Source: Rhodospirillales bacterium (GTDB lineage Bacteria > Pseudomonadota > Alphaproteobacteria > UBA828). Taken from it: a DNA stretch of 37,095 bases. Shown in pieces: positions 1-37,095 of this stretch (the stretch's first letter is position 1; each line of letters starts with the position of its first letter). The position numbers and the translations under genes were made by a program. Under the pieces are notes generated by a model. It was given only the letters and a program-made list of their open reading frames with translations. It did no database searches and was not told the DNA's origin. Where the stretch lies: positions 1 through 37,095 of the forward strand of contig JAPPNV010000086.1 of the NCBI GenBank assembly GCA_028818565.1, given 5' to 3'.

Positions 1-723
1 ACGCTGAACCGGCCCAAGGCGCTCAACGCGCTGAACGGCGCGCTGATCGGCGAGCTCAACGCCGTGCTCGACAGCTTCGAGGCGGAAGACGAGATCGGCG
101 CCGTCGTCGTCACCGGCAACGAGAAGGCCTTCGCGGCCGGCGCCGACATCACCGAGATGCGCAGGATGAACTTCGTCGATGCCCATGGCAGCGACTTCAT
201 CGCCGCGTGGAACCGCATCACCGCTTTTCGCAAGCCGGTCATCGCGGCGGTCGCGGGCTATGCGCTGGGCGGCGGCTGCGAGCTTGCGATGATGTGCGAC
301 ATCGTGATCGCCGCCGACAACGCGAGATTCGGCCAGCCGGAGATCAAGCTCGGCACCATTCCCGGCGCAGGCGGCACCCAGCGGCTGACACGCGCCGTCG
401 GCAAGTCGAAGGCGATGGAGATGATCCTGACCGGGCGCATGATGGATGCCGAGGAGGCCGAGCGCAGCGGGCTCGCGAGCCGTGTGGTGCCGGTCGCAGA
501 CGTGGTGGACGAGGCGGTCGCCGTCGCCGAGCGGATCGCGCATTTCTCAGCGCCCACCGTGGCGCTCGCCAAGGCGAGCGTGAACCGCGCGTTCGAGACC
601 ACGCTCACGGAAGGCGTGCTCTACGAGCGGGCGGTCTTCTACGCGAGCTTCGCGACCGAGGACCAGAAGGAAGGGATGGACGCCTTCATCGAGAAGCGCG
701 AGCCGGCCTTCAACAACCGTTAG
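1..723 (+). CDS. Enoyl-CoA hydratase/isomerase family protein (5'-truncated by window edge)
   Basis: This crotonase-fold enzyme hydrates trans-2-enoyl-CoA in beta-oxidation. The reading frame is open from base 1 ([11 protein letters not shown], the usual first beta strand), so the true start lies upstream. The ORF-track start at 64 is only an internal GTG. The CoA/oxyanion-hole motif [10 protein letters not shown] and the [15 protein letters not shown] segment are visible. The Glu in GGGCEL and the Glu in FGQPEIKLG match the two catalytic glutamates of classical enoyl-CoA hydratase, which favours true hydratase activity over isomerase or hydrolase activity. About 240 residues are visible against roughly 258 usual, so only a short N-terminus is missing. 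An enoyl-CoA hydratase beside rpsT-dnaA is common in alphaproteobacteria. The exact acyl-chain preference cannot be read from sequence. Confidence 0.93.
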
Positions 724-805
724 CGCCGGCTAACGACGCCGGCGCCGTTGACCCGGCCGGCCTGCGTGGTATAAGGCCGCCCGACCACAGGAAAGGCCCT
801 CAGCC

Positions 806-1075
806 ATGGCCCATTCGCGCCAGGCCCGCAAGCGGGTTCGGCAGAACAAGCGCCGCGTCGCGGTCAACCGCGCGCGGATTTCACGCCTTCGCACCTTCGT
901 CCGCCGGGTGGAGGAAGCCATCGCGAGCGGCGACAAGCGCCAGGCGGAGGAAGCATTGCGCGCGGCCCAGCCGGAGATCATGCGCGGCGCGCAGAAGGCG
1001 GTGCTGCATCGGCGGACCGCGGCACGCAGGGTCTCGCTGCTCGCACGCCGCGTGGGCGCGCTCTCCGACAGCTAG
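806..1075 (+). CDS. rpsT: 30S ribosomal protein S20
   Basis: This 89-residue, very Arg/Lys/Ala-rich protein is S20, which binds 16S rRNA near the bottom of the small subunit. The N-terminus [17 protein letters not shown] is the typical S20 start, and the rest reads as the expected helical bundle ending in [10 protein letters not shown]. Length fits the family (85-90 residues). The ATG at 806 is preceded by AGGAAAGG at 789-796, a good ribosome-binding site. The gene lies 82 bp after the enoyl-CoA hydratase and about 530 bp before dnaA, the usual alphaproteobacterial order. Confidence 0.96.
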
Positions 1076-1085
1076 AGAGGGCCTG

Positions 1086-1101
1086 CGCCGCGGGAGCGGC
1101 G
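1086..1101 (+). terminator. Possible weak hairpin after rpsT
   Basis: A six-bp G/C stem (CGCCGC with GCGGCG, loop GGGA) begins 10 bp after the rpsT stop and is followed by GTTCTCATTTTC. The T run is poor, so this is a low-confidence terminator. Confidence 0.25.
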
Positions 1102-1492
1102 GTTCTCATTTTCGCTCCTGGCGGGACGGCTCGTCCGCCCATAGGCCCGGCCATGCTGACGCCGCGAAACATGCCGTTCAAATTCCGGTTATGCCGCCAA
1201 CCGATTGGCTCTCTGCCTTCACTCTCACAGCCAACATTGCGACGGAAATGTGACACGCAAATTTCGCGACGGTTCCGCTTTCGGACCCGTTGCCAGCCTC
1301 GATTCCGCGCTTTAGCCTAAGCGTCACATGCCGCCCGGAGGAGGCGCCGGCGGTATGTAAAGCAAAAACCACTGACGTTAACAACGGCGAGGCAAGCTTG
1401 GCTTGTCGGGGAAGGGAGACCCACCGCCGCACCGAGAAGCGCGACGCAATGCAAGAACATACATGGGGTCAAACAAGTCCAGAAATAGAACA

Positions 1493-1514
1493 TATCGCTC
1501 GTGTGCGAGCGATA
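1493..1514. promoter_or_regulatory. Perfect 9-bp dyad upstream of dnaA
   Basis: The arms TATCGCTCG and CGAGCGATA pair perfectly around the 4-base centre TGTG, 91 bp before the dnaA ATG. The dyad could be an operator for a dimeric regulator or a leader hairpin. The symmetry is seen directly; the function is inferred. Confidence 0.4.
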
Positions 1515-1605
1515 GTCAGGATTGTGATATCGGCTTCGAGATCGCCTGCCGCCGCGACGAGACGTGTTGGCAGGGGTCGCGGCGCCTGCTGAGGGAGAGC
1601 CAACG

Positions 1606-3018
1606 ATGACTGACGGCCTTCCGCCACGGGACCGCGACACGCAAGCCGATTGGGAGAGGATCCGGGCGCGACTTCGCGCTGAATTGGGCGACGCCACCTT
1701 CGCGAGCTGGCTGGCGCCACTCACCTTGGTCGACGTCGACGGTGAGGAGGTCACCCTAGGCGTAGCCACGCGGTTCCTCCGCGATTGGATCGAATCGCAC
1801 TATGCGGATCGCATCGCATCGCTTTGGGCTGAGCATCGGCCAGGTATCCAGGACGCCCGCATCGTCATTCATGGGGGCCTGCCGCCGGAAGCGGATGGCA
1901 AGCCGCGTGCGGCCGGCGAGCGGCCCCTGGCGCGGCGCGACGGCGCCGTGGGCTCGCGTGCGCATGACGAGCGGCTGGATGGCCTCGGCTCGCCGCTCAA
2001 TAACCGTTACACCTTCCGGGAATTCGTGGTCGGCGAAAGCAACGAACTCGCCCACGCCGCCGCGCAGCAGGTGGCCGGCGTCGACCATCTTCCGTTCAAC
2101 CCGCTCTACCTCTATGGCGGCGTCGGGCACGGCAAGACCCACCTTCTGCACGCCATCGCGTGGTGCATTCGCGGCCGCGAGCCGTCCCGGCGCGTCCTCT
2201 ACCTCTCCGCCGAACGGTTCATGTATCGCTTCGTTCAGGCGATCCGGCGAAAGGACACCGTGGCGTTCAAGGAGCGGCTGCGTTCGGCCGATGTGCTGTT
2301 GATCGACGACATCCAGTTCATCTGCGACAAGGACAGCACGCAGGAGGAGTTTCTCCACACGCTCAACGCGTTGCTCGACCATCGTTGCCAGGTGGTGGTC
2401 TCTGCCGACCGCGCACCCTCTCGGCTAGACGGGATGGAAGAGCGGCTCAAGTCTCGTCTGGCAGGCGGCCTTGCGGTCGACATCCTGCCCGCGAACTACG
2501 AGCTCCGCCTCGGCATCCTGCGGGAAAAAGCAAGGCCACTGGGCATCGCCGACGCACCGCTCGAAGTGATGGAGTTCCTGGCCCGGCACATCACCTCCAA
2601 CGCGCGCGAGCTGGAGATGGCGCTCAACCGTATCGCCGCCCACGCCGCGCTTCTTGGCAGCGCAATCACGCTGCAGACGACCCAGTGGGTGCTGCGCGAC
2701 GTTCTCGAGGCGAAGGAGCAGAAGATCACCATCGAGGATATCCAGCGTCTGGTCGCCGCGCACTACAACATCAAGCCGGCGGAGCTCTCCTCCAACCGGC
2801 GCTCGCAGGCGGTGGTGCGGCCGCGCCACGTGGCGATGTACCTCGCCAAGCAGCTCACGTCCCGCTCGCTGCCGGAGATCGGCCGCAAGTTCGGCAAGCG
2901 CGACCACACCACGGTCCTGTACGCGATCCGCCGCATCGAGGAGTTGCGGCCCAAGGACCCCGCCCTCGACGAAGACGTGGAGCATCTCAGGCGAAGCCTC
3001 GAAGAGCCGGACAGCTGA
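1606..3018 (+). CDS. dnaA: Chromosomal replication initiator protein DnaA
   Basis: DnaA is the AAA+ initiator that binds DnaA boxes and opens the origin. Domain I is at the N-terminus (WERIRARLRAELGDATFASWLAPL), followed by a linker to about residue 125. The AAA+ domain carries Walker A GGVGHGKTH (about 171-179), Walker B LLIDDIQF (from about 231) and sensor II NARELEMALNRI. Domain IV, which binds DNA, carries RDHTTVLYAIRRIEEL from about 432. The ORF track starts at a GTG at 1564. I prefer ATG 1606 because GAGGGAGAG lies just before it and it gives the normal TDGLPP-type N-terminus (470 residues). A His occupies the variable position of Walker A where Leu is usual, but the Lys and Thr are intact. 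dnaN follows 142 bp downstream. Confidence 0.97.
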   Translation: MTDGLPPRDRDTQADWERIRARLRAELGDATFASWLAPLTLVDVDGEEVTLGVATRFLRDWIESHYADRIASLWAEHRPGIQDARIVIHGGLPPEADGKPRAAGERPLARRDGAVGSRAHDERLDGLGSPLNNRYTFREFVVGESNELAHAAAQQVAGVDHLPFNPLYLYGGVGHGKTHLLHAIAWCIRGREPSRRVLYLSAERFMYRFVQAIRRKDTVAFKERLRSADVLLIDDIQFICDKDSTQEEFLHTLNALLDHRCQVVVSADRAPSRLDGMEERLKSRLAGGLAVDILPANYELRLGILREKARPLGIADAPLEVMEFLARHITSNARELEMALNRIAAHAALLGSAITLQTTQWVLRDVLEAKEQKITIEDIQRLVAAHYNIKPAELSSNRRSQAVVRPRHVAMYLAKQLTSRSLPEIGRKFGKRDHTTVLYAIRRIEELRPKDPALDEDVEHLRRSLEEPDS

Positions 3019-3160
3019 CAGCGAATATGCGGAGAGTTGCACGGCAAGGGTTGGCGCGTGACGCCCGCGCCCCGATAATTCGCCGGTAAGGCTGCGATTT
3101 CCGCCACTTCTCCGCTATAATACGCGCTGATTCGGCGACGATTCAGGGTCTCCCTCGAGC

Positions 3161-4288
3161 ATGAAACTCACGATCGAACGCTCCACGCTGCTGAGCTCTC
3201 TGGCGCACGTGCAAAGCGTCGTCGAACGGCGCAACACGATCCCGATTCTCGCCAACGTGCGCATCGATGCGCAGGGGAGCGATCGCCTGCGACTCACCGC
3301 GACCGACATGGACCTTGCCGTCGTCGACGAGGCCGAGGCCGCCGTCGAGCAGGAAGGCGCGGTGACCACGACCGCGCTCACCCTCTACGACATCGTCCGC
3401 AAGCTGCCGGACGGTGCGCAGGTCTCGATGACTCTCGACGGGAGCGACGGTGGGCAGCTCGACGTGGTCTCGGGGCGCTCGCGCTTCCGCCTCTCGTGTC
3501 TGCCCATCGCCGAGTTTCCGGTGATGGCCGACGACGATCTGCCCTATTCATTCGAGCTGCCGCGGGATCATCTGCGGCGCCTGATCGACAAGACCCGCTT
3601 CGCCATCTCGACCGAAGAAACTCGCTACTATCTCAACGGCATCCACCTTCATAAGGCCGAGGACCAGGAGGGAATTGCGCGGCTGCGCGCCGTCGCCACC
3701 GACGGCCATCGGCTCTCCTGCGCCGACGTGGCGCTGCCCGAGGGGGCGGCGGACCTGCCGGCCGTGATCGTGCCGCGCAAGACCGTGGCCGAAGTGCGCA
3801 AGCTGATCGACGATGGCGACAACCCGGTGTCCGTCGCGCTCTCCGAGACCAGGATCCGCTTCGAAGCCGGCGATGCCCAGCTCACCTCGAAACTGATCGA
3901 CGGCTCGTTCCCCGACTACGAGCGGGTGATTCCGCGCGGCAACCAGAACGTGATGACGGTGGCGAGCGGCAGTTTCGCCGAGGCCGTGGACCGGGTCTCC
4001 TCGATTTCCACGGACCGCTCCCACGCCATCAAGCTCTCCATCCGCTCAGGGGCGGTGACACTCACGGCCAACAGCCCCGATACAGGGACCGCGACCGAAG
4101 AGCTCGATGCCGACTATGGGGCCGAGCCGCTCGATATCGGCCTCAACGCGCGCTATGTGCTCGATGTCTCCGGGCAGATCGAGAGCGATTCGATCCGCTT
4201 CTTCTTCGGCGATGCCGGCTCGCCGTCACTGGTGCGGGACACCGGCGATTCCGGCGCGCTCCACGTCATCATGCCGCTCCGCGTCTAG
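3161..4288 (+). CDS. dnaN: DNA polymerase III beta subunit (sliding clamp)
   Basis: The ring-forming clamp tethers polymerase III and repair factors to DNA. The 375-residue length fits three repeated clamp domains. The N-terminus MKLTIERSTLLSSLAHVQSVVERRNTIPILANV and the C-terminus ending in HVIMPLRV are family hallmarks; the latter contributes to the client-binding pocket. The ATG at 3161 gives the canonical start. The gene lies between dnaA and recF in the classical order, but a structured 268-bp gap follows, so recF may not be simply cotranscribed. Confidence 0.97.
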   Translation: MKLTIERSTLLSSLAHVQSVVERRNTIPILANVRIDAQGSDRLRLTATDMDLAVVDEAEAAVEQEGAVTTTALTLYDIVRKLPDGAQVSMTLDGSDGGQLDVVSGRSRFRLSCLPIAEFPVMADDDLPYSFELPRDHLRRLIDKTRFAISTEETRYYLNGIHLHKAEDQEGIARLRAVATDGHRLSCADVALPEGAADLPAVIVPRKTVAEVRKLIDDGDNPVSVALSETRIRFEAGDAQLTSKLIDGSFPDYERVIPRGNQNVMTVASGSFAEAVDRVSSISTDRSHAIKLSIRSGAVTLTANSPDTGTATEELDADYGAEPLDIGLNARYVLDVSGQIESDSIRFFFGDAGSPSLVRDTGDSGALHVIMPLRV

Positions 4289-4424
4289 CCCGGATATCTC
4301 TTCAATGTCACGGCCTGCGTCGCTCCCAGGTGTTCGATCCGCAAGAAGCGGGCCGAAGAGCGTATCGGGGAATACGGTTGAGGCCCGCGACGCTGTGGGC
4401 GGGCGCCTGGGCGCGACCCGAAGG

Positions 4425-4522
4425 GCGGCGCTGTCCGGTCGACAGGGTTCGTCAAGTCGCTTGCCCGATGTCCCTGCATCGCGCTTCGCGACATTCCTGC
4501 CCTGTCGGCCGGACAGCGCCGC
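4425..4522. repeat. Long inverted repeat between dnaN and recF
   Basis: The 23-base arms at 4425-4447 and 4500-4522 are complementary except for one T/C position that still pairs as G-T. Arm 1 starts GCGGCGCTGTCCGG. The 52-base interior holds a small CGCG-CTT-CGCG hairpin. Two further complementary pairs lie upstream (4319-4330 with 4406-4417, and 4348-4354 with 4382-4388), so the whole gap is highly structured. There is no T run, so a standard intrinsic terminator is unlikely. It resembles a palindromic intergenic element. Confidence 0.75.
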
Positions 4523-4556
4523 GCAAACCATGACCTTGGTGAGAAAGCCGGGCTAA

Positions 4557-8203
<3,647 letters not shown>

Positions 8204-8224
8204 TTTCGCGCTCCCAGCCGGCTG

Positions 8225-10219
8225 ATGGCATCGCGCCGCCGCACGCCGCCGCCGAAGCGGCCCCGCAAACCGGCAAAGAAGTCCGCCCGCGCAAAGGCGA
8301 AAAAACCCAGCGGTGCCAAGGCCAAGGCAGCCGCCAAAAAGCCGAAGGCAGCGCCGAAAACACCCAGGGCGGCGCCAAAGAAACCGAAATCGGGCGGCTC
8401 CGCGCGCAAGACGGCGGGCGCCAGGCCGCGCGGGCGGGCGAAGTCGCCGGCGCGACGGCGGCTTCGCTGGCGCATCGCCAAGTGGAGCGCCGTCTTCGTC
8501 CTCTGGCTCGTGGTACTGGGCGCCGTCTTCGTCGGCTACTACGCGCACGACCTGCCCGATACCGAGCACCTCACCGGGCCCGAGACCCCGCTCTCGATCA
8601 CCGTGCTGGCGGCGGACGGCTCCGAGGTCGCCACGGTGGGAGAGATGTGGGGCGAGCTGGTGCCGGTCCAGGAGATGGCGCTGGTGCTGCCCCAGGCGGT
8701 TCTCGCGATCGAGGACCGGCGCTTCTACACCCACGGCGGAATCGATGCCTTCGGCGTGATCCGCGCGGCCTGGCAGAACGCGGTCGAGGGCCGCGTGGTG
8801 GCCGGCGGCAGCACGATCTCCCAACAGGTGGCGAAACTGGTGTTCCTGTCGCCGGAGCGCACCGTCAGGCGCAAGATTCAGGAGGCGATGCTGGCCTTCT
8901 GGCTGGAGCGCGAGTTCACCAAGGAAGAAATCCTCACGATCTACCTCAACCGCGCCTATTTCGGCGCCGGCGCCTACGGCGTCGACGCGGCGGCCAGGCG
9001 CTATTTCGGCCGCTCGGCGCGCGATGTCGGCGTGGCGCAGGCCGCCATGATCGCGGGCCTGCTGAAGGCACCGTCGCGCTACAGCCCCGCCAACGACCTC
9101 GCGTTGGCGCGCAAGCGCGCGGGCGTCGTCGTGGATGCGATGGTCGATGCCGACTTTCTCACCGACGGCGAGGGATTGGCCGCAAGCGAGCGCGCGCGGA
9201 CCCTCACCGTGACCCCGCGAAGCGGTCCGGCGGCGGGCTATTTCGTCGATTGGGTGCGCGAGCAGGTACCGGGCTATGTCGGGCGCGACCACGGGGCGCT
9301 GCGGGTGTTCACCACCCTCGAGCCCAAGCGCCAGCGGGCGGCGCAGGCGGCGCTTGCCAAGACCCTGGCTGCCGCCGGCAAGAGCCGCAGCATCGGGCAG
9401 GGCGCCCTGGTCGCCCTGGATGAGAACGGCGCCGTACGCGCCATGGTGGGCGGGCGCGACCACGCCAAGAGCGTGTTCAACCGGGCGACGCAGGCAAGGC
9501 GCCAGCCGGGCTCAGCCTTCAAGACGGTTGTCTATCTTGCAGCCATCGAGGAGGGGCTCGAGCCCGACGACAGGGTCGAGGATGCGCCCATTACCGTCGG
9601 CGGCTGGTCGCCCCGCAACTACGACGACGAATACCGGGGCCCGGTGACGGTGCGGGAGGGTTTTGCGCGCTCGATCAACACGGTAGCCGTGAGGGTGGGC
9701 CTCAAGGCAGGCGTGAAGGGCATTCACGAGACCGCACGGCGGCTCGGGATCGAGAGCACGCTCCCCGCCGATGCGAGCATCGCGCTCGGCACCGGCGAGG
9801 TCACGCTGCTGGAGCTGACCTCGGCCTATGCGGCACTCGCCAACGGCGGGGCGCGGGTGCTGCCCCACGGCATCGCGGAGATCCGCAACCGCGCGGGCGA
9901 CGTGCTCTACAGCCGGGCGGGCTCCGGCGCCGGCCGCGCGGCCGATAGCGCCGCGGTGGCCGCGATGCGCGACCTGCTCAGCGCCGCCGTGGCAGAGGGC
10001 ACCGGCCGCGCCGCCCGGCTGCCGCAGGGTTTTGGCCCGGCCTACGGCAAGACCGGCACCAGCCAGAAGTTCCGCGATGCGTGGTTCGTCGGCTGGGCCG
10101 GAGGGCTCGTCGCCGGCGTCTGGCTCGGCAACGACGACGGCAGTCCCATGGACGAGGTGACCGGCGGCAGCTATCCGGCCGAGACCTGGCGCGCGTTCAT
10201 GGCCGACGCGCTGCGGTAG
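8225..10219 (+). CDS. Class A (bifunctional) penicillin-binding protein, PBP1A family
   Basis: This enzyme polymerises glycan strands and cross-links peptides in peptidoglycan. The first 85 residues are an unusually long Lys/Ala/Pro-rich cytoplasmic tail. A single transmembrane helix (about 86-107, WSAVFVLWLVVLGAVFVGYY) follows. The glycosyltransferase family 51 domain carries EDRRFYTHGG with the catalytic Glu at about 163, and GGSTISQQVAKL. The transpeptidase domain carries SAFK (nucleophile Ser about 430), RSIN and KTGTS (about 609). The 664-residue length fits the compact PBP1A-type proteins of alphaproteobacteria. ATG 8225 is 21 bp after gyrB. The basic tail is likely low-complexity and may contact nucleic acid or cytoskeletal partners, but that is speculative. 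Confidence 0.93.
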   Translation: MASRRRTPPPKRPRKPAKKSARAKAKKPSGAKAKAAAKKPKAAPKTPRAAPKKPKSGGSARKTAGARPRGRAKSPARRRLRWRIAKWSAVFVLWLVVLGAVFVGYYAHDLPDTEHLTGPETPLSITVLAADGSEVATVGEMWGELVPVQEMALVLPQAVLAIEDRRFYTHGGIDAFGVIRAAWQNAVEGRVVAGGSTISQQVAKLVFLSPERTVRRKIQEAMLAFWLEREFTKEEILTIYLNRAYFGAGAYGVDAAARRYFGRSARDVGVAQAAMIAGLLKAPSRYSPANDLALARKRAGVVVDAMVDADFLTDGEGLAASERARTLTVTPRSGPAAGYFVDWVREQVPGYVGRDHGALRVFTTLEPKRQRAAQAALAKTLAAAGKSRSIGQGALVALDENGAVRAMVGGRDHAKSVFNRATQARRQPGSAFKTVVYLAAIEEGLEPDDRVEDAPITVGGWSPRNYDDEYRGPVTVREGFARSINTVAVRVGLKAGVKGIHETARRLGIESTLPADASIALGTGEVTLLELTSAYAALANGGARVLPHGIAEIRNRAGDVLYSRAGSGAGRAADSAAVAAMRDLLSAAVAEGTGRAARLPQGFGPAYGKTGTSQKFRDAWFVGWAGGLVAGVWLGNDDGSPMDEVTGGSYPAETWRAFMADALR

Positions 10220-10224
10220 CTCTT

Positions 10225-10264
10225 TCGCTCACGGCAGCTGGCCGTCCTGCGATTCCGCGCGCCT
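10225..10264 (+). repeat. Dispersed intergenic repeat, copy 1
   Basis: A 40-base segment starting TCGCTCACGGCAGCTGGCC matches 36713-36752 at 38 of 40 positions. It starts 5 bp after the PBP stop. Its core GATTCCGCGCGCCT is also, in reverse complement, part of the 28-bp tandem repeat at 32046. Confidence 0.8.
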
Positions 10265-10283
10265 CCGTCAAGGACGGACGCGC
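10257..10283. terminator. Hairpin between convergent PBP and cobB genes
   Basis: Arms GCGCG+TCCGTC and GACGGA+CGCGC pair with a 2-base CC bulge and an AAG loop. It sits in the 82-bp gap between two convergent stops, so it may serve both transcripts. No long T run is seen. Confidence 0.45.
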
Positions 10284-10301
10284 TCTAAACGCGGTGTCGA
10301 C

Positions 10302-11603
10302 TTACGCGCGGTCGATCAGGTGGATGAAGGAGCCTGAGACCGTGCCCACGCTCATGCCGGCGTGGCCGAGTTGCTGACCCGTGGCGTCCTGGGTCGAGAA
10401 CAACGGCTGCTCCGCCTCTTCGGAGACCACGCGGCAATAGTGGAATTCGTGACCGCGAAAGCGCGCGCCTGCCTTGCCGAGCGGGCCGTCGGCGGCGAGC
10501 CGGGCGTGGCGATAGCCGAGCGAAAGGCGACGCCCCTGAAAGCTGGTCTCCAGCGGCAGTAGTCCGGCCATGGCGTGGCGCCGGCCGTCGGCGTCGGTGA
10601 GGCCCCGACCCAGCACCATGTAGCCTCCGCATTCGCCGAAGACGGCGACGCCGCGCGCCGCAGCCGCCCGCAGCCCGTCGAGAAAGCGCGCGGCATCGGC
10701 GATGCGCACCGCGTGCAGCTCCGGGTAACCGCCCGGCAGGTAGATCGCGTCAGCGTCCGGTTCGGGCGCCTTGTCCGCCAGCGGCGAGAAGGGCACGACC
10801 GCCGCGCCGGCAGCCCGCCAGTCCTCCATCAGCGCGTCGTAGCAGAAGCCGAACGCCGCATCGCGCGCCACCGCAATTCGTTGACCCAAGGGCGGGATCG
10901 CCGCACCCGGCGCGGTCCCGGAGGCGATCTGGAGCGGGCGTGCCAAGGACGCGAGGGTATCAATATCGACCGACCGCGCGACGATCGCAGCGGCGTCCTC
11001 CGCCCACGATACGTCACTCTCACAGGCTTGCACGAGGCCGAGGTGGCGCGAGGGCAGGCTCAGCGCTTCGTCTCGCGGCACCGCACCGAGAACCGGCACG
11101 GATCGCGCTTCGAGAGCATCGCGCAGCAGCCCCTCGTGCGCCGCACCGGCCACCCGGTTGAGGATGACGCCGGCGACCGTCACGTCCGGGCGGTGACCCG
11201 CGAAGCCTTCCGCGAGCGCCGCCACCGAGGCGCCCTGGCCGCGGGCGTCCACCACCAGCAGCACGGGCAGGCCCAGCCGGGCCGCGAGGTCGGCTGTGGA
11301 GCCTGTGCCGTCGCGGGCGCCGTCGAAGAGGCCCATCGCGCCCTCACCGATCACCAGGTCGGCGCCCGCTGAGAGCGCCGAGACGCGGTGCGCCAGCGTC
11401 TCCGGCCGCATCCCCCAGGGATCGAGGTTGACGCAGTCATGGCCGGTGGCCATGCGGTGATAGCCGGGGTCTATGTAGTCGGGGCCCGCCTTGAAGGCGC
11501 GGACGGCCAGGCCGCGCTCGCGAAAATGCGCCAGAAGAGCCGCGCACAGCACGGTCTTGCCGCTGCCCGACGTCGGCGCGGCGAGAACTAACCCGGAGGC
11601 CAC
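10302..11603 (-). CDS. cobB: Cobyrinate a,c-diamide synthase
   Basis: CobB amidates the a and c side chains of cobyrinic acid or hydrogenobyrinic acid using glutamine and ATP. The N-terminal dethiobiotin-synthetase-like ATPase domain has P-loop APTSGSGKT (residues 9-17), FKAGPDYIDPGYH and GEGAMGLFDG. The C-terminal glutamine amidotransferase domain has the nucleophile motif FGECGGYMVLG, and the protein ends with a late HIDR-like region. The 433-residue length is typical. The start is a GTG at 11603, 6 bp after the stop of the SCO-like gene, so cobA - SCO - cobB is probably one transcription unit. The end converges on the PBP gene. Confidence 0.95.
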   Translation of the reverse strand: MASGLVLAAPTSGSGKTVLCAALLAHFRERGLAVRAFKAGPDYIDPGYHRMATGHDCVNLDPWGMRPETLAHRVSALSAGADLVIGEGAMGLFDGARDGTGSTADLAARLGLPVLLVVDARGQGASVAALAEGFAGHRPDVTVAGVILNRVAGAAHEGLLRDALEARSVPVLGAVPRDEALSLPSRHLGLVQACESDVSWAEDAAAIVARSVDIDTLASLARPLQIASGTAPGAAIPPLGQRIAVARDAAFGFCYDALMEDWRAAGAAVVPFSPLADKAPEPDADAIYLPGGYPELHAVRIADAARFLDGLRAAAARGVAVFGECGGYMVLGRGLTDADGRRHAMAGLLPLETSFQGRRLSLGYRHARLAADGPLGKAGARFRGHEFHYCRVVSEEAEQPLFSTQDATGQQLGHAGMSVGTVSGSFIHLIDRA

Positions 11604-11609
11604 GTCGGT

Positions 11610-12317
11610 TCAGCCGGTGAGCTCGCGCTCGATCTCGAGAGCGATCTGGGTGGGCCCCTGGGTCGGCAGGTAATGCTGGATGAACGTGCCGTCCGGCCCC
11701 ATCAAGTAGAACAGCGACGTGTGGTCGACTTGATAGCTCGTATCGTCCGGCCCGTCTGCCTGCGAGCGCCGGGTGATGCCGAAGGACTGGAGCGCCTGCG
11801 CCACCTGCACGTCCGAGCCGGTGAGCCCGATCAGGCCGGGGAGCTGCGCGACATAGGCGGCAAGCTTTTCCACCGTATCGCGCTGCGGATCGACCGTGAC
11901 GAATATCGGCTGCACCGTCTTGCCCTGGGCCTCCAGATCCTCCACCACCTGCGTCATGACCAGCATGGCGGACGGGCACACGTCGGGGCACCAGGTGAAG
12001 CCGAAATAGTAGAGCGAAAACGTGCCGTGGAAGTCTTCGTCGGTGCGCGGCGTGCCAGTGTGGTCGACCAGCTCGAAATCGCCGACGACCTGATCCGGCG
12101 AGACCGCCATGCGCGAGACGTGACTCTGATCCATGGGGCCGAAAAGCGAGCCCGAGCCATCCATCTGCGTGTAAATCAGGATCGCGCCGATCACCAGGAT
12201 CCAGATCAGCGGGTTGCGTCCCAGGGGCGACTGCCTGCCGCCGCCACGCCCGGGCTGCTGGTCGCCGCCGCCACCGGACGGCGGACCCATGCCGAATTTG
12301 CCGAGTTCTTTCCACAT
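11610..12317 (-). CDS. SCO1/SenC/PrrC family copper-binding thioredoxin-like protein
   Basis: SCO proteins are membrane-anchored, periplasm-facing copper chaperones or thiol reductases that help build the CuA centre of cytochrome c oxidase. A cytoplasmic Gly/Pro-rich N-terminus is followed by one transmembrane helix (about 36-50, PLIWILVIGAILIYT). The thioredoxin-like domain has the copper motif CPDVC (Cys110, Cys114) and the distal His in VDHTSLFYLMG (His199). All three copper ligands are intact. Length (235) is slightly above average because of the Gly-rich head. It sits between cobA and cobB, 6 bp before cobB, with no cytochrome oxidase genes nearby, so its position inside a cobalamin operon is unexpected. 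A link to cobalt or corrin handling is speculation. Confidence 0.9.
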   Translation of the reverse strand: MWKELGKFGMGPPSGGGGDQQPGRGGGRQSPLGRNPLIWILVIGAILIYTQMDGSGSLFGPMDQSHVSRMAVSPDQVVGDFELVDHTGTPRTDEDFHGTFSLYYFGFTWCPDVCPSAMLVMTQVVEDLEAQGKTVQPIFVTVDPQRDTVEKLAAYVAQLPGLIGLTGSDVQVAQALQSFGITRRSQADGPDDTSYQVDHTSLFYLMGPDGTFIQHYLPTQGPTQIALEIERELTG

Positions 12318-12408
12318 GAGCAGATTCGCGTTCTAGGGGCGCCTCCGGGGCGCCAGACTATCCCTGCGATGCCCTACGCGGCAAAAGGATTCGATCCCTT
12401 GTTTCTCC

Positions 12409-13263
12409 TCAACCGGCGGCGCGGCGCCAGTGCCGGGCAAGCGCTTCGGCCGCCTCGGCCCGCGCCTCGACCGTCGCCGCCGGGTCCAGCGCCCGGCGTA
12501 GCCGCACCACGTCGCCCACGACGACCAGGCAGGGCGCTTCGATGCCCCCACGCTCGGCCGCCGCCGCCGCCTCGGCCAGCGGGGCCTCGACCACGCGCTC
12601 GGCCCCTGTGGTGGCGTGGCTGATGAGCGCCACCGGCGTTTCGCCCGGGAGGCCGCTCCGGGTCAGCCGCGCGGCGATGGCGTCGAGCTGGCGGAGCGCC
12701 ATGTAGAAGATCAGCACCGGCGCGCCTTGCGCGATGGCCTGCCAGTCCAGCGCGTCCGGCACGCCGCCTCCGGCATCGTGGCCGGTGAGCAGCGTCACCG
12801 CCGAGTTCGTGGTGCGATGGGTCATCGGAATGCCGGCCGCCGCCAGGCCGCCGGCGGCTGCGGTGACGCCCGGCACCAGGCGAAAGGGAATGCGGGCCGC
12901 GGCAAGCGCCAGCGCCTCCTCCCCGCCCCGGCCGAAGACGAAGGGATCGCCGCCCTTGAGGCGCAGAACGCGCTGCCCCTGCCGGGCGAGGCGTATCAGC
13001 CGGCCGCAGATGTCCGGCTGGCGTGCGGACGGCTTGCCGCCGCGCTTGCCGGCGTATTCGAGCGCGGCCCCGGGCCGGGCCAGCGCCAGAATCTCGGGCG
13101 AGACCAGGGCGTCGTAAACGACGCAATCGGCCTCGGCCAACGCGTTCGCGGCGTGGAGCGTGAGCAGGCCCGGATCGCCGGGGCCCGCGCCGACGAGCCA
13201 GACGGAGCCCGGCTCGATCGCGGGTAGCGCGGGCCTGCGCGGGCGGGGGGAGGGGTCGTCCAT
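12409..13263 (-). CDS. cobA: Uroporphyrinogen-III C-methyltransferase (SUMT)
   Basis: This enzyme adds two SAM-derived methyl groups (C2 and C7) to uroporphyrinogen III to give precorrin-2, the branch point to corrins and siroheme. Motifs are VGAGPGDPGLLT (about 24-35), VVYDALVSPEIL, YAGKRGGKPSARQPDI, RLKGGDPFVFGRGGEEA and GIPMTHR. The 284-residue length fits a stand-alone SUMT without the CysG N-terminal domain, and the C-terminus is slightly extended. The ATG start faces cbiD divergently across 69 bp, which must hold both promoters. The SCO-like gene follows 91 bp downstream. Confidence 0.95.
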   Translation of the reverse strand: MDDPSPRPRRPALPAIEPGSVWLVGAGPGDPGLLTLHAANALAEADCVVYDALVSPEILALARPGAALEYAGKRGGKPSARQPDICGRLIRLARQGQRVLRLKGGDPFVFGRGGEEALALAAARIPFRLVPGVTAAAGGLAAAGIPMTHRTTNSAVTLLTGHDAGGGVPDALDWQAIAQGAPVLIFYMALRQLDAIAARLTRSGLPGETPVALISHATTGAERVVEAPLAEAAAAAERGGIEAPCLVVVGDVVRLRRALDPAATVEARAEAAEALARHWRRAAG

Positions 13264-13332
13264 TGCCGCACTCTACACCGGTCGGCGGACCAAACTACAC
13301 GGGTAGACCGCCCACGCGGTATAACCGGCACA

Positions 13333-14433
13333 ATGACGGCACGATCGGGCAGAGCCGGCGAGCTTCGGCGGGGCTGGACCACCGGCGCCTGCGCCGCGGC
13401 GGCGACCCGCGCGGCCTACACGGCGCTGGTCACCGGGCGCTTCCCCGACCCGGTTTCGGTGACGCTGCCGGGCGGCCAGGAGCCCTCCTTCCCGCTGGTG
13501 GTGGCTGAGTCCGGCCCGCACCACGGGCATGCCGGCGTGCGCAAGGATGCGGGCGACGACCCGGACGTGACCCACGGCGCGCTGGTCGAATCCTGGGTGA
13601 GGCCCGCGCCCGCAGGTGCCGGCATCGTCTTCCGAGCGGGCGAGGGGGTCGGCATCGTGACCAAGCCCGGCCTCAGCCTCGCGGTGGGCGAGCCCGCGAT
13701 CAACCCGGCGCCCCGCAAGATGATCGCGGCGATGCTGGGCGACCTCGCGCCCGCGCTGGGCGGGCCGGCCGATGTCTCCGTCACCATTGCCATTCCGGAC
13801 GGGCGCCGGCTTGCGCGCCAGACGATGAACGGCCGCCTCGGCATCGTCGGCGGCCTCTCGGTGCTGGGCACGTCCGGCATCGTCAAGCCCTACTCCTGCG
13901 CCGCGTGGATCGCCTCGATCCGGCAAGGGATCGACGTGGCCGCCGCCGCCGGCGCCCCCCACCTCGCGGCCGCGACGGGCCGGGTCTCGGAGCAGGCGGC
14001 GCAGGCGCTCTACGGTCTCGACGAAGCCGCGCTGATCGATATGGGCGATTTCGTGGGCGCGACGCTGAAGCTGATCCGGCGCAAGCCGGTGCCGCGGCTC
14101 ACCATCGCCGGCGGCTTCGGCAAGATCAGCAAGCTCGCCGACGGCCACATGGACCTGCACTCGCAGCGCAGCAGCGTGGACCGCGCGGGCCTTGCCCGCC
14201 GCCTCGCTGCTCTCGGTGCATCGGAGGCGACGCTTACGCAAGCCGAGGCCGCCGGCTCGGCCGGCGCAATTCTGCAGATCGCGATCGAGGTCGGCCTTCC
14301 GCTCGCCAATACCATCGCCGCCGAGGCCCGCGCCGTGGCCGAGGCCGCGCTCGGCGGCGCCCGGCCTCTGCCCCGCATGGATGTGCTCATCGTCGACCGC
14401 ACGGGCTGCATCGTTGGCCGCGCGGGCTCCTGA
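13333..14433 (+). CDS. cbiD: Cobalt-precorrin-5B C(1)-methyltransferase
   Basis: CbiD methylates C1 after loss of the two-carbon fragment in the early-cobalt pathway, and in some aerobic gene sets it stands in for CobF. Hallmarks are RRGWTTGACAAAATRAA at the N-terminus, GVRKDAGDDPDVTHG, GEGVGIVTKPGL, INPAPRKM and the GGFGKISKLADGHMDLHS segment. The 366-residue length is typical. No cobF is seen in the window, so CbiD is the probable C1 methyltransferase here. The ATG at 13333 lies very close to a TATAAC (13320-13325), but a matching -35 is not obvious. cobK overlaps its 3' end. Confidence 0.94.
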   Translation: MTARSGRAGELRRGWTTGACAAAATRAAYTALVTGRFPDPVSVTLPGGQEPSFPLVVAESGPHHGHAGVRKDAGDDPDVTHGALVESWVRPAPAGAGIVFRAGEGVGIVTKPGLSLAVGEPAINPAPRKMIAAMLGDLAPALGGPADVSVTIAIPDGRRLARQTMNGRLGIVGGLSVLGTSGIVKPYSCAAWIASIRQGIDVAAAAGAPHLAAATGRVSEQAAQALYGLDEAALIDMGDFVGATLKLIRRKPVPRLTIAGGFGKISKLADGHMDLHSQRSSVDRAGLARRLAALGASEATLTQAEAAGSAGAILQIAIEVGLPLANTIAAEARAVAEAALGGARPLPRMDVLIVDRTGCIVGRAGS

Positions 14434-15184
14434 GCGGCTGCTGATTTTGGGCGGCACGGCCGAGGGCCGTGCCCTCGCTGCGGCGGCAGCGGCGCGCTTT
14501 GGCCCCTCCCTCACAGTGATTTCGGCGCTGGCGGGCCGCACCCGCGCGCCAATCTTACCCGCCGGCGAAGTCCGGATCGGCGGCTTCGGCGGGGCCGACG
14601 GCCTGGCCGCGTATCTCAAGGAGGAGCGGATCGACCTGCTCATCGACGCCACCCACCCCTACGCCACGCGCATCTCGGCGCAGGCGGGCGAGGCGGCGGC
14701 GCAGGCGGGGACGGAACGCCTGGTGCTGGTGCGACCGCCCTGGCAACCCGTGCCGGGCGACCGCTGGATCGATTCCGCCACCGTGGAGGAGGCGGTCGGG
14801 GCGATTCCGGCGGAGGCGGAGCGCGTGTTCCTGACCGTGGGCGTCCGCTCGCTCGCGCCCTTCGCCGCCCGCCCCGACCTCTGGTACCTGGTGCGGCTGG
14901 TGGACGAGCCGGCGGCGCCGATCCCGCTCGTCCGCCACCGGCTGATCTGCGCCCGCGGGCCGTTCGCGGAGGAAGATGAGCGCGCGCTGCTGGAGGCCCA
15001 CGGCATCGACTGCCTGGTCACCCGTGCGAGCGGCGGCGATGCGACGGCGGCCAAGCTCGCTGCGGCGCGGGCGCTCGGCCTGCCCGTGGTGATGGTGTGC
15101 CGCCCGCCGCCGCCGCGCGGCCCCAGTGCGCCCTCGGTCGAGGATGCGCTGACCTGGATCGCAGAGCGCCTCGGAGAGACGTAA
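14414..15184 (+). CDS. cobK: Precorrin-6A (or cobalt-precorrin-6A) reductase
   Basis: CobK/CbiJ reduces precorrin-6A to 6B with NADPH. The nucleotide-binding N-terminus LLILGGTAEGRALA, GRVRIGGFGGADGL-like region, DATHPYATRISAQA and LTVGVRSLAPFAARPDLWYLVRLV are diagnostic. The track ORF starts far upstream inside cbiD. No ATG lies just before LLILGG. I suggest TTG 14414 (256 residues, 20-bp overlap with cbiD); ATG 14381 (267 residues) is the alternative. Neither has a clear ribosome-binding site, so coupling to cbiD translation is likely. Its stop ends at 15184, directly abutting the cobM stop at 15185. Whether it acts on the cobalt-free or cobalt-loaded substrate cannot be read from sequence. 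Confidence 0.9.
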   Translation: MAARAPERLLILGGTAEGRALAAAAAARFGPSLTVISALAGRTRAPILPAGEVRIGGFGGADGLAAYLKEERIDLLIDATHPYATRISAQAGEAAAQAGTERLVLVRPPWQPVPGDRWIDSATVEEAVGAIPAEAERVFLTVGVRSLAPFAARPDLWYLVRLVDEPAAPIPLVRHRLICARGPFAEEDERALLEAHGIDCLVTRASGGDATAAKLAAARALGLPVVMVCRPPPPRGPSAPSVEDALTWIAERLGET

Positions 15185-15949
15185 TCAGGCCTTCTTGCGC
15201 GGGCGCAGGACGTGGTGATGGGCGGGGTCGTAGAGTTGGCTTTCGTCGAATTCGGGCGCGTCCAGGGCTTGGCCGACCAGGATCAGCGCCGTCCGCGTGA
15301 GGCCGAGGGCCTTCACCTTGTCCCGGATGGTGCCGAGGGTGCCTCGCACGATACGCTCGTCGGGCCAGCTCACGCGGTAGGCGACAATGGTGGGGCACCC
15401 CGCGCCGCGATGGGGGATCAGCGCCCGGGTCACGTTCGCGAGATTGTTGATGGAGAGGTGGATGGCCAGCGTCCCGCCGCCTGCGGCGAGCTGCTCCAAC
15501 CGCTCGTCGTCGGGCATGGAGGACGCACGCACGGCGGTCCGCGTCAGAATCACGGTCTGGGCGATGCCGGGGAGCGTGAGCTCCTGCTTCAGCGCCGCCG
15601 CAGCCGCCGCGTAAGCCGGCACGCCGGGGGTCACGTCGTAAGGAATGCCGAGGCGGTCGAGGCGGCGCATCTGCTCGGCGATGGCTCCGTAAAGGGAGGG
15701 GTCGCCGGAATGGAGCCGCGCGACCTCGTGGCCCTCGGCCGCCGCCTGCTGCATCTCGGCGATGATCGCGTCGAGGTCGAGCGGTGCGGTGTCGACGATG
15801 CGCGCACCCGCCGGCGCCTCGTCCAGGATCATGGGCGGCACCAGGGAGCCCGCGTAGAGCACCACCTGGCAGCGGCGCAGCAGGGTGAGCCCGCGTACCG
15901 TGATCAGATCAGGCGCACCGGGGCCCGCGCCGATGAAGTGGACCGTCAC
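15185..15949 (-). CDS. cobM: Precorrin-4 C(11)-methyltransferase
   Basis: CobM/CbiF methylates C11 of (cobalt-)precorrin-4. Motifs are VHFIGAGPGAPDLITVRG at the N-terminus, VVLYAGSLVP, RLHSGDPSLYGAIAEQ, DVTPGVPAYAAAAA, LTRTAVRASSMPDDE and CPTIVAYRVSWPDERIVRGTL. The tail has a His cluster (YDPAHHHVLRPRKKA). The track ORF is over-extended. The GTG at 15949 overlaps the cobJ stop by 4 bp (GTGA) and gives the expected 254 residues. It is the last gene of the cbiX-cobH-cobL-cobI-cobJ-cobM unit and abuts cobK tail to tail with no spacer. Confidence 0.95.
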   Translation of the reverse strand: MTVHFIGAGPGAPDLITVRGLTLLRRCQVVLYAGSLVPPMILDEAPAGARIVDTAPLDLDAIIAEMQQAAAEGHEVARLHSGDPSLYGAIAEQMRRLDRLGIPYDVTPGVPAYAAAAAALKQELTLPGIAQTVILTRTAVRASSMPDDERLEQLAAGGGTLAIHLSINNLANVTRALIPHRGAGCPTIVAYRVSWPDERIVRGTLGTIRDKVKALGLTRTALILVGQALDAPEFDESQLYDPAHHHVLRPRKKA

Positions 15950-17802
15950 GCGCGCTCCGCCGCGCGCGACGCCGATGCTTGGTCTGCCGCCGCCCCGCCC
16001 GCCCGGTAGCCGCGAGGGGTGTAGAGCCACGCCCGTCCGCCGCGGTCCAGACGCCGGGTCTGGCTGCTGCCGACGACGATGACGGTGAGCATGTCGACCG
16101 CGCCGGTATCGAGGGCGTCCAGGGTGGTGAGCGCGACGCTCTCGCCCTCGCGTCCGAGATTGCGGGCGAGGACCACGGGGCAGTCGGGCGGCCGGTGGGC
16201 GGCGAGAATCTCCCGTGCTTGCGTTAGCTGGATGCGCCGCCGCCCCGACGCCGGGTTGTAGAGCGCCACCACGAAGTCCGCCTCGGCGGCGGCCCGGAGC
16301 CTCTGCGCGATCGTGGACCAGGGCGTCAGCAGGTCGGAGAGCGAGATGGCGCAGAAATCGTGGCCGATGGGTGCGCCGGCGCGCGCGGCGGCGGCCTGGA
16401 GCGCGCTGATGCCGGGCTCCACCGCTAGCTCGATGCCACGCCATCGTTGCTCGACGTCCGGCGCGTCCAGCAGCTCGAAGAGGAGCGAGGCCATGCCGTA
16501 GACCCCGGCATCGCCCGAGGAGACCAAGGCGACGCGGCGGCCTTCTGCGGCGAGCGCGAGGGCGACGCGGCAGCGCTCCTCCTCCGCGCCGATGGGGAAG
16601 TCGTGGCGTGCGCAGCCCGGCGGCAGCGGTTCCAGCAGGTCGAGGTAGCGGCCGTAGCCCACGAGTTCGGTGGCGCCAGCGATGGCGGCGTCGGCCCCCG
16701 GGGTCCGCCACGCCCGCGCGCCGGGGCCGATGCCCACCACCGTGACCCGCCCGCGCCCCCGCCCGCAGCGCTCGGGCTCGATGATCGCGGGTGCTCGGGC
16801 GACGGCACAGGTGCCCCGCGCGCTCTTGGTCTTGGGCTGGACCAGCGTGCCGTCCGCGCCGGCGCAGGCCAATGCGGCCGCCTCCGCCACGCCGTGGCAG
16901 CCGACGGCGCGGAACACCACGTCAGACGGCGCCGTGAGCCTCGGGGTCTCGCGCTCCAGGGTCGGCGCGTCGAAGAGGCGGAGCGGTACGCTCAGCCAGT
17001 CCGCGACGGCGCTCACTGCCGGCTCGTCCGCCTTCAGGTCGAGGGAGGCGACGCAGGCGACGGCTTCGGGCGCGAGCCCGCCCGAGGCCAACGTGCGCTC
17101 GGCCAGTTGGATCAGCTCGTCGGGCGCGCAGCCGCGCTCGCAGCCCAGGCCGAGAGCCAGGACCGCGGGATGCAGCGTGACGTCGGCCGCATCGTCACCC
17201 GGCCCTGTGCGCCGGTCGGTGATGCGGAGGGTGAGGCGGCCCGTGTCCGCGAACGGGGCTCCGTCGGCGGTGAGCCAGTCAGGTGACGCGGCCTCGCTCA
17301 TGAGGCGCACTGGCTCGCCTGCAAGCAGCGCGGCGGTGACCGCCTTCACCCGCGCACCTTCGCCGAGGCGCCAGCCCGTCGGCGGCGCGTCGAGGGCGAA
17401 GCCCAGGGCCGTGTCGCCCGCCGTGGTGATCGCAGCATGGGCGCCGAGGGCATCGGCAATGGCGCGGGCGAGCCGATTGGCACCGTGGTGGCCGCCCAGC
17501 AGGGGCACGACGCTCTGCCCGTCGTCCGAGACCGCGAGCACGGGCGGCTCGGCGCCCTTGTCCGCGAGATGGGGGCCGAGCAGGCGGATGAGGATGCCGG
17601 CGGCGCAAATGCCGACGATGGGCGTGCCGGCGCGGAACAGGGCGGTGAGATGGGGCGCAAGACGCTCGTACGCGACATCAGTATGTTCTGGGAGCGACAC
17701 GGGGCCGTGGATCGTCGCGCCCGGCAGAGCGGCCACGATGCGGCGCGCGAGCACCACCTGGCGCGCATCCAGGATCACCACGGCTGGCGGGCTCAGCGCC
17801 AT
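15946..17802 (-). CDS. cobJ: CbiG-CobJ fusion: cobalt-precorrin-5A hydrolase domain plus precorrin-3B C(17)-methyltransferase
   Basis: Two enzymes are joined in 618 residues. The first 340 or so read as CbiG: the N-domain has GICAAGILIRLLGPHLADKG and LLGGHHGANRLARAIADALGA, and the C-domain (CobE-like) has LALGLGCERGCAPDEL and ASLDLKADEPAVSAVADWL. From about residue 352 the CobJ/CbiH methyltransferase begins: VTVVGIGPGARAW, VGYGRYLDLL, VSSGDAGVYGMASLL, EPGISALQAAAARAGAPIGHDFCAISLSDLLTPW and VVALYNPASGRR. CobJ contracts the ring and methylates C17, while CbiG opens the lactone in the early-cobalt route. The ATG at 17802 overlaps the cobI stop by 10 bp. The methyltransferase half could work as CobJ or CbiH depending on whether cobalt is already present. 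Confidence 0.93.
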   Translation of the reverse strand: MALSPPAVVILDARQVVLARRIVAALPGATIHGPVSLPEHTDVAYERLAPHLTALFRAGTPIVGICAAGILIRLLGPHLADKGAEPPVLAVSDDGQSVVPLLGGHHGANRLARAIADALGAHAAITTAGDTALGFALDAPPTGWRLGEGARVKAVTAALLAGEPVRLMSEAASPDWLTADGAPFADTGRLTLRITDRRTGPGDDAADVTLHPAVLALGLGCERGCAPDELIQLAERTLASGGLAPEAVACVASLDLKADEPAVSAVADWLSVPLRLFDAPTLERETPRLTAPSDVVFRAVGCHGVAEAAALACAGADGTLVQPKTKSARGTCAVARAPAIIEPERCGRGRGRVTVVGIGPGARAWRTPGADAAIAGATELVGYGRYLDLLEPLPPGCARHDFPIGAEEERCRVALALAAEGRRVALVSSGDAGVYGMASLLFELLDAPDVEQRWRGIELAVEPGISALQAAAARAGAPIGHDFCAISLSDLLTPWSTIAQRLRAAAEADFVVALYNPASGRRRIQLTQAREILAAHRPPDCPVVLARNLGREGESVALTTLDALDTGAVDMLTVIVVGSSQTRRLDRGGRAWLYTPRGYRAGGAAADQASASRAAERA

Positions 17803-18494
17803 GCCGCGCCCCGCTTGTGGACGATGATCATGGAGAAGTAGGGCGCGGGCGGCTCGACCTCCGCCAACGGCATGATCCGCTGCGCGGCCATGGAGGCGCG
17901 CTCGACGTAGTGCGCGCGCTGAAGCAGGCCGAGACCGTCGAGCACGCGGCGCACCTTCTCCAGGTGGCGGCCGACCTTGACGATGGCCGCCGCATCGCAG
18001 TTGGCGAGCTGGGCGGTGAGCCGCTGGTCGTCGAGGGGCGCCGGGATCACAGTGAGCACATCGTTGCGGGCCGCGAGCGGCAGGCCGAGGGCTGCGGCGC
18101 AGGCCATCGGCGAGGAGACGCCGGGGATCACCTCCACTCTGTGGCGCTGGGCCAGGCGCTCGAAGAGGTAGAGGAACGAGCCGTAGACGAAGGGGTCGCC
18201 CTCGCAGAGCACCGCCACGTCGCAGCCCGCATCGAGCCGCGCGCCGAGCGTCGCCGCCGCCTCGTCATAGACCTCCGCTGCCGGGAAGCGGCTGGGCTCG
18301 AGCGGCATGCGGATGGCGATCTCCTCCTGCCCGCCGGGGAGGTGTGGTGCTGCGATGCTGCGGGCGAGGCTCTCGCCCTCGGGCGGTGCGGGGTAAGCGA
18401 CCACCTGCGCGCTGCGGAGGGCCTTGAGCGCCTTCAGCGTGATCAGGTCGGGATCGCCGGGACCGACGCCGATGCCGCTGAGCAGGCCGCTCAT
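17793..18494 (-). CDS. cobI: Precorrin-2 C(20)-methyltransferase
   Basis: CobI/CbiL methylates C20 of (cobalt-)precorrin-2 to give precorrin-3A. Motifs are GIGVGPGDPDLITLKALKAL at the N-terminus, VAYPAPPEGESLARSI, VAVLCEGDPFVYGSFLYLFERL, EVIPGVSSPMACAAALGLPLA and AAIVKVGRHLEKVR. The track frame is over-extended into cobL. ATG 18494 overlaps the cobL stop by 4 bp and yields the normal 233 residues. It lies between cobL and the cbiG-cobJ fusion with overlaps on both sides, so it is translationally coupled. Confidence 0.95.
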   Translation of the reverse strand: MSGLLSGIGVGPGDPDLITLKALKALRSAQVVAYPAPPEGESLARSIAAPHLPGGQEEIAIRMPLEPSRFPAAEVYDEAAATLGARLDAGCDVAVLCEGDPFVYGSFLYLFERLAQRHRVEVIPGVSSPMACAAALGLPLAARNDVLTVIPAPLDDQRLTAQLANCDAAAIVKVGRHLEKVRRVLDGLGLLQRAHYVERASMAAQRIMPLAEVEPPAPYFSMIIVHKRGAAWR

Positions 18495-19699
18495 GGCGGC
18501 TTGACCAGCGTGAGTTGCGTCACCGGCATCAGCGGGCGCCAGGCGAGGTGCTTGCCCACCGGCCTCGCGCGCGAGACCGCGAGGCGTGTCATCAAGCCCT
18601 CGTGGCGCGCGCACCAATCCGCGAGGACCGCCTCGCCGGCCACGGTGACGGCGTTCGCCACCAGCGTGCCGCCGGGCGCGAGCCTCGACCAGCAAGTCTC
18701 GATCAGGCCGCCGACCGTGAGCCCGCCGCCGATGAAGACCGCATTGGGCACGGGCAGCGGCTCCAGCACCTCGGGCGCCGCGCCCTCCCGGACCTCGAGG
18801 CGCGGCACGCCGAGGGCCGCGGCGTTGCGGGCGATGCGGGCGCAGCGCTCCGGGTCGCGCTCCACCGCGACCGCTTCGGTGGTGCGCTCGCTCAGGAGCC
18901 ACTCGATCGCCACCGAGCCCGCGCCCGCGCCCACGTCCCAGAGCAGTGCGCCGGGCCTGGGGTCGAGCGCGCTCAACGTCTGCACCCGGATCTCGCGCTT
19001 GGTGAGCTGGCCGTCGTTCTCGAACGCGCGGTCCGGCAGGCCGGGCGCGCCGCGAAAGCGCTTCAGCTTGCCTTCGGCCCGGCATTCCACGGCGATGGTG
19101 TTGAAGTCCGGCACCTGCGTCTCGCCCCAGCGGTCGGCGCGTTCGGTGACGCGGGTCTCGTCGGGCCCACCCATGTGGGCGAGGACGGTGAGTGTGCTGG
19201 GGCCGTAGCCGACGGCGGTCAGCTGCGCCGCGACCTGCGCCGGCGTCGCTCCGTCGTGGGAGAGCACCAGCAGCCGCTGCCCCGGTGCGAGGTGGGCGCG
19301 GATGGTCTCCAGCGGTCGGCCGTGCAGGGTCACGCCCACGGTCTCGTCGGCGCTCCAGCCGAGGCGGGCGCGTGCGAGGCTGAAGGCCGACGGCGCCGGG
19401 ATCGTCACGATCTCCTCGTCGGGGAAGGCGCGACGGAGCGTCGTGCCGATGCCGAAGCAGAAAGGATCGCCGGTGGCGAGCACGACGACCCGCTGACCGC
19501 TCACGGCGCGGATATCGTCCATGGTGTCCGACAGCGGGCGCCGCCAGGTGAGGCGGCGGGCCGTGCCGTCCGGGATCATGGCGAGATGTCGTTCGCCGCC
19601 GATCAGCACCTCCGCCCCGTCGATCAGTGCGCGGGCGGTGGGCGCAAGCGCATCCGCCCCCTCCTCGCCGAGGCCGATGACGGTGAGCCAGCCGCTCAT
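18491..19699 (-). CDS. cobL: Precorrin-6Y C(5,15)-methyltransferase (decarboxylating), CbiE-CbiT fusion
   Basis: CobL methylates C5 and C15 and removes the C12 acetate carboxyl of precorrin-6B. The N-terminal CbiE domain (about 1-205) has LTVIGLGEEGADAL, VLIGGERHL and VVVLATGDPFCFGIGTTL. The C-terminal CbiT domain (about 215-402) has the SAM-binding motif LLWDVGAGAGSVAIEW and FIGGGLTVGGLIE. The 402-residue length equals the usual fused form. ATG 19699 overlaps the cobH stop by 4 bp. Both halves appear intact. Confidence 0.95.
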   Translation of the reverse strand: MSGWLTVIGLGEEGADALAPTARALIDGAEVLIGGERHLAMIPDGTARRLTWRRPLSDTMDDIRAVSGQRVVVLATGDPFCFGIGTTLRRAFPDEEIVTIPAPSAFSLARARLGWSADETVGVTLHGRPLETIRAHLAPGQRLLVLSHDGATPAQVAAQLTAVGYGPSTLTVLAHMGGPDETRVTERADRWGETQVPDFNTIAVECRAEGKLKRFRGAPGLPDRAFENDGQLTKREIRVQTLSALDPRPGALLWDVGAGAGSVAIEWLLSERTTEAVAVERDPERCARIARNAAALGVPRLEVREGAAPEVLEPLPVPNAVFIGGGLTVGGLIETCWSRLAPGGTLVANAVTVAGEAVLADWCARHEGLMTRLAVSRARPVGKHLAWRPLMPVTQLTLVKPP

Positions 19700-20352
19700 G
19701 GGCCGCCCTCGGCCTCGGGCGGCGCCGCGAGCGCATTCACCGCCGCCGCCGCGACCGCACTGCCGCCCCGCCGGCCCAGCAGGGTGAGGAAGGGCACGCC
19801 GTGGTCCGTGCCCGCGAGCGCGGCCTTGGACTCGCTCGCGCCGACGAAGCCGGGGGGAGTCGCGATGATTGCAGCCGGTGGAGGGGCGCCCTCGGCCAGC
19901 AGCTCCAGCAGACGAAAGAGCGCGGTGGGCGCATTGCCTATCACGCAGAGCGCGCCCGCAAGCTGCGGCTGCCAGAGTTCGACCGCCGCCGCGGAGCGCG
20001 TGGTCTGGGCGGACGCGGCGCGCTCGGCGAGGCCAGGCGCGCCAAGCGTGCAGATCACCTCGTTGCCCGCTGCGAGCCTCTGGCGCGAGATGCCGGACGC
20101 CACCATCCGGCAGTCCGCGAGGATGGGGGCGCCAACGGCGAGCGCACCCCGCGCCTTGTCCGCGACATCGGACGAAAAGGCGAGGTCCGCCACCAGATCG
20201 GTCATGCCGGACGCGTGCACCATGCGGTAGGCGACGTCCACCAGGTCCGCCGGCAGGCCGGCGACATCGGTTTCCCGCCGGATGATGGCGAAGGAGCGGC
20301 GCGTGATCCCGTCCGGGTCGCGCAGATAGTCAGCCGTGGCTGTGGCCGCCAT
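19696..20352 (-). CDS. cobH: Precorrin-8X methylmutase
   Basis: CobH/CbiC moves the C11 methyl to C12, turning precorrin-8X into hydrogenobyrinic acid. Typical segments are DYLRDPDGITRRSFAIIRRE, RMVHASGMTDLVADLAFS with the catalytic His, GAPILADCRMVASGISR, NAPTALFRLLELLAEG and TPPGFVGASESKAAL. The track ORF (264 residues) has a Thr-rich head that is just the other frame of the CbiX His-rich tail. ATG 20352 gives 218 residues, the normal length, with the gene starting 23 bp inside the end of cbiX. No clear ribosome-binding site is seen, so coupling to cbiX is likely. Confidence 0.94.
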   Translation of the reverse strand: MAATATADYLRDPDGITRRSFAIIRRETDVAGLPADLVDVAYRMVHASGMTDLVADLAFSSDVADKARGALAVGAPILADCRMVASGISRQRLAAGNEVICTLGAPGLAERAASAQTTRSAAAVELWQPQLAGALCVIGNAPTALFRLLELLAEGAPPPAAIIATPPGFVGASESKAALAGTDHGVPFLTLLGRRGGSAVAAAAVNALAAPPEAEGGP

Positions 20353-21295
20353 GCCCGTCGGTTCCGTGATCGTGGTGGTGATGGCCGTCTCCGTGGTGAT
20401 GATGGTGGCCGCCGGCGCGGTCCGCATCGGTGCCGATGCCCTCGACATGGTGATGATGGCCCACCTGGGGCGCGCCGAGGTCGGCCTCATGGCCGATGAT
20501 CTGCTCGCGGTATTTGCAGAGTTGGCAGTTCATGCGGTTGTCGCCCTCGGGAATCTCCGCGATCCGCGCGAGGAAGGCGTCCACCACCAGCGGGTGGTCG
20601 TTGAGATAGGCGGCCTTGCGGAAGGCGATGGCGGGATGAGCGCGGGCGGCAGCATCCACCGCGTCGTAGATGCGCCGCACCAGCACGCCGGTGAAGAGAA
20701 AGTAGGGGAAGACCACGATGCGCTGGAAGCCGAAGCCCGCGATTCGCTCCAGCGCCGGCCCGACCAGGGGCGTCGTGACGCCGCTGTAACAAGTCTCCGC
20801 CCAGCCGAAGCCCAGGCCCTCCCACAGCATGCGGGTGACCTTGGCGATGTTGCTGTTGGCGTCGGGGTCGGAGGTGCCGCGCCCGACCACGACGAGCAGG
20901 CTGTCGGCGGGCGGGGCGTCGCCGGGTTGTTGGGCAGCTTCGATGCGCTCAGCCGCCGCGCGAAGCAGCAGGGGATCAACCGCGAGGTCGCGCCCGTAGC
21001 GGATGGCGAGGCCGGGGTTGGCGGCGGCGAAGTCGTTAAGCACCGAGGGGATGTCGTTCTTGGCGTGGCCGGCGGCGAAGAGCATGCCGGGCACGGCGTC
21101 GATGGCGGTGGCGCCCGAGTCCCGCATCGCCTCCAGCGTGCTGCCGATGGTGGGGCGCGCGAATTCGAGGAAGCCGTGGCGCACCTGGCGATCCGGCAGC
21201 CTCTCCGCGACCACCTCGGCCAGATGCTCGAACTCCGCAACCGCCGCGGCGTCGCGGCTGCCGTGGCCGCAGAGCAGCACCGCCGGCGCGCTCAT
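20330..21295 (-). CDS. cbiX: Sirohydrochlorin cobaltochelatase CbiX, long form with MXCXXC motif and His-rich tail
   Basis: CbiX inserts cobalt into sirohydrochlorin in the early-cobalt pathway. Two chelatase halves are visible: the first has CGHGSRD (His11) and GMLFAAGHAKND (His77), the second has VVVGRGTSDPDANSN and VVFPYFLFTGVLVRRIYD. After residue 254 comes MNCQLC, an MXCXXC motif like the Fe-S site described for Bacillus megaterium CbiX, then a 40-residue tail with more than fifteen His. The 321-residue length fits the long class. It is the first gene of a six-gene overlapping unit and diverges from cobD across 56 bp. SirB-type ferrochelatase activity is a possible alternative, but the tail and context favour cobalt. 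Confidence 0.93.
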   Translation of the reverse strand: MSAPAVLLCGHGSRDAAAVAEFEHLAEVVAERLPDRQVRHGFLEFARPTIGSTLEAMRDSGATAIDAVPGMLFAAGHAKNDIPSVLNDFAAANPGLAIRYGRDLAVDPLLLRAAAERIEAAQQPGDAPPADSLLVVVGRGTSDPDANSNIAKVTRMLWEGLGFGWAETCYSGVTTPLVGPALERIAGFGFQRIVVFPYFLFTGVLVRRIYDAVDAAARAHPAIAFRKAAYLNDHPLVVDAFLARIAEIPEGDNRMNCQLCKYREQIIGHEADLGAPQVGHHHHVEGIGTDADRAGGHHHHHGDGHHHHDHGTDGHGGHSHG

Positions 21296-21316
21296 GACCT
21301 GCCTCCATTCGGTCCA

Positions 21317-21345
21317 TTGACCGCGATGCGTGGGCTTTTCATTGT
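21317..21345 (+). promoter_or_regulatory. Possible sigma70-type promoter for cobD
   Basis: TTGACC (21317-21322) and CATTGT (21340-21345) are separated by 17 bp in the 56-bp gap between cbiX and cobD. The -10 is weak, and the predicted start would fall at or next to the cobD ATG, implying an almost leaderless mRNA. Confidence 0.25.
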
Positions 21346-21351
21346 GGACCG

Positions 21352-22350
21352 ATGCTCCTCTTCGCCGCGCCCGACTGGCCGATCGGCCCGGCGGCGCCGT
21401 TCATCCTGCTCCTCGCCTTCGCGCTCGATGCGCTGGTCGGCGACCCGCGCTGGTTGCCGCACCCGGTGCGCGCGATGGGCTGGCTCACCGGCCTGCTCGA
21501 CCGCGCCCTCAACCGGGAGCGGTACGGCGAGGCCATCCGCGTGTTCCTGGGCGGGATGGCGCTGGTATCGGTGGTGGGCGCGAGCGCCGCCGCCGGCTGG
21601 GCCATCACAGCCCACGCGGCCACGCTCGGCTGGGGCTGGCTCGCCGAGCTCGCCCTGGTCGCGATGCTGCTCGCGCAGCGCGACATGGCCGATCACATGG
21701 TCCGGGTGGCGCGCGCCCTCGATACCGGCGTCGGGCCCGCGCGGGAGGCGGTGCGCCACATCGTCGGCCGCGACCTCCGCGCCCTCGACGAGCACGGCAT
21801 CGCCCGCGCGGCGATCGAAAGCGGTGCCGAGAACTATTCCGACGGCGTGGTGGCGCCGGCCTTCTGGTACCTGCTGCTCGGCCTGCCGGGGCTCTTCGCC
21901 TACAAGGCGATCAACACCATGGACAGCATGATCGGCCACCGCTCGCCCCGCCACCACGCCTTTGGCTGCGCGGCGGCGCGCGTCGACGATGCGGTGAACT
22001 GGGTGCCGGCGCGGATCGCGGGCGGGCTGATCGCGCTGGCCGCGCTCGTCGTGCCCGGCGCCCGGCCGGGACGCGCCTTGCGGACCATGGTGCACGATGC
22101 CTCCCGGCACAGCTCGCCCAACGCCGGCTGGCCCGAGGCCGCGATAGCGGGCGCGCTGGGCCTCGCCCTGCTGGGCCCACGACAGTACGAGGGCGAGGCG
22201 GCGGCCGACGAAGCCTGGCTCGGCGACGGCCGCAGGGATGCGACGGCGGACGATCTCAGGCGCACGGTGTGGGTGTTCGCGGCGGCCTGCGTGCTGGTGG
22301 CGCTGCTCACCGCCGCCATCGCCGCCGGGACGGCGCTCGGCACGACGTAG
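21352..22350 (+). CDS. cobD: Adenosylcobinamide-phosphate synthase (CbiB/CobD)
   Basis: This inner-membrane enzyme attaches aminopropanol (or its phosphate) to adenosylcobyric acid. Segments LLLAFALDALVGDPRWLPHPVRAMG, ESGAENYSDGVVAPAFWYLLLGLPG and AYKAINTMDSMIGHRSPRHHAFG are diagnostic. Several hydrophobic helices run through the protein, including the N-terminal one (about 14-30) and a C-terminal one (VWVFAAACVLVALLTAAIAAG). The 332-residue length is typical. It is the only plus-strand gene between two minus-strand cob units and ends 7 bp from the cobQ stop. Confidence 0.94.
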   Translation: MLLFAAPDWPIGPAAPFILLLAFALDALVGDPRWLPHPVRAMGWLTGLLDRALNRERYGEAIRVFLGGMALVSVVGASAAAGWAITAHAATLGWGWLAELALVAMLLAQRDMADHMVRVARALDTGVGPAREAVRHIVGRDLRALDEHGIARAAIESGAENYSDGVVAPAFWYLLLGLPGLFAYKAINTMDSMIGHRSPRHHAFGCAAARVDDAVNWVPARIAGGLIALAALVVPGARPGRALRTMVHDASRHSSPNAGWPEAAIAGALGLALLGPRQYEGEAAADEAWLGDGRRDATADDLRRTVWVFAAACVLVALLTAAIAAGTALGTT

Positions 22351-22357
22351 CCGAGGT

Positions 22358-23857
22358 TCAGCGCGCACGGGCCACCTCCAGCAGGCGGTCGAGGTTGAGA
22401 TGGGCCTCGAGGTGGGCGCTGAGGGCGTCGAGGGTCTGCTCCACCAGGGCATCGTAGGCGATGCCGGCCGTCTCCCGCCGCCGCAGCCGGCCGAGGAAGG
22501 CCTGGCGGAAGCCGTCGGCGGCGAAGAGCCCGTGCAGGTAGCAGCCCATGACCCGGCCGTTCGCCGCCCGCGCACCGTCGGGGCCGCTTTCGAGGCGGAT
22601 CAGCGGGCGCGCCGTGTCCGGCCCCGTGGTCTCACCCATGTGCATCTCGTAGCCCGCCACTGCCTCGCCGCCCTCGCACGCCGTACCGGACGCGCGGACC
22701 AGGCGCTTGCCCGCGCTCATCACCGTCTCGACATCGAGCAGGCCGAGCCCCGGTGTCTCGCCCGGCGGCCCTTCGATTCCGGCGGGATCGGCGACGCGCT
22801 GGCCCAGCATCTGATAGCCGCCGCAGAGGCCGACCACCCAGCCGCCGCGCCGCACGTGCGCGGCGATGTCGAGCGCCCAGCCCTCGGCGTGCAGCGCTTC
22901 CAGGTCGCTGCGGGTCGCCTTGCTGCCCGGAAGCAGCACGAGGTCGGCATCTCCCGGCAGCGCGCGGCCCGGCGGCACGAGGTCGAGCACGGTATCGGGC
23001 TCGGCGCGAAGGGGATCGAGGTCGTCGATATTCGAGATGCGCGGCAGGCGGGGCACGGCGATCTTGATGGCGCGGCCCGGCGTCGCTGTGGCTGCGGGTG
23101 CCGCCGGCGTGGAATCCAGGCCAACGCTGTCCTCGGCGGAGAGCAGCCGGGCTGCCTCGAACCAGGGCACGAGACCCAATGCAGCCCATCCGGTCTCCCG
23201 CTCGATGATCGTATTGGCGTCGTCGAAGAGCGTGGCATCGCCCCGGAACTTGTTGATGAGGAAGCCCTTGGTGAGCGCGCGCTCCTGAGCCGGCAGCAGC
23301 GCCCAGGTGCCGACCAGGCTGGCGATCACGCCGCCGCGATCCACGTCGCCCACCAGCGCGACGGGCACGCGGGCGGCCAGGGCGAAGCCCATGTTGGCGA
23401 TGTCGTCCTGCCGCAGATTGACTTCGGCCGGGCTGCCCGCACCTTCCACCAGGATCAGGTCGGCGCCCTCGCCCAATCGCTCGAAGCTCTCCAGCACGCG
23501 CGGCATCAGCTCGGCCTTGAGCGCGTGGTAGCCCCGCGCGTCGGCGGTGCCGGTGACGCTGCCCTGCACCACGACCTGGGCGCCGTGCTCGCTCTCGGGC
23601 TTGAGCAGCACCGGGTTCATGTCGACCGAGGGCTCGATCCCGGCGGCGCGGGCCTGCAGCGCCTGGGCGCGGCCGATCTCGCGCCCGTCGCCCGCGACCG
23701 CCGCGTTGTTGGACATGTTCTGCGGCTTGAACGGGCGCACGCGGAGCCCGCGCGCGGCGTAGGCGCGGCAGAGGCCCGCGACCAGCAGGGACTTGCCGAC
23801 ATTGGAGCCGGTGCCCTGAAACATCAGGGCAGGCGGCCTGCGGGCGGTGTCTGCCAT
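22358..23857 (-). CDS. cobQ: Cobyric acid synthase
   Basis: CobQ amidates side chains b, d, e and g of adenosylcobyrinate a,c-diamide with glutamine and ATP. The N-terminal ATPase domain has [19 protein letters not shown] and [12 protein letters not shown], with the later [13 protein letters not shown]. The C-terminal amidotransferase domain has [13 protein letters not shown] with the nucleophile Cys, and CYLHGLF with the catalytic His. The track ORF (760 residues) runs into the cobO region in another frame. ATG 23857 overlaps the cobO stop by one base (TGATG) and gives 499 residues, close to the family norm. It is the last gene of the riboswitch-led unit. Confidence 0.96.
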
Positions 23858-24480
23858 CAGAATTCGATGCCCACCTGCGCCTTCACGCCGGCGCGGAAGG
23901 GGTGCTTGATCTCGGTCATCTCGGTCACGAGGTCGGCCATCTCGATCAGCGCAGGCTTGGCGTTGCGGCCGGTGACGACGACGTGCTGGCCCGGATCGCG
24001 CGCGGCGAGCCCGGCGAGCACCTCGTCGAGGTCGAGATAGTCGTAGCGCAGCACGATGTTGAGCTCGTCCAGCACCACGAGGCGGTAGGAGGGGTCGGCC
24101 AGGAACTCCTGGGCCGATTCCCACGCCTTCCTGGCGGCGGCGATGTCGCGCTGGCGGTCCTGCGTGTCCCAGGTGAAGCCCTCGCCCATGACGCGGACGG
24201 TGACGAGGTCGGGGAAGCGCTCCAGCACCGCGCGCTCGCCGGTCGCCCACTTGCCCTTCACGAACTGCACCACGCCCACCTTCATGCCGTTGCCGATGGC
24301 GCGCGCCGCGAGGCCGAAGGCGGCGGTGGACTTGCCCTTGCCCTTGCCGGTGTGGACGATGAGGAGGCCCTTCTCGATGGTCTTGGTGGCCAGCATGCGC
24401 TCGCGCGCGGCCTTGCGCTTGCGCATCTTCTCGGCATGGCGCTGGTCCAGCTCGGCCTCGGTCCGGGTCTCGCGTGGCAT
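23857..24480 (-). CDS. cobO: Cob(I)yrinic acid a,c-diamide adenosyltransferase (CobA/CobO/BtuR type)
   Basis: This enzyme transfers the adenosyl group of ATP to Co(I) corrinoid. It has the P-loop variant [14 protein letters not shown] (about 43-56), [34 protein letters not shown] and [22 protein letters not shown], all typical of the CobO family. The 207-residue length fits. ATG 24480 shares one base with the cobN stop (TGATG), indicating coupling. A basic, helical N-terminal extension ([16 protein letters not shown]) is normal for alphaproteobacterial CobO. Confidence 0.96.
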
Positions 24481-27400
24481 CAGAGTGCCTCCTGCCTGCC
24501 GTCGCGGAGTGCTGCGAGCAGCGCATGCGCATGGTTCGCGCGGGGCCGCCAGAGGCTCCGCTCCTGCGCCTCCAGCAGCCGCTCGGCAAGCTCCCGCAGC
24601 GCCGCCGGGTTGGCGTCGGCCATGAAGTCCCGCACATCATCGTCCGCGACGTAGGCGTCGAACACCGCGTCGAAGTGGTGGTCCTTCACCGCGCCGGTGG
24701 TGGCGGCGAAGGCGAAGAGGTAGTCCACGGTCGCCGCGATCTCGAAGGCGCCCTTGTAGCCGTGGCGCATGACACCCTGGATCCACTTGGGGTTGGTCAC
24801 GCGCGCCCTGACCACGCGGCCGAGCTCGTCGGCAAGCGTGCGGATGCGCGGGTTGTCGGGCACCGAATGGTCGTTGTGGTAGAGCGCGGGCGCCCGGCCG
24901 GCGTGGGCCGTCACCGCCGCCGCCAAGCCGCCCTCGAACTGGTAGTAGTCGTCACTGTCCAACAGGTCGTGCTCGCGGTTGTCCTGGTTCTGCACCACCG
25001 CCTCGACCGCGCCGAGCCTGCGCTCGAAGAGCTTGTGCTCGGCCGCGCCGCCTTCGCCCGCGCCGTAGGCCCAGCCGCCCCAGGCGACGTAGGCCTGGGC
25101 GAAATCGCCGGCATCGGCCCAGCCGCGCTCGTCGATCAGCGCCTGAAGGCCCGCGCCGTAGGCGCCGGGCTTGGAGCCGAAGACCCGGTAGGAGGCGAGG
25201 CGCCGCGCGCGGGCCTCGGGCGTGCCGTCCTGGGCCAGCGTCGCGGCATCGGCGGCAACCTTGGCAGCGAGCGGGTTGTCCTCCGGGTCTTCCTCCAGGT
25301 CTGCGACCGCGCGCACGGCGGAATCGAAGAGGTCGATCAGGCCGGGGAAGGCGTCACGGAAGAAGCCCGAGACCCGGAGCGTCACGTCCACACGCGGCCG
25401 ATCGAGCAGGCCGAGCGGCATGATCTCGAAGCCGGTGACCCGGCCGGAGGGCCCCTCCCAGCGCGGCCGCGCACCGATGAGCGCCAAGGCCTGGGCGATA
25501 TCGTCGCCGCCCGTGCGCATGTTGGACGTGCCCCAGGCGCTGAGCGCCATCGCCCGCGGCCAGTCGCCGTGGGTCTGGGCGTAGTGCTCCACCAGGAGCT
25601 GGGCCGATTTCCAGCCGAGCTGCCAGGCCGCGGCGGTGGGCACCTGGCGCGTGTCCACCGAGTAGAAGTTCCGGCCGGTGGGCAGCACGTCCGGCCGCCC
25701 GCGGGTGGGCGCGCCGGCGGCGCCGGGTGCCACGAAACGGCCGTCGAGCGCTGAGAGCAGGCCGGCGGTCTCCGCCTCTGCGCTCGCGTCCAGCGCAGGG
25801 CCGATGGTCTCCTCAAACTCGCGCAGCACGTCGGCGCTGGCGGCCCATTCGGCGGGCAAGCGAAAAGTGCCGGCGATCAGGCTTGCGGCGAGATGCTCCA
25901 GCCGCTCGACGGTATCTCCAGTGCTGCGCCAGGAGGCCCCGTTGGCGAGGGCCTCTGGCCTGGGGCCACGCCAGGGGGCGCCGAGCGGGGCCGAGAGCGG
26001 GTCGATGCCGAGGGCGAGATCGTCGGCGAGCGCGCGCAGCAGCGAGGCCTCGCCGGTGCCGGGACCGCGCACGCTCCGCGCAATCGCGCGCAGGAGCTCG
26101 ATGCGGCGCTCAGGCGCGGGCGCGACGCCGAAGACGTGGAGGCCGTCGCGGATCTGCATCTCCTTGATTTCGCAAAGATAACCGTCGAGCTTGCGAAGCG
26201 CGTCGTCGCTGCCGTCGGTGGTCCGGATGCCGCAATCCTGGTCGAGCCCGGCAGACGCGGCAAGCTCCAGGATGCGCGCGCTCAAGGGCGCGCACCGGCG
26301 CGGATCGACCGAGGCGGCGTCGAAGAACTCGTCCACCAGCCGCTCCAGCTCCTCCAGCGGGCCGTGGCTGCCGGCGCGGGTGAGCGGCGGCGTCAGGTGA
26401 TCGACGATCACGGCCGCGCCCCGCCGCTTGGCCTGGCTGCCCTCGCCCGGGTCGTTCACGATGAAGGGATAGACGTGCGGGAGCGGCCCGAGCGCGGCCT
26501 CGGGAAAGCACTCGGCGGAAAGCGCGAGCGCCTTGCCCGGCAGCCACTCCACGTTGCCGTGCTTGCCGACGTGCACCACCGCGTGGGCGTCGAACGTCGT
26601 CCTCAGCCAGGCATAGAAGGCGAGGTAGCCGTGCGGCGGCGGCAGGTCGGGGTCGTGGTAGCTCTTCTCCGGGTCGATGTTGTAGCCCCGCGCGGGCTGG
26701 ACCGCGACGACCACATTGCCGAAATGCACGGCAGGCAGCGCGAAGCACCCTGCGGCTGGGCGGAAGAAGGGATCTGCCTCGGGCTCGCCCCAGCGCTCGG
26801 CGACCGTCTCCTGCACGGCTTCCGGCAGGGCGGCGAAGAAGCGCGCGTAATCGGCGAGCGGGAGCGTGGTTTCGGCTGGGCGCGTCGCAGCGTCTGCGGC
26901 GTTGGTGGGGCCTGCCGTGAGACGGGCCATCAGATGGGCACCATCCGCCGGCGCACCCTCCACTCGGTAGCCGGTATCGGCGAGGGCGGCCATGATGCGC
27001 ACCGTGCTCGCGGGCGTATCGAGGCCGACGCCGTTGCCGATGCGCCCGTCGCGGTTGGGGTAGTTGGCGAGCACCAGGGCGATGCGGCGATCCAGCGGGG
27101 CGGCTTGCGCGAGGCGCACCCAGGCAGCGGCAAGGGCAGCGACGAAGCGGCAGCGATCCTCGTTCGCCTCCGAGACCACGATGGGCGCCTGCGTGGCTGT
27201 GTCGAAGCGGGCCTCGGTCTTGAACGCGACCGCGCGGGTGAGAATGCGCCCGTCCACCTCGGGCAGCGCCACGTTCATGGCGATGTCGCGGGGCGAGAGG
27301 CCGCGCGTGGCCTCGGCCCACTGTCGCTCCGTGGCGCCGGCGAAGATCGCCTGCAGCACGGGCACGCGGGCCTGGGCGAACGGTGTCTCCTGCGGCGCGC

Positions 27401-28220
27401 CGGGACGGGAGACCGCGAAGCCCGTGGCGTTCAGCACGATCGCGGGCTCCGTCGTGCGCATGAGCGTGCCGATCAGCTCGGCCGCCGGCGCATCCCGCAG
27501 ACTGGTGACGAAGATCGGCAGCGCGTTGAGGCCTGCATCGCGCAGCGCCGCCACCAGCGCATCCACCGGTGCGAGCGAGCCGGCCTGGAGCAGCGCCCTG
27601 TAGAAGACGACGGCCGCGCGCGGCCTGCCGTCGTGCCAATGGCGGGTCAGCGATTCCAGGTCGAGCACGCCGTCGCCCGGCCAGTAGAGGCCCGCGCGGG
27701 GCACCGGCCGGGGCGGACGGCAGGACACGTCATGCCCGATCAGCGCGGCGGCGTAGCAGAGCGCGTCCTCGGCATTGTCGATGCCGCCCTGGGTGCAGTA
27801 GCGCCAGAGCATGTCGGCCGCTTCGGGCGCGAGGGTGCCGCACGCGGCCAGCCCCGCGTCAGGCTTGTCGTCGCCGGGCAGCCAAGCGATGGGGATGCCG
27901 TGCTCGGTGCAGACGGCGGTCAGCCGCTCGACGCCGTAGGGCCAGTAGCTCTCGCCGCCCAGCAGGCGCACGATCACCAGCCTGGCGCCGGCAACCACCT
28001 GCTCGGCGTAGCGGTCGACCGAGTGGTTGTGGCCGAGCTGCATCAGGTTGGCGAGGCGGAGCGTCGGCGCGCCTTCGCCGAGCCTGGCTTGCGCCTGGGC
28101 GAAGCAGGCGAGCTCGGTATCGGCGGCAGACAGCAGCACGAAGTCCCCCGGCGATTGGCCGAGGTCGACCGCGTCGGCGCCGTCCTCGATGGCGCCCGGC
28201 TGCGCCGCGAGCAGGTGCAA
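24480..28220 (-). CDS. cobN: Aerobic cobaltochelatase, CobN subunit
   Basis: CobN is the large porphyrin-binding subunit of the ATP-dependent CobNST chelatase, which inserts cobalt into hydrogenobyrinate a,c-diamide. It resembles the BchH/ChlH magnesium chelatase subunit. Visible segments include [76 protein letters not shown] and [34 protein letters not shown]. The track start (28646) lies inside cobW. I prefer TTG 28220, which has TAGGAG seven bases before it (the TAG is the cobW stop) and yields LHLLAAQPG as N-terminus and 1246 residues, the expected size. CobS and CobT partners are not in the window. Confidence 0.95.
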
Positions 28221-28230
28221 GGCTGGGCTC

Positions 28231-29265
28231 CTAGCCTCTGATTGCCGCTTCGACGGCCGCGCGGTCGAGCGGCGCGAGGCCGATAACCACGAGACGGCCC
28301 TCGCGTGCTTCGCCGTCGTGCCAGTCGCGATCGAAGTGGCGGTCGACGCGGGTGCCGACCGCCTGCACCACCAGCCGCCGGCGCTTGCCGGCCACATCGA
28401 GGAAGCCCTTGGCGCGCAGCAGGCCGTGCGTATCCGCCGCGGCGCCGAGCCGGGCTGCGAAGGCGGCGGGGTCGTCGATCGCGCCGGGCGCCATGACGAA
28501 GCTCTCGAACTCGTCGTGGTCGTGGGGCTCGTCGAGGTCGTCATGGTGCGAGCGGCGGCTCTCGAGATCGGCTTCCGCTGCGGCATCGAGGCCCAGCAGC
28601 AGGTCCGGCGGCACGCGCCCGTGCGCCGCCTTGACCACGCGGGCACCGGGGCGGAGGTGCGGCGTCATGCGCGCCTCGCCTTCCTCGGCGCCTTTCGCGG
28701 CCAGCAGGTCTGCCTTGTTGAGGATCACCACGTCGGCGCAGCCGATCTGGTCCTCGAACACTTCGGCCAGCGGCGATTCATGGTCGAGGGCGTCGTCCGC
28801 CTCGCGTTGGGCCTGAAGCGCGTCCTCGTCGTCGGCGAAGCGGCCCTCCGCCAGCGCCGGGCCGTCCACCACCGCGACCACGCCGTCCACGGTGAGCCGG
28901 GTGCGGATCTCGGGCCAGTTGAAGGCGGCGACCAGCGGCTTGGGCAGCGCGAGGCCCGAGGTCTCGATCAGGATGTGCTCGGGCGCGGGCTCGCGGGCGA
29001 GCAACGCCTCGATCGCCGGCACGAAGTCGTCGGCCACGGTGCAGCAGATGCAGCCGTTGGCGAGCTCGACGATATCGGTCTCGTCGCAAGCCTCGTCGCC
29101 GCAACCCTGCAGCACATCCTGGTCGATGCCGAGATCGCCGAACTCGTTGATGATCAGCGCGATGCGCCGCCCGTTCGCGGCGCCCAGCGCGTGGCGAATG
29201 AGGCTGGTCTTGCCGGCGCCGAGGAAGCCGGTGATCACGGTCGCGGGTATTTTTTGGTCCTGCAT
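28231..29265 (-). CDS. cobW: CobW family metallochaperone GTPase
   Basis: CobW is a G3E-family GTPase proposed to deliver cobalt to the CobNST chelatase. It has Walker A GFLGAGKTS (about 13-21), INEFGDLGID, the metal-binding ELANGCICCTVADDF (Cys72, Cys74, Cys75), ILIETSGLALP and the guanine motif LNKADLL. The CGDEACDE insertion before the CxCC motif is characteristic of true CobW as opposed to zinc-handling COG0523 members. A His/Asp-rich loop (SHHDDLDEPHDHDE) lies before the C-terminal domain. The ATG at 29265 has GAGGAG overlapping the upstream stop. It is followed by cobN after 10 bp. Confidence 0.95.
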   Translation of the reverse strand: MQDQKIPATVITGFLGAGKTSLIRHALGAANGRRIALIINEFGDLGIDQDVLQGCGDEACDETDIVELANGCICCTVADDFVPAIEALLAREPAPEHILIETSGLALPKPLVAAFNWPEIRTRLTVDGVVAVVDGPALAEGRFADDEDALQAQREADDALDHESPLAEVFEDQIGCADVVILNKADLLAAKGAEEGEARMTPHLRPGARVVKAAHGRVPPDLLLGLDAAAEADLESRRSHHDDLDEPHDHDEFESFVMAPGAIDDPAAFAARLGAAADTHGLLRAKGFLDVAGKRRRLVVQAVGTRVDRHFDRDWHDGEAREGRLVVIGLAPLDRAAVEAAIRG

Positions 29266-29271
29266 CGCTCC

Positions 29272-30189
29272 TCACACATTCAGGCGAACCCAGCCGGTGC
29301 CCTCGTGGCCGAAGGCGAAGTGCGCCGGGTGGATGATCTCGGCCAGGATTTCGAGTGACTCGACGAGCCTCGGTCCCGGCCGGTTGAAGAAGGCGTTGCC
29401 GTCGGTGGCGTAGACCGCGCCGGCCTGTGCTGCGCGCAAGCCGCCCCAGGCCGGGTCGGCGAGCAGCGCGCGGCCGTCCGCCACCGTGCGCGGCAGGTCG
29501 TAACCGCAGGGCATGAGCACGATCGCGTCGGGATCGGCGGCGGCCACTGCTTCCACGGTGATCCGCGGCGAGTGGCTGCCGTCGGCGCCGAGCGTGTCGA
29601 TCCCGCCCGCGAGCGCGACGAGCTCCGGTACCCAGTTGCCGGCGGTCATCGGCGGATCGGACCACTCGACGGTGAGCACGCGCTTGGGCGGAAGCGCCTT
29701 GGCGCGCTCGGCGATCGCCTTCACCCGCTCGCGCAGACCTTGGCGGACCGGCTGGGCATCGACGCCGACGGCGTCGCCCACGCGGCCGATGTCGTCCCAC
29801 ACGTCCCCCAGGCGCATCGGCGCGAGCGAGACGATCTGTACCGGCGCTTCCAGGAACTCTGCGGCCGCGGCCTCGACCTCGGAGAGCCCCACGGCGCAGA
29901 CGTCGCACTGGTCCTGGGTCACGATGTGGCTCGGCCGCGCGGCGCGCAGGACCTCGGTGTCGAGGTCGTAGAGGCTGAGCGCTGCGGCGAGCAGCTTGCC
30001 CACCTCCTCGTGGATCGCGCCGCTCGGCTTGCTCGCGTCGATCCTCGCGCGGGTGCAGGCCGGCGCTCGTGCGACCTCGGGCGGCCAGTCGCACTCGTGG
30101 CTGCGGGCGACGATGTGCTCCGCCTGGCCGAGCGCCGCGACGATCTCGGTCGCGCTCGGCACCAGCGAAGCGATGCGGGGGGTGCTCAC
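29272..30189 (-). CDS. BtuF-like (periplasmic-binding-protein fold) cobalamin-cluster protein without signal peptide
   Basis: The protein has the BtuF/FhuD fold pattern: SLVPSATEIVAALGQAEHIVARSHECDWPPEV at the N-terminus, DLDTEVLRAARPSHIVTQDQCDVCAVG, ADPDAIVLMPCGYDL and AVYATDGNAFFNRPGPRLVESLE. The N-terminus starts directly at the first beta strand. The start is GTG 30189, and an in-frame TGA lies eight codons upstream, so no export signal can be added. It is therefore probably cytoplasmic, and no BtuC/BtuD permease or ATPase genes adjoin it. Conserved SHECD and CDVC suggest a bound metal or corrinoid. It lies 7 bp after cobU and 6 bp before cobW, inside the B12-riboswitch unit. A role in handling cobalamin precursors or cobalt is inferred from context only. 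Confidence 0.85.
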   Translation of the reverse strand: MSTPRIASLVPSATEIVAALGQAEHIVARSHECDWPPEVARAPACTRARIDASKPSGAIHEEVGKLLAAALSLYDLDTEVLRAARPSHIVTQDQCDVCAVGLSEVEAAAAEFLEAPVQIVSLAPMRLGDVWDDIGRVGDAVGVDAQPVRQGLRERVKAIAERAKALPPKRVLTVEWSDPPMTAGNWVPELVALAGGIDTLGADGSHSPRITVEAVAAADPDAIVLMPCGYDLPRTVADGRALLADPAWGGLRAAQAGAVYATDGNAFFNRPGPRLVESLEILAEIIHPAHFAFGHEGTGWVRLNV

Positions 30190-30196
30190 GACGCTC

Positions 30197-30736
30197 TCAC
30201 GGCTTGAGCGTCATCGGCAGGCCCGCGGCCACGAAGACCACCCGCCCGGCGGCCTGGGCCACGGCCTGGTTGAGGCGCCCGGCATGGTCGCGGAAGGCGC
30301 GGGCGGCGGCGTTCTCCGGCACGATGCCGAGGCCCACCTCGTTGGAGACCAGCACCGTGCGTCCCTCCAGCCGGCCGAGGCAGGCCGTGAGGCGCTGGGT
30401 CTCGGCGGCGATGTCGCGGCCGGCCTCCATCAAGTTGCTGAGCCAGAGGGTGAGGCAGTCCACCAGCAGCGCGGCGCCGGGGCGGCTCTCGGCCTCCAGC
30501 GTCTCGGTGAGCGCGAGCGGCGCCTCGACCGTGCGCCAGCCGGGCCCGCGCCGGGCGCGGTGCGCCGCGATCCGCGCTGCCATCTCGGCGTCGCGGGGCT
30601 CGGCTGTGGCGATGTAGAGCCTGATGCCCTCGTGGTCGCCCAGCAGCGCCTCCGCATGGGCGCTCTTGCCCGAGCGGGCGCCGCCGAGAACGAGGGTGAT
30701 GCGCGCCGAATCCGGCGCCTGGTCAAGACCCGCCAT
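30197..30736 (-). CDS. cobU: Bifunctional adenosylcobinamide kinase / adenosylcobinamide-phosphate guanylyltransferase
   Basis: CobU (CobP in Pseudomonas denitrificans) phosphorylates adenosylcobinamide and then transfers GMP to it. It has P-loop LVLGGARSGKSAHAE, YIATAEPRDAEMAARIAAHRARRG with the guanylylated His, LVDCLTLWLSNLM and VSNEVGLGIVPENAAARAFRDHAGRLNQ. The track ORF extends through the riboswitch and is wrong. ATG 30736 is preceded by the strong site GGAGGGAGG and gives 179 residues, the usual length. It is the first gene downstream of the cobalamin riboswitch and starts a six-gene unit reaching cobQ. Confidence 0.96.
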   Translation of the reverse strand: MAGLDQAPDSARITLVLGGARSGKSAHAEALLGDHEGIRLYIATAEPRDAEMAARIAAHRARRGPGWRTVEAPLALTETLEAESRPGAALLVDCLTLWLSNLMEAGRDIAAETQRLTACLGRLEGRTVLVSNEVGLGIVPENAAARAFRDHAGRLNQAVAQAAGRVVFVAAGLPMTLKP

Positions 30737-30756
30737 GATCCTCCCTCCGAGGACGT

Positions 30757-30962
30757 TGCAGCCCTGCCGCGCAGCCGGTCTCCTGGCTCGGGGTCGTCGA
30801 CGGGGCCCCAGCCTTCCCGACCCCGAAGGGTCAGTGGCCCGCGCGATGCGCACGGGGTCCGTCTCGCCGCTTACAGTTGCGGGGGCAGCGCCGGACTGGC
30901 CCGCGTCTCGGCTGACACGGGCGTCACCGGCTTCCCACGCTGCGTGACCGGCGCACGCTACA
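30757..30962 (-). promoter_or_regulatory. Cobalamin (B12) riboswitch
   Basis: Reading the minus strand, the conserved elements appear in order: GGGAAGCCGGTGA, then TCCGGCGCTGCCCCCGCAAC, CTGTAAGCGG, a GGGAAGGCTGGGG arm, and the B12 box AGCCAGGAGACCGGCTGC. Outer arms TGTAGC (30957-30962) and GCTGCA (30757-30762) can form P1. The cobU ribosome-binding site GGAGGGAGG lies within 20 bases of the 3' end and no T-tract terminator is seen, so control of translation initiation is more likely than attenuation. It should repress cobU-btuF-like-cobW-cobN-cobO-cobQ when adenosylcobalamin is plentiful. Confidence 0.95.
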
Positions 30963-31100
30963 GCAGGCGCGCACGGAACGCTACCTCCGCTCGCTCGATC
31001 CTCGCGGAGGCGATCCTGAACCGGGTCGGCCAGGGGCACCCGGACGGGACGCAGATGGCGTAGTCTTCCCGGGCGGCAACCGCACGGGAAGGAGAGGCCG

Positions 31101-32069
31101 ATGACTGTCCCTGCAACGCTCGATACCGTCGCCGTCGTGGGCAACGGCCTCGTCGGTCACGGCATGGCCCAGATTTTCGCGGCTGCGGGCCACCGGGTCG
31201 TCATGATCGGCCGCAGCGAGGAGAGCCTCGCCGCGGCGATGGAGCGGATTGCGAAGAGCCTCGCCGCCTTCGAAGCGCACGGGCTCGTCACATCCGGCGA
31301 AATCAGTGCCGCCCTTGGGCGCATCCGGACCTCGACCGTGCTCGAGGACGCGGCGGACGCGCAGCTCGTTCTCGAAGCGGTTCCGGCCGATCGCGCCGTC
31401 CAGGACGAGGTGTACGGGCGGCTCGACGCGATCTGCGCGCCGCCCGCCGTCTTCGCCTCCGGGAGCGGGCAGCCCGCGAGCGAGCTGGTGTCGAACGTCA
31501 GGCACCGCGGGCGCGTGGTCGCCGCCCACTTCTGGTACCCGCCGCAGCTCATTCCCCTCGTCGAGGTCTGCGCCGGGCCGGAGACCGACCCGGACGTGGC
31601 GCCCTGGCTCTGCGGCGTGCTGCGGGCAGCGGGCAAGGAGCCGGTGATCGTCGACAAGGAGGTTCCGGGCTTCATCGGCAACCGGCTTCAGTACGCGATC
31701 CTGCGCGAGGCCTGGGCGCTCTGGGCGGAGGGGGCGGCCTCGGCCGAGGCGATCGACACGGTGGTGAAGGCGTCCATCGGGCGGCGTCTCGCGATCACGG
31801 GGCCCATCGAGTCTGCCGACGTCGGCGGCCTGGATACGCTGCACGCGTTCGGCGCCTACCTCATCCCGCACCTGACGACGGGCTCCCAACCCGCGTCGGC
31901 GGTGACCGATCTGGTGGAGGCGGGGCATCGCGGCCTGCCCTCGGGCCGGGGGGTGTACGACTGGAGCGCGCGCGACGGCGCTGCGCTGCTCGTGGAACGC
32001 GAGGAGGAGCTGTTCCGCCACCTCGCCCGGGACAAGGCGGGTCACGCCGGCAGGCGCGCGGAATCATAG
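31101..32069 (+). CDS. 3-hydroxyacyl-CoA dehydrogenase family protein
   Basis: This NAD-dependent dehydrogenase has an N-terminal Rossmann motif VVGNGLVGHGMAQIFAAAGH (about 12-31) and the family C-terminal domain starting at VPGFIGNRLQYAILREA. The usual catalytic His motif HFFNP is replaced by HFWYPP (His143), and the SNTSS-type substrate loop reads ASGSGQ, so the substrate may not be a standard 3-hydroxyacyl-CoA. Relatives with such changes include L-carnitine and L-gulonate dehydrogenases. It ends with SGRGVYDW and a charged tail. AAGGAGAG precedes the ATG. It diverges from the riboswitch unit. The last codons and stop are contributed by the first copy of the 28-bp tandem repeat. Confidence 0.85.
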   Translation: MTVPATLDTVAVVGNGLVGHGMAQIFAAAGHRVVMIGRSEESLAAAMERIAKSLAAFEAHGLVTSGEISAALGRIRTSTVLEDAADAQLVLEAVPADRAVQDEVYGRLDAICAPPAVFASGSGQPASELVSNVRHRGRVVAAHFWYPPQLIPLVEVCAGPETDPDVAPWLCGVLRAAGKEPVIVDKEVPGFIGNRLQYAILREAWALWAEGAASAEAIDTVVKASIGRRLAITGPIESADVGGLDTLHAFGAYLIPHLTTGSQPASAVTDLVEAGHRGLPSGRGVYDWSARDGAALLVEREEELFRHLARDKAGHAGRRAES

Positions 32070-32157
32070 AAGTGCCGGCAGGCGCGCGGAATCATAGAAG
32101 TGCCGGCAGGCCCGCGGAATCATAGGAGTGCCGGCAGGCGCGCGGAATAAGGGAAGA
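32046..32157. repeat. 28-bp tandem repeat, four units
   Basis: Units at 32046-32073, 32074-32101, 32102-32129 and 32130-32157 follow one another without spacers. The first two are identical, the third has two changes and the last degenerates at its 3' end. Each begins GCCGGCAGGCGCGCGGAATC, which is the reverse complement of the core of the dispersed repeats at 10225 and 36713. The first unit includes the stop codon of the preceding dehydrogenase. Confidence 0.9.
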
Positions 32158-32167
32158 GCCGGTTGCC

Positions 32168-32569
32168 ATGAGCGACCAATGGCAAAAGCGACGCAGGCCG
32201 TGTCATTGCCGAGATATGCCGGATGGTTGCATCGCCGCGCTGGGGCACCCATATTTGGTAGTGGGGAGGCTTGGTAACTGGGGAGGCTGGATACTCAACT
32301 CGAACGGGACGCATCCGATGGCCAGCCGCGCAGCGATACTCACCAGCCTGGGTTCACGCAATTCGAAACCCTTCGAATTCGAGCCGCTTCCCCATCAATA
32401 CGAGGAACCGAGCATCAAGATCGGCCTTGAGGGCCACGGCGCCATTGTCGTGGACGTGCACGCCGCCAACCGCCTCGCCAACGCGATCCGGGACGACGTT
32501 CCCGAGCGCGCAAGCCAGATCGACACCTGCATCGAGCAGGCGGGGCGCTGCGCCAGGCACGCAGTCTGA
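32168..32569 (+). CDS. Hypothetical protein
   Basis: I do not recognise this 133-residue ORF. The N-terminal 50 residues are rich in Arg, Cys and Trp and look poorly coding. The part from the internal ATG at 32318 (MASRAAILTSLGSRN, 83 residues) looks more protein-like, with GLEGHGAIVVDVHAANRLANAIRD resembling an alpha/beta segment. Either start is possible; a loose GGGAAGAG lies before 32168. No membrane segment or signal peptide is visible. It lies at the left edge of the accessory island and converges on the two minus-strand island genes. Confidence 0.4.
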   Translation: MSDQWQKRRRPCHCRDMPDGCIAALGHPYLVVGRLGNWGGWILNSNGTHPMASRAAILTSLGSRNSKPFEFEPLPHQYEEPSIKIGLEGHGAIVVDVHAANRLANAIRDDVPERASQIDTCIEQAGRCARHAV

Positions 32570-32704
32570 GGGTTGAGGTGACGCCGATTAGTCGCTTAGC
32601 GTTGCAGGAACGGCCCGTCGAGTTCGGACAAACGACGTAGCGGCGCCTACTGGGTTCCCGCTCTCAGGTCCCTTCAAAGCCTTCAACTGGGGACCGCGCC
32701 ATGC

Positions 32705-33274
32705 TCAGAGCACGGCGACGTACACGCAACGACATCGTCCTCCATGCGGATTCGCATCACTGCCGTCTTTGCAGTGCTGGCCTGGAAGAGGCATGTTCTT
32801 CAGCGCAGTTCGAATCGTGAACACCCTTCCATGAAGCGCACGGCAATCATCGCAAACGCGCTCATCGTCGCAGGTCATAATTTCTACTTTCTTGATACCC
32901 GCTTCACGCATTGACAACAATTCGTGCTTATAGCCCTCTCGGGCTTCGCGATAGTATTCTCTGCCTTCCTGAAATAAAACACTTGCCAAACTGTGATGTG
33001 CTTGGCTTGCGGCTCGCCAGTCGCGCGCGCCTAGCGCTGACTGAGTTTGTTTTCTTAGGTCTTTCCGTCGTCGATCCCGTTGATCCTGTTCTCGCCTTAT
33101 CGCCTCTTCTTTAGTTAGAAGCTGTCTCGTTCCGTCTCGGAGCTTCCGCACAAAGATAGGTCTTTTGCAATTTCGGCAATTGCGCTTCCTCTGAGGTGGA
33201 GGTTCTTGGTTTTCTCCGCAATATGGACAAGCGGTGCTTTTGTCTTTGGAGCGACCGAACAACTTTCGAAGCAT
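32705..33274 (-). CDS. Zinc-ribbon protein with Mu F/SPP1 gp7-like Cys-rich C-terminus
   Basis: This 189-residue protein has three visible parts. An N-terminal zinc ribbon has CPYC and CRNC (about 16-36). A strongly charged helical stretch (about 53-80, EEAIRREQDQRDRRRKDLRK) probably forms a coiled coil. The C-terminus has DDERVCDDCRALHGRVFTI, then LPGQHC and GGRCRC. The order CxxC - LxG - CRC matches the pattern at the end of phage head-morphogenesis (MuF) domains, which are also found as effector-type domains. AGGAG lies before the ATG. It follows the nuclease gene by 122 bp on the same strand. No other phage genes are near. The family match is from memory of the motif, and the function is unknown. 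Confidence 0.6.
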   Translation of the reverse strand: MLRKLFGRSKDKSTACPYCGENQEPPPQRKRNCRNCKRPIFVRKLRDGTRQLLTKEEAIRREQDQRDRRRKDLRKQTQSALGARDWRAASQAHHSLASVLFQEGREYYREAREGYKHELLSMREAGIKKVEIMTCDDERVCDDCRALHGRVFTIRTALKNMPLPGQHCKDGSDANPHGGRCRCVYVAVL

Positions 33275-33396
33275 GATTTCTCCTAGTTGCTTTTTTTCTA
33301 TCTAAGCCGCCTTACAATGGCTGTTTCGTTACTTCATGGGGAATTCCGCATTCTTTAGCGTCTAACGGTTGGGTTCCCGGGTCAAAGTGAACTCAT

Positions 33397-33846
33397 TTAT
33401 GAGAGACGTGAAAATGAGCACTGAACAGACTCAAGAAGATAGTTGAATCCTTGCCAGCCCGCTCGTTTAGCAGTTGGTTTCAACGGCTTCCTAGGTTGAA
33501 ACATGTCTTGCGGTTGTAGGTCGGCCGACAAATAGTGAATTGCATGCTTGCGGCGGTCTTTTGTAGTAATGACCAAATAGAGTGGAAAATATATCCCCGC
33601 CTGCATCCGCTCCTGCTGAGGAATCCATCCTGCCCCTGGGATTCTTGACGGAATTTTGTTAATGTCCGCTCTGGTTGTTGTCTTCACTTGGGCGAGGTAC
33701 CCGCAAAAGTCGCATATCACGTCTGCGCACTTGAAATTTGTGGGCAGGCGCTTGAGAGTACTATCGCGTTTACATGAAGGACACCGGCAGTTTTTCTTCA
33801 CGATATTTTCGCCAAATGTTCCCAATTCTTGCTTCGATATAGCCAT
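33397..33846 (-). CDS. Compact DpnI/Dam-replacing-family nuclease (catalytic domain only)
   Basis: DpnI-type enzymes cut GATC when the adenine is methylated. Here a CxxC pair (CPSC, about 22-25) precedes ADVICDFCGYLAQVK. The spacing D-x2-C-x2-C-x4-Q-x-K equals that of the DpnI catalytic stretch ADFYCNHCSEEFELK, with Gln in place of the catalytic Glu. Later, RKPLKPTAKRAGWQGFN closely matches RKPLAPTARRAGWIGCN of DpnI. The protein ends at 149 residues, soon after this motif, so the C-terminal winged-helix domain of DpnI (about 254 residues) is missing. GTFGEN at residues 9-14 resembles the first helix motif of PD-(D/E)XK nucleases. AGAGGTG precedes the ATG. Codon use and base composition differ from the core genome. 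It could be active, a minimal variant or a remnant. Confidence 0.75.
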   Translation of the reverse strand: MAISKQELGTFGENIVKKNCRCPSCKRDSTLKRLPTNFKCADVICDFCGYLAQVKTTTRADINKIPSRIPGAGWIPQQERMQAGIYFPLYLVITTKDRRKHAIHYLSADLQPQDMFQPRKPLKPTAKRAGWQGFNYLLESVQCSFSRLS

Positions 33847-34003
33847 GATTCATTCACCTCTTATACTCCATGATCTCAGGTCATATCACGTCAATGTCCC
33901 TTTCAGGAGTTCCTAGAGGTCAACTTCCATCGCAATCTGCGTGCACGAAGAATTCTGACAGCATTGGCCGATTGCGCGGCACCGCTAGCCTCCTTGTCTG
34001 GGG

Positions 34004-34080
<77 letters not shown>

Positions 34081-34175
34081 TCTCGGCGAACCGAAGGCGC
34101 ACCATAGGCAAGCCGGACGGCGCCGGCAATGGCATCGGCAAGTCCGTTCTTCACCCCGACCCCTCCTCACCCCGG

Positions 34176-34201
34176 CCCTCTCCTCCCCAGGGAGGAGAGG
34201 G
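34176..34201. repeat. Palindrome of the CCCTCTCC...GGAGAGGG type
   Basis: An 11-bp perfect stem (CCCTCTCCTCC with GGAGGAGAGGG, loop CCAG). It belongs to the CCTCACCC...CTCTCC intergenic palindrome type frequent in proteobacterial genomes. Confidence 0.75.
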
Positions 34202-34226
34202 GGAGTAAGGTTGGTGCCGAGTACGT

Positions 34227-34255
34227 TCCCCCTCCGCCCTCCGGGGGGAGGGGGA
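34227..34255. repeat. Second CT/GA palindrome
   Basis: TCCCCCTCC at 34227-34235 pairs perfectly with GGAGGGGGA at 34247-34255. It is similar in style to the palindrome 25 bp upstream. Confidence 0.65.
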
Positions 34256-34309
34256 CAGGGGGAGGTGGGCGTCAGGCACGCGCGTAGCGCCGGGCGCTTG
34301 TTTAACTAT

Positions 34310-34580
34310 TCCCTCAGGCGCCGGGCGCTCGCTCCGCTCGCTTGGCTACGCGCCGTTCGGCGCGGCGCGCGGTCGCGCGCTCCGGACCTGCGGTCCGGCC
34401 CTCCTCCTAGCGGGCACTTCGTCGGCGGCGGGCGCTGGTCTGTTCAGTTCCCTCAGGCGCCGGGCGCTCGCTCCGCTCGCTTGGCTACGCGCTCACGCGC
34501 GCGGCGCAGTCGCGCCGTCCGGGCCTTCGGCCCGGGAGCAGGGCTTCGCCCTTGTCGGCGGGGCGCGGTTCGCTATTCTG
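34310..34580. repeat. Tandem duplication with 44-bp identical core and covarying hairpins
   Basis: A 44-base sequence (34310-34353) starting TCCCTCAGGCGCCGGGCGCT recurs exactly at 34449-34492. Behind each copy is a GC-rich stretch and a hairpin: CCGGACC-TGC-GGTCCGG (34382-34398) and CCGGGCC-TTC-GGCCCGG (34519-34535). Similarity continues weakly into a shared GTCGGCGG segment. The two units therefore abut as an imperfect tandem repeat of about 130-139 bp. Confidence 0.8.
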
Positions 34581-34612
34581 CCGCCGCTTGAGGACAAGGG
34601 AGGGCCTGAGCC

Positions 34613-35323
34613 ATGCCGTCGATGCTGGTCACCGGTGCGAACAGGGGCCTCGGCCTCGAAATGGTGCGCCAATTCGTGGACGACGGCTGGCGCATCTACG
34701 CCTGCTGCCGCGCGCCCGAGACGGCCACCGATCTCGCTGCGCTTGCCGACGGCTCGGCGGGCGCGATCACGCTGCACACCCTCGATGTGGGCAAGCCCGC
34801 GCAGATCACGGCGCTCGCGGGCGAGTTCAGCGGCACGGCCATCGACATGCTGGTCAACAACGCCGGCCTGCTGGGCTGCTCGATCGATGAGATGGGGCCG
34901 GGCGCCTTCGGCTCGGTCGACTACGACGCCTGGATGCAGCTGCACGAGATCAACACCATGGCTCCGCTCCGCGTTGCCGAAGCCTTCGTAGATCACGTGG
35001 CGGCGAGCGACATGAAGCTGATGTTCTTCATGTCGACGTACATGGGCTGCATCACCGAGCTCGCCGACGGCGGTCTCTACCCCTACCGCTCAAGCAAGGC
35101 GGCGCTGAACCTGGTGGTGAAGGGGCTCTCCATCGATCTCGCACCGCGCGGGGTGCGCACCATCGCGGTCCATCCCGGTTGGGTGAGCACGGACATGGGC
35201 GGGCCAGAGGCCCCGGTCAACAAGGAGCAGAGCATCGCCGGCATCCGCCAGGTGGTGGCGAATTACGGCAGCGGCCAGACCGGCTGCTTCTATCAGTACG
35301 ACGGCAGGGAGCTGCCCTGGTAG
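34613..35323 (+). CDS. Short-chain dehydrogenase/reductase (C-factor-like SDR)
   Basis: This cytoplasmic NAD(P)-dependent oxidoreductase has the nucleotide motif TGANRGLG (7-14), the structural motif NNAG (82-85), a catalytic Ser in FFMSTYMG (Ser141) and YRSSK (Tyr158, Lys162). The tail HPGWVSTDMGGPEAPV is typical of the CsgA/C-factor-like and sniffer-like SDR groups, which are shorter than classical SDRs. The 236-residue length fits. GGGAGG precedes the ATG at the right spacing. glnT starts 41 bp after its stop, so they may be cotranscribed. The substrate is unknown. Confidence 0.9.
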   Translation: MPSMLVTGANRGLGLEMVRQFVDDGWRIYACCRAPETATDLAALADGSAGAITLHTLDVGKPAQITALAGEFSGTAIDMLVNNAGLLGCSIDEMGPGAFGSVDYDAWMQLHEINTMAPLRVAEAFVDHVAASDMKLMFFMSTYMGCITELADGGLYPYRSSKAALNLVVKGLSIDLAPRGVRTIAVHPGWVSTDMGGPEAPVNKEQSIAGIRQVVANYGSGQTGCFYQYDGRELPW

Positions 35324-35364
35324 CAGCCCGCCGCAGAGCATCCGAGACAAGGGAGTATGAATCG

Positions 35365-36672
35365 ATGGCCGTGGACCTGGCTCAGGCCGCGAAACAGAAG
35401 AAGATTCGCTATTTCCTGATCAGCTTCGTCGACCTGTTCGGCGTGCTCCGGGCCAAGCTGGTGCCGGCCGAGGCGATTGCCGGCATGCAGGAAGACGGCG
35501 CGGGCTTCGCCGCCTTCGCCGCGTGGCTGGACTCGACGCCGGCCGAGCCCGACATGCTGGTCAAGCCCGACCCCGCGAGCCTGATCCAGCTGCCGTGGAA
35601 GCCGGATGTCGGCTGGCTCGCCGGCGATTGCTGGATGAACGGCGAGCCCATGCCGGACACCCCCCGGCTCAAGCTGAAAGCCAAGCTCGCGGAGGCGAAG
35701 AAGCAGGGCTACCGGGTCAAGACCGGGGTCGAGGCGGAATACTTCATCGTGAGCGCGGACGGCACCGCGATCTCCGACCCGCTCGATACCCAGGCCAAGC
35801 CCTGCTACGACCAGGCGGCGCTGATGCGCCGCTACGACGTGGTCTCCGAGATCTGCGACGCCATGCTGGGCCTCGGCTGGGGGCCCTATCAGAACGACCA
35901 CGAGGACGCCAACGGCCAGTTCGAGATGAACTGGGACTACGACGACGCGCTGGTCACCGCCGACCGCCACGTCTTCTTCAAGTACATGGTGAAGTCGCTG
36001 GCCGAGAAGCACGGGCTGCGCGCGACCTTCATGCCCAAGCCCTTCTCCAACCTCACGGGCAACGGCTGCCACGCCCACGTCTCGGTCTGGAACAACTCGG
36101 GCAAGAAGAACCTGTTCCACGATGCCAAGGGCGAGCTCGGCATCTCCAAGCTCGGCTACCAGTTCCTGGGCGGCATCATGCACCGGGCGCCTGCGCTCTG
36201 CGCGCTCTGGAACCCGACCGTGAACAGCTACAAGCGGATCAACGCGCCGGTCACGCTCTCCGGCGCCACCTGGTCGCCCAATCTGGTGGCCTACGGCGGG
36301 AACAACCGCTCGACCATGGTGCGGATCCCGGATGCGGGGCGGTTCGAGCTCCGGCTGATGGACGGCGCGGCGAACCCCTACCTGCTGCAGGCCGGCGTGG
36401 TCGTCGCCGGGCTCGACGGCATCGAGAACCAGCTCGACCCCGGCAAGCGCACCGACCTCAACCTTTATGCGGAGGGCCACAAGCTGCGCGGCGCGCGCAA
36501 GCTGCCGCTCAACCTGCTCGACGCGCTCAGGCTCTTCGAGAAGGACAAGGTGGTGCGCGCGGGCTTCGGCGAGAGCTTCGTCAAGAGCTACGTCAAGCTC
36601 AAGATGCGCGAGTGGGACGAATACGCCGGCACGATCTCCGACTGGGAGCGCGGCAACACCCTCGATTGCTAG
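35365..36672 (+). CDS. glnT: Glutamine synthetase-like ligase, GlnT (GSIII) / GmaS type
   Basis: This enzyme is an ATP-dependent ligase of glutamate with ammonia or methylamine. The N-terminus has IRYFLISFVDLFGVLRAKLVP. Catalytic-fold signatures are VKTGVEAEYFIV, NDHEDANGQFEMNWDYDDAL, NLTGNGCHAHVSVW (the KPxxG/NGSGxH equivalent), NSYKRINAP, NNRSTMVRIPDAGRFELRLMDGAANPYL. At 435 residues it matches rhizobial GlnT and also gamma-glutamylmethylamide synthetase (GmaS) of the N-methylglutamate pathway; the two are hard to separate by eye. The adenylylation-site region of GlnA is absent. The track ORF starts at 35179, inside the SDR gene. ATG 35365 with AGGGAG nine bases ahead is preferred. No other methylamine genes are nearby. 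Confidence 0.88.
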   Translation: MAVDLAQAAKQKKIRYFLISFVDLFGVLRAKLVPAEAIAGMQEDGAGFAAFAAWLDSTPAEPDMLVKPDPASLIQLPWKPDVGWLAGDCWMNGEPMPDTPRLKLKAKLAEAKKQGYRVKTGVEAEYFIVSADGTAISDPLDTQAKPCYDQAALMRRYDVVSEICDAMLGLGWGPYQNDHEDANGQFEMNWDYDDALVTADRHVFFKYMVKSLAEKHGLRATFMPKPFSNLTGNGCHAHVSVWNNSGKKNLFHDAKGELGISKLGYQFLGGIMHRAPALCALWNPTVNSYKRINAPVTLSGATWSPNLVAYGGNNRSTMVRIPDAGRFELRLMDGAANPYLLQAGVVVAGLDGIENQLDPGKRTDLNLYAEGHKLRGARKLPLNLLDALRLFEKDKVVRAGFGESFVKSYVKLKMREWDEYAGTISDWERGNTLDC

Positions 36673-36673
36673 A

Positions 36674-36698
36674 GCGCGTCCGTGGAAGACGGACGCGC
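36674..36698 (+). terminator. Hairpin directly after glnT
   Basis: A perfect 10-bp stem, GCGCGTCCGT with ACGGACGCGC and loop GGAAG, begins 2 bp after the glnT stop. CCCTTTTG follows 9 bases later. It works as a plausible terminator and shares its stem sequence with the hairpin at 10257. Confidence 0.55.
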
Positions 36699-36712
36699 GA
36701 CAGGCCCTTTTG

Positions 36713-36758
36713 TCGCTCACGGCAGCCGGCCGTCCTGCGATTCTGCGCGCCTGCCGGC
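36713..36758 (+). repeat. Dispersed intergenic repeat, copy 2
   Basis: Positions 36713-36752 match 10225-10264 with two differences. The continuation to 36758 (GATTCTGCGCGCCTGCCGGC) is the reverse complement of the 28-bp tandem unit with one difference, which links all three loci. More GC-rich palindromic sequence follows to about 36835. Confidence 0.8.
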
Positions 36759-36872
36759 GCGACCGGCCGGCGCCTGCGCGGACGCGCCGCAGAGCGGCGG
36801 GCCGCGGTCGCGGCCTGTCGCGAGCCCATCTAAAGACGGCCTCGCTCCCGCGGGAGGTCCTTGTGTGAAGGT

Positions 36873-36957
36873 TGGTGCGGGCGGTGAGACTCGAACTCAC
36901 ACTCCCGAAGGAACGGGTTTTTGAGACCCGCGCGTCTACCGCTTCCGCCACGCCCGC
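36873..36957 (-). tRNA. tRNA-Leu (anticodon CAA)
   Basis: The 85-base minus-strand gene starts GCGGGCG and ends CGCCCGC-A-CCA. It has the class II long variable arm (GTTCCTTCGGGAGT), anticodon stem CGGGT/ACCCG with loop CTCAAAA, and T arm GAGTTCGAGTCTC. The anticodon is CAA, reading TTG leucine codons. Confidence 0.96.
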
Positions 36958-37095
36958 ACGAGCACCAGCAGCGGGGTCCCTCATAGCGCGAGAGCGCGCG
37001 CAAGGCCACCGCAGTTGAAGGCGTTGTAGCCTCCTCGACACCCCGGACCATGGTGCTCTATCCGTCAATCGCTTCCGCCACCGGATCAGTCAAGA
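36958..37095. other. Window end, no feature seen
   Basis: No ORF with family signal, RNA gene or clear repeat is visible in the last 138 bases. It may be the tRNA-Leu promoter region. Confidence 0.4.

Follow-up and report, generated by a model that had tools for sequence, protein, structure and literature searches.

A zinc-ribbon protein with a MuF/gp7-like C-terminus encoded outside any prophage in a foreign insert at tRNA-Arg of a Rhodospirillales bacterium

Results

An intact zinc-ribbon gene in a low-GC insert

The window analysed here, a stretch of 37,095 nucleotides from a Rhodospirillales bacterium (contig JAPPNV010000086.1), contains a low-GC stretch bordered by a tRNA-Arg gene on the right and a host-side ORF on the left (Table 1). 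The GC content of the flanking DNA is 0.70-0.75. At third codon positions, GC amounts to 0.48-0.50 within the stretch compared with about 0.9 in host genes. The stretch carries P0001, the gene under study, with GC values of 0.60/0.47/0.48 at the three codon positions, and P0002, a DpnI-like nuclease gene located upstream of P0001 on the same strand with a gap of 122 bp.

Table 1. Coordinates of the features in the window.
Feature	Position	Strand	Remarks
Low-GC foreign stretch	32600..34003	.	GC 0.45-0.51 at core; left edge approximate
Host-side ORF bordering the insert at the left	32168..32569	+	shared with sister genome G863
P0001, ribbon-MuF-C gene, 189 aa	32705..33274	-	ATG start
P0001 MuF-C metal knuckle, residues 128-187	32714..32893	-	CxxC..LxG..FTI..AL..MPLP...C...CRC
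P0001 helical linker, residues 55-124, TPR-like helix hairpins	32903..33112	-	AlphaFold model
P0001 zinc ribbon, residues 16-43	33146..33229	-	CPYCG-x12-NC-RN-C-KRPIFVR
P0002, DpnI-like nuclease domain, 149 aa	33397..33846	-	D42...Q53-V-K55
tRNA-Arg(ccg)	34004..34080	-	right border of the insert lies at its 3' end

The P0001 ORF is intact. Its coordinates, strand and motifs agreed with the first description, and the sequence-only reading of a 189-residue protein with an N-terminal zinc ribbon and a CxxC...CRC end was thereby confirmed. A plausible ribosome-binding site is located upstream of the start codon (TAGGAGAAATC-ATG, with the SD-like element TAGGAGAA). The ribbon is built around cysteines C16, C19, C33 and C36, while the C-terminal motif reads C141-x2-C144-R-A-L-x-G149 ... 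C168 ... C181-R-C183. Both motifs occurred together in approx. 1.5e-5 of 200,000 composition-preserving shuffles of P0001. The AlphaFold model calculated from a seven-row alignment (mean pLDDT 83.5, pTM 0.69) displays a beta ribbon followed by three helices (H55-82, H86-102 and H108-124; helix pLDDT about 91-96) and then a small alpha/beta knuckle. The middle of the protein, initially taken for a charged coiled coil, is indeed predicted to be helical, but a TPR-like segment of three helices fits the model better. A PDB fold search with the model returned nothing significant, only weak TPR-type matches with E>0.3. We infer that P0001 binds zinc; its ribbon probably binds nucleic acids.

The tRNA-Arg site carries variable cargo

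Seven further genomes of the genus and the remaining genomes searched from the order (22 genomes in all) yielded no homologue of P0001. Comparison of the corresponding loci in sister genomes (L105, L106, L107, L108 and L087) revealed that in four of them (G858, G861, G865 and G289) similarity is lost at the 3' end of tRNA-Arg or just beyond it. G858 and G861 each harbor one different low-GC gene at this position, coding for a 252-aa protein with a HELCH motif and a 138-aa orphan, respectively. In G865, the site is occupied by terminase, HNH and head genes together with a homologue of PD-T7-4 (E 1.2e-78). G289 lacks a low-GC insert at this site. G863 shares the left flank of our window, which is followed by another low-GC gene encoding a 177-aa orphan. 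The foreign stretch itself contains no integrase gene, and a duplicated att site or tRNA 3' end was sought at its left edge and not found. P0001 was acquired horizontally, with or next to the DpnI-like nuclease gene, and the tRNA-Arg site is a hotspot of the phage-attachment type with variable cargo.

Repeats were observed on both sides of the insert. Between tRNA-Arg and an SDR gene (window 34157-34540), several GC-rich dispersed repeats were found that exist in very many copies across the genus. The 3-hydroxyacyl-CoA dehydrogenase gene ends in a 28-nt unit (GCCGGCAGGCGCGCGGAATCATAGAAGT) repeated four times in tandem (window 32046-32157), and sequences matching this stretch are dispersed across many contigs in the genome and the genus.

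The C-terminus is homologous to the core of MuF/gp7 head proteins

The MuF-like nature originally proposed for the C-terminus was supported by several comparisons. The PF04233 profile matched P0001 with an E-value of 0.0027, but the score of 18.9 bits is below the cut-off of 29.6. TIGR01641 gave an E-value of 1.5e-7 and 31.7 bits, likewise below its cut-off (39.65), and phrog_115, the PHROG minor head protein, matched with 5.4e-7. The matches cover positions 59-110 of 112 in PF04233 and 13-99 of 109 in TIGR01641. Furthermore, a head-and-packaging family, phrog_595, recognized P0001-type proteins with a ribbon as well as a version with a SAP domain (see below). Four stand-alone homologues were aligned by hhalign with six longer cysteine-type MuF proteins, among them a protein annotated as minor head protein in a Methanomassiliicoccales phage, resulting in Prob 97.8 and an E-value of 7e-13 over the last 67 columns. 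A structure search against the viral models of BFVD returned minor capsid proteins as top matches (prob 1.00); owing to a different arrangement of the helices, the global TM scores were low (about 0.3). Since the hhalign comparison and the viral fold search agree, the C-terminus of P0001 is homologous to the MuF/gp7 core; as the family cut-offs were not reached, this is homology and not membership.

Residues C141, C144, C168, C181 and C183 of P0001 align with C, C, H, C and C of head proteins. This ligand set, CxxC followed by C (H in head proteins) and CxC, is kept across the homologues and real head proteins; ordinary phage head proteins (L067-L073) were included for comparison only. The metal knuckle is the best-conserved part of P0001-type proteins and contains an additional AL..MPLP...C stretch that is absent from head proteins.

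P0001 is not a MuF head gene and lies outside any prophage. Consistent with the stand-alone position described initially, no portal, terminase or capsid genes were found near P0001 in the window, and the scanned genes outside the low-GC stretch are core or metabolic genes (dnaA, dnaN, a PBP1-type transglycosylase/transpeptidase, CbiD, CbiG, CobA/BtuR, CobU, glutamine synthetase and an SDR gene). A second match to TIGR01641 was absent from the genome at E<=1e-4 (assembly 92% complete). In a survey of MuF proteins, 96% of the chromosomal muf genes resided in prophages or their remnants (PMC5576092), which places P0001 among the rare exceptions.

The idea of MuF as an effector carrier did not hold for this protein. 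P0001 has no C-terminal toxin extension, the MuF part itself forming its end, and a MuF toxin role was rejected for this reason. P0001 is also not followed, on its own strand, by a small gene resembling an immunity gene. PADLOC defence models detected only a weak coiled-coil similarity of P0001 to LmuB (E 0.0075) and gave no match among its homologues. Of the defence or toxin role considered at the outset, a defence-type setting is plausible in view of the DpnI-like neighbour and of a hotspot that carries the PD-T7-4 homologue in G865.

Relatives are rare accessory genes, mostly of temperate phages

Searches with the single protein in viral contigs, phages, plasmids and 385 genomes of the class did not detect a true relative of P0001. 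Two candidates were rejected, L003 (genome contigs) as a mere zinc-ribbon look-alike and L004 as a coiled-coil match. True homologues were recovered with degenerate DNA patterns for the ribbon and the knuckle, and a loose pattern applied to 249 Pseudomonadota genomes yielded almost only chance matches. Three of 289 Pseudomonadota genomes, including the present one, were positive with a family HMM, and no stand-alone case was found with a four-row HMM in 200 genomes belonging to the phylum of a Tissierellia genome. P0001 shares no more than about 35% identity with its nearest homologue.

The full architecture occurs in several settings. L060 is located one gene behind an S24/HTH repressor gene and directly before a serine integrase gene, and L111/L112 directly behind the gene of a double-HTH S24 repressor. 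L063 is divergent from the rve-transposase/AAA operon of a Mu-like phage, and L109 lies on the strand opposite to a tail module. The ribbon spacing and a P-x-R-K..C..C...I/V-x-V-R pattern are kept in L060, L063, L109 and L111. A linker motif, D-W/Y-x2-AS...A...G, is common to P0001, L110 and others. L110 is a split version with the MuF-C gene before and the ribbon gene after a tape-measure gene (634-1104 and 4022-4927, both on the plus strand), an arrangement suggesting that the two modules work together. Moreover, we found a reduced version without ribbon near an IS transposase gene (L062), a mini version of 92 aa opposite the head genes of a prophage (L115) and, in L059 (1411-2634, plus strand; near an integrase gene), a ribbon and MuF core in which a second zinc ribbon is inserted between the CxxC..LxG part and CRC. 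L116 of genome G412 (5588-6631, minus strand) is a chromosomal stand-alone gene combining SAP (PF02037, E 1.3e-9) and MuF-C. It has no phage genes around it and is possibly a domesticated head protein.

L061 and the ribbon gene of L110 were rejected as full homologues, both having a ribbon without MuF. Short TIGR01641 matches (L017, L022, L024, L026 and L033) were also discarded, as their MuF core is of the RxSH type and has no CxxC. L017, L022, L026 and L033, all from genomes of the class to which this bacterium belongs, are short RxSH-type MuF-core ORFs with C-terminal extensions and possibly represent unrecognised MuF effector fusions.

Most homologues reside in prophages or viral contigs, which comes close to an exclusive prophage occurrence, but there they are accessory genes separate from the head module. 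On the basis of a small number of independent contexts, the ribbon-MuF-C genes make up a small and rarely encountered group of the accessory (moron) type, mostly in temperate phages. None of the relatives found has a known function.

The pairing with the DpnI-like neighbour is local

P0002 matched PF06044 with an E-value of 3.5e-17 and 63.1 bits, above the cut-off of 26.7, and the PADLOC mREase_II model with 6.7e-7. Solved DpnI (4esj) was matched with an E-value of 2.2e-7 and aligned only over DpnI residues 25-151. P0002 ends at position 150 of 183 in PF06044 and is devoid of the winged-helix 6mA reader (the DpnI chain comprises 257 aa). It shares with DpnI the nuclease domain, the zinc cysteines, a D...x-K site and the mREase_II family, but differs by PD-QxK in place of PD-ExK, by the missing reader and by belonging to a subfamily with a conserved QVK. 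Homologues 56-61% identical to P0002 all keep QVK and the zinc cysteines, and Q and K are invariant in five homologues. Judged from this conservation, the subfamily looks like working nucleases of the PD-QxK type, a variant that is accepted for Mrr nucleases (PMC11037411). L120 (59% identical) is located near Uzume (UzuA) and mREase genes, and L122 adjoins a terminase gene on a prophage contig. Members of this winged-helix-less QVK subfamily (among them L118, L120, L121, L122 and L123) were observed in several alphaproteobacterial genomes, on a megaplasmid and on prophage contigs.

A repeated association of MuF-like and DpnI-like genes, as suggested by the sequence-only reading, was not recovered. 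A MuF-like gene was found near none of the five nuclease homologues, nor was a DpnI-like gene found near any of the MuF homologues. A fixed two-gene system of P0001 and P0002 was rejected as a general rule on account of the missing partner at the nuclease homologues, and the pairing in the window is local.

Discussion

MuF domains have been described from temperate phages both as parts of the head and as carriers of toxins, and P0001 is a rare variant of this known domain. It shares with the minor head proteins of the MuF/SPP1 gp7 type the CxxC..LxG part, a Pro-rich turn and the CxC in the C-terminal core. In contrast to them, it is much shorter, with the ribbon and the TPR-like helices replacing most of the N-terminal part, contains C instead of H as third ligand as well as the AL..MPLP insert, and is encoded outside a portal/terminase/capsid module. 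MuF polymorphic toxins (PMC5576092) resemble P0001 in the combination of a MuF-type domain with another module and in their association with temperate phages, but P0001 has its MuF part at the C-terminus, with neither a C-terminal toxin nor an immunity gene nor a head module. Similar in kind is L116, which is also a stand-alone protein with a basic N-terminus, a DNA-binding-type domain, a CxxC/CxC MuF-C part and no phage genes around. Differences are its SAP domain in place of the zinc ribbon, its length of 347 aa and an HP-type spacing nearer to that of head proteins.

Building on the computed homology, architecture, foreign origin, hotspot position and accessory setting of the homologues, we tentatively propose, at somewhat less than even odds, that P0001 is an accessory moron-type protein derived from a phage head domain, which guards its carrier against other phages. 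This reading derives from the combination of the knuckle with a nucleic-acid module, the position beside repressor genes in two prophage groups and the defence cargo of the hotspot. The MuF-C knuckle would engage the usual partners of gp7/MuF proteins, namely the portal and the DNA in its packaged or ejected state, and might thereby disturb genome entry or head assembly of an incoming phage, while the zinc ribbon would supply nucleic-acid binding beside it. In SPP1, gp7 is a portal-binding protein that is also cited as binding DNA; it contributes to the start of infection, and of the virions made without it only about 25% are infectious (PMC6316719). The homologues beside repressor genes may be expressed from the lysogeny operon. 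In S. aureus phages, genes of the cI operon, including the defence gene Tha, are expressed in lysogeny, and such prophage defence genes can respond to the virion proteins of infecting phages (PMC11087260). Several points weigh against an anti-phage protein. Besides the small number of homologue contexts, the lack of a defence-model match beyond LmuB and a pairing with the DpnI-like gene that is not conserved, the N-terminal part of MuF is mostly missing from the PF04233 match, and portal binding may therefore be lost; furthermore, the homologues at tail modules, L109 and L110, could be virion proteins.

Alternatively, the MuF-C knuckle might be a plain zinc module and P0001 a nucleic-acid-binding or regulatory factor functionally unrelated to phage heads, acting for example in regulation of the element or in DNA repair. 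The replacement of the ribbon by a DNA-binding SAP domain in chromosomal L116 points in this direction, as do the strong conservation of the knuckle and its residues foreign to head proteins. We consider this rather unlikely, since all database matches of the C-terminus are head proteins, the homologues are concentrated in phage contigs and P0001 itself is foreign.

The split L110 genes around the tape-measure gene, the matches to phrog_595 and the role of MuF proteins as internal head proteins and payload carriers (PMC5576092; PMC5512222) are compatible with P0001 being packaged into virions. Through its MuF-C part it would be directed to the head of a helper phage or a resident one, and the nucleic-acid-binding protein would reach the next host by injection along with the phage genome. 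This would resemble the delivery of MuF toxins, except that the payload is N-terminal here. The usual order, however, is MuF first and payload last. Moreover, the window contains no head module and the genome no other MuF-type head protein, and the homologues L060 and L111/L112 lie beside repressor genes instead of late genes, all of which makes such piggyback transport unlikely. That P0001 is non-functional debris of a prophage or satellite once present at the tRNA-Arg site would fit isolated genes in a variable hotspot with no integrase and no att repeat, but is quite improbable, as debris should decay whereas both ORFs remain uninterrupted and are preceded by ribosome-binding sites, P0001 retains every metal ligand and the AL..MP.P motif despite the distance to the nearest homologue, and its architecture is found again in unrelated phages.

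A further extension of the anti-phage proposal is a long shot: the ribbon-MuF-C proteins might constitute a new class of prophage exclusion factors that bind the incoming portal-DNA complex, with P0001 guiding P0002 to the entering DNA.

The existence of a stand-alone, cytosolic-looking MuF protein with a DNA-binding-type domain, which certain prophages carry next to repressor genes and which is otherwise free in chromosomes, suggests a use of the knuckle outside the virion. If P0001 blocks other phages via the contact between portal and MuF, the poorly understood role of gp7/MuF proteins in genome entry would become directly testable, and the neighbours of tRNA-Arg in this genus would mark a small defence hotspot.
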